Shown here piece after piece: positions 1 through 51,411 of a DNA stretch of 51,411 nt. Below the pieces are notes generated by a model that saw nothing but the letters and a program-made list of their open reading frames with translations, was not told the DNA's origin and made no database searches. The position numbers and the translations under genes are program-made. Within the stretch, counting starts at the first letter, position 1; every line of letters begins with the position of its first letter. Source of the DNA: Gemmatimonadota bacterium (GTDB lineage: Bacteria; Gemmatimonadota; Gemmatimonadetes; Longimicrobiales; RSA9); contig JBDLIA010000012.1 of NCBI GenBank assembly GCA_039715185.1, positions 1-51,411 on the forward strand. Reading direction: 5' to 3'.

Positions 1-98
1 CGCGCCGTAGCCGTCGCTACGGCAAGGAGTTCCAACGCCGCATCCGCGGGATGCAGCGCGGGCCGAATGCCTACGGGACTTCTGCAACGGTACACTAG
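1..98 (+). CDS. Possible C-terminal end of a gene entering from the left edge
   Basis: Reading from base 3, the plus strand stays open to a TAG at 96-98. It encodes about 31 very basic residues, including the segment YGKEFQRRIRGMQRG. Most codons end in G or C, as in the real genes of this window, which is why it is listed. A perfect 7-bp inverted repeat (5-11 with 16-22) lies inside it. The TAG overlaps the stop codon of the convergent barrel gene through the palindrome CTAG at 95-98. No family is recognisable, and the frame may be chance or repeat-derived. Confidence 0.25.
   Translation, partial: RRSRRYGKEFQRRIRGMQRGPNAYGTSATVH
68..97 (-). repeat. Dispersed 3'-end repeat, copy A
   Basis: Read on the minus strand this begins TAGTGTACCGTTGCAGAAG and continues through a CCCGTAGGCA-like tail. 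Its first three bases are the stop codon of the barrel gene. Nearly the same sequence follows the sulfotransferase stop at 41425, and a shorter relative sits at 37091. Visible directly by comparing the three sites. Confidence 0.7.
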
Positions 99-706
99 GG
101 CCACCAGACCACGCCGACCCCCAGCCGGGTCGACGTGGCGTCGATGTTGAGACCCCCGACCGAAACCTGTCCGACCTCGACTTCGGTGAATTCGCCGCCG
201 CTGACCCGGAGACCGGCGTCCAGCGCGAACGACTGCTTGACGTACACGGACAGACCGCCGCCCACGGTGAACGCGGCGCCGTTGAAGTTGGTGTCCGGGA
301 CATCCTGTCCATCCACCTGGGCTTCGTCCACGCCCACCACCCGTGAGCCGATCGCGGCTTCGAGGTAGGGCACCCAGCGTCGGAGGGAGTTCGCGAAATG
401 GAAGCGGGCTCCAAAGTCGACGTGGGCCATAGACCACTCGCCCGTCAGGTTCGGCGCGTTCTCTGCCGTGACCTGCGCCCCGTCGAGGGCAACGTACAGG
501 GTCACGATACGATTGATCCCGTATCCGAGCTTGAGGCCCAGGCCGCCACCGTTGTCGGCATCCCCGTCTTCCACGGATAGCGATGCGCCCTGGAGCTGGA
601 CCCCCAGACTGAAGCCGCGGGTCGTGGATTGCTGGGCCGCGAGCGGACCCGCCGCTAGCATCAACGCGGCGACGAGCAGCGCCGGAAGGCGATCGCATTT
701 CGACAT
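95..706 (-). CDS. Outer-membrane beta-barrel protein (OmpA/opacity-like)
   Basis: This 203-residue protein begins with a signal peptide (hydrophobic LLVAALMLAAGPLAAQQ). It then shows alternating amphipathic strands rich in G, V, Y and W, including LGLKLGYGINRIVTLYVAL and FTVGGGLSVYVKQSFALDAG. It ends VGVVWWP. The pattern fits an eight-stranded outer-membrane barrel of the porin_OMP/opacity family, probably structural or stress-related. I chose the ATG at 706 because GAGGG lies about 6 bases upstream; a GTG 18 bases further upstream is less likely. It is the last gene of a minus-strand group after a Spy-like protein, an anti-sigma-like protein and an ECF sigma factor. The substrate, if it is a pore, is unknown. 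Confidence 0.75.
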   Translation of the reverse strand: MSKCDRLPALLVAALMLAAGPLAAQQSTTRGFSLGVQLQGASLSVEDGDADNGGGLGLKLGYGINRIVTLYVALDGAQVTAENAPNLTGEWSMAHVDFGARFHFANSLRRWVPYLEAAIGSRVVGVDEAQVDGQDVPDTNFNGAAFTVGGGLSVYVKQSFALDAGLRVSGGEFTEVEVGQVSVGGLNIDATSTRLGVGVVWWP

Positions 707-786
707 CTTCGTCCCTCGATTCACGTTGGATCTCCGACCAAATCTCGCGCAGGCGGTCGGACTCTGACGATGCCTCTATAGCAGGG

Positions 787-1227
787 TCAGGGCTGGTCGC
801 CGCCAGCCGGTGCCCTGAGCCCGTCCAGCGTCCGTTGCTGGGCCGGCGTCAAGACGTTCTTGATCCTGATGAGCAACTCCAGGTTCGCCTGCTTGATCTC
901 CTTCTCCGTGTCCAGCAAGCGCTCCATCTGATCCAGAGCGCGATCCTGGTCGATGCGGTCCTCTCCGAGCGTCTCCTTGAGCGTCTCGATCTCGTCGAGG
1001 AGCTGCCACTGCAGACTCATCACCCGCCCCTGCAACTCCTGGATCATGCGGCTGATGGCGTCCCGTTGTTCGTCGTTCAGGTCGATGGCGCGCCGATGCT
1101 GCATGATCAGCTCGGGCGCGTACAGGACCGATTCCAGCGGATTCGGATCTTCCGCCTCCTGCCCCAGGGCAGGTGCTGGAGCCAACCCGACACCAACGAC
1201 GAACAGTAGTCCGCGCAGCCTTTTCAT
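787..1227 (-). CDS. Spy/CpxP-like periplasmic protein
   Basis: A 146-residue secreted protein. The signal peptide is MKRLRGLLFVVGVGLAPAP, probably cleaved after ALG. The rest is strongly helical and charged, with a DLNDEQRDAISRMIQEL segment near the start and an LTPAQQ motif near the end. These resemble the LTxxQ motifs of Spy/CpxP periplasmic chaperones and metal-stress sensors. The ATG at 1227 is preferred over the upstream TTG (1248) and ATG (1242) because it starts a classical signal peptide and has GAGG about 9 bases before it. It lies directly after the anti-sigma-like gene and is probably cotranscribed with it. A role in envelope-stress sensing is inferred from family and context. Confidence 0.65.
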   Translation of the reverse strand: MKRLRGLLFVVGVGLAPAPALGQEAEDPNPLESVLYAPELIMQHRRAIDLNDEQRDAISRMIQELQGRVMSLQWQLLDEIETLKETLGEDRIDQDRALDQMERLLDTEKEIKQANLELLIRIKNVLTPAQQRTLDGLRAPAGGDQP

Positions 1228-1244
1228 AGCCGAAATCCTCATGG

Positions 1245-1646
1245 TCAATTCACTCTGCGAGTCAGGCCCGAGACGCCGAACACCGTCGACACGTCTCCGA
1301 CGCGAGGAATCGTCGTGACGATCTCGCCGCCGGGTACGGCGAGGAGCGCGTCCGTCGGGGACCGGAATGCCCCCAGGAGCGGATCGCTCGCGTACGCCGT
1401 CACAACCTCCTCGAACCCCTCATCCGAGATCGGCGCCCGGCCCACCAGCATCACGGCCGCGGTGGCGGCCGCGGCCAATAGGCCGCCGGTCAATAGCAAT
1501 CGCTTCGTCCGCACGGGCCGCGCTCGCCGACCTTCAGCCCGGGCCCGGGCCGTCAGGGTCGGGAAGTCGGGCGCCGCCTGCGCGTCCTCCGTGCGGAGCT
1601 CGTCGAAGAGCTCCCTGAGATCACGATCCGGTCGCTGGTCGTCCAC
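1245..1646 (-). CDS. Putative anti-sigma factor, single-pass membrane protein
   Basis: A 133-residue protein with a GTG start. The charged N-terminal region includes RELFDELRTEDAQAAPDFP and is presumably cytoplasmic. One transmembrane segment follows (LLLTGGLLAAAATAAVMLVG, about residues 50-70), then a short extracytoplasmic tail. Its start overlaps the 3' end of the ECF sigma gene by 26 bp, so the two are probably translationally coupled. This position and topology are typical of anti-sigma factors. No HxxxCxxC zinc motif of the ZAS class is visible, so the call rests on context rather than on domain recognition. Confidence 0.55.
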   Translation of the reverse strand: MDDQRPDRDLRELFDELRTEDAQAAPDFPTLTARARAEGRRARPVRTKRLLLTGGLLAAAATAAVMLVGRAPISDEGFEEVVTAYASDPLLGAFRSPTDALLAVPGGEIVTTIPRVGDVSTVFGVSGLTRRVN

Positions 1647-2154
1647 CCGTCTCGTCCTCCGTCAGAAGGGCACGCAGCCTGTCTTTGCCCCTCGCGTAGT
1701 GGGTACGCGCAGATCCCAGTGAAACCCCCATAACCTGCGCCGCCTCGGCAATGGAGAGGTCCTGGTAGAACACCAGGTGCAGCACCTCTCGCTGCTTCTC
1801 TGAAACTTCCCCCAGAGCGGCCACAAGCCTGCGGCTCGACTCTGCCCGCTCCAGCCTCGCCTCCACATCCTCCGGAGGGGTCTGGACGTCATCTCGTACG
1901 AGGCGCAGAGCGCTCTGGCGGTGCGACCTCGCCCGCCGGTACGACTCCAGCGCGGTTCGGCGAATGACGCCGAACAACCAGGTCTTGAACGCGGAGCGCC
2001 CGCCAAAGCGAGCCTGCCCCGAGACCACCCGCAGGTAGGCCGTCTGGAGCACGTCCTCCGCTTCAGATCGGTCCCAGCCGCAGCAGTTGAGCGCCCAACC
2101 GTAGCTATCTCCATGCAGCCGCTCCAGCTGGGCTTCCAGCTCGGTCGGTGTCAT
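1621..2154 (-). CDS. ECF-family RNA polymerase sigma factor
   Basis: A 177-residue sigma-70 family protein of RpoE/ECF type. Region 2 is visible from about residue 10 to 80, including WDRSEAEDVLQTAYLRV and AFKTWLFGVIRRTALESYRR. Region 4 spans about 110-165 with EVSEKQREVLHLVFYQDLS and IAEAAQVMGVSLGSARTHY, the helix-turn-helix that reads the -35 element. The start is the ATG at 2154. It heads a minus-strand operon with a membrane anti-sigma-like protein, a Spy-like periplasmic protein and an outer-membrane barrel, so it probably answers an envelope signal. Autoregulation is likely by analogy, but no promoter motif could be confirmed. Confidence 0.9.
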   Translation of the reverse strand: MTPTELEAQLERLHGDSYGWALNCCGWDRSEAEDVLQTAYLRVVSGQARFGGRSAFKTWLFGVIRRTALESYRRARSHRQSALRLVRDDVQTPPEDVEARLERAESSRRLVAALGEVSEKQREVLHLVFYQDLSIAEAAQVMGVSLGSARTHYARGKDRLRALLTEDETGGRPATGS

Positions 2155-2322
2155 GCGTCCGACGACCTTTCGGAGTTCGTTCCGCTCCGTGTTCGGTACG
2201 TGAGTGACTCCTGGTGCGCATTCATATGACAGCGGCGCCGGCAGACGCTACGCGTGTCAACCCGTCGAGCGCCACCGGGATCGTAGGGCTTCAACGCAGT
2301 CGGACACCCGGGATCGAGAGAG

Positions 2323-3306
2323 ATGAACGAGCAACCTGGAGTTGTTTTTCGCGAAAGCCGGCTCGGCCACCTGGCGATGGCCACCCTGCCGGTCTCGCTG
2401 CTATTCCTGGCGGCGTCCGTTCCGGCCGCGCCCGTCGCAGCGCAACGTGACTCGACCTCACCCGCCGATGTCACGCTGTCCTTGGTCGTAGGCGTGGAGC
2501 GTGACGGCTCGGTCACCGAGGAGTGGGTGGACGTTCTCGGCGTCTTCCACTCCGAGGCCGAGCTGCCGGCGATGCTGGAAGATCGGCACCCGCTGACCGA
2601 CGACGAAGCCGCCTGGGTGGCGCTGATTCGCAGTCATGAGGGCACGTGGTCGAGCGCCGTCGATTCCCTGCGCGTACCGTTCGGCTCCGTCGCGCCCCCG
2701 CCGAGGGTCCTCGTCGTCATGGGCAACGTGGGCGGCCAAGACGGCTTCGCGCCGTCGGACACTACAATCGCCTTCGACGTGCGCCGCCTGGCGAAGCTTT
2801 ACGGGGGAGCCGCCGAGGCGTCGAACGCCAACCGCATCGACAGGTTCTTCGCCCACGAGTTCACCCACCTCCTGCACAAGGCATGGCGCAAGGAGCATCC
2901 GATCGACCTGGTTACCCCGCTGGACCGGGCCCTGTGGGAGTGCCTCAAAGAGGGAGTCGGCAACTACAGGTCGCTGTCCGCGCGTTGGGTGACCCCGCGG
3001 GGGGACCTGACGACGCGAGCGCGGGAGACGCTCGACAGACTCCAGATCGTTTTCGTCGAGAGGCTTGCGGCTCTGGAGCACGCCTCCGACGAGGACGCCG
3101 AGGCGCTCCTCGAAGGCCTGTCGATGGGACCGTTCACCGAGAAGTGGGGCGCGCTCACCGTGGCGCTGTGGCTCGCCCAGGAGGCGCGCGGAGAAGACAT
3201 CCTCCTGAAGCGGTGGATCGACGCCGGCCCGAGTGGCATACTCACGCTGGCCGGCAAGTACCTGCCGGAGGAACTCGAGGCGCGGATGCCGCGACCGCGG
3301 CGGTAG
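2323..3306 (+). CDS. Secreted HExxH metallopeptidase-like protein
   Basis: This 327-residue protein has a hydrophobic signal segment at about residues 17-40 ending APVAAQ. HEFTH at 178-182 is a zinc HExxH motif. The following ALWECLKEGVGNY carries a glutamate (E210) that could be the third zinc ligand, as in gluzincins. It resembles the predicted Zn-dependent protease families in which HEFTHxxH is followed by an EG(V/L)xNY segment. The substrate is unknown. It is divergent from the ECF sigma gene (2154), and the 168-bp gap could carry promoters for both. The next gene begins 51 bp downstream on the same strand. Confidence 0.6.
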   Translation: MNEQPGVVFRESRLGHLAMATLPVSLLFLAASVPAAPVAAQRDSTSPADVTLSLVVGVERDGSVTEEWVDVLGVFHSEAELPAMLEDRHPLTDDEAAWVALIRSHEGTWSSAVDSLRVPFGSVAPPPRVLVVMGNVGGQDGFAPSDTTIAFDVRRLAKLYGGAAEASNANRIDRFFAHEFTHLLHKAWRKEHPIDLVTPLDRALWECLKEGVGNYRSLSARWVTPRGDLTTRARETLDRLQIVFVERLAALEHASDEDAEALLEGLSMGPFTEKWGALTVALWLAQEARGEDILLKRWIDAGPSGILTLAGKYLPEELEARMPRPRR

Positions 3307-3357
3307 GCTTCGCGCCCTCTCCGGCGGTTTACGAAAAACGCTTCGGGAGGGTCCCGA

Positions 3358-3843
3358 ATGGGCGCTGAACGGCAGCCGAAGGACTGGTCGAGCACGGTCG
3401 CCCTGGTCGCCAACCTGGCGATCCTCGTCGGCCTGGTATTCGTGATCGTGGAGCTGCGGCAGAACCAGAAGAACCTGGACGCCACGGTGCAGATGTCGCT
3501 GGCTTCCGCCTACCAGGAAGTCGCTAGCAGGGCCGTCGAGAACCCGCAGTTCGCCGAGACCATCTTCCGCATGTTCTCCACCCCCGACAGCCTGACGGAG
3601 GTCGAGCTGGTACAGGCGATCAACTGGACCAGCGAGTGGGCGGCGATCGTGTTCGCAGCGAGCGAGCTGAGGGCGACGGGTGCGATCAGCGAGGAGACCT
3701 GGCTACAGCACGCTTCGAACTTCTCCCTCTTCCTGAAGGACGACTGGTTTCGAGACTTCTTCCGAGCTCAGTTCGCGGTCTCGTACCCGGCTGAGTTCAT
3801 GGCCGAGCTGGACAGCCTCGCGGCGGTGACTCAGGGGCACTGA
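3358..3843 (+). CDS. Small membrane-anchored protein of unknown function
   Basis: A 161-residue protein. A single N-terminal membrane segment (VALVANLAILVGLVFVIVEL, about residues 13-33) is followed by a predicted helical region containing RQNQKNLDATVQMSLASAY. Small proteins with this layout (one transmembrane helix, then ELRQNQ and a helical domain) are widespread, with no assigned function that I know. The start is supported by GGGAGGG about 5 bases upstream of the ATG. It may be cotranscribed with the preceding metallopeptidase. No catalytic motif is visible. Confidence 0.65.
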   Translation: MGAERQPKDWSSTVALVANLAILVGLVFVIVELRQNQKNLDATVQMSLASAYQEVASRAVENPQFAETIFRMFSTPDSLTEVELVQAINWTSEWAAIVFAASELRATGAISEETWLQHASNFSLFLKDDWFRDFFRAQFAVSYPAEFMAELDSLAAVTQGH

Positions 3844-3952
3844 ACGAACATCGCGAGCCGGCTCCCCCTGCCCCTCCTCGGCTGGCCGCACAATCGTCAG
3901 GTGGATAGGTTTATGGAGCCTAGCGAGCCGACCCCAGCTTTAGGAGATACCC

Positions 3953-4492
3953 ATGATTCGATCCGCCCTGGCCACCATCGCCGTGCTGCTGCTGTTCCCC
4001 CTCGCCCTCATGGCCCAGGACGACCAGATCGCGAGCGCCATGAGCGCCGGGCCTGCGTCGCTGTCCGCCGACGCGACGATCCTGGACTGGGAGATGAACA
4101 CGCTGCGCGAGGGCACCAACGGCTGGACGTGCCTGCCGAACAACGCGGCCACGGAAGGCAACGACCCTTGGTGCGTGAACGACGCGTGGCTCGACTTCCT
4201 GCACGCCTACATGAACAAGACCGAGCCGACCTACGAGAAGGTCGGCATCGGGTACATGCTCATGGGCGACACTCCGGTCAGCAATACGGATCCGTACGCC
4301 ACGGAGAAGACTTCCGATGAGGACTGGGTCGTGGGCCTGGGGCCGCATCTGATGATGCTGGTTCCCGACCATTCCATGTTCGACGACCTGTCCACCGATC
4401 CTTACAACGGCGGACCCTGGATCATGTGGCCCGACACGCCATACGCACACATCATGATCCCGCTCGGTTGGGACGCCGAAGAAGGCGAGTAA
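3953..4492 (+). CDS. Secreted protein of unknown function
   Basis: A 179-residue protein with a clear signal peptide (IRSALATIAVLLLFPLALMA, cleavage before QDDQ). The mature part is acidic and rich in W, M, D and P. It has two cysteines (about residues 61 and 74) that could form a disulfide. The segments VGIGYMLMGDTPVSNTDP and WIMWPDTPYAHIMIPLGW look like a compact globular domain. I do not recognise the family. AGGAG lies 5-6 bases before the ATG. The gene ends 25 bases before a strong intrinsic terminator, so it is the last gene of its transcript. Confidence 0.65.
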   Translation: MIRSALATIAVLLLFPLALMAQDDQIASAMSAGPASLSADATILDWEMNTLREGTNGWTCLPNNAATEGNDPWCVNDAWLDFLHAYMNKTEPTYEKVGIGYMLMGDTPVSNTDPYATEKTSDEDWVVGLGPHLMMLVPDHSMFDDLSTDPYNGGPWIMWPDTPYAHIMIPLGWDAEEGE

Positions 4493-4517
4493 TCGGCATC
4501 CGGACGCGTGAATCACG

Positions 4518-4551
4518 CGGGGCGGTCCGGTGCGGGCCGCCCCGTTTTTTT
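4518..4551 (+). terminator. Intrinsic terminator after the secreted protein gene
   Basis: CGGGGCGG at 4518-4525 pairs perfectly with CCGCCCCG at 4537-4544, and seven T follow (4545-4551). It lies between a plus-strand gene ending at 4492 and a minus-strand gene ending at 4558. Confidence 0.9.
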
Positions 4552-4557
4552 GCGCCC

Positions 4558-5661
4558 CTACCCCTCGCTTATCGAGCGAAGGTACTCCCGGTCCCACGCG
4601 GCGATCACGCTTTCCAGCTCCGAATAGGGGCCCGGCGTGTAGGCGCGTGAGGAGATGCCCTGCTGCGACAGGGCGCTGACGTCCCAGTCCTGCTGGTTGG
4701 TCATGTTCCAGAACTCCACCGCGCCGCTCGGGTCGAAGTCCGGCGCCGCCATCGCGTCGGGGTGGAAGAGCCAGTCGCAGACCACCCGCGTCCGGTCCGT
4801 GGCCAGCCGCTCTATCCGGTGGATCAGCACGTAGTCGGGGTGCAGGCTCAGCAGCATGCTCGGGTAGATCGTGTAGTACTGGACCTGGTTGAGCGCCTCG
4901 CCGCTCAGGTCCCCGAGGGAGGGCGCGCACGTTCGTCCGCTCATGGTCATGCTGCCGCCCTCGATCGCCATCCGCATGGGGCCGCCTAAGAACGGCCCTT
5001 CCTCCAGGTCATTCGAGGCGTTCCTGAAAGGGGTGAGCCGGTTCAGCGCCGGGTGGAGGCTCGGACAGTGGTAGCACTCCGAGTAGTTCTGGAAGATCAG
5101 CTTCCAGTTGGCGGGGATCTCGTAGGTGATGCTGTGCGCGATCTCCAACTCGTCCATCGTCCACGAGCCGAACTTGCCGATCAAAGGCGCGAAGGCCCGC
5201 TCGAAGGGCGCGGGGTCCCGCGCCAGGTTGACGAAGACGCAGCCCTCCCAGGTCGCCACCGCCACGGGCTTGAGCGGGTAGTCCTCCCGGCAGAACGACT
5301 CGACCTCGTCCATGAACGGCGCGCCGACGAGCGCTCCGTCGAGCCCGTAGGTCCAGGCGTGGTAGGGGCACTGGATGGACTTCGAGAGCTGGCCTTCGGG
5401 CTCGGTGAGCAGGCGCGTCCCCCTGTGCCGACACACGTTGTGATGCGCGCGCAGCTCACCCGCGCCATCCCGCAGCACGATTACGCTCTCCGACTCGACC
5501 TCGCGCAGGAAGTAGCTGCCGGGGCCAGCGAGCTCGCTCGTCCGCCCCACGTAGATCCAGCGCAGGAAAAAGACGTTCCTGGTCTCGGCCTCGTAGACGT
5601 CCTCGCCCGTGTAGTACCTGCCGGCGAGGGTCTTCGCGTCATGGGCTGTGCGGGTAGACAT
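4558..5661 (-). CDS. Rieske non-heme iron oxygenase alpha subunit (GbcA/CntA-like)
   Basis: A 367-residue oxygenase. The [2Fe-2S] Rieske site is visible as C77-R-H79 and C98-P-Y-H101 (CPYHAWTYGLDG). The catalytic domain shows NYSECYHCPSLHPALN, with E195, H198 and H203 positioned as the bridging acid and two iron-binding histidines. NQQDWDVSALSQQG near the C-terminus supplies the likely third ligand. The ECYHC-type motif and the late Y-P-G-P-Y-S-E segment resemble glycine-betaine, stachydrine and carnitine-type oxygenases more than naphthalene dioxygenases. Oxidative N-demethylation of a quaternary amine is therefore a reasonable inference. AGGTGA lies upstream of the chosen ATG. The gene diverges from the GcvT-like gene across 68 bp. 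No reductase partner is adjacent. Confidence 0.85.
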   Translation of the reverse strand: MSTRTAHDAKTLAGRYYTGEDVYEAETRNVFFLRWIYVGRTSELAGPGSYFLREVESESVIVLRDGAGELRAHHNVCRHRGTRLLTEPEGQLSKSIQCPYHAWTYGLDGALVGAPFMDEVESFCREDYPLKPVAVATWEGCVFVNLARDPAPFERAFAPLIGKFGSWTMDELEIAHSITYEIPANWKLIFQNYSECYHCPSLHPALNRLTPFRNASNDLEEGPFLGGPMRMAIEGGSMTMSGRTCAPSLGDLSGEALNQVQYYTIYPSMLLSLHPDYVLIHRIERLATDRTRVVCDWLFHPDAMAAPDFDPSGAVEFWNMTNQQDWDVSALSQQGISSRAYTPGPYSELESVIAAWDREYLRSISEG

Positions 5662-5729
5662 GGAGTTCACCTGACCACGTGATCGGCGCGGCAATTTGCC
5701 GAGAATACAGGCCTCCGGTACACTGCGCC
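5662..5729. promoter_or_regulatory. Short divergent promoter region between Rieske and GcvT-like genes
   Basis: These 68 bp separate two divergent start codons, so both promoters and any shared operator must lie here or inside the genes. It is locally less GC-rich (CAATTTGCCGAGAATACAGG). I could not assign -35/-10 elements with confidence. Shared regulation of the two genes is inferred from the geometry. Confidence 0.4.
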
Positions 5730-6935
5730 ATGCTGAGGATCACCCCCTTCCACGCGCGCACCGCGCGCCTCAGTCAGGCGCAGAATTGGCGCCGCTGGTC
5801 GGGCTATCTCGCGGCGAGCTCCTACGAGCTCCGCCACGACCGCGAGTACTGGGCGATCCGCAACTCGGCCGCCCTGATCGACGTCTCTCCCCTGTTCAAG
5901 TACGGGATCGAGGGACCGGACGCGGAGCGACTCCTGGACCGCGTCGTGACCCGCGATGTCACCAGGTGCAAGCCGCATCAGGTCCTCTACACGCCGTGGT
6001 GCGACGACGCCGGCAAGGTGATGGACGACGGCACGCTGGCACGCCTCGGGGACGACTCGTTCCGGCTCACCTCGGCCGAGCCGAACCTGCGCTGGCTTCA
6101 GGACAACGCGCTCGGCATGGACGTGTCCATTCGGGACACCTCCGACGACCTGGCCGCGCTGGCGCTCCAGGGGCCCAACGCCCGCCGGATCCTGCACGAC
6201 GCGGCCGGCGGGGTCGCCGACGACCTGCGCTACTTCCGGCTCACGAAGGGCGAGATCGGGGGCGTGCCGGTCGAGATAACGCGCACCGGCTACACCGGCG
6301 ACCTCGGCTATGAGATCTGGGCGGAGCCCGCGCGTGCGGAGGCGCTCTGGGATGGTCTGATGGAGACCGGGGACCGACATCGTATCCTGCCCGCGGGCAT
6401 GCTCGCGCTCGACCTCGCCAGGGTGGAGGCGGGCCTGGTGCTGATCGGCGTGGACTACGTGCCCGCGCACCGGGCACTCATCGAGGACCAGAAATCCTCG
6501 CCGTTCGAGTTGGGGCTGGGCTGGACGGTCGATCTCGGCAAGGACTCGTTCCTGGGGCGCGACGCTCTGATCGCCGAGAAACAGCGCGGGCCCGAGTGGC
6601 AATTCCGCGGTCTCGAAGTGAGCTGGGATTCTCTCGAGGCGCTGTACGGCGAGGTCGGGCTGCCGCCTCAACTCCCCGCGCAGGGCTGGCGTTCGAGCGT
6701 ACCCGTATACAGCGGCACGACGCAGGTCGGCTACGCCACGAGCGGGTGCTGGTCTCCGCTGCTCAAGAAGTCCATCGCGCTCGCGCACCTCCAGTCCGGA
6801 CACGCCGGGATCGGGACCGACCTGCGCATCGAAGTCACCGTCGAGCACCATCGCCAGAGGGCCGCGGCGCGGGTGGTCGAGACGCCCTTCTTCGATCCGG
6901 AGCGAAAGCGCAGCACGCCGGCGATGCCCGGGTGA
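5730..6935 (+). CDS. GcvT-like aminomethyltransferase / THF-dependent demethylase
   Basis: A 401-residue protein of the GcvT/DmdA/sarcosine-dehydrogenase C-terminal superfamily. Typical segments are ALIDVSPLFKYGIEGPDAE, TPWCDDAGKVMDDGTLARL, the folate-domain signature TRTGYTGDLGYEIW, and a C-terminal barrel with VYSGTTQVGYATSG. Family members move a methyl or methylene group from a substrate onto tetrahydrofolate. It is a stand-alone protein with no GcvH, GcvP or GcvL nearby, so glycine cleavage is unlikely. Its neighbours (divergent Rieske oxygenase, two downstream flavoproteins) point to demethylation of a methylated amine or related compound. Its stop overlaps the GTG of the next gene (GTGA). 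The start is taken at the ATG at 5730, because the upstream in-frame stretch looks non-coding. Confidence 0.82.
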   Translation: MLRITPFHARTARLSQAQNWRRWSGYLAASSYELRHDREYWAIRNSAALIDVSPLFKYGIEGPDAERLLDRVVTRDVTRCKPHQVLYTPWCDDAGKVMDDGTLARLGDDSFRLTSAEPNLRWLQDNALGMDVSIRDTSDDLAALALQGPNARRILHDAAGGVADDLRYFRLTKGEIGGVPVEITRTGYTGDLGYEIWAEPARAEALWDGLMETGDRHRILPAGMLALDLARVEAGLVLIGVDYVPAHRALIEDQKSSPFELGLGWTVDLGKDSFLGRDALIAEKQRGPEWQFRGLEVSWDSLEALYGEVGLPPQLPAQGWRSSVPVYSGTTQVGYATSGCWSPLLKKSIALAHLQSGHAGIGTDLRIEVTVEHHRQRAAARVVETPFFDPERKRSTPAMPG

Positions 6936-8518
6936 GCGCGGCCTCGTACGACGCGATCGTCGTCGGCGGCGGACACAACGGGCTGGTCGCCGCGGCCTAC
7001 CTCGCGCGCGCCGGCAAGTCGGTCCTGGTCCTGGAGAAGAGGCACGTGCTCGGCGGCGCCGCGGTCACCGAGGAGGTCAATCCGGGCTTCAAGTACTCGG
7101 TGCTCTCCTACGTGGTGAGCCTGCTGCGGCCCGAGATCATCCGCGACCTGGAGCTGCCCAAGCACGGACTCCGGATCCTGCCGCTGGAGAGCACGTTCAC
7201 GCCGCTCCCGAACGACGACTACCTGGTGCGCTGGGGCGATCACGATCACACCCGGCGGGAGATCTACAGGCACTCGCCGCGGGACGCCGACGCGTACGAC
7301 GACTTCGGCAAGCTGATGTATCAGCTCGCGGTGGCCGTCAAGCCGATCCTGGCCACGATCCCTCCCGATCCCACCTCGCTGAGCCCCGGGGACCTGATGG
7401 GCTTCCTCAAGCTCGGCAGGCACTTCCGTGGACTCGGCCACGAGCAGTTCCACGCGCTGCACAAGCTCATGACCATGAGCTCGGCCGACTACCTGGACGA
7501 GTGGTTCGAGACCGAGGCTCTCAAGGCGACGATGGCGTCGAGCGGCATCATCGGCACGTTCCTCGGCCCGCGTTCCCCCGGCACCGCATACGTGCTGCTC
7601 CACCACTACATGGGCGAGATCGACGGGGCCATGCGCGCCTGGGGGTTCGCCAAGGGCGGCACGGGCACCGTCAGCGAGTCGATCGCGAGCGCGGCGCGCT
7701 CGCACGGCGCCGAGATCCTGACCGAGGCCGGCGTCGCTCACGTCACGGTGAAGGGCGGCAGGGCCACGGGCGTCGTGCTCGACGACGGCAGGGAGTACTC
7801 GGCCCCGGTCGTGGTCTCCGCGCTCGATCCCAAGCGCACGTTCCTCGGCCTGGTCGACGCCAAGCACCTGCCCGCCGACTTCGTGGGCGACATCGAGCGC
7901 TTCAAGATCCGCGGCTCGTCGGGCAAGGTGAACCTGTCGCTCGGCGAGCTGCCGAACTTCACGAGCAAGCCCGGGGTGGGCCCGCTGCACAAGGGCGCGA
8001 TCTCCATCAGCCCCAGCATCGACTACCTGGAGCGGGCGTACGACGAGGCGAAGTACGGTGACTTCTCCAGTCGTCCGTACATGGACATCATCATCCCGTC
8101 GATGATCGACGCGGGCATGGCGCCTCCCGGCAAGCACGTCATGTCGATCTTCGTGCAGTACGCGCCGTCGGATCTGCGCGGCGGCTGGGACGAGACGAAG
8201 CGGGAGGCGTTCGGCGACGCCGTGATCGACACGCTCGCCCGGTACGCGCCGAACCTTCCGGGCGCAATCCTGCACCGTCAGGTGATGACGCCCTGGGACA
8301 TCGACCGGGAGATGGGCCTCACCAGCGGCAACATCTTCCACGGCGAGCTCTCCCTGCACCAGCTCTTCTGCCTGCGGCCCACGGCCGGATACGCCGACTT
8401 CACGACGCCGCTGCGCAACTACTACCAGGCCGGCTCGGGGACCCACCCCGGGGGCGGCGTCACGGGCGCGTCCGGGCGGCTGGCCGCGCTCAAGATCCTC
8501 CGGGACAGGCCCCGATGA
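6932..8518 (+). CDS. FAD-dependent oxidoreductase, phytoene-desaturase/PYROXD2-like (COG1233), first paralog
   Basis: A 528-residue flavoprotein starting with GTG at 6932, inside the GTGA overlap with the GcvT-like gene. The N-terminal Rossmann motif is IVVGGGHNGLVAAAYLARAG, followed by VLVLEKRHVLGGAAVTEE. The C-terminal FAD-binding segment is GSGTHPGGGVTGASGRLAA. This is the NAD(P)/FAD-dependent oxidoreductase family that includes human PYROXD2 and relatives of carotenoid desaturases. No carotenoid genes are nearby. The context instead suggests dehydrogenation of an amine or acid derived from the Rieske/GcvT substrate. It overlaps the next paralog by ATGA. Confidence 0.85.
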   Translation: MSAASYDAIVVGGGHNGLVAAAYLARAGKSVLVLEKRHVLGGAAVTEEVNPGFKYSVLSYVVSLLRPEIIRDLELPKHGLRILPLESTFTPLPNDDYLVRWGDHDHTRREIYRHSPRDADAYDDFGKLMYQLAVAVKPILATIPPDPTSLSPGDLMGFLKLGRHFRGLGHEQFHALHKLMTMSSADYLDEWFETEALKATMASSGIIGTFLGPRSPGTAYVLLHHYMGEIDGAMRAWGFAKGGTGTVSESIASAARSHGAEILTEAGVAHVTVKGGRATGVVLDDGREYSAPVVVSALDPKRTFLGLVDAKHLPADFVGDIERFKIRGSSGKVNLSLGELPNFTSKPGVGPLHKGAISISPSIDYLERAYDEAKYGDFSSRPYMDIIIPSMIDAGMAPPGKHVMSIFVQYAPSDLRGGWDETKREAFGDAVIDTLARYAPNLPGAILHRQVMTPWDIDREMGLTSGNIFHGELSLHQLFCLRPTAGYADFTTPLRNYYQAGSGTHPGGGVTGASGRLAALKILRDRPR

Positions 8519-10092
8519 GCGGCTCCTACGACACGATCGTGATAGGCGCGGGGCACAACGGACTCGTAGCCGCCGCCTACCTGGCACGCGCGGGCAGGAG
8601 CGTGCTGGTGTTGGAGCGCCGAGAGGTGGTGGGAGGGGCCGCCGCGACCGAAGAGGTGTTCCCGGGCTTTCGGGTCGACACCGGGGCGCACCGGGTCGGC
8701 GGGTTGAGCGCACGTGTGGTCGACGACCTGGACTTGGCTCGCCACGGACTCGAGCTGCTCGACGCCGACCCGACGGTCTTCGTTCCGGTCTTGGAGGGCA
8801 CTCCGCTCACGCTCTGGCGCGACGCGCGCAGGACCTCCGAGGCGATCCGGCCGATCTCCCCCGCGGACGCCGACGCGTGGGTCCCTTTCACCGAGTTGAT
8901 CGGCAAGGCCGCCGGCTTCCTCCAGGCTGCCTGGACCACCACGCCCCCCGACGTGACCGGTGGCGACATCGGCGACCTCGTCGCCTCCGCCAGGCTCGGG
9001 CTGAAGCTGCGCCGGCTCGGCAAGAAGGACATGGTCGAGGTCATGCGCGTTCTGCCGATGTCGGTCTACGAACTGCTGGGGGACTGGTTCGAGAGCGACG
9101 TGGTGAAGGGCGCCCTGGCCGCGTCCGCCGTGGCTGGGCTGTGCCAGGGGCCGATGGGGGCGGGGACCGTCTATACGCTGCTGCACCACCACGTTGGCGC
9201 CCAGCCAGGGGTCATCCGTCCGATGAGGCGCGTGCGCGGCGGCATCGGGCGGCTGAGCGAGGCGCTGGTGGCGGCGTGCACCGAGGCCGGGGCCGAGGTG
9301 CGGACCGGCGCGGCGGTCGAGCGCATCGTCGTGGAGGGCGGCCGAGCGGTGGGCGCGCTCGTCGACCGCGCGGAGATCCGCGCCGCGCGAATCGTCTCGA
9401 GCCTCGATCCGCGGCGCACGTTCTTCGACCTCATGGAGCCCAGCGAAATGGGGACGGAGTTCGCGCGCAAGGTGAGCAACATTCGTTACCGAGGGGTGTG
9501 CGCGAAGGCGCACTTCGCGCTGGGCGGGCTGCCGAACTTCACTTGCCTGCCCGGAGAAGGGCCGCACCTGAACGGCGTGATCTCCATCGGCCCGAGCCTG
9601 GAATACGTGGAGCGCGCGTTCGACGCCGCGAAGTACGGCCGCGTTTCGGCTCGGCCGTGCCTGGAGGTCTCGATTCCGTCGCTCGCCGATCCCACGGTCG
9701 CGCCGGCGGGCAAGCACCTCATGTCCGTCGTCCTCCAGTACGCCCCCTACCACCTGCGTGAAGGCGCGTGGGACGACACGGCGCGCGCGCGGCTGGGCGA
9801 CCTCGCCCTGGCAACCCTCGAGGAGTACGCACCCGGCCTGAGCTCGCTGGTTGAGGCGCGGCACGTCATGACGCCGCTGGACATGGAGCGAACCTTCGGG
9901 TTGTCCGAGGGGAATGTCAATCACGGCGAAATGACGCTGGACCAACTGCTCTTCATGCGCCCCGTGCCCGGCGCGTCCCGGTACCGCGCGCCGATCGCGG
10001 GCCTGTACCTGTGCGGTGCGGGCACGCACCCGGGCGGTGGGGTGACGGGGGTTCCCGGCTTCAACGCGGCGCGGGAGATACTCAAGGGATGA
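8515..10092 (+). CDS. FAD-dependent oxidoreductase (COG1233), second paralog
   Basis: A 525-residue flavoprotein, clearly a paralog of the preceding gene. It shares the Rossmann motif IVIGAGHNGLVAAAYLARAG, then VLVLERREVVGGAAATEEV, and closes with CGAGTHPGGGVTGVPGFNAA. The start ATG lies in the ATGA overlap with the upstream stop, so the two are translated in tandem and may form a heteromer. The two proteins have diverged in the middle, which should contain the substrate region, so they probably act on different intermediates or subunits. Its exact substrate is unknown. Confidence 0.85.
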   Translation: MSGSYDTIVIGAGHNGLVAAAYLARAGRSVLVLERREVVGGAAATEEVFPGFRVDTGAHRVGGLSARVVDDLDLARHGLELLDADPTVFVPVLEGTPLTLWRDARRTSEAIRPISPADADAWVPFTELIGKAAGFLQAAWTTTPPDVTGGDIGDLVASARLGLKLRRLGKKDMVEVMRVLPMSVYELLGDWFESDVVKGALAASAVAGLCQGPMGAGTVYTLLHHHVGAQPGVIRPMRRVRGGIGRLSEALVAACTEAGAEVRTGAAVERIVVEGGRAVGALVDRAEIRAARIVSSLDPRRTFFDLMEPSEMGTEFARKVSNIRYRGVCAKAHFALGGLPNFTCLPGEGPHLNGVISIGPSLEYVERAFDAAKYGRVSARPCLEVSIPSLADPTVAPAGKHLMSVVLQYAPYHLREGAWDDTARARLGDLALATLEEYAPGLSSLVEARHVMTPLDMERTFGLSEGNVNHGEMTLDQLLFMRPVPGASRYRAPIAGLYLCGAGTHPGGGVTGVPGFNAAREILKG

Positions 10093-10108
10093 CCGGTCGG
10101 GCAATACG

Positions 10109-11458
10109 ATGAGGGCGGCGATCGCGTTGCTCCTGCTGGCCGCGTGCGCCGACGCGAGCCCGGCCCCGGATCTGGCTCTGGTAGGCGTCGACGTGATCGA
10201 CGTGGAGACGGCCTCGGTCGCGCACGACATGACCGTCCTGATCGGCGGTGACCGAATCCTCCGCGTCGAGCGCGCCGGGGAAAGCGGCTTCTCGGAGACC
10301 ACGCGGGTCCTGGACGGCGCGGGCCTCTACGTGATCCCGGGCCTCTGGGACATGCACACTCACGCCCTGTGGCGACCGGACGTGGCCGACGCCTTCCTGC
10401 CGCTCTTTGTGGCGCACGGGATCACCGGCATCCGCGACATGGGCGGTACCATGGAAGAGCTGCACAGGCTGCGCACGGCCGAGGCATCGCCCGACCCGTT
10501 CCGGCCTCGGGTCGTCGCCTCCGGCCCGGTGCTCGACGGCCCGCAGCCGATCGACCCCTCGATCTCCCTGGCCGTAGAAACGCCCGAAGAAGCGGCCCGG
10601 GCGGTCGATGAGTTGGCCGCGGCGGGCGCGGATTTCGTGAAGGTCTACACGATGCTCCCGCGCGAGGCCTATTTCGCGGTGCTCGAGGCCGCGGCCGCGC
10701 GCGGCCTGCCGGTCGCCGGCCACGTGCCCGGCGAAGTGACACCGATTGAGGCCGCCCAGGCGGGACAGGTCAGCATCGAGCACCTGCGCGACGAGATCGA
10801 CCCACCGCTGTGCGAACCGGCCGAGCCGGGCGACTGCGATCCCGTCATCGGCGCGTTCGGTGCCGCCGGCACTTACCAGACCCCGACCCTGGTCGTGCTC
10901 AGAGCCAAATCGGTCCGGGGATACGTCGAGGACGCGGACGCGCCCCCCGACCTCGCGTTGCTGCCTGATGTGGTGACTCGCGAGTGGGAGGCGCTGGCCG
11001 GCATGCAGCGCGAGCGGCCGGCGGACTACTTCGCGTGGAGGGGCGGGGTCTTCCGCGACGAGGTCCGGCTGGTCGGCCGACTGCACGACGCCGGCGTCCC
11101 GCTGCTCGCCGGGTCCGACACCGGCAATCCCTTCATCGTCCCGGGAGCGAGTCTGCACGACGAACTCGCGTGGCTTGTGGAAGCGGGCCTGACGCCGGCC
11201 GCGGCGCTCGCGACGGCTACCACCGTGCCGGCGCGGTTCCTGGGCGCTGCCGATTCGCTCGGAGCAGTGCGCGCGGGTTACGCAGCGGATCTGGTGCTGC
11301 TGGAGGCGAGCCCGCTGGAGCACATCTCCGCGACCCGACGCGTGCGCGCCGTGGTGCGGGCCGGAGAGCTACTGACGAGGGAAGACCTGGACGCGGCCAT
11401 CGAGGCTCTTCGGGCGAACGCAGAGCGGCCCGGCGATGAGGAAGGCGGGGCGCCATGA
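10109..11458 (+). CDS. Amidohydrolase-family lipoprotein (imidazolonepropionase/prolidase-like)
   Basis: A 449-residue member of the metal-dependent amidohydrolase superfamily. The N-terminus is a lipoprotein signal (IALLLLAAC, C13), so it is probably anchored in the envelope. Visible metal-site motifs are DMHTH (H83, H85), a likely carboxylated lysine in ADFVKVYT (about 177), AGHVPG, IEHLRDE and LLAGSDTGNP with the catalytic aspartate (about 337). Related proteins hydrolyse cyclic amides, Xaa-Pro dipeptides or similar bonds. It starts 16 bp after the second flavoprotein and is probably in the same operon. It could release the methylated or proline-like substrate, but that is speculation. Confidence 0.82.
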   Translation: MRAAIALLLLAACADASPAPDLALVGVDVIDVETASVAHDMTVLIGGDRILRVERAGESGFSETTRVLDGAGLYVIPGLWDMHTHALWRPDVADAFLPLFVAHGITGIRDMGGTMEELHRLRTAEASPDPFRPRVVASGPVLDGPQPIDPSISLAVETPEEAARAVDELAAAGADFVKVYTMLPREAYFAVLEAAAARGLPVAGHVPGEVTPIEAAQAGQVSIEHLRDEIDPPLCEPAEPGDCDPVIGAFGAAGTYQTPTLVVLRAKSVRGYVEDADAPPDLALLPDVVTREWEALAGMQRERPADYFAWRGGVFRDEVRLVGRLHDAGVPLLAGSDTGNPFIVPGASLHDELAWLVEAGLTPAAALATATTVPARFLGAADSLGAVRAGYAADLVLLEASPLEHISATRRVRAVVRAGELLTREDLDAAIEALRANAERPGDEEGGAP

Positions 11459-11509
11459 TCAATCCCGAAATGCGCCGCATCATCGCCCCGCTCCCATTCT
11501 TGGGCGTTC

Positions 11510-11547
11510 GAAGGCCCCGGGCTCGCTCGACTGAGTCCGGGGCCTTC
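11510..11547. terminator. Perfect hairpin between two convergent genes
   Basis: GAAGGCCCCGG at 11510-11520 pairs exactly with CCGGGGCCTTC at 11537-11547. There is no T-run on either strand, so it is not a textbook intrinsic terminator. Its position between the convergent amidohydrolase and giant lipoprotein genes suggests a bidirectional transcription end or mRNA 3' stabiliser. Confidence 0.55.
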
Positions 11548-11574
11548 GTGGTGCCTCAAGTCTGTGCCTCCTCC

Positions 11575-14500
11575 CTAGTTCGGCAGGTGACGCGTCAGCT
11601 CGAGACTCTTGACGCTGCCCAGTCTCTGTCCGCCGACCAGGATGCGGCCCAGGGTGTCGAAGCCGACCGCGCGCGCCTCATCGACCTCCTGCTGAAGCAG
11701 GTATCCGCCGTGCCCGAAGTTGGGGTCGAGCACGCCGGCCGAAGACATCTTCACCACGAGGAACTCGAAGTCGAAGCCAGGCGTCTGCTGGCGTCCGACC
11801 ACCAGCAGGTCACCCGAAGCGTCTTGCGCCGCGCCGATGAAGCGGTCGGGCTGACCGAAGTCGTACGCGGCGAACCCGCCTCCGGCGAACGCTCCGTCCT
11901 GCGTGCCGTTCGGGTTGAGGCGCATCACGTACGCGTCGCCGCTCGACTCGCCGAGCACCAGGATGTCGCCTCCGGGCAGGGTCCTCAGCCCCTCTATCCG
12001 GTTGGCCACGTCGAGCCGCCCTGCGACTGCGAACCCCGCGTCGAGCGCTCCGGCCGATGTGTAGCGCAGGATGCTGTTCAACGAAGCAAGCAGGATCCCT
12101 CCATCCGGCTGGACGTCGACCTTGAGCGGGCTGATGCCGCCGCTCTCGAACACGGTTCCGCCGATTCCGAATCCGGCGTCCAGGCTGCCGTCGGGGTTCA
12201 GTCGCGCTATGCCGACCGGCTGCCCGAAATCTCCGGCGTTGCCGCCGACGATGATGTCCAGGTCCGGGCCGTCCTGGACGAAGCCGATGCCCAGGGGCCT
12301 GGAGCTCGAACGAGTGCCGAGCTGTACCTGGACGATTCCGTCGGAATCGAACGTCGGATCCAGCGCACCGCTGGCGTCGAACCGCGCGATCACCCACGGA
12401 TACGGAAACGTGAAGCTGGAGGCCGCGACCACGATCTTGCCGTCCGGCTGGACTCTGACGGCCTGCCCCCTGACGGAGCCCAGTGCCGTGGTCAGGTCGA
12501 CCACTCCCGAGCTCCCGAACCCGGCAGCCGGGTTACCGTTCGCGTCGTAGCGGGTCAGGACCGTCTCACCGACGATGACGACGTCGTCGCCGACGACCTG
12601 CATCTGCAGGAAGGGGTTGGCGGGGCTCGAAGCCGCGGGCCCTTTCACGAAGCCCTGCCCGGTGGGCCCGAACGCGGTGTCTAGCCGGCCCTCGCCGGTG
12701 CCCAGTCCGACGCGGTACGGCCCGGTGCCGTTGGGGTCGACCACCAGCCGGTAGGTGCCGGAAGCCGGAAGCTCGACGACGTGGTTGGCGCTCGAATTGT
12801 CAGTGGCTCTGCCCTCCAGGCCCACCGGGAATATCGAGTCGCCTGGAGAAAAGAGGATCAGCTGCGCGGTGCCGCTCGAGCCATCCAGCAGGGACAGGTG
12901 GATACGGGCCAGCTGGCCTGCCGTGCCGCTGAACTCGTAGGTGTCGACGAGGGGGAATGCCGGCAACAGGTCCTCGATCACATCGCCCACGCTGATCGCG
13001 ACCGACCCGCCGACGGTCACGGTGGTGGTCTCGATTCGCGTGTTGTTGGACAGGTCGGGATCGGTCAGCCCCGCGGGAACGACGACCGTCGCCTCCGCCG
13101 TCACCGTTTGGCTTGGCGTCGGCAGCGTCATGTCCACGTTCACCGCTCTGCCCGTGGTCATGGACCCCAGCGGGCAGGCGATGCCGCCGGCGATCTCCGT
13201 GCAGGACGCTGTGGATGAAAACAGCACCGCATCGCCCGTGAACAGGATTCTGAGGACCGCGCCATCGACCCGAGCGGACGCGCCGCTCACGCCGACGTTC
13301 ACATTGTACGTGACCACGCTGCCCGGCGTCACGGGGTCGGCGTTGTCCGTGAACAGGTCGATGCTGAGATCGGCCTGCGGGCCGGTCACCGTGATGGAAT
13401 CCGTCAGCCTGTTATTCGCCGTGTTCGGGTCGGCGGCGTCCGAGACCGGGTCCAGCCATATCGCAAACGTCCCGGTTTCCAGCGGCTCGAAGATGGCCGA
13501 GGGCACGGCGGACACCCCGGGGCCGGTGATGTTCGCGATCTTGCACACGACCTCCGCATCGGCCACCGCCGGCGCGGCGGTCACAGTGCAGCCGCCTGGC
13601 TGGGCCGCCGCGGCAACGACGTTGCCGAAGAGCTGGTAGGCGACGCCCGCGTTGGGCGCGTCGTCCGGTCCGAAGTTCTGGACGGTCGCCTGAATGATGA
13701 GCTGCTCTCCAAGCTGGATGGGGTCAGCGAACTTGATGGCGCTGATGACGGCGAGGTCCGCCCCGCCGGAGCCGCCGATCGTCGTGGTTTCGAGCATGAA
13801 GTCGTTGGACGGATCCGGGTCCACGGTGCCGAATGGCACGTTGGCGGTAGCGTTCACGGTCAGGTTGGTTACGCCCGAGTTCGGCCGCATCGTAATCTGG
13901 ACCTCGTGGACGAGACCCGCAGGCAGGGTCGGCAGCGGACAGGTCGCGCCCAGAACGGTGCCGAAGCACGTCGAATCGCTCGCCGACTGGAAGGTCGCGT
14001 CGCCGAGCGGATTCAGCAGCAACGTCGCTCCCTCCAGCGGCTGCTTGGTGGAGGGCGCCGTGCCGAGCGTGATCGTGTAGACGATGTCCTCGCCCACCGC
14101 GGCCGGATCCGGGTTGTCGCGGATATCCAGGATCTCGAGGTCTGCGACCGGCTGGACGACCGTGAACGTCTGCGTGAGTCGGTTGTTCGCTAGATTCGGG
14201 TCGACGGAGCCACCCCCGAGAGGATCCAACCAGACCGTGAACGTACCGGTGTCCTGCGGCACGAACGCCGCCGCTTGCACGTACGTGAGGTCCTGGCCGG
14301 CAAGTGGGCCGATCGTGCAGTCGATCCGAACGTCCGACGGGAACGGCGCGAAGACGTCGACGCACCCCGGGTTGAGGGCGCCGGCGACTACGTTGCCGAA
14401 TACCTGGTAGGCCACGCCCGCGTCCGGCGCGTCCTCCGGCCCGAGGTTGTATACCGTAGCCTGATAGGTAATCGTCTCCCCGAGTTCGATCGGATCCGCC

Positions 14501-16356
14501 GACTCCGACACGTCCGAGACGCTTAGGTCGGCGGTCGCGGGGACTCCGATCGAGGTCGATTCGAGCAATGTGTTATTGGCCAAATCCGGATCCACCGTCC
14601 CCAAGGGCACCTGCACTTTCATGGTGGCGAGCAGTTCGCTCACCCCCGAATCCGGGCGCATCGTTATCTGGACGTCGTGGACGAGACCGGGGGTCAGGGT
14701 CGGCAGCGGACAGGTGGCGCCCAGAATGGTGCCGAAGCACGTCGAATCGCTCGCCGACTGGAACGTCGCGTCGCCGATCGGACCCAACAGCAGCGTGGCT
14801 CCCTCCAGCGCTTGCTTGGTGGAGGGCGGGGTTCCGACCGAGATCGAGTACACGATGTCCTCCCCCACCGCGGCCGGGTCCGGGTCGTCGCTTACGTTCA
14901 GGATTTCCAGGTCCGCGACCGGGTCCACGACGGTGTAGTCACCGGTGGCGCGGTTGTTGGAGTTGTCGAGGTCTATCGATCCGGCCGAGCTCGGGTCGAC
15001 CCACACTTCCAGCACACCCTTGGCCTGCGGCACGAAGACCGCCGCCGGCGCCGCCACCGACCCGCCGCTGGCCACCGCGCCCACGTCGCAGTCGATCTGC
15101 ACCGTGGGGAAGATCGGGAACGGTTCCTCTGTGCAGCCTGCGCTTATGGGGCCCGCGATGACCGATCCGAACGCCTGGTAGTGGACCATGCCGTCCGAGA
15201 TCGCCTCCGGACCGAGGTTGGACAGCGTCGCCGTGTAGGTCACCGACTCGCCCAGCTCGATGGTGTCGGCGGACTCGGCCAGGGGATGCACCCTCAGATC
15301 GGCCGCGGGGAGCAGCTCGGCGCCGACGAACACGAACGAGAAGTGGTCGATCTCCGCTGAGACCGTGTTCGCGACGGCGTCCACGTGGGGAGGCGGCGGC
15401 GCGGGAAAGACGCCGTTTATCACGAACAGGCCGAGCAGGTTCTCATCGAAGCCCGCGGGCAGGTCGGCCTCGTCGTAGCCCAGAGTGACCAGGATCGGCT
15501 CCTCGAACTGCTGCCCGTCGGGGCCCAGGTCCCATATCGTCTCGGCGATCGGAGTCACTCCGTTGATCGGCTCGAGAGGGTCGATCACCAGATTGGCCGA
15601 GAAGCCGCTGACATTGGGTGAGGGATCGATCGAGGATGTCGTCTCGACGATCGACGCCGAGCCGTGACCGTCGAGGTCCTCCCGCGTCGCCGGTACGATC
15701 GTGATGTCCACGGGGGCGAGCAGCGCGCCCGCCGGGATCGTAAGCGTGGCGAGCCCGTCCGGGCTGGTGATCGTGCCGCCGTCCGAGTCGATCGTCTCGG
15801 CGGCGCATTCCGCCACGGTGTGCGTGAAGAAGGTCGACCAGTTGCCGTTTTCCACGATGGCCGTGCCGGCGCCCCACGCCCCCTCTGCGGATTCGCCGAC
15901 CTGGGCGAACGCGGCGATGACCGCGTCGAACCCCGAGACCTCGGTGAGCGGGATCTCCCACACCACTTCCATCGTCCCCGGCCCGTGAGCGCTCTTGAAG
16001 GGAAACTTCCCGACGCGGGGGTTGCCCTTCTTGTTTACGGGAATGTCGGCGGGAGAGTCGCCCACGAACACGGCCGTGTTCAGGATCGGCCAGGCCGCCG
16101 AGGTGCGGTACACGACATAGAGGTTGGCCTCGTCGTTGCTCACCTCGACCGTGCCGACCGGCACGACCTCATCGGCTATCAGCGCCGTTCCCGTGATCTC
16201 GCTGCAGACCGCGGGCAGAGCGGGAATGACGGACAGGGAGGGACCTATCTCGCCCAGGTCCCAGAGGTCGGCCGGATCCTGGATCGACGTGGATTCGGCG
16301 CAGCTCAGGGCCGCGAGCACGACAACGGCGAGTAGGCTTCGAGGGCGGACCGGCAT
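11575..16356 (-). CDS. Giant surface lipoprotein with ZU5-like, DUF11/CARDB, PPC and delta-60 repeat domains
   Basis: A 1593-residue protein. The start at 16356 gives a lipoprotein signal MPVRPRSLLAVVVLAALSC. After an N-terminal domain, a ZU5-like segment lies near residues 185-230 (DSDGGTITSPDGLATLTIPA). Six DUF11/CARDB-type Ig-like domains then alternate as A-B-A-B-A-B from about 352 to 1115. The A type is recognised by ADPIELGETITYQATVYNLG and the B type by NPDPAAVGEDIVYTITLGTA. A pre-peptidase C-terminal (PPC) domain follows near 1115-1220, with DTYEFSGTAGQLARIHLSL. The C-terminal third carries delta-60 propeller repeats such as LDPTFDSDGIVQV and LDAGFGIGGTVFES. It is probably an extracellular adhesin or scaffold. 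No enzymatic motif is seen. It diverges from an ECF sigma gene. Confidence 0.85.
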   Translation of the reverse strand: MPVRPRSLLAVVVLAALSCAESTSIQDPADLWDLGEIGPSLSVIPALPAVCSEITGTALIADEVVPVGTVEVSNDEANLYVVYRTSAAWPILNTAVFVGDSPADIPVNKKGNPRVGKFPFKSAHGPGTMEVVWEIPLTEVSGFDAVIAAFAQVGESAEGAWGAGTAIVENGNWSTFFTHTVAECAAETIDSDGGTITSPDGLATLTIPAGALLAPVDITIVPATREDLDGHGSASIVETTSSIDPSPNVSGFSANLVIDPLEPINGVTPIAETIWDLGPDGQQFEEPILVTLGYDEADLPAGFDENLLGLFVINGVFPAPPPPHVDAVANTVSAEIDHFSFVFVGAELLPAADLRVHPLAESADTIELGESVTYTATLSNLGPEAISDGMVHYQAFGSVIAGPISAGCTEEPFPIFPTVQIDCDVGAVASGGSVAAPAAVFVPQAKGVLEVWVDPSSAGSIDLDNSNNRATGDYTVVDPVADLEILNVSDDPDPAAVGEDIVYSISVGTPPSTKQALEGATLLLGPIGDATFQSASDSTCFGTILGATCPLPTLTPGLVHDVQITMRPDSGVSELLATMKVQVPLGTVDPDLANNTLLESTSIGVPATADLSVSDVSESADPIELGETITYQATVYNLGPEDAPDAGVAYQVFGNVVAGALNPGCVDVFAPFPSDVRIDCTIGPLAGQDLTYVQAAAFVPQDTGTFTVWLDPLGGGSVDPNLANNRLTQTFTVVQPVADLEILDIRDNPDPAAVGEDIVYTITLGTAPSTKQPLEGATLLLNPLGDATFQSASDSTCFGTVLGATCPLPTLPAGLVHEVQITMRPNSGVTNLTVNATANVPFGTVDPDPSNDFMLETTTIGGSGGADLAVISAIKFADPIQLGEQLIIQATVQNFGPDDAPNAGVAYQLFGNVVAAAAQPGGCTVTAAPAVADAEVVCKIANITGPGVSAVPSAIFEPLETGTFAIWLDPVSDAADPNTANNRLTDSITVTGPQADLSIDLFTDNADPVTPGSVVTYNVNVGVSGASARVDGAVLRILFTGDAVLFSSTASCTEIAGGIACPLGSMTTGRAVNVDMTLPTPSQTVTAEATVVVPAGLTDPDLSNNTRIETTTVTVGGSVAISVGDVIEDLLPAFPLVDTYEFSGTAGQLARIHLSLLDGSSGTAQLILFSPGDSIFPVGLEGRATDNSSANHVVELPASGTYRLVVDPNGTGPYRVGLGTGEGRLDTAFGPTGQGFVKGPAASSPANPFLQMQVVGDDVVIVGETVLTRYDANGNPAAGFGSSGVVDLTTALGSVRGQAVRVQPDGKIVVAASSFTFPYPWVIARFDASGALDPTFDSDGIVQVQLGTRSSSRPLGIGFVQDGPDLDIIVGGNAGDFGQPVGIARLNPDGSLDAGFGIGGTVFESGGISPLKVDVQPDGGILLASLNSILRYTSAGALDAGFAVAGRLDVANRIEGLRTLPGGDILVLGESSGDAYVMRLNPNGTQDGAFAGGGFAAYDFGQPDRFIGAAQDASGDLLVVGRQQTPGFDFEFLVVKMSSAGVLDPNFGHGGYLLQQEVDEARAVGFDTLGRILVGGQRLGSVKSLELTRHLPN
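12990..15310 (-). repeat. Three tandem ~771-bp coding repeats (A-B domain pairs)
   Basis: Inside the giant lipoprotein gene, paired DUF11-like domains recur with a period of 771 bp (257 codons). For example, CCGAAGCACGTCGAATCGCT occurs at 13961 and again at 14732. The two right-hand pairs are close at DNA level; the leftmost pair has diverged. This indicates intragenic duplication and a target for recombination. Confidence 0.75.
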
Positions 16357-16538
16357 ATAGGGCCTCACGGGCTGGGGTGCGGCTGGCTCTTCCTCCCGGG
16401 GAGAGCCTCCGTATCCCTCGGAACGGATTCCGCGCCCGATGGCCGCCAACCCGCGTTTGCCGCTTGCAGGCGCCGCGCCCTACAATCGGAGCGACGAACC
16501 GGCTCGCCCTTCCCGCCCCGTGTGTCTCAGGAGGACGC
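16357..16538. promoter_or_regulatory. Divergent intergenic region
   Basis: These 182 bp lie between the start codons of the giant lipoprotein (minus) and the ECF sigma factor (plus), so promoters for both must be here. AGGAGG-like bases (CAGGAGG at 16528-16534) precede the sigma GTG. No further operator or promoter motif could be assigned with confidence. Confidence 0.35.
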
Positions 16539-17102
16539 GTGGTCGACCAGACCGGCGATGTCACGCGCTTGGCCCAGCGCTGGAGCGATGGTGACGATGA
16601 GGCTTTCGATCGATTGATCGACCTCGTCTACGAGGATCTTCGGCGCATCGCCCACCGGCACGTCCGCGACACCGGCGGAAGCGGCACCATCAACACCACC
16701 GCGCTGGTCCACGAGGCCTACCTCAAGATCGGCGGGACCGGCGGCGGGGACTGGCCGGGACGCGCGAGCTTTCTGGCTTTCTGTTCGAAGGCCATGCGCC
16801 GCATCCTCATCGACTACGCGCGCCAGCGGCAGGCGGAGAAGCGCGGCGGCGATCGCGTCCAGGTCCCGCTGACACCCCAGTCCGCGGTAGTGGATCGCGA
16901 CGCGACGGACGTGCTCGCGCTCGACGAAGCGCTGGGGTGGCTGGAGGGACGCGACCCCGCCCTGGCCCGGATCGCCGAGTGTCGGTTCTTCGGCGGACTT
17001 TCCGTTTCAGAGACAGCGGACGCGCTGGACATCTCGACCCGCACGGTGGAAAGGGGCTGGGCACGCGCTCGAGCCTACCTGCGCGAAGCGCTCGACGCGT
17101 AG
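16539..17102 (+). CDS. ECF-type sigma-70 factor of the TIGR02999 type
   Basis: A 187-residue sigma factor, the usual length for this group. Region 2 is visible in ALVHEAYLKIGG and RASFLAFCSKAMRRILIDYA, with the group-typical RQRQAEKRGGD just after it. Region 4 is visible as ECRFFGGLSVSETADALDIS and TRTVERGWARARAYLREAL. The GTG start at 16539 is preferred because CAGGAGG ends about 5 bases upstream; the long in-frame extension upstream has no family similarity. It is followed almost immediately by a Ser/Thr kinase-TPR gene, a pairing common in Acidobacteria, Planctomycetes and Gemmatimonadota. The kinase probably modulates this sigma factor or shares its signal (inference). Confidence 0.88.
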   Translation: MVDQTGDVTRLAQRWSDGDDEAFDRLIDLVYEDLRRIAHRHVRDTGGSGTINTTALVHEAYLKIGGTGGGDWPGRASFLAFCSKAMRRILIDYARQRQAEKRGGDRVQVPLTPQSAVVDRDATDVLALDEALGWLEGRDPALARIAECRFFGGLSVSETADALDISTRTVERGWARARAYLREALDA

Positions 17103-17138
17103 CACATGACGCCTCATCACCCCGGCGAGAAACGGATC

Positions 17139-19727
17139 ATGGATTCTTCCCGCAGGCTTATCGAGGAGCGCTGGAGCGAGGTCGACCGGCTGTTCGATGA
17201 GGCGCTGGGACTGGCCCCGGAGGAGCGACAGGCGTACGTGGCCGAAGCTTGCGGCGGCGACGTCGCTCTGGAGGAAACGGTCTCACGCCTTGTGGCTTCC
17301 GCGGCCGAGGTCGGTAGCGTAGTCACGGGCCCCGGCACCGAGCTTCTTCGCGCGGCGTTCAAGGCCGAAGCGGGCCAGCCGACAGAGCTCCCGGAGGGAA
17401 CTCGAATCGGCCCCTATCGAGTGCTCGGCCAGTTGGGGCGCGGGGGTATGGCCACGGTCTACGAGGCCGAGCGCGCCGACGGCGAGTTCGATCAGCGAGT
17501 AGCGATCAAGGTCCTGCGGGGCATCGACTCCAGGGACGTGGAGCGACGCTTCCTGGCCGAGCGCCAGATCATGTCGTCGCTCGCGCACCCCAACATCGCC
17601 AGGCTGCTGGACGGAGGCACCACCGAAACCGGCCTTCCCTACCTGGTCATGGAGCTCGTCGAGGGCGAGCCCATAACCCGCTGGGCCGATCGGCAGCGGC
17701 TGGACATCGGCGGCCGGCTGGACCTGTTCATCCAGGCGACGGAGGCGGTCCAGTACGCGCACACGCGCCTGATCGTACACCGGGACCTCAAGCCGTCGAA
17801 CGTCCTGGTGGATGCCGACGGCCGCGTCCGGCTGCTGGACTTCGGGATCGCCAAGCTGATCGCGGAACACGGCGAAGCCGCTGGCGCGCCCCATACGCGG
17901 CCGGCCACGCGCTGGATGACCCCCGAGTACGCCGCCCCGGAGCAGATCCTCGGCCAGCCGATCACCACCGCCACCGACGTGCACGGCATGGGCGTGTTGC
18001 TCTACGAGCTGCTGACCGGTCGGCGGCCGTTCGGCAACGGCGGCGGCTTCGAAGTGGAGCGCGCGATCTGCGAGCAGACGCCGACGCTACCGTCGGTGGC
18101 CGTGGCTTCATCCGCGGCGGGCGAACCGGCTCCCGACGCGCTGCGGAGGCGCCTCACCGGGGACCTCGACGCAATCGTGGCCAAGGCGCTGCGCAAGGAG
18201 CCCGACGACCGGTACGGAAGCGTGCAGGACATGCGCGCGGATCTCGTCAGGCACCGCACCGGTTTCCCGGTCTCGGCGCGGGCAGGCTTCCGGTCCTACC
18301 GCGCCCGCAAGTTCCTCCGCCGTCATCGGGTCGGCGTGGCGGCGGCCGCCGCAATGCTGGTCGTGGTCGCGACGGCCGGAGCCACCCTCGTCCGCGAGAA
18401 CGCCGAGACCGAGCGCCAGCGGGCCCGGGCCGAGACCGAGGCGGAGAACGCCGGACTGGTGGTGGACTTCCTGGCCGATGTGTTTCGCGGACGCAACCCG
18501 GAGCAGGCCCCCTCGGATACGATCACCGCGCGGGAGCTTCTCGCCTGGGGCACCGAGCGCGTGGATGCGGAGTTCGGCGACCGGCCCGCGGTGCAAGCCG
18601 AGCTTCTGCTGGTGTTGGGGGGAGCACACTACAACCTCGGGCTGTTCGAGGAGGGGACCGCGCTGCTGGAACGCGCCGTGGACATCCGGCGCGGGGAATT
18701 CGGCGAGGCGAGCGCGGGAGTTGCCGACGCGTTGCTGCGCGTCGGCGGTTCTTACAGGAACCGGCGGGACTTCGAGGCGGCGGTTTCCCCCCTCCAGGAG
18801 GCGCTGAGCATCTATCGGACGTTGCGCGAAACGGACGATCGTAGTGTCGCGAATGCGCTGGAATCGTTGGGACAGGCCCTTCGAGACGCCGAAAGCATCG
18901 ATTCGGCCGAGGTCGTGATGCGCGAGGCAGTGGCAATCAGGCGCCTGTACCCGGAGGAGGATCTGGAACTTGCCAACTCCCTTCTCAGTCTGGCGTACGT
19001 GCTGCGCCGCGCCGGGCGTCTGGATGAGGCGGAGGCCCTGTACGAGGAGGGCATCCCGCGCATGCGAGATCACCCGGATCGCGCGTCCGCTGACTTGGCG
19101 ATCCACCTCAACAACCTGGGCTACCTCCGACGCGTGCGCGAGGACTTTCCCGCCGCCGCGCTTGCGTACCGCGAGGCCCTGGAGATCCGGGCCCGCCTTA
19201 TCGGGCGCGGGCATCCCGGCTCGCTTCTGATCGCGAACAACCTCGCCAGCGCCCTGCACGAAGTGGGGCGACGGGAAGAGACGGTCGCGGTCCTCGGGGA
19301 GAACGTCACGGCCGCCAGAGAGCAATGGCCCGAGGGGCACTGGCGCGTGGGAAGCGCCCTTGGGGGTCTCGGCAACGCTCTCCTGCGATACGGCGACATC
19401 ACCGGAGCGGAACCCGTCCTGCGGGCGGCGGTCGACGAGTATACGAGGCAGCTCGGCGCCGAACATGAGTGGACGCAGTGGGCGTCGGGCAGGATCGCAG
19501 TCATTCAGATCCTGAACGGCGACGAGGCCGCCGGCCGGGCGTATCTGGACCGCATGCACGCGTGGGCCGTCGTGAGCCGGAAGGAGAATGGCGGCGAGCT
19601 GGATCCCAACACCGTCGGCCAGCTTCAGCCATTCCTTACCACGCTGGACGCGGTGGGCCTGGAAGAGGAGCATCGCCGGTTCTCGGCGCTCCTGCCGGAC
19701 AGCGCGAGCGCGCCGGCCGGAGGTTGA
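17139..19727 (+). CDS. Membrane Ser/Thr protein kinase with C-terminal TPR repeats
   Basis: An 862-residue kinase. The Hanks-type kinase domain spans about residues 90-360: glycine loop LGRGGMATVYEAE, lysine in VAIKVLRG (K124), catalytic loop IVHRDLKPSNVLV (HRD 214-216), DFG at 234-236 and the APE-type YAAPEQ. A transmembrane helix (VGVAAAAAMLVVVATAGATLV) lies near 400-420. The extracytoplasmic C-terminal half consists of TPR repeats (for example HYNLGLFEEGTALLERAVDI). ATG 17139 is preferred over ATG 17106, since only the former has a purine-rich GGCGAGA stretch upstream. The preceding sigma gene ends 36 bp before it. The probable role is signalling from the envelope through phosphorylation; targets are unknown. 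Confidence 0.88.
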   Translation: MDSSRRLIEERWSEVDRLFDEALGLAPEERQAYVAEACGGDVALEETVSRLVASAAEVGSVVTGPGTELLRAAFKAEAGQPTELPEGTRIGPYRVLGQLGRGGMATVYEAERADGEFDQRVAIKVLRGIDSRDVERRFLAERQIMSSLAHPNIARLLDGGTTETGLPYLVMELVEGEPITRWADRQRLDIGGRLDLFIQATEAVQYAHTRLIVHRDLKPSNVLVDADGRVRLLDFGIAKLIAEHGEAAGAPHTRPATRWMTPEYAAPEQILGQPITTATDVHGMGVLLYELLTGRRPFGNGGGFEVERAICEQTPTLPSVAVASSAAGEPAPDALRRRLTGDLDAIVAKALRKEPDDRYGSVQDMRADLVRHRTGFPVSARAGFRSYRARKFLRRHRVGVAAAAAMLVVVATAGATLVRENAETERQRARAETEAENAGLVVDFLADVFRGRNPEQAPSDTITARELLAWGTERVDAEFGDRPAVQAELLLVLGGAHYNLGLFEEGTALLERAVDIRRGEFGEASAGVADALLRVGGSYRNRRDFEAAVSPLQEALSIYRTLRETDDRSVANALESLGQALRDAESIDSAEVVMREAVAIRRLYPEEDLELANSLLSLAYVLRRAGRLDEAEALYEEGIPRMRDHPDRASADLAIHLNNLGYLRRVREDFPAAALAYREALEIRARLIGRGHPGSLLIANNLASALHEVGRREETVAVLGENVTAAREQWPEGHWRVGSALGGLGNALLRYGDITGAEPVLRAAVDEYTRQLGAEHEWTQWASGRIAVIQILNGDEAAGRAYLDRMHAWAVVSRKENGGELDPNTVGQLQPFLTTLDAVGLEEEHRRFSALLPDSASAPAGG

Positions 19728-19758
19728 GCCCCGGGCGGCCCTGCAGGAAGACCGACAG

Positions 19759-20283
19759 CTAGCCCGGCCGCCGAATCCCGTAGTCGAGTCGCACCATGCC
19801 TTTGCCGAGCACGGTCGCGGAATTCAGCGCGACCCGGTGCTCGAGTTCGCTCGGCGGCCACAGGGGGATGCCCCTACCGAGCAGCACGGGAATGACGTGC
19901 ACCTCGATGCGATCCAGGCCGCCGGCGTCCAGAAACTGCCGTTGGACATCCGCTCCACCGATCACCCAGACGTCGCGGGTCTCGCTCCGCCGAAGCTCGG
20001 CCACGAGATCGGAGATGTCCCCGGACCAGACCTCGGTGTCCGGTGGCGGGTCGTCCACCGGACGGTGCGACACCACGATCGTGCGTAGGCCCTGGTACAC
20101 CCAGTCGCCGAATCCTAGGACCTGATCGTACGTCCTCCGGCCGATCACGATCGTGCCGACCTGCTCGATGAACCGCTCGTAGCCGTAGTCGACGTCGCCG
20201 AATTCGTCCAGCCAGTCGATGGCTCCGTCGGCCCGGGCGATGTAGCCGTCCAGGCTCGCGGCGATGAACCCCCTGATCTGCAT
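19759..20283 (-). CDS. Dihydrofolate reductase-family / RibD C-terminal-like reductase
   Basis: A 174-residue protein of the DHFR/RibD-C fold. It begins MQIRGFIAASLDGYIARADG, continues with TIVIGRRTYDQVLGF, and has the NADPH-loop segment DVWVIGGADVQRQFLDAGGL followed by VIPVLLGRGIPLW. These motifs mark the YwjB/YyaP-like group. Its members are NADPH-dependent reductases, often of unknown substrate, rather than true folate reductases. The ATG at 20283 is chosen because the family begins here; 12 upstream in-frame residues are atypical. It is convergent with the kinase gene and stands alone. Confidence 0.85.
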   Translation of the reverse strand: MQIRGFIAASLDGYIARADGAIDWLDEFGDVDYGYERFIEQVGTIVIGRRTYDQVLGFGDWVYQGLRTIVVSHRPVDDPPPDTEVWSGDISDLVAELRRSETRDVWVIGGADVQRQFLDAGGLDRIEVHVIPVLLGRGIPLWPPSELEHRVALNSATVLGKGMVRLDYGIRRPG

Positions 20284-20617
20284 GGCGGACACCCCGAAGA
20301 AAGACCGAAGAATTGTCATTATTCAACCAGGGGCGCGGCGGGTCAAGCTTCTCTCGCTCGCACGGTTGATTAGCGTCGGGTGCTCGTCGTGAGCCTTGCG
20401 ATCACCCCCCGGAGGGGATGAAAGTGATGCCCAGCGCAACGAGACATACCCGCCAGGAGGGGCTCTCTATCTCGCGAACATCGTCCCACGGATCGGGCGA
20501 GCGGTCCTCGCTCAATCGGCTTGCGGCCAGCGCGACCACCCACTGGGCTCAACCGGTGGCTGATCGCGCGCGGCGCGGGCCACGCACACATGCACGCGCA
20601 GCACTGCGGTCACTAGG
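20284..20617. other. Intergenic region with no recognised gene
   Basis: These 334 bp separate two divergent genes. An in-frame stretch of 67 codons from 20418 lacks a convincing ribosome site and homology, and its arginine/serine-rich product looks like a chance frame. No tRNA, hairpin terminator or repeat was recognised. Promoters for both flanking genes presumably lie here. Confidence 0.5.
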
Positions 20618-22171
20618 ATGAGGCCCACGACCATCCAGCTTCTCTGGCTCGCGGGCATGCTCGCGGCGGCCGGTTGGATGGTCTACGAGCCATCCCCGGA
20701 GCCGTTCATCGCTCTCACCGCGGGGATCATCGGCTTCCTGTCGTTCGGTAGAGAGCAGAGCCGGCCGGCCGCCGTTTTGGATGAGCCGCCGCCGACCCGG
20801 CGTTCGGTAGCCGTGCTGCCGCTCGAGCACCTGGGCACGGACGAATCCGAGGGTTTCCTGGCCGACGGTATGAGCGAGGACATCATCGCCCGCCTCGCGA
20901 AGGTCGATGACCTCAGGGTCATATCCAGCAGTAGCGTCATGCGCTTCCGGCACCGACATGTCGACCCGGCGGAGATCGCGCACGAGCTGTCCGTCAGGTC
21001 GATCCTCGACGGGACCATCCGACAGGAGGGCGAGAGGGTCCGTGTCGTGGTGAAGCTCACCGACTGCGCGACACGACAGCAACTCTGGGCCGAAAGGTAC
21101 GACCGCGAGGCTGTCGACAGGTTCGCGCTTCAAACCGAGATCGCGGAGAGCGTGGCAGCGGCGCTGGACGTGGAGCTGGCGCACGAGACGGTGCGGTCGG
21201 TCCCGGATCCAGAGGCGTACAGGCTTCACCTGCTCGCGCGATTCCACGCGAACAAGTGGAGTCAGGACGGATGGCGCAAGGCGGTGGAGCATCTCGAGGA
21301 AGCGATCGGGATCGACCCGAGCTATCCGGGCCCCAGGTCGACCCTCGCCTACGTGTACGGCATCCGCGCGTACATGCACACGTTCGCGCCCACGGAGGCG
21401 TTCCAGCGGGCCGAGCAGGAGGCCCGCCTCGCCCTTGCCATGGACGACCGCGAAACGGAGGCCCACATGGCGCTGGGCCTGGTGCACTACTGGCTCCACT
21501 GGGACTGGCAGGCCGCGCTATCGGAGTTGACGCGGGCGGTCGAGTTGAGCCCGGGCGACGCCACCGCCCGGAGCTTCCTGGGTATGGTCCTCGACACCCT
21601 GCGCCGCCACGAGGATGCCATGCGTCACCGCCGGCTCGCCTACGAGCTGGACCCGCTCAATCCGCTCGCCGCGCTGAACGTTGGCTACGGGTACATGATC
21701 GGGCGGCGGTTCGAGACCGCGATCGGCCAGTTCGAGCGCGCGCTCGAACTGGATCCGGAGAACGCCGCCGCCACCTACGGCCTCGGCATGGTTCAGGCCG
21801 ACATCGGTGACGTCAATGCGGCCTGCCGCACCTTCGAGCTCGGCATGGAGAAGGTCGACTCGGGATCGGCCATGTACGGATTCCTGGGCTGGGCCTACGC
21901 CGTCGCCGGGCGCACCGACGAAGCGCACGCCGTGCTCGATGGACTGCTGCGGGAGGACCGGTGGGAGGCAAGATCCTCGTTCCACGTCGCCATGGTCTAC
22001 CTGGGACTGGGCGACAGGGATGGATTCTTCTCGTGGCTCGACCGGGCGATGGAGGAGCGCTCGCCGTGGATGGTGTGGTTCCACGTGACTCCCAGCCTGG
22101 ACGCCGCCGCCGGAGACCCTCGCTACGGGGAGGTGTTGCGACGGCTGCACCTGCCGACTGGGCCTGGGTGA
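20618..22171 (+). CDS. TolB-like (FlgO-type) domain protein with TPR repeats
   Basis: A 517-residue protein. Two hydrophobic segments lie near the N-terminus (LLWLAGMLAAAGWMVY and FIALTAGIIGFLSF). A TolB-like/FlgO domain follows, recognised by SVAVLPLEHLGTDESEGFLA, DGMSEDIIARLAKVDDLRV and ILDGTIRQEGERVRVVVKLT. From about residue 200 onward there are TPR repeats. This is the arrangement found downstream of adenylate-cyclase or DNA-binding domains in many bacteria, but here the N-terminal catalytic or DNA-binding module is absent and replaced by membrane anchors. It probably acts as a scaffold or sensor at the membrane. No partner gene is adjacent. Confidence 0.8.
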   Translation: MRPTTIQLLWLAGMLAAAGWMVYEPSPEPFIALTAGIIGFLSFGREQSRPAAVLDEPPPTRRSVAVLPLEHLGTDESEGFLADGMSEDIIARLAKVDDLRVISSSSVMRFRHRHVDPAEIAHELSVRSILDGTIRQEGERVRVVVKLTDCATRQQLWAERYDREAVDRFALQTEIAESVAAALDVELAHETVRSVPDPEAYRLHLLARFHANKWSQDGWRKAVEHLEEAIGIDPSYPGPRSTLAYVYGIRAYMHTFAPTEAFQRAEQEARLALAMDDRETEAHMALGLVHYWLHWDWQAALSELTRAVELSPGDATARSFLGMVLDTLRRHEDAMRHRRLAYELDPLNPLAALNVGYGYMIGRRFETAIGQFERALELDPENAAATYGLGMVQADIGDVNAACRTFELGMEKVDSGSAMYGFLGWAYAVAGRTDEAHAVLDGLLREDRWEARSSFHVAMVYLGLGDRDGFFSWLDRAMEERSPWMVWFHVTPSLDAAAGDPRYGEVLRRLHLPTGPG

Positions 22172-22228
22172 TCCCGGAGCCGACGAGGAGGAGGCCGCGC
22201 CTGCCATCAATTCTCAGTAGCCGGCGAC

Positions 22229-23383
22229 CTATCTCGGGGCGAACGCAGCGCCTTCAGGACCAGTAATCGTTACGCCGGCGGCCTCCAGCGCCTGGAGCGT
22301 CACGCCCCAGCCCCCGAACTGCTCCGTGACGGCCAGCCAGAGCTCGTTGTCGCCCGCCTCGAGCGGCAGGAACAGCTCGTCGTACAGGCCGATCGTGCCC
22401 AGAAAGCGATAGTCGCGCGAGGCGAAGGCATCGGACGCTGCGAACAGCGCCCGCCCGTTCAAGTACACACGCACGCGATCGCTGAAACCGATTTTCACGG
22501 GCAGCGTGCGCGCGCGATCGGAGCGTAGCGTCAGCGCCGCGATCACCGTGTTGTCGGGGCGGTTGTTGTAGAGCATGCCGATGTTCGCGATGCCGCGGAC
22601 CTCGGGCTCCAGGGTCGTCCACGTCCGGGCCTCCGCGAAGTCGGCGGCCAGCCGCTCCAGTCCATCGACCGTCTCCTCGGGGAAGGCGTCGGAGACACGC
22701 CACCTGGTGACGACGCCCGGCACGGCGTCCGGCGCCTCGGCGCCTTCCCCGCCGGCGAACGCGGGGTCGACGCCTGGCCGCACGATGACGTTGGCGAACC
22801 ACGCTCCCGCGCCGCTGGTGGCGAGCCCGACTGCGCCCGACGCCGGATCACGCACCAGCTGGGGGAAAACGATCGGGACCCCATCGATCGTTACCTCCGC
22901 CCGGCTCTCCCGCACCGCGAGTCGGACGTGCACCCACTCATCGGAGCGTATTTCCGCGGGCTGGACGTAGCGCGCGTCCGCGTAGAGCTGCCAGCTGCTG
23001 GTGCGGTTGAATATCGGCTGGTATTGGACGGCGTCCGGCAGCCCGGACAGGTGCGGCCGCAGGTAGATGTGCTCGTGGTTGGCCGGGTCCACCGCGCGAA
23101 AGCGAAGCCCGTGAAAGCCGTTGTCCGCGGTCGCGGCGAGGTCGAACTCGATCACGCCGTCCCCGAATTCCGCGTCCTTCAGCCAGGCGACGCCGCCCTG
23201 CATGAACAGCGCGTCACGGTCCAGGTGGGCCTCGAAGCGGGACTCGCGTGCCTGCACGTCCCAGGCGGCTTCGTCCATGGCGACCTGGGCCTCCAGCGGC
23301 ACTCCGAAGAAGATCGCCGCGACGGTGGTCGCGGCCATGGCCAGGACGATGGCGTTCGTCCAGGGCTTGCCAATCGCTTTCAT
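22229..23383 (-). CDS. Secreted concanavalin/LamG-like (DUF1080-type) protein
   Basis: A 384-residue protein with an N-terminal signal segment (AIVLAMAATTVAAIFFGVPL, cleaved near EAQ). The region about 45-200 looks like a concanavalin-type beta-sandwich: GVIEFDLAATADNGFHGLRF, FRAVDPANHEHIYLRPHLSG and WVHVRLAVRESRAEVTIDG. A second beta-domain follows, including VRVYLNGRALFAASDAF and DNELWLAVTEQFGGWGVTLQ. Such proteins bind or process carbohydrates, but no catalytic residues can be assigned here. A tandem operator-like repeat lies about 100-190 bp upstream (23481-23574), and an AraC regulator is encoded beyond it on the same strand. Control by that regulator is possible but unproven. Confidence 0.65.
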   Translation of the reverse strand: MKAIGKPWTNAIVLAMAATTVAAIFFGVPLEAQVAMDEAAWDVQARESRFEAHLDRDALFMQGGVAWLKDAEFGDGVIEFDLAATADNGFHGLRFRAVDPANHEHIYLRPHLSGLPDAVQYQPIFNRTSSWQLYADARYVQPAEIRSDEWVHVRLAVRESRAEVTIDGVPIVFPQLVRDPASGAVGLATSGAGAWFANVIVRPGVDPAFAGGEGAEAPDAVPGVVTRWRVSDAFPEETVDGLERLAADFAEARTWTTLEPEVRGIANIGMLYNNRPDNTVIAALTLRSDRARTLPVKIGFSDRVRVYLNGRALFAASDAFASRDYRFLGTIGLYDELFLPLEAGDNELWLAVTEQFGGWGVTLQALEAAGVTITGPEGAAFAPR

Positions 23384-23480
23384 CGTGGGCCGGGCTCCTG
23401 ACTGGTCGATATCGGGGCCGCCGCGGGGGCGGTGATCCCCGAAGTCTAGGAGCGGGCCCTACGCGCGTATTGGAAAAAGC

Positions 23481-23578
23481 GGACATCAGAAGTCGTTCGA
23501 GATTCGAACTAGTTACACATCGCCTCAGCGGACATCGCGACTCATTCAAATTTTGAACTAGTTGCACATCGCCTGAAG
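23481..23578 (-). promoter_or_regulatory. Tandem 49-bp repeats with palindromic cores (candidate operator)
   Basis: Two 49-bp units start with GGACATC at 23481 and 23530. Each contains a 13-bp inverted repeat TTCRA-N3-TYGAA (23496-23508 and 23545-23557), the 8-bp palindrome AACTAGTT, and a shared tail CACATCGCCT. The core bases differ but the palindromic symmetry is kept by compensating changes. The units lie 100-190 bp upstream of the minus-strand concanavalin-like gene. This suggests two binding sites for a dimeric regulator. Confidence 0.6.
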
Positions 23579-23618
23579 GGCGATGAAGAGCTGGAGCAAA
23601 TGGGCGACGAAGAGCTGG
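23578..23618 (+). repeat. Short 24-bp-period direct repeat
   Basis: GGGCGATGAAGAGCTGG at 23578-23594 recurs as GGGCGACGAAGAGCTGG at 23602-23618, one mismatch in 17 bases. It directly follows the 49-bp tandem units and may be part of the same control region or a coding remnant. Confidence 0.5.
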
Positions 23619-23635
23619 GGCGGTCGGCCGTGGAT

Positions 23636-24466
23636 TCAGCCGGGGACTGGCTCGGCTCGCCGCTCCGCGTGCAGGCGTGCCGGCGTGGACGCGGTCAGGT
23701 CGCGGAAGTCGCGGATGAGGTGCGCCTGGTCGAAGTAGCCGTGGGCCACGGCGAGCTCCGACCAGCGGGGCGCCCCACGTGTATCGGCCACCGAAACCAC
23801 CCGATTGAGTCGCTCGAGCCTCTGGATTCTCTTGGGCGATGCCCCCGCCACCTCGAGCACGGATCGACGCAGGTGCCTCAGCGACACGCCGATGCGGTCC
23901 GCCACGTCCGAGATCCGCAGGGACGCCGAGCGAGGGGCACGTAGCGCCCGCAGCGCGAGCCGGGATATCCGGCCCGCCGGATCGAGCCTCGAATCGGCGT
24001 CGCGTTCCCTGAGCCAGCGTACCAACTCGCCCAGCGCGCCGTCCCCGACGAGCGCGCGCTCGGCCAGCTTGTCGAACAGAGAAACCGAGTCGGGGCCCGC
24101 AGACGGTCGCCAGGAATCGATCGCGTCCAGGTGGTCCGCCGGGGACACCCCGAGGAGTCTGGTCACCGATTCCGGGCGCAACTCGACGGCCTGCATCACG
24201 AGACCGGGCTCCGGCCGAAAGGAACGTACCCGGCTGACCGGCCCGAAGAGTTCCAGCCTCGGCCTCTCCACACCGCCACCATCGGAGCGCACGTAGTGGA
24301 AGACGACGGTCAGGCCGGGATACGGCAAAACACGATGCGTGGCGGGCGCGCCGTGGCGCGAAGCCTCGAACGTCCAGATGGAGGAAACGTCTTCGCGCAG
24401 ATCCCCGGGCGGCGCGAACTCGGCGTATCCGCCGACTCGCCGTCGAGGGGTCAATGGGTCGCTCAT
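23636..24466 (-). CDS. AraC-family transcriptional regulator
   Basis: A 276-residue regulator. The N-terminal two thirds is a sensor region beginning VGGYAEFAPPGDLREDVSSI, typical of DUF6597-like AraC sensors. The C-terminal AraC DNA-binding domain (about 175-270) shows two helix-turn-helix units: LRISDVADRIGVSLRHLRRS, and ELAVAHGYFDQAHLIRDFRD followed by TASTPARL. The inducer is unknown. It sits between the TonB-receptor gene and the operator-like tandem repeats that precede the concanavalin-like gene, so these are candidate targets. Confidence 0.85.
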   Translation of the reverse strand: MSDPLTPRRRVGGYAEFAPPGDLREDVSSIWTFEASRHGAPATHRVLPYPGLTVVFHYVRSDGGGVERPRLELFGPVSRVRSFRPEPGLVMQAVELRPESVTRLLGVSPADHLDAIDSWRPSAGPDSVSLFDKLAERALVGDGALGELVRWLRERDADSRLDPAGRISRLALRALRAPRSASLRISDVADRIGVSLRHLRRSVLEVAGASPKRIQRLERLNRVVSVADTRGAPRWSELAVAHGYFDQAHLIRDFRDLTASTPARLHAERRAEPVPG

Positions 24467-24514
24467 CGCCCCAAGCTACCTGGCCGTAGGGTGCCGTGTT
24501 CCGGCGGCATGCAA

Positions 24515-24542
24515 GAGGGGCGCGGCCTCCGCCACGCCCCTC
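24515..24542 (-). terminator. Hairpin downstream of the TonB-receptor gene
   Basis: GAGGGGCG at 24515-24522 pairs exactly with CGCCCCTC at 24535-24542. It lies 42 bp past the receptor stop on the minus strand and before the AraC start. Only two T follow, so termination strength is doubtful. Confidence 0.45.
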
Positions 24543-24583
24543 CCCCCACCACAGAGCGCCGCTGCGCGACGCGATCCGACCTG

Positions 24584-27430
24584 CTAGAAGTCGAAGCGCA
24601 GGCGGAACGTCATGTACCGGCCCAGCCGCGGGCCGCCGATGGTCGGCCTGTAGGCGCGGTCGAACAGGTTGAGCGCGTCGGCTGTGAGCCAGATGTTCTG
24701 CGCTCCCGGAAGCTTGTAGCCGATGTTCAGGTCCGCCAGGGCGTAGCCGCTCACTTCGCCGATGAACACCGCCGAGTTGAAGGGGAAGCCGTTCACCGCG
24801 CGGCCCCTCAGGTTGGCGTTGAATCCGGCCTCTTCGTTGCGGTAGCGCAACCCCAGCGAGCCCTTGGCCGTTGTCGCGTTGAGCGGCACGATCTCCTCGC
24901 CCGTGTCGAACTCGTCGTCGTTGACCAACGACAGCGACCCTGACACCTCCCAGCTATCGTCGAGGATGATCGTTGCGGAAACGTCCCCACCCCACATATC
25001 CACATCCGCGAGATTCTGGTACGTCAGCAGGATCGCCGCGTCCGACCCGCCGGCCTCCGGGGACGTGATCACGCCGAGCGGGATGCTTCCGAGCTGAGTG
25101 GCGATGGCCCCCGCGTTGGCCGGTCCCACGAACGGCGTCAGGTAGGCGGCAAGGTCCGCCCCGTTCAGGAACACGTTCGGCGTGACGTTGCGCAGCGCCG
25201 AAATGAAGTCGTCGATGCGGCTGTAGTACGCGTTCGCCGCCAGCAGCACCCGATCCGCCAACAGGCCCTTGTAGCCCACCTCGATGGTGTTCGTGATCGT
25301 GGGCTTGAGCGCGGGTATGTCCTCGATACTGCCTGCCGGCTCGAAGCTGGCCGTGGACGGGTTGAGCGTCAGGACTGAAACCCCGACCTGCTGTTCGCTG
25401 GGCACGGGCAGCGAGCCCAGTATTGCGGCCAGCGTCGGATCAATCGTGCCCGCTACGGCCACCGCCTCGGCCCACAGTTGAGCCGTCGTCGTCGGGTGGA
25501 ACTCGCGCGGATTGGAGCCGAACACCAACCCGAAGGGGCTCGTGTGATCGGGCAGCGCGACGCCCTCCCGGCGCTGGAACGCCAATCCGTCCTTGGTGAC
25601 GCCCTGGGCGCGGATGTCGTAGCGGAACGGACCACCCAGAGGGACGCTCTGTCCGGAGATGTCCAGGAACAGGTTGAGCGTGCTGGGCGTGCCGAACGAA
25701 CGGTTGAAGGTCAGCCGGAGACTGTTCGCCTCGTCCGGGCTGAACACGAGCGCCGCGCGCGGCGAGTAGACTGGATCCTCCAGCGCGTCGCTCTTGTCCA
25801 CGCGCAGCGCCGCGACCAGATCCAGCTTGTCGCCGATGTCGGTCTCGGACTGGACGTACCCGCCGAACTCGTTGAACTCGTCGGAGTCCTCGTTATTGCC
25901 GTTGATCGTCCCCTCTGTCTGCGGATTGGTGCGCAAGAAGTCGAAGCCGTAGACGAAGCGCTGCCGGTCGGCGACGGCGGTGGCGTTCTGGATCTGCGCC
26001 ACGAAGAGCGAGGACTTGTCGACGAGCGGCCTACCCGACCTGAGCAGGTAGGAGTCCGAGTTGTCGCTCTTGTTGAAGAAAAGCTGAGCGAACGCGGACT
26101 TGTAGAGCGCGCGCACCTGCCCATAGTTGTATCCCCAGTCCTGCACCTGGGCGGCGCCCAACCCGGTCAGGTCGATGCTGTTGCTGGTCTTGGAGTGGCC
26201 GCCGGCGAAGATCAGCGTGGTCTCCTCGTCCGGTCGCACGTCGATCCGGCCGTCGACCGCCCAGCGCTCCAGGTCGTAGTCCCTGCCAGCCGCCACGTTG
26301 TCGACCGACTCCCGGAGCACGGCCAAACCCTCCGACGTCCCCAGATTGAGGCCCGCGTCGAAGTTGCGGCAAGCCAGGTTGGTGGGGCCGAAATCGGCGA
26401 GGCACGCCGCGGCGATCGTCTGCTGCTCCGCCTCGTCGGGATCGACGAAGCGGAAGTCGTCGCCCGAGAAGTACTGGCCCGACACCTTCACGCCGAACCG
26501 CTCGCTGGCCCGGTACGCGTAGCGCCCCTCCGCGTGGATCACGCCCTCGTCGCTCGACTCGAAACCGGGGAATGGAATCGTGTCACCGGCAAACACCACA
26601 TCCGCGCCCGACACGTCGGTCTGCTGTCGGAATCCGCCCCCGAAGGAGATCGCTCCACCCGGGTAGTCGATGGGCGACTTGGTGATCGAGTGGATCACCC
26701 CGCTCGAGGCGTTGGGTCCGTACAGAGCCGATCCCGGGCCCAGCACCACCTCGATGCGCTCCAGATCCAGGTTGGTCGTGGGGTTGAAGTGCAGGATGTT
26801 GGCGCGCAGCGACGGCACCCGCGCAATTCGGTTGTCGGTCATCGTCAGCGACGCGCCGCTGAAGATGTTGTTGAAGCCGCGTACGACAACGTACCCGCCC
26901 TGCAACCCCGTCGGCAGCACATCCACCCCGGGCAGGTCCTTGATGTGCTCGGCGATCGTCGTAGCCGGCTGCTCGGCTATGTCATTCGTGTTCACGACCT
27001 CGATGGCGGCGGGCGCCTCGAGCACCTTCTCCTCGGTCTTGGACGCCGTGACCGTTATGGGGTTCAGGTTGAACACCTGCTCCCCCATGGCCACGGTCAG
27101 ACTCGCTGTCTGGCCGGCCGAAACGGTGACTCCGGTCTCGCGCTGCTCCACCCAACCGGCGCTGGTGAAGACGACCGTGTAGGTCCCGGCGGGGATGTTC
27201 GCGATGCGGAACGTCCCTTCGGAGGTCGTGAGGGCGTTGGCGACCAACTGATCGCCGTCGCCCAGCACGCGCACCAGCACGGTCGCGAGGGGCGTCCCCG
27301 CCCGGGAGAAGCCGGCCTCACTGGCGGCCGCCCTTACCGTCCCCGCCACCGCGCCCGTCTGGGCGGCCGCGGGGGACACGACGGCGAGGAGGAGCGCGCC
27401 TACGACCACAACACGACGAGTGCTAATCAT
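24584..27430 (-). CDS. TonB-dependent outer-membrane receptor with CarboxypepD-regulatory-like N-terminal domain
   Basis: A 948-residue receptor. A signal peptide (VVVVGALLLAVVSPAAAQ) precedes a carboxypeptidase-regulatory-like domain of about residues 25-110 (ATVLVRVLGDGDQLVANALT, GTFRIANIPAGTYTVVFTSA). A plug domain follows (EVVNTNDIAEQPATTIAEHI, LQGGYVVVRGFNNIFSGASL, VLGPGSALYGPNASSGVIHS). The rest is a long beta-barrel ending in the C-terminal aromatic FRLRFDF needed for outer-membrane insertion. The ligand cannot be read from sequence; siderophore, vitamin, glycan or peptide are all possible. It lies 31 bp downstream of a small lipoprotein gene on the same strand, probably cotranscribed. 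Confidence 0.93.
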   Translation of the reverse strand: MISTRRVVVVGALLLAVVSPAAAQTGAVAGTVRAAASEAGFSRAGTPLATVLVRVLGDGDQLVANALTTSEGTFRIANIPAGTYTVVFTSAGWVEQRETGVTVSAGQTASLTVAMGEQVFNLNPITVTASKTEEKVLEAPAAIEVVNTNDIAEQPATTIAEHIKDLPGVDVLPTGLQGGYVVVRGFNNIFSGASLTMTDNRIARVPSLRANILHFNPTTNLDLERIEVVLGPGSALYGPNASSGVIHSITKSPIDYPGGAISFGGGFRQQTDVSGADVVFAGDTIPFPGFESSDEGVIHAEGRYAYRASERFGVKVSGQYFSGDDFRFVDPDEAEQQTIAAACLADFGPTNLACRNFDAGLNLGTSEGLAVLRESVDNVAAGRDYDLERWAVDGRIDVRPDEETTLIFAGGHSKTSNSIDLTGLGAAQVQDWGYNYGQVRALYKSAFAQLFFNKSDNSDSYLLRSGRPLVDKSSLFVAQIQNATAVADRQRFVYGFDFLRTNPQTEGTINGNNEDSDEFNEFGGYVQSETDIGDKLDLVAALRVDKSDALEDPVYSPRAALVFSPDEANSLRLTFNRSFGTPSTLNLFLDISGQSVPLGGPFRYDIRAQGVTKDGLAFQRREGVALPDHTSPFGLVFGSNPREFHPTTTAQLWAEAVAVAGTIDPTLAAILGSLPVPSEQQVGVSVLTLNPSTASFEPAGSIEDIPALKPTITNTIEVGYKGLLADRVLLAANAYYSRIDDFISALRNVTPNVFLNGADLAAYLTPFVGPANAGAIATQLGSIPLGVITSPEAGGSDAAILLTYQNLADVDMWGGDVSATIILDDSWEVSGSLSLVNDDEFDTGEEIVPLNATTAKGSLGLRYRNEEAGFNANLRGRAVNGFPFNSAVFIGEVSGYALADLNIGYKLPGAQNIWLTADALNLFDRAYRPTIGGPRLGRYMTFRLRFDF

Positions 27431-27461
27431 GGCGATTCTCGCTATCAGCGGTTCGTGATGT

Positions 27462-27962
27462 CTATATGGCCTGCACGAGCACGACGGTCAGGTCGGCCGG
27501 AATCGCGTTGTTCGGATCTCTCTCGAGTGTGAAGTCGAACGTCACGTCCGTGGCCGTCCAGACAAAGTTGGGCGGGGAGAACTCAAAAGAAATGTCGACA
27601 TCCGGGAAGAAGAAGCTCGTCGCGGCGTCGAAGTCTATGCTCGCCGTGTCGTCTCCGGTCAGAGTCAGAGTGCCGCCGATGGGCACATCGTCGGTGGTCT
27701 CGGTCAGGGCGGGCGCGTTGAGCAGGCCGCTGAAGCTGCCGTCCGCCAACAGCGTAACCGTCAGCGTCGCGTTGGTCGCCTGGATCAGGTTGGCCGAGAG
27801 GGCGGAGTTGCCGTCCGCCGTGAAGGTGAAGCTCAGCACGTCATAGGTCGCCGCCAGATCCGCGAGAGTCACCTCACCCGGCCCCGTGCCTCCGCTGTCG
27901 TCGCTGCAGGCGACGACGAGCGTGGCGAGCACCAGTCCGGCTGCCGTGCGACGCTGGATCAT
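27462..27962 (-). CDS. Small beta-rich lipoprotein preceding the TonB receptor
   Basis: A 166-residue lipoprotein. The ATG at 27962 gives MIQRRTAAGLVLATLVVACS with a good lipobox (lipidated C19), followed by an acidic linker DDSGGTGPGE. The mature part alternates hydrophobic and polar residues (ATYDVLSFTFTADGNSALSA, TLTVTLLADGSFSGLL), suggesting a small calycin-like or beta-sandwich fold. No family is recognised. Its position 31 bp upstream of the TonB-receptor gene suggests it is a surface partner that helps capture the receptor's ligand (inference). Confidence 0.65.
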   Translation of the reverse strand: MIQRRTAAGLVLATLVVACSDDSGGTGPGEVTLADLAATYDVLSFTFTADGNSALSANLIQATNATLTVTLLADGSFSGLLNAPALTETTDDVPIGGTLTLTGDDTASIDFDAATSFFFPDVDISFEFSPPNFVWTATDVTFDFTLERDPNNAIPADLTVVLVQAI

Positions 27963-28138
27963 GACAACTCCACGATTGAAGCGGGACGATCTCCTGTTGT
28001 GGCACGACGACGTGCGACGGCGCACTTCGCTGCAATCTAGTCTTTCGATTGTCGCCTTCGGGGGCAAGGTCCGCCGTCACCGGTCCACCCCGCCGTCCTT
28101 CGCTTGCGCCCCGTTCGGGGCGACCTAGCTTGCGTCCG
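27963..28138. promoter_or_regulatory. Divergent region between lipoprotein/TonB and PIG-L/ABC operons
   Basis: These 176 bp separate the first genes of two divergent operons. Promoters for both should be here. No convincing operator, hairpin or ribosomal RNA-like signal was recognised. Confidence 0.35.
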
Positions 28139-30862
28139 ATGAACGCACTGACGGTCCGTAGAATCCCGAAACGCGCGCTCCGCTTGCTGGCGCTCGCCAC
28201 CCCCTTGGCGCTCGCCGGAACGGCGCCCTTGCCGGCGCGCGCCCAGACCCCGGCGACCGCGGAGGCCAGCCAGTCTCCGGCGGGAGCGGTGTCGGTGCGC
28301 TTCGACGCGCCTCCGCCGGACGCCGTGGAACGCGGCGTAGCGCTGCGCAAGCTGGGCACGGCCAGGAGCGTGCTCATGATCGGCGCCCACCCGGATGACG
28401 AGAACACGGCGGTCCTGGCGGCGCTGGCGCTCGGGCTGGGGACGGACGTGGCTTATCTCTCGCTCACGCGGGGTGAGGGGGGCCAGAACGGCATCGGCCC
28501 CGAGCAGCAGGAGGCCCTCGGACTGCTGCGCACCGAGGAGCTGCTGGCGGCCCGCGACGTGGACCGCGGCCGGCAATTCTTCACGCGCGCGTACGACTTC
28601 GGCTTCTCCAAGCACGCCGACGAGGCGTTCCAGCACTGGCCCCGGGAGGCGCTTCTGGAGGACGTCGTCCGGGTGGTGCGCTCGTTCCGTCCGGACGTGA
28701 TGGTGGCCGTCTTCACCGGCACGCCCGCGGACGGCCATGGCCAGCACCAGGCCTCGGGCATCATGGCGCGCGAGGCGTTCGAGGCGGCGGCGGATCCGGC
28801 TCGCTTCCCCGCTGCGGGGGCGCCGCACGCCGCCACGTCCCTGTTCCGGGCTCGTTTCCGCGGCACCGATGACGCGACGCTGGTGCTGCAGACGGGCCTC
28901 CTGGATCCGCTGATGGGCCGCTCGCACCACCAGGTCGCCATGGCGAGCCGGAGCGAGCACCGGTCGCAGGACATGGGCCAGGCGCAGCATCTGGGAGGCA
29001 GGCAGGTCGCGCTGGACCTGGTGGCGACGCGCGTCCCCGGAGGCGCGCCTACGGCGCTTTTCGCGGGCGTCGAGGACGAGCTGTCTGCGCGCGCGGAGAC
29101 CGCGAGCGGCTCCGTCGAGGCGCTCCGCGACGCCGTGGCCCCGCTGCGTACCTACGAGGGCTTCGTCGGCGCCGTGCGCGCGGGCGCCGGCAATCCGGCC
29201 GCCCTGCTGACGCGGCTCGTTTCGGCGGGGGAGTCTCTGAGCCAGGCGGCGCGCGCGGTGGAGGCGGCCGCTCGCGACGAGCCCGCCGCCGAGGGATTTC
29301 TGCACGCCGTTCGGCGCGAGCAGGCGCAGTACGGCCTGGCGCTCGCGCAGACCGCCGGCGTTCGGGTCGACGTGCGCGCCGAGGACGCCACGGTCGTGCC
29401 CGGGCAGACGTTCTCGGTGGCCGTCAGCGTGTGGAACGGAGGCTCCAGGCCGATGTCCGTCGACGGCGCCGGCGTCACCGTGCCGGAAGGCTGGGAGGTT
29501 TCGCTGCAGCCGGCCGAAGGACAGGAGGCGGAGGGGGAAGACTCGGGGGGCCCAGTGTCGATGCCACCGGGGACCGTGCTGGAGCGTACGTTCCGGGTGG
29601 GCGTTCCGGTCGATGCGCCACCGCACTTCCCCTATTTCCTGCTCTCCGCCAGGGACGCGGACCGCTACGTGTGGGGCGACCACCCCAGCGCGGGCGCGGC
29701 CTTCCAGCCCGACCCCGTCGGTGGCATCGCCCACCTGACGATCGGCAGGCAGTCCGTGGCCGTGCGCAGGGCGGCCGCGTACGTGGGGGTCGACAAGACG
29801 GTGGGCGAATACCGGCGCCCCGTCCTCGTGCTGCCCGGCCTGGCCGTCACGCTGGCGCCGGCGGTGGCGCTGGTGGGCGCGTCGGCTTCGCGTCCGGTGG
29901 AGTACACGGTGCGAGTCGACTCCAGGGAGCCGGAGACGGTGCGGGGCGTCGCCGCCCTCGAGTTGCCGGACGGGTGGTCATCGGAGCCCGCCGAGGCCCC
30001 GCTCGAGATCGCCTCCGATGGCGCCGGAACCGCCACGTTCAGCGTGACCGCGCCCGCCTCGGCCGGACCCGGAGAGTACGCCGTGGCGGCGTCGTTCGGC
30101 ACCGCCGACGGCCGCTCAATCACGGACGGCGTGCAGGTCATCGACTACCCGCACATTCGACCCCGGGTGCTCCCCACGCACGCGCGGGGCGTGATACAGG
30201 TTCTGGACGCGGCCGTGCCGGAAGGGTTGCTGGTGGCGTACGTGGAGGGGGCGGGCGACGCGGGCCCGGATGCGCTTCAGCAGCTCGGGATCGATTACAC
30301 CTTGCTCGGGCCCGAGGAGCTGGCCTCGGGCGACCTGAGCCGCTTCGATACCATCGTGTTGGGCATCCGCGCCTACGAATTCAGGCCGGACGTCGTGGCC
30401 AACAACGGCAGGCTGCTCGACTACGCGCGCGCGGGCGGCACGCTCATCGTGCAGTACAACAAGTACGAGTTTCCCCGGGGAGAGTTCGCTCCCTATCCGC
30501 TGACCATGTCGCGGCCACACGATCGCGTCACGGACGAGTCCGCCGAGGTGACGATCCTGGACCCGGCGCACAGCCTCTTCACCTGGCCCAACTCAATCGG
30601 GCGGGGCGACTTCGAGGGCTGGGTGCAGGAGCGGGGGCTCTACTTCGCCGCCACCTGGGACGAGCGCTTCACGCCGCTGCTGGAGATGGCGGATCCGGGC
30701 GAAGCGCCGCTCGGGGGGTCGACGCTCATCGCGCCCCTGGGCGAGGGCACCTACGTGTACACCGCCCTGTCGCTGTTCCGGCAGCTTCCGGCGGGCGTGC
30801 CCGGCGCCTACCGGCTGCTGGCCAACCTCGTGGCGCTGGGCGCCGACCGGGACGCGTCGTGA
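28139..30862 (+). CDS. Secreted PIG-L (LmbE-like) family deacetylase with C-terminal NEW3/Ig-like domains
   Basis: A 907-residue protein. An N-terminal signal segment (ALRLLALATPLALAGTAPLP) is followed by a PIG-L/LmbE domain at about 70-330. The zinc-site motif is AHPDDENTAVLAALALGLGT (HPDD 84-87), and a second histidine pair is GHGQH near 200-204. PIG-L enzymes remove N-acetyl groups from sugars such as GlcNAc conjugates. C-terminal beta-domains follow (VAVRRAAAYVGVDKTVGEYR; RPVEYTVRVDSREPETVRGV), resembling NEW3/CARDB modules, then an alpha/beta region with YEFRPDVVANNGRLLDYARA. It is the first gene of a packed operon with an ABC importer. Its stop overlaps the next GTG (GTGA). The ATG at 28139 was chosen for the signal peptide. 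Confidence 0.85.
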   Translation: MNALTVRRIPKRALRLLALATPLALAGTAPLPARAQTPATAEASQSPAGAVSVRFDAPPPDAVERGVALRKLGTARSVLMIGAHPDDENTAVLAALALGLGTDVAYLSLTRGEGGQNGIGPEQQEALGLLRTEELLAARDVDRGRQFFTRAYDFGFSKHADEAFQHWPREALLEDVVRVVRSFRPDVMVAVFTGTPADGHGQHQASGIMAREAFEAAADPARFPAAGAPHAATSLFRARFRGTDDATLVLQTGLLDPLMGRSHHQVAMASRSEHRSQDMGQAQHLGGRQVALDLVATRVPGGAPTALFAGVEDELSARAETASGSVEALRDAVAPLRTYEGFVGAVRAGAGNPAALLTRLVSAGESLSQAARAVEAAARDEPAAEGFLHAVRREQAQYGLALAQTAGVRVDVRAEDATVVPGQTFSVAVSVWNGGSRPMSVDGAGVTVPEGWEVSLQPAEGQEAEGEDSGGPVSMPPGTVLERTFRVGVPVDAPPHFPYFLLSARDADRYVWGDHPSAGAAFQPDPVGGIAHLTIGRQSVAVRRAAAYVGVDKTVGEYRRPVLVLPGLAVTLAPAVALVGASASRPVEYTVRVDSREPETVRGVAALELPDGWSSEPAEAPLEIASDGAGTATFSVTAPASAGPGEYAVAASFGTADGRSITDGVQVIDYPHIRPRVLPTHARGVIQVLDAAVPEGLLVAYVEGAGDAGPDALQQLGIDYTLLGPEELASGDLSRFDTIVLGIRAYEFRPDVVANNGRLLDYARAGGTLIVQYNKYEFPRGEFAPYPLTMSRPHDRVTDESAEVTILDPAHSLFTWPNSIGRGDFEGWVQERGLYFAATWDERFTPLLEMADPGEAPLGGSTLIAPLGEGTYVYTALSLFRQLPAGVPGAYRLLANLVALGADRDAS

Positions 30863-31941
30863 CTCCGGGCGGGGCCGCGCGCGCCTGGGACGCGGTGGAC
30901 ACGCAGGCGCGCCGTCCTCTACATCTCGCCGTGGTCGCGGGTCTCGCCGTGCTCACGGCGGCGTGCATCCCCGACGACGGCCGCGCGCCGCTCATCGTCT
31001 ACTCGCCGCACGGGCGGGCGATGCTCGAAGTGTACGAGGCGCGCTTCGAGGCCGCGCATCCCGACATAGACCTGCAGTGGGTCGATCAGGGGTCGCAGGA
31101 GATCCTCGACCGGCTGCGCTCCGAACGGGCGAATCCGCAGGCGGACGTGTGGTGGGGTGCGCCGGCGACGATGTTCGTGACGGGCGTCGAGGACGGCCTG
31201 CTGACCGAGTTCGAGCCCACCTGGGCGTCCACGCTACCGGACGACGCGCGCGGCCAGGAGGCTCGCTGGCACGGCATCTACCTGACCCCCGAGGTCATCG
31301 CCTACAACAGCGCGGCTATCGCACCGGAAGATGTCCCCCGTGACTGGGAGGACGTGCTCGACCCGCGCTGGGCCGACGAAGTCTTGATCCGGGACCCGCT
31401 CGCCAGCGGTACGATGCGCACGATCTTCGGCATGATAATGCACCGGTCGATCGTGCGAACGGGCGACACCGCGCAGGGCTACGACTGGCTCCGCCGCCTG
31501 GACGCGCAGACCAAGGAGTACGTCCTCAACCCCACCCTGCTCTACCAGAAGCTGAACCGTCAGGAGGGCCTCGTCACGCTGTGGGACATGCCGGACATCG
31601 AGGCCCTGAAGCGGCAGGGTGGCTACGACATCGACTACGTCTTCCCCGAAAGCGGCACGCCGCTGCTGGTCGACGGGATAGGCGTGGTGAAGGGCGCGCC
31701 GCACCCGGAGGCCGCCCGGGAGCTGGTCGAGTTCCTCGGTTCGACCGACGAGGTGCTCCACGCCGCTGCGAACTTCGACCGCCTGCCCGCGCGCACGGAC
31801 ATCCCCGCCGACGAGCTGCCCGAGGCGCTCCAGCGCGCGCGCGAGCAGATCCGGCCCGAGCCCCTGGACTGGGGGCTCCTGCAGGAGCGGACGACCGAGT
31901 GGATGCGCTACTGGGACGAGCACATCCGCGGCCGCGGCTGA
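30859..31941 (+). CDS. ABC-transporter substrate-binding lipoprotein (Fe3+/AfuA-FbpA-like)
   Basis: A 360-residue solute-binding protein with GTG start at 30859, in the GTGA overlap with the PIG-L stop. A lipobox (LAVLTAAC, C36) anchors it to a membrane. Family segments include LIVYSPHGRAMLEVYEARFE, QADVWWGAPATMFVTGVEDG, HGIYLTPEVIAYNSA and PRDWEDVLDPRWADEVLIRD. These are typical of iron(III), thiamine, phosphonate or sugar-phosphate binding proteins of the AfuA/FbpA group. Association with a PIG-L deacetylase suggests that an organic or glycan-linked ligand should be considered as well as ferric iron. Confidence 0.85.
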   Translation: MTPGGAARAWDAVDTQARRPLHLAVVAGLAVLTAACIPDDGRAPLIVYSPHGRAMLEVYEARFEAAHPDIDLQWVDQGSQEILDRLRSERANPQADVWWGAPATMFVTGVEDGLLTEFEPTWASTLPDDARGQEARWHGIYLTPEVIAYNSAAIAPEDVPRDWEDVLDPRWADEVLIRDPLASGTMRTIFGMIMHRSIVRTGDTAQGYDWLRRLDAQTKEYVLNPTLLYQKLNRQEGLVTLWDMPDIEALKRQGGYDIDYVFPESGTPLLVDGIGVVKGAPHPEAARELVEFLGSTDEVLHAAANFDRLPARTDIPADELPEALQRAREQIRPEPLDWGLLQERTTEWMRYWDEHIRGRG

Positions 31942-31955
31942 TCGCGCTCCCGGCC

Positions 31956-32762
31956 GTGATCCGCGGGAGACGCCGGGACGCGTCGGTTTGGCGCGGTCGA
32001 CGGTCGGCGCTTCTGGCGCTCGCGGGCGTGCTCTCGTGCGCTCCCGCCCCGGCCGATGAGGTGGTGACAGGCGACGAGGCCAGCGCGGCGTCACCGCCCG
32101 CCGAGGCTGGCGCGGCACCAACACCAGCCGAGGCAGAGGTAGCATCGACTGCGGCCCGCGCCGACCCGGACATCGTCGTACCGGGGGGCGCTTTCGGCCC
32201 CGTGAGCCCCCACGCGTCCGAGGCGGACATCCTCGCCGCCGTCGGGACGGGGCAATACGAGCCTCGCCTGGCCGAGCTGGGCGAGGGCATGTGCGCGCCG
32301 GGCGGCGTCCTGTTCCCCGACTCCCCGGATGAAATCTCGGTCGCGTTCGTGGACTCGACCCGCGCGCTGGTCGCCGAGGCGGTGGCGCGGCGGGAAGGAC
32401 GCTGGCGGACGGCCGAGGGCGTGCGGGTGGGCACGACCTTGGCCGAGCTACGCGCGCTGAACGGCGCGCCGCTCACGCTCACGGGCTTCAACTGGGACCG
32501 CGGAGGGGTCGTGCTCGACTACCACGGCGGCGCGCTGGCGCACTACCGCGACGGCACGGGCTTCTTCGTGGTCCTGCACGCCCGGCCCCACGTGCAGGAG
32601 CGAGAGCTGGTAGGCGATCGCGACGTGTCGTCGGACGAGCCGGCGCTCGGCCGATACGACGTCCGCGTGAGCGTGCTGGAGTCTTTCTGGCGTGTCAGCC
32701 GCGATTCGTTCGACTGCGAGTTGACGGAGGACGGGTCGTTGAGCCGGATCAAAGGTCGATGA
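31956..32762 (+). CDS. Lipoprotein of unknown function in ABC-import operon
   Basis: About 268 residues from a GTG at 31956. The start is uncertain; an arginine-rich leader leads into a lipoprotein signal SALLALAGVLSC (C28). A low-complexity Ala/Pro/Glu linker (about 30-70) precedes a folded domain with GVRVGTTLAELRALNGAP and LTGFNWDRGGVVLDYHGGAL. The former resembles the short motif seen in DUF-type lipoproteins in which VGxTxxEVxxLxG precedes a beta-hairpin. No enzymatic function is evident. It sits between the binding-protein gene and the ATPase gene, so it is probably an accessory of the importer. Confidence 0.6.
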   Translation: MIRGRRRDASVWRGRRSALLALAGVLSCAPAPADEVVTGDEASAASPPAEAGAAPTPAEAEVASTAARADPDIVVPGGAFGPVSPHASEADILAAVGTGQYEPRLAELGEGMCAPGGVLFPDSPDEISVAFVDSTRALVAEAVARREGRWRTAEGVRVGTTLAELRALNGAPLTLTGFNWDRGGVVLDYHGGALAHYRDGTGFFVVLHARPHVQERELVGDRDVSSDEPALGRYDVRVSVLESFWRVSRDSFDCELTEDGSLSRIKGR

Positions 32763-32766
32763 GTCG

Positions 32767-33894
32767 ATGCTGAAGCTCACGGCCGTCTCGAAACGCTTCG
32801 GAGAGACGCTCGCGGTGGACCGCCTGGATCTGGAGGTGCGCGAGGGCGAGCTGCTGACGCTCCTGGGCCCGTCCGGGTGCGGCAAGACGACGACGCTGCG
32901 CATGATCGCCGGGTTCGAGGCGCCCACCTCAGGGACAGTCACGCTGCGCGGCGAAGACATCACGCGGGCGACGCCGCAGGCGCGCGGGTTCGGCATGGTC
33001 TTCCAGAACTACGCGCTGTTTCCGCACCTCTCGGTGGGCGAGAACGTGGCGTTCGGACTGAAGGTCCGTCGGCAGACGCGCGCTGAGGTCGCCCGCCGCG
33101 CCGCCGCGGCGCTCGATCTGGTGGACCTCGCGGGCTACGAGAAGCGGCGCGTGCAGCAGTTGTCGGGCGGGCAGCAGCAGCGCGTCGCGCTCGCCCGCGC
33201 GCTCGCCCCCGAGCCGCCCCTGCTGCTCCTGGACGAGCCGCTCTCGAACCTGGACGCGGCGCTGCGGGAGCGAACGCGCGCCGAGCTGCGGGCGCTCCTG
33301 GAGCGCCTGGGGATGACCGCGGTGTTCGTCACCCACGACCAGGAGGAGGCTTTCGCGCTGAGCGACCGCATCGCGGTCATGCGCGACGGCGCCCTGCAGC
33401 AGGTGGACACGCCCCAGGCGCTGTACGGCCGGCCGGCCAACGCCTTCGTCGCGTCCTTCCTGGGGCGCGCGAATTTCCTGGCCGCGCGGGTGGTGGCCGC
33501 GGAGGAGGGTGACCCGACGGTCGTGGCGTGCGAGCTGGAGGGCGGCGTGCGATGGAACGCCGTCGCCGCATCCGAGGCCGGCTTCGCGCCCGCGGCGGGT
33601 GATGGGGTGCGCCTCATGATCCGGCCCGAGCGGGTGCGCCTGCGCCCGCTGGCCGAAGGCGACTCGCCGCCGCCCGAGGCGCTACAGGGCGAAGTAGTTG
33701 GCCGCCGCTACGCGGGCGATCGCACCCACTACGCGGTGCGTACGGGCAGCGCGGAGGTGTCCGCGGTAGCGGCCGACGGCCTGCACGCCCCCGGAGACCG
33801 CGTGAGCATCGAGGCCGCGCACGGCGCCGAGATCCGCTGTTTCCCCGCGGGAGCCGGGGAGGACGAGCCCGCTCCCGGGCCGGCGGACGACTGA
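32767..33894 (+). CDS. ABC-transporter ATP-binding protein (Fe3+/PotA-like)
   Basis: A 375-residue ATPase. Walker A is GPSGCGKTT (34-42), the Q-loop region is GMVFQNYALFPHLSVGENVA, the signature is LSGGQQQR, Walker B is LLLLDEPLSNLDA and the H-loop is VFVTHDQEEAFALSD. A C-terminal TOBE-type regulatory domain follows (GDGVRLMIRPERVRLRPLAE, GRRYAGDRTHYAVR). The family powers import of iron(III), spermidine/putrescine or related solutes. It starts 4 bp after the unknown lipoprotein and shares one base with the permease start (TGATG), indicating coupled translation. Confidence 0.93.
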   Translation: MLKLTAVSKRFGETLAVDRLDLEVREGELLTLLGPSGCGKTTTLRMIAGFEAPTSGTVTLRGEDITRATPQARGFGMVFQNYALFPHLSVGENVAFGLKVRRQTRAEVARRAAAALDLVDLAGYEKRRVQQLSGGQQQRVALARALAPEPPLLLLDEPLSNLDAALRERTRAELRALLERLGMTAVFVTHDQEEAFALSDRIAVMRDGALQQVDTPQALYGRPANAFVASFLGRANFLAARVVAAEEGDPTVVACELEGGVRWNAVAASEAGFAPAAGDGVRLMIRPERVRLRPLAEGDSPPPEALQGEVVGRRYAGDRTHYAVRTGSAEVSAVAADGLHAPGDRVSIEAAHGAEIRCFPAGAGEDEPAPGPADD

Positions 33895-35588
33895 TGCGCC
33901 GGCCCCCGGCCAGGCTGCTCGTTCCGGTCGCGGTCGTGCTCCTGTGGCTCGTCCTCTACCCCAACCTGTTCATCCTGGGCGAAAGCGTGTTCGGCGAGGA
34001 CGGGTTCACGCTGGAGCACTACCGGCGCTTCTTTGCGAGCCGCTCGGAGCTGGAGGCCGCGTGGAACAGCGTGTGGATCTCGCTCGGGAGCGTCGTGCTC
34101 GCCGGGGCGCTGGGCATCCCGCTCGCGTTCCTGTTCGGCCGGCGCCCGTTCCCCGGGCGCACGGTGCTGGGAGCGCTCGCGGCGCTACCGGTCCTGCTGC
34201 CGCCACTCGTCGGGGTGATAGCCTTCCTCTTTCTGTGGGGCGAAACGGGCTTCCTGACGCGCTCAATACAGTTCGTTCTGGGGCTCGAGGAGGCGCCGTG
34301 GAGGCTGTCCGGGGCGTGGGCGATACTGCTCGTGCACGCGTACACGATGTACGTGTACTTCTTCCTGTTCACGAGCGCGGGGCTGGCACGACTGGACAGC
34401 GCCTACGCGGAGGCCGGTGCGGCGCTGGGCGCGTCGCGCTGGACGGTCCTGCGGCGCGTGACGCTGCCGCTCCTGGCGCCCTCCATCGGCGGCGCCGCGC
34501 TGCTGGTCTTCATGACCTCGATGGCGTCCTTCAGCGCCCCCTACGTGTTCGGCGGAGGCTTCCGCGTCCTCACCACGCAGATCTTCTCCAGCAAGCTCAG
34601 CGGCGAGACCGCGCTGGTCGCCGTGGAGTCGGTGGTGCTGGCCAGCGCTTCGCTGCTCTTCCTGTTCATGCTCTACCGCTTCGAGTCCGCGCGCGCGTAC
34701 ACGGGGGCCGGCAAGGGAGCGGGAGGTGGCGGCTCCGCGGGGGTAGCGGCTGGCCCCCGGGACGCGGACGGGGCTAGGTCCACCTGGACGCGCTCGTCCG
34801 CCCTCCGGCTGACGCTGGCGCTCGCCCTGGTCGGCTTCCTGCTGCTGCCGCACCTCACGCTCGCCGTCGTCTCGCTGGTGCCGGCCGGAACGTGGACCAC
34901 CGAGCTTCTGCCTCCCGCGTACACGCTGGACAACTACCGCAACCTGTTCACGCGGGCCGAGCTGCTTCGGCCGGTGGTCAACTCGTTCCAGATGGCGCTG
35001 CTGGCCACCGCCGCCAACGTCGTCCTCGCGTTCGGCGCCGCGTACCTCATCGAGCGCCGCCGCTTCCGGGGACGGGGCGCCATGGCCGCGCTGCTGATCC
35101 TGCCCTGGGCGCTACCGGGCACGGTGCTGGCGATAGCGTTGGCCACCACGTTCAGCACCAACCAGTGGTGGGCCGGCCGATTCCTGCTGGTGGGCACTTA
35201 CGCGATCCTGCCGCTCGCGTACTTCATCCGGAACATCCCGCTGGTGACCCGCGCCGCGCAGGCGAGCTTCCGGCAGTTCGACCCCGCGCTCGAGGAGGCC
35301 GCCGCTTCTCTCGGGGCGTCGTGGGCTCACGCCATGCGCCGGGTCGCCTTTCCCCTGGTGCTGCCCGGCCTGGTAGCGGGCGCGCTGCTGGCGTTCGTGA
35401 CCGCGCTGGGTGAATTCGTCGCGTCGATCCTGCTCTACACGCACCGCACGCGGCCCATATCCATCGAGATCCTGTCCCAGTTGCGCGGCTTCGACTTCGG
35501 CACCGCCGCGGCCTACGGCGTGCTCCTTGTGGTGCTGATGGCGGGGGTATTCATGGTCGGCTTCAGGCGGGTCGGGGCCGGGCTGTGA
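33894..35588 (+). CDS. Fused ABC-transporter permease with two BPD domains (FbpB/ThiP-like)
   Basis: A 564-residue inner-membrane permease with about twelve predicted helices in two homologous halves. Each half ends with an EAA-type loop: EAGAALGASRWTVLRRVTLP in the first and EEAAASLGASWAHAMRRVAF in the second. The two halves are joined by a glycine-rich linker near residues 270-295. One protein can therefore supply both membrane domains of the importer, as in FbpB and ThiP. It overlaps the ATPase stop by one base and the next gene by GTGA. Confidence 0.93.
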   Translation: MRRPPARLLVPVAVVLLWLVLYPNLFILGESVFGEDGFTLEHYRRFFASRSELEAAWNSVWISLGSVVLAGALGIPLAFLFGRRPFPGRTVLGALAALPVLLPPLVGVIAFLFLWGETGFLTRSIQFVLGLEEAPWRLSGAWAILLVHAYTMYVYFFLFTSAGLARLDSAYAEAGAALGASRWTVLRRVTLPLLAPSIGGAALLVFMTSMASFSAPYVFGGGFRVLTTQIFSSKLSGETALVAVESVVLASASLLFLFMLYRFESARAYTGAGKGAGGGGSAGVAAGPRDADGARSTWTRSSALRLTLALALVGFLLLPHLTLAVVSLVPAGTWTTELLPPAYTLDNYRNLFTRAELLRPVVNSFQMALLATAANVVLAFGAAYLIERRRFRGRGAMAALLILPWALPGTVLAIALATTFSTNQWWAGRFLLVGTYAILPLAYFIRNIPLVTRAAQASFRQFDPALEEAAASLGASWAHAMRRVAFPLVLPGLVAGALLAFVTALGEFVASILLYTHRTRPISIEILSQLRGFDFGTAAAYGVLLVVLMAGVFMVGFRRVGAGL

Positions 35589-37093
35589 GCGACGACGGGC
35601 GGGCGACCAATCCCCTGCTGCGGTCGCTCGCCGAGGGCGGTCTGCTGCGCGGGCCGTTCGCGTTCGTCGATTACTGGGCCAACGTCCTTGGCCTGGAAGG
35701 CGTATCGCCGGACGACGAGGCGCGCGCCCGGCTGATCCACGACCCCACCTTCCGGCTGGGGATCGATCGCCCCGACCTGGACATCCCCAGGCTGCGAACC
35801 TACCTGCTGCCGCTGCTCGCGGGGCCGTTCCTGTTCCTGATGCGCTCCTTCCGCCGTCTGGGGAAGTACGCGTCGCGTTTCGCCGCCGACCCGCCGGCGG
35901 CGGTGCGGGCCCTGGACGCGTTTCGACTCGAGCTGCGCCCCACCGCGGACGGCGCCGTAGACGCCATCGCGCCCGACGGCCGCCGGCTGGCGGCGGGGTT
36001 GGTGGACCCGTTCCGGGTCGGCGCGTACTGCAGCCTCTTCTGGGCGGTGAACAAGATCCCGCTCGCCGCGCTGGCGTCGACCGTCCTGGTGCTCGTCGCC
36101 ACGCCGTTGGCCGCCCGCGCCGACCTGCTTCCGCTCGCACTGCGCCTGTGGGTGCCGCTGGGCTTTCCGCTTGTGGCGCTCGGCCTGTGGGCCCTCTATC
36201 GCGAGTGGACCACCGCGCTGTTGGGCGCCATGCCGGTCTTGATCGGCAGGATTCTGGTCGCCGCCTTCCAGTCGAACGCTGGCTTGCCGTGGGCCAACCT
36301 GGCCGTCGCGCTGGGCGCGATGATGGCGTTCTACGTTGCGGCCGACTGGTTTTTCGTGCCCCGGCCCGTGCCTCCGGCGTTGCTGTTGTACACACGCGCC
36401 GGACCCGCGGCGCCGTACGCGCGCGAGCGCGACGCGCCCTACTGGCTGGAGGGGGAGGCCTACTGGGTGTGGCGCTACCTGCTGCTGTCGCCCGCCGAGA
36501 TCAACAAGTTCTGGGAGCGCGACTGGGAGCGGGTCGAGATCTGGGTCCGCGCGGATGGGCCGAGCGCGGGCGAGTTGGAGTGGGTGGTGACGGATCTGCA
36601 CTACCGGGAGCTGTGGTTTCCCCTGGAAGGACTGGCCCGCAAAGCGGTCCGCGAGCGAGACGTGTCGGTCGCCCGCGACGCGGTCGCATCCGGCGCGTCG
36701 GGCGTATGGCTGGTCGAGGTGGACGCCGACGTGCTGTTCCACTATCCGGCCATACAGGGCGTGACCTTCCTGCCCGACACGGGGACCGTCCCGGTGCGCG
36801 GTCTGGGCCACCTGCTGCGCGCCCTCCGGGAGCGCAGAAACGACCCCGCCGCGCGGACGGGGCGGGCGCGCCTCGAAGCCCTGCGGCTCAACCATGGGGT
36901 GCACGTGCTCGGCGACCTGCCCGAGCTCATCGCCCCCATGACCGCCGACCGGCTGCTGTCGCTGCCTTGGCGCTACTGGCGATACCCGCTAGGGGCGGCC
37001 AGCCGCAGACAGCCTCGACTCTACGGTCGCCTACCCGACCCTGCCCCGCCCGAGGCGGCGGACCGCGCGCTGCAGATCAAGAGCCCGGACTAG
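35585..37093 (+). CDS. Membrane protein of unknown function at the end of the ABC operon
   Basis: A 502-residue protein with a GTG start in the GTGA overlap with the permease. Two or three hydrophobic regions occur near residues 135-265 (IPLAALASTVLVLVATPLAA, LWVPLGFPLVALGLWALYRE, VALGAMMAFYVAADWFFVPR). These are flanked by large soluble parts rich in W and R (YWLEGEAYWVWRYLLLSPAE). I do not recognise a family. Its tight coupling to the permease means it probably works with the transporter, perhaps in processing or sensing the imported solute. Its TAG stop is the first triplet of a dispersed repeat (copy C). Confidence 0.65.
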   Translation: MSDDGRATNPLLRSLAEGGLLRGPFAFVDYWANVLGLEGVSPDDEARARLIHDPTFRLGIDRPDLDIPRLRTYLLPLLAGPFLFLMRSFRRLGKYASRFAADPPAAVRALDAFRLELRPTADGAVDAIAPDGRRLAAGLVDPFRVGAYCSLFWAVNKIPLAALASTVLVLVATPLAARADLLPLALRLWVPLGFPLVALGLWALYREWTTALLGAMPVLIGRILVAAFQSNAGLPWANLAVALGAMMAFYVAADWFFVPRPVPPALLLYTRAGPAAPYARERDAPYWLEGEAYWVWRYLLLSPAEINKFWERDWERVEIWVRADGPSAGELEWVVTDLHYRELWFPLEGLARKAVRERDVSVARDAVASGASGVWLVEVDADVLFHYPAIQGVTFLPDTGTVPVRGLGHLLRALRERRNDPAARTGRARLEALRLNHGVHVLGDLPELIAPMTADRLLSLPWRYWRYPLGAASRRQPRLYGRLPDPAPPEAADRALQIKSPD

Positions 37094-37111
37094 TGTGCCG
37101 TTGCACACTAG
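37090..37111 (+). repeat. Dispersed 3'-end repeat, copy C (compact hairpin form)
   Basis: CTAGTGTG at 37090-37097 and CACACTAG at 37104-37111 form a perfect inverted repeat around CCGTTG. TAGTGTGCCGTTGCA matches copies A and B at 14 of 15 positions, and the first TAG is the stop codon of the preceding gene. It may also act as a weak terminator. Confidence 0.65.
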
Positions 37112-37131
37112 AACTTTTCTAAGTCGGCGGA

Positions 37132-37157
37132 ACCGTGTAATTGTTACGGTGTGTAAC
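37132..37157 (+). promoter_or_regulatory. Operator-like palindromes upstream of TPR gene
   Basis: This locally AT-rich stretch contains GTTAC (37143-37147) and GTAAC (37153-37157) as an inverted repeat. GTGTAA occurs twice in direct order (37135 and 37151). It lies 60-85 bp before the TPR gene start. This may be a promoter with a regulator site, but no known regulator motif is matched. Confidence 0.3.
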
Positions 37158-37216
37158 GTGCCGGGATCACACCACCTCTGTCCCGATCGGATCCGCAACC
37201 CAGGGAGCGTCAACCG

Positions 37217-38869
37217 ATGTCCATTCTCCGCAGGACGGGCCGAGCAACCGCCTTCGTGGTTGCCGCCGTGCTCGCCCCCCTTAACGCCACCCCGACGCAT
37301 GCCTTGCAGGCGCAGGACGAGGACGCGCCGCACGACCACGGCGACGCTCCAGAGGACTGGATTCCCGAGGCCGTGCACATGGACGCCGAGGCGTCGCCCG
37401 AAGCGCTTCTGCTGCTGAACCGGGGCTTCGAGGCGCTGCACAACTTCTGGTACGATGAGGCGCGCAGCACCTTCAGGGCGGCGCACGAGCTTCAGCCGGG
37501 TTTCGTGATGGCCTACTGGGGCGAAGCGTTCTCGTTCCACGACCCGTTCGGGCTGGACGGCGGCCGCCCCGACTCCGTTCGCGCCGCTTTCCGGCGGCTG
37601 GCCCCGACCGCGCAGGAGCGTAGGGCGCTCACGGCGAGCGACAGCGAGGCGATGTATGTCGCGGCGATGGAGGCGCTCACCGAGGAGGGCGACCAGACGG
37701 AACGCCGGCGCGCGTTCAGCGAAGCGCTCCGGCAGTTGGCGGAGGCTCACCCCGAAGACTCCGAGGCGTGGGCGCTCTACGCCATCTCGGTGTTCGGTAC
37801 GGAGGACAACATCCGCTCGGTTCCGGACGCCCGCGATGAGGCCGCGCGGGCGGCGCGCAGAGTCCTGGAGATCGAGCCGCGCCACCCGGGCGGCCTGCAC
37901 TACACCATCCACGCCATGGACAACCCGTCGACCGCCGAACGGGCGCTGGACGTGGCGCAGCGCTACGCGGAGGTATCCCACTCCGCTTCCCACGCCATCC
38001 ACATGCCCTCGCACATCTTCATCCAGCTGGCGCTGTGGGACGACGCGATCGCGGCGAACGAGCGCGCCTTCCAGGCGTCCGAGCTCTGGGTGGAGCGCAC
38101 CGGACGTAGCGCCGACGACCGCGACTACCACGCGGCGGACTTTCTCCACTACGCCCTGCTCCAGCAGGGGCGCCGGGCCGAGGCCAGGGCGTGGTCCGAG
38201 GAGATGCGCAGGCTGCGCCCGGGGACCGATCACTGGTCACCCGCGTGGTACGGCGCGATCTGGGAGGCCAGGGAGCGGGTCGAGACGAACGCGTGGGGGT
38301 CCGGCGCGCTTACCGAGTCGGGATCCGAGTGGCGCGACGAGCTGCTGGCCACGGGCGTCGACGCGGCTCGAACCGGAGACCTCGAGCGCGCGCACGAGGT
38401 GCTCGCGACGCTCACCGAGCGACACCAGACACAGGTGGAGCGCCGGCCAGGCACCACCGCCGAGCTGCGCTGGCGCATGACCATGCTGGAGCTCGAGGCC
38501 GACATCGCTGCCGAGGAGGGCCGCTTCGACGACGCGCACGCGGCGCTCGGGAAGGTCCTGCAGGCCGACGCCTTGCTGCCGCCGCCCAACGAAACGCCGG
38601 ATCCGCTGATCCCGGTCTACGAGCTGATCGGTGAGACGTTGCTCCGGGAGGGACGGCCGCACGACGCGATCGCCGCGTTCAACGCCTCACTCGAGCGCAG
38701 GCGTGGGCGCGCCCGGTCTCTGCTGGGCCTGGCGCGCGCGGGCCGGGCCGCCGACCGGCGCGCCGTCAGCGTCGCCGCGTACGGGGCGCTGCTACGCCAG
38801 TGGAGCAACGCGGACGCGGATCTGCCGGAGTTGGCGGAAGCGAGGGCGTACCTGGCGGCGAACGAGTAA
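37217..38869 (+). CDS. Secreted TPR-repeat protein
   Basis: A 550-residue protein with a signal segment (TAFVVAAVLAPLNATPTHAL, ending at ALQAQ). The acidic, histidine-containing N-terminus DEDAPHDHGDAPEDW is followed by TPR-like helical pairs: LLLLNRGFEALHNFWYDEAR, VMAYWGEAFSFHDPFG, SHSASHAIHMPSHIFIQLAL. The HxxH-containing segment is conserved in this family of exported TPR proteins. Such proteins usually act as protein-binding scaffolds in the periplasm. It faces the TPR lipoprotein gene at 38924-40429 across a strong hairpin. Confidence 0.78.
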   Translation: MSILRRTGRATAFVVAAVLAPLNATPTHALQAQDEDAPHDHGDAPEDWIPEAVHMDAEASPEALLLLNRGFEALHNFWYDEARSTFRAAHELQPGFVMAYWGEAFSFHDPFGLDGGRPDSVRAAFRRLAPTAQERRALTASDSEAMYVAAMEALTEEGDQTERRRAFSEALRQLAEAHPEDSEAWALYAISVFGTEDNIRSVPDARDEAARAARRVLEIEPRHPGGLHYTIHAMDNPSTAERALDVAQRYAEVSHSASHAIHMPSHIFIQLALWDDAIAANERAFQASELWVERTGRSADDRDYHAADFLHYALLQQGRRAEARAWSEEMRRLRPGTDHWSPAWYGAIWEARERVETNAWGSGALTESGSEWRDELLATGVDAARTGDLERAHEVLATLTERHQTQVERRPGTTAELRWRMTMLELEADIAAEEGRFDDAHAALGKVLQADALLPPPNETPDPLIPVYELIGETLLREGRPHDAIAAFNASLERRRGRARSLLGLARAGRAADRRAVSVAAYGALLRQWSNADADLPELAEARAYLAANE

Positions 38870-38885
38870 CGCGCCGCACGAGACA

Positions 38886-38915
38886 GCGGGGCCGCCCCGA
38901 AAGGGACGGCCCCGC
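38886..38915. terminator. Bidirectional hairpin between convergent TPR genes
   Basis: GCGGGGCCG at 38886-38894 pairs with CGGCCCCGC at 38907-38915, with further CCC/GGG pairing inside. It lies 17 bp after the plus-strand stop and 9 bp before the end of the minus-strand gene. No T-run follows, so Rho-independent strength is uncertain. Confidence 0.6.
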
Positions 38916-38923
38916 GGAGCCTC

Positions 38924-40429
38924 CTACATGCCGAGCCTGCTCCGGACATCATTTCGGATCAACGCGTAGCCCGGGCTGTTGAAGTTGTTGTATACGACGC
39001 TTTCGAGGAGGCTTTGCGCCTCCGCCGCGTTACCTGCGGCCTCGTGCGCCAGGGCCAGGTGATACTGATTGTAGACGTTGTCGAGGTTGGCCTGTGCGTA
39101 GTGGCCGATGGACCCCTCATGATCGCCCTGGAGAAGGCTGCTCAACGCCATGAGATCGTGCGCCGGCTCGTTGCGGGTCGGATTCGCGTCCGGCTCCAGG
39201 AGAGCCATCGCCTCCTGAGCCCTGGCGGCGGCACCGGCGTGGTCGCCGCCTCGGGCGGCTAGCACGCCCGCCCAGTACGCGTTGTTCGCCTGGGTCCCTC
39301 TCATGACCGCGTCGCCTCCCACCACCTCGGCCTGCTCCAGATTGAGCGTGGCGCGCTGATCGAGGATGGCGGCCGCGTCGTCGAGCATGTCGTGGTGCAG
39401 CGCCACCTGTGCGGCCGTGGTGAGCGCGAAGACCTTGAGACCGAGCTTGCCTGGGACATCCTGCTCGTCGATCGAGGAAGCCAGGCCCGTAAGCTCACTC
39501 ACAGCGGCGGCCGGATCCTCCGCGTGCACGCTGACCAGGGCGCGATACACGGCGAAGGACGGACCCTGACCCGCCCTCGATAGCCCGATGGACTGATCGT
39601 AGTCTGCGCGGGCGGCGTCGAAGTCTCCCAGGAACGAGTTGACGTGTCCCCGCTGCTGCACGGGTGAAGCGTCCTCGGGAGCCAACTCGTGTGCTCTCGT
39701 GTACGCGTCCCGCGCTCCAACGAGGTCGTTTTGAGCCCGCAACGCGTCTCCGAGGAAGTCGTGGCTATTCGGCTCGTCCGGCGCCAGTTCCACGACCCTT
39801 CGCATGTTTTCGACCGCTCGATCGAAGTCCTTCGGCTGATTGAAAATGTACGAATTGCCGAGGAACCCGTAGGCGGGCGCGAAGTCCGGCGCGAGCTCCG
39901 TCGCGCGTAGGGCAGATGCGCGTGCCTCGGCCATCTGCCTCATTCCTGCCTGGACCCCAGCGAGAATCAGCTGCGCGCGTGCGCTTTCCGGCTGGCCCTC
40001 GACCAACTGCTGGGCGAGCCGCAGCTGGCCCTCGCTGTTGTTCTCGAGTCCCTGACGGGTGATCTCGATTTCGAGTCGTTCCGCATCGCTCGCGCCCTCG
40101 GCGTTGGCTTCGGCGGCTTCCAGCCCGGAGATGAACTCGTCGGCCGAGTTCGCCGTGTTGGCTACCCGGAGGTGCCCCAGGGCGAAGGATGGATCCGCCT
40201 CTACCGCGGCAGCGAAGTGCACATTCGCGTCGATGACGCGGCCCATGTCCAGGGCGTGCTGACCCTCCCGGTAATGGGTCATCGCGGCCTCAGAGGACGA
40301 CGACAGTGGCATGTCGACGACCACGGTCGTGCCTTCGTCCGTCGCGGCCTGTTCACCGGCGTCGCCGGCGCAGGCCAACAGCGATGAGCCGACCAACAGG
40401 GCCAACAGGGGGGTTCTGGTGTTGAGCAT
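38924..40429 (-). CDS. TPR-repeat lipoprotein
   Basis: A 501-residue lipoprotein. MLNTRTPLLALLVGSSLLAC carries a good lipobox (C20). After a short linker, consecutive TPR motifs run through most of the chain: AMTHYREGQHALDMGRVIDA, AYGFLGNSYIFNQPKDFDRA, LGDALRAQNDLVGARDAYTR, QLLEGQP-like turns, and ALAHEAAGNAAEAQSLLESV near the end. It is probably a scaffold or chaperone for envelope proteins. It is convergent with the exported TPR protein, and the two could have arisen independently; their sequences are not close paralogs. Confidence 0.78.
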   Translation of the reverse strand: MLNTRTPLLALLVGSSLLACAGDAGEQAATDEGTTVVVDMPLSSSSEAAMTHYREGQHALDMGRVIDANVHFAAAVEADPSFALGHLRVANTANSADEFISGLEAAEANAEGASDAERLEIEITRQGLENNSEGQLRLAQQLVEGQPESARAQLILAGVQAGMRQMAEARASALRATELAPDFAPAYGFLGNSYIFNQPKDFDRAVENMRRVVELAPDEPNSHDFLGDALRAQNDLVGARDAYTRAHELAPEDASPVQQRGHVNSFLGDFDAARADYDQSIGLSRAGQGPSFAVYRALVSVHAEDPAAAVSELTGLASSIDEQDVPGKLGLKVFALTTAAQVALHHDMLDDAAAILDQRATLNLEQAEVVGGDAVMRGTQANNAYWAGVLAARGGDHAGAAARAQEAMALLEPDANPTRNEPAHDLMALSSLLQGDHEGSIGHYAQANLDNVYNQYHLALAHEAAGNAAEAQSLLESVVYNNFNSPGYALIRNDVRSRLGM

Positions 40430-40614
40430 AGATTCCTCCTTGTCCGGTATCGGACCGGTCCCTTGTCGCGGCCGAGATCGGGGGTGTCTCCGCGCGCTGG
40501 TGGGGCCTGCAACCTGATTGTGGAAAACTCTTTAGGCAATGGGCAGAATGGTCGGCCCGAACGGACGGTCGTCGGGCCCTTCCCCGGGGCCCGCGCCTTG
40601 CGGACATTGCGGGC

Positions 40615-41427
40615 ATGCTACCGACTTTTGTGATCATCGGGACGATGAAGGGCGGAACCACCAGCCTCTTCTACTATCTCGCGGAGCACCCGCAGGTCCG
40701 CATGGCTTCCCTGCGGGAGTCGGACTTCTTCGTGGCCCGGCGCAACTACGGCAAGGGCCTCGCGTGGTACGAGTCCCTGTACGACGGGCCGGAGGGGCCG
40801 TCGATCTTCGGCGAGTCATCGCCCAACTACGCCAAGCGGCAGTTCTTTCCCGGGGTGCCCGAGCGCATGCACGCCGCGGTGCCGAACGCCCGGCTGGTCT
40901 ACTGCCTGCGCGACCCCATCGACCGCATCGTGTCGCATTGGGTCCACAACGTTTCGCAGGGCCGGGAAAGCGCGTCGCTGGACGATGCGCTGTCCGATCC
41001 AGCCGAGAACACCTACGTGCGGACCAGCCAGTACCACTATCAGATCAGGGCGTTTCTGTCGTACTACGGACTGGACGACGTGCTGTTCGTGGACTCGAAC
41101 GAACTCCGGTCGGATAGGCGGCGGACGCTGCGGGACGTGTTCGACTTCGTGGGCGCGGACCCCGCATTCGAGGCCCCAGCGTTCGATCGGCTGCACCACG
41201 TCTCCTCGATCAAGGAGCGGCCGGCCCGCATGGACCGATTCGTCCCCAGCGTGCGGCTGAGAAAGGCGCTGCGTCCGCTGCTGCCGGCCTATCTCGGGGC
41301 GCCTCGGCCCATCGAGGACGCCGCGATGTCGCCCGTCGTGCGGGATCGCATCGCTGGGGTGCTACACGCGGACGCCGAAGCGCTTCGCTCGCTCACAGGC
41401 AAGAAGTTCGAAGGCTGGAGCGTGTAG
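40615..41427 (+). CDS. Sulfotransferase-domain protein
   Basis: A 270-residue PAPS-dependent sulfotransferase-like protein. The 5'-phosphosulfate loop is MKGGTTSLFYYLAEHPQV (K12 and T15-T16). The 3'-phosphate-binding segment is VYCLRDPIDRIVSHW (R99, S107). FGESSPNYAK lies between them, as in heparan-sulfate and related bacterial sulfotransferases. The acceptor could be a sugar, lipid or polysaccharide; nothing nearby identifies it. The gene appears to lack a good ribosome site. A GC-rich hairpin (40573-40579 with 40587-40593) lies just upstream. The TAG stop forms the start of dispersed repeat copy B. Confidence 0.88.
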   Translation: MLPTFVIIGTMKGGTTSLFYYLAEHPQVRMASLRESDFFVARRNYGKGLAWYESLYDGPEGPSIFGESSPNYAKRQFFPGVPERMHAAVPNARLVYCLRDPIDRIVSHWVHNVSQGRESASLDDALSDPAENTYVRTSQYHYQIRAFLSYYGLDDVLFVDSNELRSDRRRTLRDVFDFVGADPAFEAPAFDRLHHVSSIKERPARMDRFVPSVRLRKALRPLLPAYLGAPRPIEDAAMSPVVRDRIAGVLHADAEALRSLTGKKFEGWSV

Positions 41428-41461
41428 TGTACCGTTGCAGAAGTCCCCGTAGGCACACTAG
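41425..41461 (+). repeat. Dispersed 3'-end repeat, copy B
   Basis: The sequence begins TAGTGTACCGTTGCAGAAG and ends GTAGGCACACTAG, so TAGTGT and ACACTA form inverted ends around a 24-base interior. It matches copy A over about 30 bases, with one C inserted. The first TAG is the stop of the sulfotransferase gene. The compact size and inverted ends recall a MITE-like remnant. Confidence 0.72.
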
Positions 41462-41543
41462 GCACCGCGCCCCTGAAACCTGATTCCGGCGCGCCCGTAG
41501 GGATGCCCGCGAGAGCGAATCCGGCTTGTGGAGGATCCAGATC

Positions 41544-42764
41544 ATGTGGCTTTCCGTTGCGCTGGCCATGGCGGCCGCTGCGCCCGTCCAGACACAGCAG
41601 GCACCGTCCCACACCGACCGCATGTACGGCGTCGTCACCACGGACGACGGCGACACCTACGAGGGCTTCATCCGTTGGACCGACAACGAGGGTAGCTGGT
41701 CCGATTTCCTGAACGGAAACAAGCGCCTGGACCCCGAGCACCGGGACCAGGCGCGCGAGATGTCCGGCCGGCGCTCCCGGGGATTCTCGATCCTGGGCAT
41801 CCGCATTTCCTTCGACGACGACGGATCCGACCAGGCCTCTTCAGGACTTCGATTCGGGCACATTGCCTCCCTGGAGCGCCAGCGCGGCGGGCGCGCCGAG
41901 ATCGTCCTGCTCTCCGGCGAGGTGGTGGAGTTCGATGGAGGCTCCTCGGACATCGGCGGCGGTATGGAGCTGACCGTCGAGGATCCCATGCGCGGGACCG
42001 TCGAGGTGGACTGGCGCGACCTGGACCGGGTCGAGTTCTCCGACGCTCCGGCCGACGCGGCCCCGCTGGCGCAGCGGCTGTACGGCACGCTACGCACGCA
42101 GGAGGGGCATGCGTTCACCGGGTTCATCGCTTGGGACTCGGACGAGATCCTCACCACCGACGTGCTGGACGGCGACGAGAAGGGCCGCGACCGGGAGATC
42201 CCGTTCGCCAACATCGGCTCGATCCAGCGCTTCAGCAGCTCGGGCGCGAGGATCACGCTGGCCAACGGCGAAGAGATCGTGCTCAAAGACTCCAACGACG
42301 TGGACGACGACAACCGCGGCATAATCGTAGCCGACCCGCAGTTGGGTCAGGTAACCGTGGACTGGGACGAGTTCCTGGACGTCACCTTCGAGCCCGCGCC
42401 CGCGGACGCCGCGCCACGCTCTCGCTTCGACGGCGGCCGGCGACTCCGGGGCACCGTGGAGACGGAGGACGGCAGAGAGCTCAAGGGGACCATCCGCTGG
42501 GACAACGACGAGGAGTTCACCTGGGAAGCCCTGGACGGCGAAGCCGCGTACGTGGAAATGGACATCGAGCTCGGCAACGTCGCGTCCATCGAGCGGCTGG
42601 ACGACGACTCCGCCCAGGTCACGCTCCACGACGGACGCACGTTCGAGATGAGCGGATCGAACGACGTAGACGAGCACAACAAGGGCATCTTCGTCACCGA
42701 CGCGGCGGGGACCGTGACCATGCTCGACTGGGAGGAATTCCGCGTCGTCCGTTTCGACGGCTGA
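41544..42764 (+). CDS. Secreted protein with three internal beta-rich repeats
   Basis: A 406-residue protein from the ATG at 41544, which has GGAGG about 9 bases upstream; an upstream TTG is rejected. A signal peptide (MWLSVALAMAAAAPVQTQ) precedes three homologous units of about 105-140 residues, at about 28-167, 180-283 and 301-406. Each reads roughly (L/M)xGxxxTxDGxxxxGxIxWDxxE, then LxNGExxxxxxSNDVDxxNxGI, and ends with a (V/M)xxDWxEFxxVxF closing strand. Clear pieces are TIRWDNDEEFTWEALDGEA and HDGRTFEMSGSNDVDEHNKG. The first unit carries a longer insertion. The family is unknown; a repeated beta-sandwich for surface binding is plausible. Confidence 0.7.
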   Translation: MWLSVALAMAAAAPVQTQQAPSHTDRMYGVVTTDDGDTYEGFIRWTDNEGSWSDFLNGNKRLDPEHRDQAREMSGRRSRGFSILGIRISFDDDGSDQASSGLRFGHIASLERQRGGRAEIVLLSGEVVEFDGGSSDIGGGMELTVEDPMRGTVEVDWRDLDRVEFSDAPADAAPLAQRLYGTLRTQEGHAFTGFIAWDSDEILTTDVLDGDEKGRDREIPFANIGSIQRFSSSGARITLANGEEIVLKDSNDVDDDNRGIIVADPQLGQVTVDWDEFLDVTFEPAPADAAPRSRFDGGRRLRGTVETEDGRELKGTIRWDNDEEFTWEALDGEAAYVEMDIELGNVASIERLDDDSAQVTLHDGRTFEMSGSNDVDEHNKGIFVTDAAGTVTMLDWEEFRVVRFDG

Positions 42765-42876
42765 GTCGCGTTTGAACCCCACGGCGCGACGCGGCATCAC
42801 AGAATGGACCTCCTGACTCTTCGTTAGGCTGGGCGGGGCCCGATAGTGCCCCGTTCGCATCCCCAGGGAGATTGTC

Positions 42877-43872
42877 ATGAAAATCGCCATCGCAGTCCTG
42901 GCCACCCTCGCCATCGGCGCCGCGTCACGTGCGGAGATTCATTCCGGCGGCGCGCACGCGATGTCCTTCGGGCTCCAGGATGCCAGTGAGGTGCACACCC
43001 TCGCGGTGGGGCACGCCCGGTCGATGGTCGATGGCCCCGTGGCGGCGCTCGAGCGCGCCGTGTCCCTGGAACGGACGCGCGCGTTCGGCTACGGCGATGC
43101 GTATCGCGCGGACGAGTGCGACCACCGCGACGTACGCACGCTGCGGGTGGGCGCGAGCGGTGTGGACCTCCTCGCGATCGCGTCCGGAGCCGGCGACCTG
43201 CGCGTCGAGGGCCGTCCGGGACTCACCGAGGTGGAAGTGGAAGCCGAATTCTGCGCTTCCCACGAGGACCTCCTGGACGAGCTCGACGCGGAGCTGGTGG
43301 AAGGCAGCCGGCGACTGCGGCTCGATACGCACTACCCCGAGGATGGGGACGGCTCCTGGTGGGGAGACTACTACGCGCGCATCAACCTGGTTGTCGCGGT
43401 CCCCGCCGGGATGCCCCTGGGAATCGACGACGGCTCGGGCTTCATCGACGTGTCCGGCGTCGGCGCCCTCGTGATTCACGACGGCTCGGGCGCGATCGAC
43501 GCCCATGACATCAGCGGCGACGTGCGCATCGACGACGGTTCGGGCGAGTTGGTGCTCACCAACGTCACCGGGCGCGTGGAGATCGATGACGGCTCCGGAT
43601 CGCTCCGGCTCGAGGACATAGAGGGGGATCTGGAGGTCGACGACGGCTCGGGCAGCGTGCGCATCGAGCGCGTCATGGGCGACGTCGACATCGACGACGG
43701 CTCCGGCGAGCTGCGCGTTCACGACGTCGGCCAGTCCGTGACCATCAGCGACAGCTCGGGGAGCATCGTAGTACGAGACGTGCGCGGCGACTTCCGCGTG
43801 CGCCGGGACGGTTCGGGGTCGATCGACCACAGCAACGTGACGGGCGTCGTGGATCTGCCGCGGCGTCGCTAG
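42877..43872 (+). CDS. Secreted DUF4097-like beta-solenoid with 18-residue DGSG repeats
   Basis: A 331-residue protein with a signal peptide (MKIAIAVLATLAIGAASRA). The first half is globular with two cysteines (C81 and C126). From residue 181 the chain is a regular solenoid: D-G-S-G (or D-S-S-G) occurs at 185, 202, 220, 238, 256, 274, 292 and 311, spacing 17-19. Each turn reads roughly G-D-V-x-I-D-D-G-S-G-x-L-x-L-x-x-V. This fits the DUF4097 adhesin-like beta-strand repeat. Aspartates at each turn could line a cation-binding face. The gene runs toward a strong terminator about 140 bp downstream. Confidence 0.78.
   Translation: MKIAIAVLATLAIGAASRAEIHSGGAHAMSFGLQDASEVHTLAVGHARSMVDGPVAALERAVSLERTRAFGYGDAYRADECDHRDVRTLRVGASGVDLLAIASGAGDLRVEGRPGLTEVEVEAEFCASHEDLLDELDAELVEGSRRLRLDTHYPEDGDGSWWGDYYARINLVVAVPAGMPLGIDDGSGFIDVSGVGALVIHDGSGAIDAHDISGDVRIDDGSGELVLTNVTGRVEIDDGSGSLRLEDIEGDLEVDDGSGSVRIERVMGDVDIDDGSGELRVHDVGQSVTISDSSGSIVVRDVRGDFRVRRDGSGSIDHSNVTGVVDLPRRR
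43417..43860 (+). repeat. 54-bp tandem coding repeats (DGSG solenoid)
   Basis: The coding sequence repeats about every 54 bases, with GACGGCTCGGGC-type cores from about 43429 onward. Eight turns are visible. Synonymous variation between turns shows that the repeat is maintained at protein level rather than recently amplified. Confidence 0.7.
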
Positions 43873-44010
43873 GGAGGCGCGGATCCGCGTAGGGAGCGCG
43901 CTCGCAACCATTTCGCGGCTCCGGGAGTCTGAAGGATAGATACGGCTGGGCGGCGTCCATGGCCGCATGTTCAGGTCGCAGCCGAAGGGTTACTCGGCGG
44001 CGCCTGTTCC

Positions 44011-44059
44011 GGGGGTTCGGTCATCTTCCTGGGGTGATGGCCGGCCCCCGATTTTTTTT
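44011..44059 (+). terminator. Intrinsic terminator downstream of the DGSG-solenoid gene
   Basis: GGGGG...GGTCATC (44011-44025) pairs imperfectly with GATGGCC...CCCCC (44036-44049) and is followed by eight T at 44052-44059. It lies about 140 bp past the stop and before the SDR gene. Confidence 0.75.
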
Positions 44060-44123
44060 GCGTCGTGCCGGCGCTCAATTGCCGGGCTCGCTAGGCCGGG
44101 GGTCCTTCCGGTAGACTTGGACC

Positions 44124-44972
44124 ATGTTGTCCAACGATTCCCTGCAAGGTCGCGTCATTCTCGTCAGCGGTGGGACCGCCGGGCTGGGCCTGTCCATGGC
44201 GCGGCGCTTTCTGGAGTTGGGCGGCGGGGTGTCCGTGTGCGGGCGGGACGAGGCACGTCTGAGGGAAGCGCTGAGCGAGTTGCGCGAGACGGCCGCGAAC
44301 CGGGTCCACGGCTCGGTGTGCGACGTGCGCGACTTCCAAGCGGTCGATGCGTGGGTAGCCGGCGCCGCCGAGGCGCTGGGCCCGCCGGACGGCCTGGTCA
44401 ACAACGCCGCGGGCAATTTCCTGGCGGCCACCGAGGACCTCTCCCCCAACGCCTTCGACGCGGTCGTGCGCATAGTCCTGCACGGCACTTTTCACGCTAC
44501 CCTGGCCACCGGACGCAGGATGATCGAGGCCGGCGGCGGCGCCATCGTGAACATCCTGACCACGTACGCGCATACGGGGTCGGCCTTCGTGGTGCCGTCG
44601 GCGGCGGGCAAGGGCGGCGTGCTTTCCATGACTCGCTCGCTGGCGGTGGAGTGGGCCACCTACGGGATTCGCGTGAACGCCATCGCGCCGGGCCCCTTCC
44701 CCACGGAGGGCGCCTGGAGTCGCCTGATGCCGACACCCGACCTGGAGCGGGAGGCGCTCGCGCGGATACCGCTCGGGCGTTTCGGAGAGCACCCCGAGCT
44801 AGCCGAGCTGGCGGCGTTTCTGCTATCCAATGCCGGGGCCTACATCACGGGAGACTGCGTCACGATCGACGGCGGCAGGACGCTCGCCTCGGGCGGCGAG
44901 TTCAACTCGCTCGTCTCTCGCCCGCGCGAGGACCTCAAGGCGATCTTTCGGGCGCTGCGGCCGGACAAGTGA
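44124..44972 (+). CDS. SDR-family oxidoreductase, 2,4-dienoyl-CoA reductase-like
   Basis: A 282-residue short-chain dehydrogenase. NADP-binding motif SGGTAGLG (15-22), NNAAGNF (93-99), and the active-site segment FVVPSAAGKGG with S159 and K163. The usual YxxxK tyrosine is replaced by serine (SxxxK), as in mammalian 2,4-dienoyl-CoA reductase. The following LAVEWATYGIRVNAIAPGPF and IPLGRFGEHPELAELAAFLL also match that family closely. The likely role is reduction of unsaturated acyl-CoA during fatty-acid breakdown. Its stop shares one base with the next ATG (TGATG), indicating coupled translation with a metallopeptidase lipoprotein. Confidence 0.88.
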   Translation: MLSNDSLQGRVILVSGGTAGLGLSMARRFLELGGGVSVCGRDEARLREALSELRETAANRVHGSVCDVRDFQAVDAWVAGAAEALGPPDGLVNNAAGNFLAATEDLSPNAFDAVVRIVLHGTFHATLATGRRMIEAGGGAIVNILTTYAHTGSAFVVPSAAGKGGVLSMTRSLAVEWATYGIRVNAIAPGPFPTEGAWSRLMPTPDLEREALARIPLGRFGEHPELAELAAFLLSNAGAYITGDCVTIDGGRTLASGGEFNSLVSRPREDLKAIFRALRPDK

Positions 44973-46402
44973 TGTGGAGCAGCCGCGGCGTCGGCTCTTT
45001 GGCGCTGCTCGCGTCGGTGGCGTGTGGCGGCGCACCGCCCAGCGACCCGCTGCCCGATGTGGGGGAGGAGTCGGCCGCCGTCGGCCCACACTTTCGGGTG
45101 GCGTGCCATTTCGACTGCGGCGCCGGCGCCGCCGAGGCGTTGGGCGTGGCGGAACTCGCGTGGGCCCGCGCTGCGGAGCTGCTGTCCCTCCCCGACAGCG
45201 CGTACCGGAGGCCTCCCGTGCTGCGGCTCTATCGACGCGAGGCCTTTCGCGCCGTGTCGGCAAGATTGGGGGACGGGCGCCTGGAGGAAGCGGGCGCGAT
45301 CTCGAGTCCGCAAAGGCGAGCCGCGTTCATAGAGCTGCTTCCCCCCGTTTCGCCGGCCGCGCTCGGCCGATCCGGACTCCCGGCGGAGACGCTCAGGCTG
45401 ATCACTCACGAGGCCACGCACCTGACCATGTCGGCGGCTGCGGAGGGTCCTCCCAGAGCGCCGGATTGGCTCTCCGAGGGGGTCGCGCAGGCGGTCGAGC
45501 GATGGGTCGGCCGCGAGCTCGACCTCTACCCGGGGGACGAAGGCCCACGCCTGGCGATCCAGACGTGGCGCGCGTATTCGCTGCTGCGCAACGGGTTGCT
45601 GCCCCGCGCCAGTGAGCTACTCGTCGAGGGCCGCGACGAAGTCCGCACTCCCTTCGACTACGCGGTGCGGGCGCTCTTTTTCGCGTACCTCGCCGAGCGC
45701 GAGCCGGACCTCCTGGGGTCGCTCACGGCGTACGCCGCGGCGCGGCTCGGGGCGGACGACTTGCCGGACTCGTTGGCGGCGCTGGTGCGTGCCGGCAGCG
45801 ACCGCTTCGGCGAGCTGGACGGGGGCTTCGCCGACTACGTGATGGACGCGGCGGCGACCGGGCGGCGGCTGGAGCTCAGAGGCTTCGCGGGAGGACGGCG
45901 TTTCCCCCACGCTGGCCTGCCGCGGGGCGCCGTCAGGGTCCTCGCCACCCGGCCCGCAGCGGCCGGCCGCTATGCCATCGTGGGGTCACTGAGCGCCGCG
46001 CGGGGCTCTGACCGGCAGGCGGCGGTGGGAGTGATCGTGGGGAACTCCGGGGGACGACGCGTACTCGTGGAATTCGCCCGCGACTCCGTCGCTGTGCGGC
46101 TGGAGGAAGCTCGCGCCGGCGTGGTGACGGCGTCGCGGAGCGTCGCCAGCGCGGCCGCTCCACGTACCGACGGCACGCTGCGGTTTCGCATCGAGGTGGC
46201 GGAAACCGAGGTCTCGGGTCTCTCCTCCATCACCGTCCGGTTCAGTTCGGTCGGCGTCGGCTCCGACGCGGGTGGGGCGTGGCTCGACGGCCCGCTGGTG
46301 GCGCGCGTAGCGGGCTTCGACCCACGCGGACACTGGGGCGTCTACGCCGCACCCGGCTGGGCCGGCGTATGGACGGACCTGCGGCTGGAAACCGAGGACT
46401 GA
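44972..46402 (+). CDS. HExxH metallopeptidase-like lipoprotein
   Basis: A 476-residue protein starting at the ATG inside TGATG. A lipoprotein signal (VGSLALLASVAC, C18) is followed by a zinc motif HEATH at 146-150 and E169 in APDWLSEGVAQAVERW. That is the HExxH-(18)-E spacing of gluzincins, in the peptidase MA/M61-like group. The C-terminal 180 residues are beta-rich (RYAIVGSLSAARGSDRQAAV, HWGVYAAPGWAGVWTDLRLE). The substrate is unknown. Coupling to a cytoplasmic fatty-acid reductase is functionally odd and may be mere co-expression. Confidence 0.7.
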   Translation: MWSSRGVGSLALLASVACGGAPPSDPLPDVGEESAAVGPHFRVACHFDCGAGAAEALGVAELAWARAAELLSLPDSAYRRPPVLRLYRREAFRAVSARLGDGRLEEAGAISSPQRRAAFIELLPPVSPAALGRSGLPAETLRLITHEATHLTMSAAAEGPPRAPDWLSEGVAQAVERWVGRELDLYPGDEGPRLAIQTWRAYSLLRNGLLPRASELLVEGRDEVRTPFDYAVRALFFAYLAEREPDLLGSLTAYAAARLGADDLPDSLAALVRAGSDRFGELDGGFADYVMDAAATGRRLELRGFAGGRRFPHAGLPRGAVRVLATRPAAAGRYAIVGSLSAARGSDRQAAVGVIVGNSGGRRVLVEFARDSVAVRLEEARAGVVTASRSVASAAAPRTDGTLRFRIEVAETEVSGLSSITVRFSSVGVGSDAGGAWLDGPLVARVAGFDPRGHWGVYAAPGWAGVWTDLRLETED

Positions 46403-46427
46403 CCGGCCCACCCTCCCGCACGACCTC

Positions 46428-48320
46428 CTACGGCAGGTCTTCGCTCAGGATCAGCAGGCCGGAGACGTTGGTGACCAGGGCTCCCTCGAACTCCCCGCTC
46501 GCCGCGACCCTCACCGACATCGTCTCGATGACGGCCGCGCCCACCACCGCGTCCTCAGCGCCCAGGACAGGCACTAGCGCCTCGTCCGCGGCGAGCTCGG
46601 CCGCCCGGGACGCGGACCCCAGCCGCGGCCCCGAGTCGTCCGGCGCGGCCTCTTCCGACTGGAACGCGCTCGCCAACACCGCCCGGGTCGCGGCCTCCAG
46701 ATCGATCCGCATGGGCGTGCTGCCACCCTCCAGTCGCACCTGCATGTCCGCCAGGACCGCAAACAGGCTGTCCCCCGCCAGGCGGCTTCCCCGCCTGCCC
46801 GCCGCGCCTCGCTGGAAGGCGCTGAAGCGATAGAGCGTCCCGCCGGGGACGCCCGGAATTCCGCGCGGCTCTCTGGGCGAAACGAACAACTCGACGAAGC
46901 GCTCGCCGTCGACGCCCACCGTTCCGGCTCCCCACAGCAGGCCCGCGCGCTCCAGGTGCACCAGCACCGGCTCGCTCACCACCCCCTCCAGCGCTCCTTC
47001 GCCGAAGTGGTCGCGCAGGTAGCGAACGATGTTGGCCGCGGACTCCTCCTCGTCGCTCGGCGCACGCGTCGTGGCGGAGGTGTCCGCCGCCGCCGATTCG
47101 ATGCCTGGAGCCAGCTCGGCGAGCCGGGCTCTCTGACTGCGCAGCGCGGACGCCGGCGCACCCCATGGGCCGACGGCCGACACCAGCAAGAGGAAAGACA
47201 CCGTCAGGGGGATCTCGCGAAGCAGGGGCGGCTTGTGCTTCAGGGAACGGACTATGCCGACGATGGCCAGCGCGCCGAGGCCCGCGATCGCCATCATGCG
47301 CACGAAGCGAAACTCGGTCCAAGCATACTGCTCTACGCGAAGCCAAAGAGCCCAACCGCCCAGCGCGACCAGCGGGATCGCCACCCACGGGTAGACGCGC
47401 ACGATGCGCGCCGCCAGCGGGGGCTCCTCCAGCCAGTGGAACGGCTCCAGGACGAGCGCGCCGATCAGCCACAGGGCGCCCGCGACGAGCACGAGCGGGG
47501 ACACCAGGTTCTGCGGCACTTCCTGGAGTACCGCCATGCGGACCATGTAGGCGTACAGGATGCCCGTGTAGACCAGCAGCAGAGGCAGGAGCAGATAGAG
47601 GCCCAGGCGCCGCGCGCGCACGAGGGCCAACTCGCGGTCCACCTCCACCTCGGCGGCCAGCTCCGGCGCGCCACCCGCCATGGCCCACGTGCCCACCCCT
47701 ATGACGACGAACGAAAAGAGGTGCAGGTAGGTGTCGACGTCGGCGGCCGACAGGTCGAACAGCGTATCCACCGCGGCGATCGCGACCGACAGGCCGATGG
47801 CCAGCAGGATCGCCATGCCGTAGACCGTCGTCACCCGGGTCAGGACGCGCAGGGAGAAGATCCAGAACCGTCCCCGCTCCTCTGACAGTGCGTTCCACGG
47901 GGTCTCGGCGACCGCTCGATCGCGCGAACGCGGCATCAGGATGGGCACGAGCGCCAGCGACGCGGCGGACGCGCCCACCAGCAGCCAGCTGCGCCACGCC
48001 TCGGCCAGCACCATCTGGAAGAAGAACGCGCCGTAGAGCGACCCCACGGCCAGCGCGAACGCCGTGATCAGCCAGCGGCGGCGCGCGGGTATGGCGTCGG
48101 CCGCGCGCAAGATGCTCGCCCCGAAAGTGGGGAACAGCGCGATCGCGACCGCGATGCCCAACCGGGTCCACGTCTCCAGGACGTCCGCGTTGTCGACCGC
48201 GATGGCCCAGGATGCCGACGCCGCGATGAGCCAGCCCATCGCGACTTCGACCGGTGCGTAGCGGAGAGCGGCGCGTGCGTCGGCCGCGTAGGCCTGTAGG
48301 CCGGCGAGAATCCTGCTCAT
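46428..48320 (-). CDS. DUF4153-family multi-pass membrane protein
   Basis: A 630-residue protein. About ten to twelve predicted helices occur in the first 400 residues (GWLIAASASWAIAVDNADV, LGIAVAIALFPTFGASIL, VVIGVGTWAMAGG, LVLVAGALWLIGALVLEPFH). WTEFRFVRMMAIAGLGALAI resembles the characteristic DUF4153 motif before the last membrane segments. The C-terminal 230 residues form a soluble domain (ANIVRYLRDHFGEGALEGVV, GTLYRFSAFQRG). DUF4153 proteins are of unknown function. It lies 66 bp downstream of the propeller gene on the same strand, with a hairpin in between. Confidence 0.75.
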   Translation of the reverse strand: MSRILAGLQAYAADARAALRYAPVEVAMGWLIAASASWAIAVDNADVLETWTRLGIAVAIALFPTFGASILRAADAIPARRRWLITAFALAVGSLYGAFFFQMVLAEAWRSWLLVGASAASLALVPILMPRSRDRAVAETPWNALSEERGRFWIFSLRVLTRVTTVYGMAILLAIGLSVAIAAVDTLFDLSAADVDTYLHLFSFVVIGVGTWAMAGGAPELAAEVEVDRELALVRARRLGLYLLLPLLLVYTGILYAYMVRMAVLQEVPQNLVSPLVLVAGALWLIGALVLEPFHWLEEPPLAARIVRVYPWVAIPLVALGGWALWLRVEQYAWTEFRFVRMMAIAGLGALAIVGIVRSLKHKPPLLREIPLTVSFLLLVSAVGPWGAPASALRSQRARLAELAPGIESAAADTSATTRAPSDEEESAANIVRYLRDHFGEGALEGVVSEPVLVHLERAGLLWGAGTVGVDGERFVELFVSPREPRGIPGVPGGTLYRFSAFQRGAAGRRGSRLAGDSLFAVLADMQVRLEGGSTPMRIDLEAATRAVLASAFQSEEAAPDDSGPRLGSASRAAELAADEALVPVLGAEDAVVGAAVIETMSVRVAASGEFEGALVTNVSGLLILSEDLP

Positions 48321-48337
48321 GCCACCTCCCGAGACGA

Positions 48338-48361
48338 AGGGCGATCCCCACGGGACGCCCT
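48338..48361 (-). other. Hairpin between propeller and DUF4153 genes
   Basis: AGGGCG (48338-48343) pairs with CGCCCT (48356-48361), and inner CCC/GGG extend the stem. There is no T-run. It may attenuate or process the joint minus-strand transcript. Confidence 0.4.
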
Positions 48362-48386
48362 CCGTCTGCTCACCGGCAGGAGGGCT

Positions 48387-49646
48387 TTAGCGCCAGGCCG
48401 CCGGCAGCCTGCGTACGACGACCTGTGCCACGTCCCACTCGTCCCGCTCGATATACGCGGCACGTCCATCGGACGCGAACGCCACCGGCACGGTCGTCCC
48501 CGCCGGTAGCGTGCCGCGGTACGTGCCGTCGGCATCGATCACGTCGATCGGCCCCGCGTCCACGCCCGCGTCGGGCGCGCGAATCACCCAGATCCTGCCA
48601 CCCGGCAAGGTCTCGATATCCTGGATCGCCGGGACGGTCTCGGCGAAATTCATGTTCTCGAGCGCCCGCCTGATCATGGCGTCGCTGGCTGAGCCCCCCA
48701 CCGAGGTGCTGCGATTGCCGTTGTTGGCCTCGACGCGGATCATCCCCTGCCCGCTGGACATGGCCTGTCGCCGCTGCTCGCGGGCCGCCTCGCGATCGGC
48801 CTCGGAGACGGGCCGGGCCTCGATCGGCCGAGCCAGCCGGTGGGACACCTGTCCGTCCGGGGACACCACCGTGATGGCGTACTCCACTCCGTTGGAGACG
48901 ATCAAGCCACCGCCGGGCAGGACGGCCCAGTCCACGTCGGGCGCGAACACGGGCGGCGCCGAAACCATCACCGTGCGGTTGTCCGCCGATCCGCTGGTAC
49001 GTACCTGCATCTGCGGCGCGTCGGCCTCGTAGACCACGCGGGCTTCGCTCCCCTCGGCGAGATCGTGATGCAGGATGGCCTGCTTTTCGGACGCCCCTCC
49101 ACCCGGACCGGGGCCGCCGCCTCCGAACCTGAAGCGCGCCCCCGGCACGACGACGCCACCGCCCGAGTGGTAGTGCATTTGCCGAACGAACGGCCCCACG
49201 GCGGCGCCGAACAGCACGTTGCGTTCGAATTCGCCATCGCGAGTAAAGATGCTGAAGGCACCGCGGCCGACGTCGGCCACGACGATCTTGCCATCGGCGG
49301 TGAGGGTCAGGGCCAAGGGCTGGCCCAACTCGCCGGGACCCTGGCCCTTCTTGCCTATCTGCCGCACGAAGGACCCGTCGCGATCGAACACCTGCACGCG
49401 CCCGTTGTCGCGGTCGGCCACGTACAGGTAGCCGTCCGTGTCGAACGCGACCGCCGCGACGTTGGAGAACATCTCGTGATCGGCGCCCTCCGCGACGCCC
49501 ACCGACCAGAGATCTTCGATCTGCCCGGCCAACGCCCGGTCCTCACCAGGCATGTCTACGGTCTGCTGCCCGGCAGCCGCCGCTGGCAGTAGCACGAGGG
49601 CCAGCGCCTGCGCCGACCCGGCCAACCGTTTGAGGAACGGCAGCAT
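48387..49646 (-). CDS. Secreted 6-bladed beta-propeller (NHL-like) protein
   Basis: A 419-residue protein with a signal peptide (LAGSAQALALVLLPAAAAGQ). Propeller blades are visible as FDTDGYLYVADRDNGRVQVF, DRDGSFVRQIGKKGQGPGEL, LTLTADGKIVVADVGRGAFS and ADGTYRGTLPAGTTVPVAFA near the end. The NHL-type D-x-D-G-x-(L/I)-x-V-x-D repeat and the GxGPGEL segment place it in the 6-bladed propeller family common in Bacteroidota and Gemmatimonadota. These are usually of unknown ligand. It diverges from an AraC-like gene across 164 bp. Confidence 0.82.
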   Translation of the reverse strand: MLPFLKRLAGSAQALALVLLPAAAAGQQTVDMPGEDRALAGQIEDLWSVGVAEGADHEMFSNVAAVAFDTDGYLYVADRDNGRVQVFDRDGSFVRQIGKKGQGPGELGQPLALTLTADGKIVVADVGRGAFSIFTRDGEFERNVLFGAAVGPFVRQMHYHSGGGVVVPGARFRFGGGGPGPGGGASEKQAILHHDLAEGSEARVVYEADAPQMQVRTSGSADNRTVMVSAPPVFAPDVDWAVLPGGGLIVSNGVEYAITVVSPDGQVSHRLARPIEARPVSEADREAAREQRRQAMSSGQGMIRVEANNGNRSTSVGGSASDAMIRRALENMNFAETVPAIQDIETLPGGRIWVIRAPDAGVDAGPIDVIDADGTYRGTLPAGTTVPVAFASDGRAAYIERDEWDVAQVVVRRLPAAWR

Positions 49647-49810
49647 GTCCTCTTCCTCCCGTGATCGGGTGTGATTGCCCAGCGAACGGCGGTGGGATGC
49701 GGGAACCCAGCCGAGGGGTTGCCCGGGGCGTCCGGCCGGTGGTGTTGATCGGTCGATGATCGGGGTCGCCCACTCTGGTCTCTACTATCCCGCCTACCAG
49801 GAGGCGACCC
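49647..49810. promoter_or_regulatory. Divergent region between propeller and AraC-like genes
   Basis: 164 bp separate the two divergent starts. AGGAGG at 49799-49804 serves the plus-strand GTG. No other element was recognised with confidence; regulation of the propeller by the AraC-like protein is possible from geometry alone. Confidence 0.35.
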
Positions 49811-50587
49811 GTGCAGACCGACACGACGCTCGCGTTGCTACGTTACCCGTACACCCACCTGGAGCCGCTGCGCGCCGCGGATCCTTGGCCCTCGGAGTGC
49901 GGCTGCCTCGTCGTATGGCGGCTGGAGGACGCCGCCGCGCAGCAGGCGGACATGGCGTACGTCCTGACCCGGCCGGCTTTCCTTCCGCTCGCAGTGGTGC
50001 TTCCACCCGCCGACGAAATCGAGCCCGCCGTGCCGCTGATCGAGGAGCTGCCTTCCCTGCGCCCGCGCATCGTGCTGCCTACCAGGCGCCTGGTGACGCC
50101 CGACCGCCTCCGGTACCTGCTGGCCCAGATCCCGCCCAACGTCCCGCGGTCCCTGGTGGACCACCTCCGCTTCCGCAGCCTGCTGCCCACGCTGCGCGTG
50201 CGCGAGGAGGTGACGCGCATCATCGAGCTATCGCCCACCACGCGGTCCATCTCCGCGCTTTCGCGCCGCATGTACACGTCGCGGCGCACGCTGGGGCGCG
50301 TGTTTTCCGGAGCGGGCCTACCCGCACCCTCCCACTGGCTCCAGTTCGGGCGACTGATGCACGTCGTCGTCCAGATCCAGAACTCGGACCGGATACCCAT
50401 CAACAGGATAGCCATGCGGGCCGCCTACCCGGATGGCTTCACCATGAGCAATCAGATGAAGCGGTTGCTGGGCGTACGCCCCTCGGACGTGAGAGAGCGG
50501 CTGGGTTGGGAGTGGGTGGTGGAGTCCTGGATCCGGTCGGAAATGCAGCGCGGAGGCATCGATGCCGGTCGATACCGGCTCAACTAA
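49811..50587 (+). CDS. AraC-like HTH transcriptional regulator
   Basis: A 258-residue regulator starting at GTG 49811, which has AGGAGG about 6 bases upstream. The N-terminal half is a sensor region without recognised fold (VLTRPAFLPLAVVLPPADEI). The C-terminal AraC-type region (about 140-240) includes SISALSRRMYTSRRTLGRVF and MRAAYPDGFTMSNQMKRLLG followed by VRPSDVRERLGW. This matches the two-helix-turn-helix AraC domain, although the second unit is somewhat atypical. Likely DNA targets include the divergent propeller gene (inference). Confidence 0.72.
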   Translation: MQTDTTLALLRYPYTHLEPLRAADPWPSECGCLVVWRLEDAAAQQADMAYVLTRPAFLPLAVVLPPADEIEPAVPLIEELPSLRPRIVLPTRRLVTPDRLRYLLAQIPPNVPRSLVDHLRFRSLLPTLRVREEVTRIIELSPTTRSISALSRRMYTSRRTLGRVFSGAGLPAPSHWLQFGRLMHVVVQIQNSDRIPINRIAMRAAYPDGFTMSNQMKRLLGVRPSDVRERLGWEWVVESWIRSEMQRGGIDAGRYRLN

Positions 50588-50593
50588 TGGGCG

Positions 50594-51411
50594 TCAGAAG
50601 CCGGCCATCGCCGCCTCTTCCGGCGTAGGCTTCGGAACCAGCGCAACGGCCTTGGTGATGATGTCGCCGTCGATGACGGCCTGGACCACGTCGGGATCGA
50701 ACTGCGTGCTCGAACACCTGTCCAGCTCGTCTCGCACGGCGTCCTGGCTGAGCGCCTTCCGGTACGGACGATCGGACAACATTGCGTCCAGCGAATCGCA
50801 CATCATGATGATGCGCGAGGACAGGGGTATTTCCAGCCCCGCGACCTTGTCCGGATACCCCGTGCCATCGAACCGCTCGTGGTGATTGCGGACCCCCCGG
50901 ATCACCTCGTCCGGCAGGTTGGTCAACTCGCGCAGCAGCTCGGCGCCCTTGACCGCGTGGGCGCGAATGATCTCGTACTCCTCGTCCGTAAGAACCCCGG
51001 GTTTGCGAATGATCTGCGCGAACGTAGGCTCGATCTTGCCGATGTCGTGGAGCAAGGCCGCAGTTCGGATGTCCTCGATCTGCCGCGACGCCACCTTCAG
51101 CTCCTCCGCAATCCACCCGGCCAGCGTGGACACCCGAATCGAGTGCCCCGAAGTATACGGATCACGTGTTTCGATCGTCTTGATCAGGACGTTGAGCAGC
51201 GCCCGGTTGGCGTGCTCCAACTGACTCTTGGAGATGTACGAGTACCTGATCAACAGCAGCGGCAGAATCACCAGGAGAATCCCGAACCAGGACAGCTCCC
51301 AGTACAAAACCGCCGTGATCAGCGCGATGGGGCTGACGAGAAAATCGTACAGCAGGTTGGCCCCCGTGGCGCCGAACACCTTCTTGGCGGCCTCGCCGAC
51401 CGGCATTTCCT
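50594..51411 (-). CDS. HD-GYP domain protein, N-terminus cut by window edge
   Basis: At least 270 residues. Two N-terminal hydrophobic stretches (IALITAVLYWELSWFGILLV, ILPLLLIRYSYI) precede an HD-GYP domain. The metal and signature motifs are HSIRVSTLAGWIAEEL, HDIGK, and HHERFDGTGYP. A DRPYRKAL segment is also conserved. HD-GYP proteins hydrolyse cyclic di-GMP (or related cyclic dinucleotides). The frame is open at the right edge with no convincing ribosome site before the first ATG (51406). The gene probably continues beyond the window with further membrane segments. Confidence 0.88.
   Translation of the reverse strand, partial: EMPVGEAAKKVFGATGANLLYDFLVSPIALITAVLYWELSWFGILLVILPLLLIRYSYISKSQLEHANRALLNVLIKTIETRDPYTSGHSIRVSTLAGWIAEELKVASRQIEDIRTAALLHDIGKIEPTFAQIIRKPGVLTDEEYEIIRAHAVKGAELLRELTNLPDEVIRGVRNHHERFDGTGYPDKVAGLEIPLSSRIIMMCDSLDAMLSDRPYRKALSQDAVRDELDRCSSTQFDPDVVQAVIDGDIITKAVALVPKPTPEEAAMAGF

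Follow-up and report, generated by a model that had tools for sequence, protein, structure and literature searches.

The two tandem palindromic units at positions 23478–23574 of the analyzed stretch (51,411 nucleotides, hereafter the window) are probably two of the 17 copies of a lineage-specific, REP/MITE-like, non-coding dispersed palindromic repeat of about 56 bp, which has been tandemly duplicated in the window. The window is contig C12 of a Gemmatimonadota genome of 3,661,178 bases in 252 contigs, with a completeness of 96%. The assignment to the small dispersed palindromic repeats is based on the many copies, their intergenic placement, their indifference to gene orientation, their restriction to the lineage, and a conservation that extends over only about 56 bp. 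An initial annotation of the window had described the units and read them as selected for a dimeric regulator or an RNA hairpin, beside an AraC gene; the observation is confirmed, while the regulatory interpretation is partly supported and mostly replaced.

The tandem pair lies on the forward strand and consists of 2.0 copies of a 49-bp unit (79% matches), with the two units (23478–23525 and 23527–23574) sharing 79% identity at a spacing of 49 bp. When aligned to the full 56 positions of the repeat model R1, copy 1 spans 23478–23533 (+; 61.2 bits, E 1.2e-13, the copy being part of the training set) and copy 2 spans 23527–23582 (+; 61.7 bits, E 8.8e-14), and the two overlap by 7 bp. Each copy contains a 25-bp palindromic core (23490–23514 and 23539–23563) that is symmetric at 9 of 12 positions. 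Both cores fit the consensus AACTMGTTCRA-N3-TYGAACKAGTT, an imperfect palindrome of 25 bp, with TTCGA-GAT-TCGAA at 23496–23508 in the first and TTCAA-ATT-TTGAA at 23545–23557 in the second. AACTAGTT follows at 23507–23514 and 23556–23563, so that the geometry previously described, TTCRA-N3-TYGAA plus AACTAGTT, is exact in both units. Comparison with the other copies revealed that window copy 2 is closest to the C105:6799 copy (88% over 60 bp). Since the outer flanks of the window pair match those of the single C105 copy, the pair looks like one C105-like element whose middle was duplicated internally as a 49-bp unit. Directly after the element, at 23578–23621, lies another imperfect direct repeat, whose units (GGGCGATGAAGAGCTGGAGC / GGGCGACGAAGAGCTGGGGC) have a spacing of 24. 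At the C105 copy (L048:6765–6850), the short hairpins GATGTCC/GGACATC and CATCGC/GCGATG flank the core on either side, and the window has the right-hand one as well, at 23567–23585.

With only two copies in the window, the units could be taken for chance palindromes that underwent ordinary tandem duplication and have no wider meaning. When up to 3 mismatches were allowed, TTCRA-N3-TYGAACTAGTT matched the window 4 times, with both palindromes counted on both strands, where 0.20 matches were expected; none of 100 window shuffles reached 4, which supports the tandem units as real. A search of the whole genome with AACTMGTTCRA-N3-TYGAACKAGTT (up to 3 mismatches) detected 17 palindromes, each on both strands, at 15 loci, compared with 0 matches for the reversed-pattern control. 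This genome-wide count already refutes the chance reading, whose probability we regard as negligible. A shorter pattern, again with up to 3 mismatches, recovered the same 17 palindromes together with 6 weak background places, and its control gave 2 matches. The cores start at C12:23490 and 23539; C17:8012, 13913, 17142, and 42065; C21:5364; C47:17196; C105:6799; C146:3969; C4:275; C7:15227; C33:7581; C61:9288; C113:6905; and C122:4852 and 4989.

R1 is a covariance model of 56 positions built from all 17 copies, which score 53–77 bits, while the next place in the genome reaches 14.4 bits (E 3.9; reverse strands of the copies aside). The scores of the copies are high by construction, as they form the training set; what carries information is the gap to the next place and the lack of further members. 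The R1 search of this genome found no intermediate or degraded remnants, and the significant matches of the DNA and model searches were whole copies only. Four of the 15 loci fall inside 34 kb (C17:8012–42089; simulated P 0.004, the cluster being picked post hoc). Three of these four copies are also similar to one another, with 75% over 111 bp in one comparison and 92% over 48 bp in another, suggesting that the C17 cluster arose by local copying.

The element consists of a left flank of about 12 bp, a palindrome of 25–27 bp, and a right tail of about 19 bp (GCNNATCGCGAAAAAGG), with the left flank less conserved than the core and the right tail. The copies were oriented by their flanks before comparison. 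Over the 136 pairs, the mean pairwise identity was highest in the core (0.83), lower in the proximal 19 bp on the right (0.59) and the proximal 12 bp on the left (0.41), and near the random expectation of about 0.29 in the distal flanks (0.26–0.33). The palindromic core is thus conserved far beyond chance across the 17 copies (83% versus 26–33%), as had been proposed from the window. The G+C content of the core with 10 bp of flank on each side is 0.42–0.53, compared with 0.70 for the genome. A few pairs share longer flanks: C21/C47 (88% over 111 bp), C17:13913/17142 (75% over 111 bp), and C4/C61 (85% over 81 bp). Such shared flanks favor a repeat, because operators would not carry the flank along.

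The initial annotation had further claimed that bases in the two arms changed together. Analysis of the 17-copy alignment (A2) supported this for pair 22/28 (GC in 7 copies, AU in 6, GU in 3, and another combination in 1), which supplies most of the covariation signal and on which the argument mainly rests, but pair 17/33 is mismatched in 8 of the 17 copies, including both window copies. Across A2, 91.0% of the pairing cells were paired, against a shuffled mean of 88.3% (9 of 500 shuffles as high); the covariation score was 0.197 against 0.159 (15 of 500 as high), and 3 pairs changed on both sides against 2.5 (241 of 500 as high). Folded as single-stranded DNA, the window copies were weakly better than their shuffles (z −1.4 and −2.3), and four other copies reached z −4.1 to −6.8, with 6 of the 17 copies folded in all. 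Template-switching correction of imperfect palindromes could yield such symmetry without selection on a regulator. Outer locus-specific stems, seen in single-sequence folds, were rejected, as pairing between a copy's own flanks was no better than between swapped flanks (permutation p 0.86 for energy and 0.99 for matches).

The strong hairpins of several copies and the covariation of pair 22/28 through G-U intermediates would suit an element acting as RNA, either as an mRNA-end hairpin (terminator or stabilizer) or as a small structured RNA. We consider this very unlikely: the covariation is essentially that of one pair, four loci are divergent, the orientation of the element to the genes is inconsistent, and a scan of 8 loci gave no Rfam match at the element. 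An intrinsic terminator was ruled out by the lack of a conserved T tract 3′ of the hairpin in the alignment of the 17 copies and by separate canonical terminators or strong G+C-rich hairpins near the C33, C4, C113, and C21 copies. What Rfam did match in those 8 loci was a tRNA adjacent to the C47 copy, overlapped by a weak plastid-model match, and a sub-threshold cspA thermoregulator RNA (57.9 bits, threshold 78) at the cold-shock gene that neighbors the C113 copy (L054, upstream of 6563–6769). The tRNA gene, a tRNA-Arg (CCG) at L047:8010–8084, ends 112 bp before the palindrome core (L047:8197–8221), and among the stretches scanned only 1 of the 15 loci carries a tRNA, so that an association of the element with tRNAs was rejected.

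In the window, the pair lies between two genes of the reverse strand. The gene at 22229–23383 encodes a predicted secreted protein of 384 aa with a 3keto-disac_hyd domain, and its 5′ end faces the element at 106 bp from core 1. The gene at 23636–24466 encodes an AraC-type regulator (HTH_18 and DUF6597), and its 3′ end faces the element at 72 bp from core 2; the AraC gene noted earlier is present, with the units at its 3′ end. The 384-aa gene has a paralogue at G000:C7:9969–11084 (L148) that is 33% identical, contains one in-frame TAG, and is located 4 kb from the C7 element copy.

The intergenic placement is clear for 14 of the 17 copies. The C17:42065, C146, and C7 copies overlap only over-long N-terminal start predictions, with the Pfam domains beginning downstream; as the domain positions support dropping these starts, we read all 17 copies as intergenic, three of them depending on the choice of start codon. 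Gene calls came from a simple home-made finder with manual correction; some neighbors have no Pfam match, and the right neighbor at C47 is uncertain. Among the 15 loci, five are convergent (C17:8012, C17:13913, C33, C61, and C113), five tandem (C12, C17:17142, C21, C47, and C122), four divergent (C17:42065, C105, C146, and C7), and one of unknown orientation (C4, near a contig end). The background, by length of 121 intergenic gaps of 80–1500 bp in 361 kb of sequence analyzed, is 19% convergent, 57% tandem, and 24% divergent. Neighboring genes include those for aconitase, acetyl-CoA synthetase, DksA-type, cold-shock, Na/H exchanger, MgtC, PanE, BlaI-type, TerB, and DPP IV proteins, and Pfam annotation of the 15 loci revealed no functional theme.

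These contexts bear directly on a regulatory role. The element shares a two-fold symmetric core and fixed spacing with the operators of dimeric transcription factors, including AraC-type ones, but the genes around it and the flanks shared between copies do not match such sites. AraC-type proteins bind direct-repeat half-sites more often than long palindromes. The proposal that the adjacent AraC protein, or the 384-aa gene at 22229–23383, has its operator in these units is not supported, as 15 of the 17 copies occur at 14 other loci beside unrelated genes. AraC operators belong in the promoters of co-regulated genes, while here a third of the loci (5 of 15) are convergent and the dispersed contexts have no common theme; together with the position at the AraC 3′ end, this argues against the AraC reading. 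In a broader version, which we regard as rather unlikely, a lineage-specific dimeric transcription factor would use the palindrome as its operator and control a regulon of about 15 loci. The near-symmetric 25-bp core, the fixed spacing in 17 of 17 copies, the conservation relative to random flanks, and the lack of degraded copies all agree with it, and the divergent C105, C146, C7, and C17:42065 copies sit where an operator could, with the C7 core ending 28 bp ahead of the predicted start of a TerB-family gene. It is weakened by the convergent loci, the themeless neighbors, the flank conservation that reaches 111 bp in certain pairs, the position of the adjacent AraC gene, and the lack of a sigma-70-like promoter match in 23300–23720, a weak test in this lineage.

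Comparison with relatives indicated that the repeat is restricted to this lineage. Among 12 family genomes, the palindrome pattern occurs only in the window's own (0 of the 11 others). A blastn search of 41 genomes, own included, with the 141-bp region returned the own genome and one 20-bp match (G009) outside the palindromes, and R1 matched 2 of 146 order genomes, the own one and G112, the latter at a marginal 24.7 bits. In 84,980 species genomes, the exact pattern was found in 6 stretches, with one palindrome each and no second copy in the stretch returned, and viral contigs gave 1 match; as R1 scored these matches at only 18.5–32.5 bits, we treated them as chance rather than as family members. 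The titles and abstract openings of the literature surveyed mention neither the motif nor such repeats in this lineage, which does not prove their absence.

The initial annotation had expected the palindromes to be kept in relatives with the same gene order. At another copy, which lies in a dksA-ORF-fur arrangement, six family genomes keep the order without the palindrome. All 12 family genomes carry the dksA-like gene, and the order, with the small ORF opposing, is the same in 6 of the 9 nearest relative loci (L121, L122, L123, L126, L127, and L128 among L121–L129). R1 found nothing above background at these relative loci (best besides the own copy, 11.2 bits). The dksA-ORF gap is 79–233 bp in relatives versus 299 bp in the own genome by the same measure, and the spacers of the six order-keeping relatives are too diverged to locate an insertion point. 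In 40 relatives, no close homologue covering the full length of either window neighbor was found: the AraC gene matches at 28–39% identity in 5 of 40 (6 of 41 with its self-hit), and the 384-aa protein has one partial match in 1 of 40. At E 1e-20, none of the 11 other family genomes has a homologue of the Na/H exchanger beside the C61 copy. At C122, aconitase homologues above E 1e-50 occur in 6 other family genomes, and neither upstream neighbor was found at the 5 relative loci compared (from 4 of these genomes).

This distribution also bears on a possible role in chromosome organization, in which a lineage-specific protein would bind the palindromes regardless of transcription, much as parS, matS, or Noc sites are bound. 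The orientation-independent intergenic placement, the constrained core without decayed copies, and the clustering on C17 are consistent with such sites. However, parS, matS, and Noc-type sites are usually conserved across genera, whereas the motif is missing from all 11 other family genomes, and the GC skew is too weak to place or orient the contigs; we regard this reading as unlikely. To our knowledge, the palindrome bears no convincing resemblance to LexA, CIRCE, parS, or attC sites.

The preferred reading, a small dispersed repeat, places the element near two known classes. REP elements (the GTAG and CGTC super-families) and REPINs are short imperfect intergenic palindromes that are scattered and often species-specific (PMC3733652, PMC3116915). 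Like them, the element is a short imperfect palindrome, scattered in extragenic DNA and tandem in places, with a conserved asymmetric sequence on one side, and its 25-bp core in 17 copies falls within the 20–40 bp of REP palindromes. Unlike REPs, which usually exceed 100 copies and number in the hundreds, it has 17 copies, is AT-richer than the genome, and carries GTAG/GTGG within 8 nt of the foot in 1 of 17 copies and CGTC in none. No RAYT match (Y1_Tnp, PF01797) was found in the own genome (96% complete), while 5 of 14 control genomes gave one. The element is therefore REP-like rather than a REP, since it departs from REPs in tag, copy number, and RAYT. ERIC, RUP, NEMIS, and RPE are MITE-like small mobile repeats (PMC2229807). 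The element resembles them in being non-coding, non-autonomous, intergenic, hairpin-forming, and lineage-specific, but differs in its size of about 56 bp (up to about 110 bp in pairs) with one central palindrome. Neither distinct terminal inverted repeats nor target duplications were identified for it, and the DNA and model searches pointed to no parent insertion sequence.

Like REP/REPIN or MITE elements, the element probably spread by insertion or copying into intergenic DNA regardless of gene orientation, presumably carried as a non-autonomous passenger by some DNA-processing enzyme; this enzyme would recognize the palindrome, which could form a hairpin or cruciform; one window copy would then have been tandemly duplicated as the 49-bp unit. 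Against mobility, no RAYT match was found, no clean empty site or target duplication was seen among the genomes compared, none of them congeneric, and the core is more constrained than dead mobile copies would require. A decaying mobile family would leave degraded copies, so their absence favors sites kept for function and, together with the tight core, leaves room for a protein-binding site held by selection. A further, doubtful proposal is that a lineage-specific DNA-binding protein recognizes the 25-bp palindrome and thereby marks about 15 places between genes, whether or not they are transcribed, in a chromosome-organizing or silencing role; the site would have spread by copying along with its flanks before being held by selection.

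On the dispersed-repeat reading, the regulatory account of a single gene gives way to a small repeat family that occurs across the genome and is absent from the related genomes examined. The family itself is new and small, and its kind is already known. With 17 intact copies, none decayed, and no RAYT found, it offers a modest but clean case for the spread or upkeep of short palindromic repeats without a known transposase.
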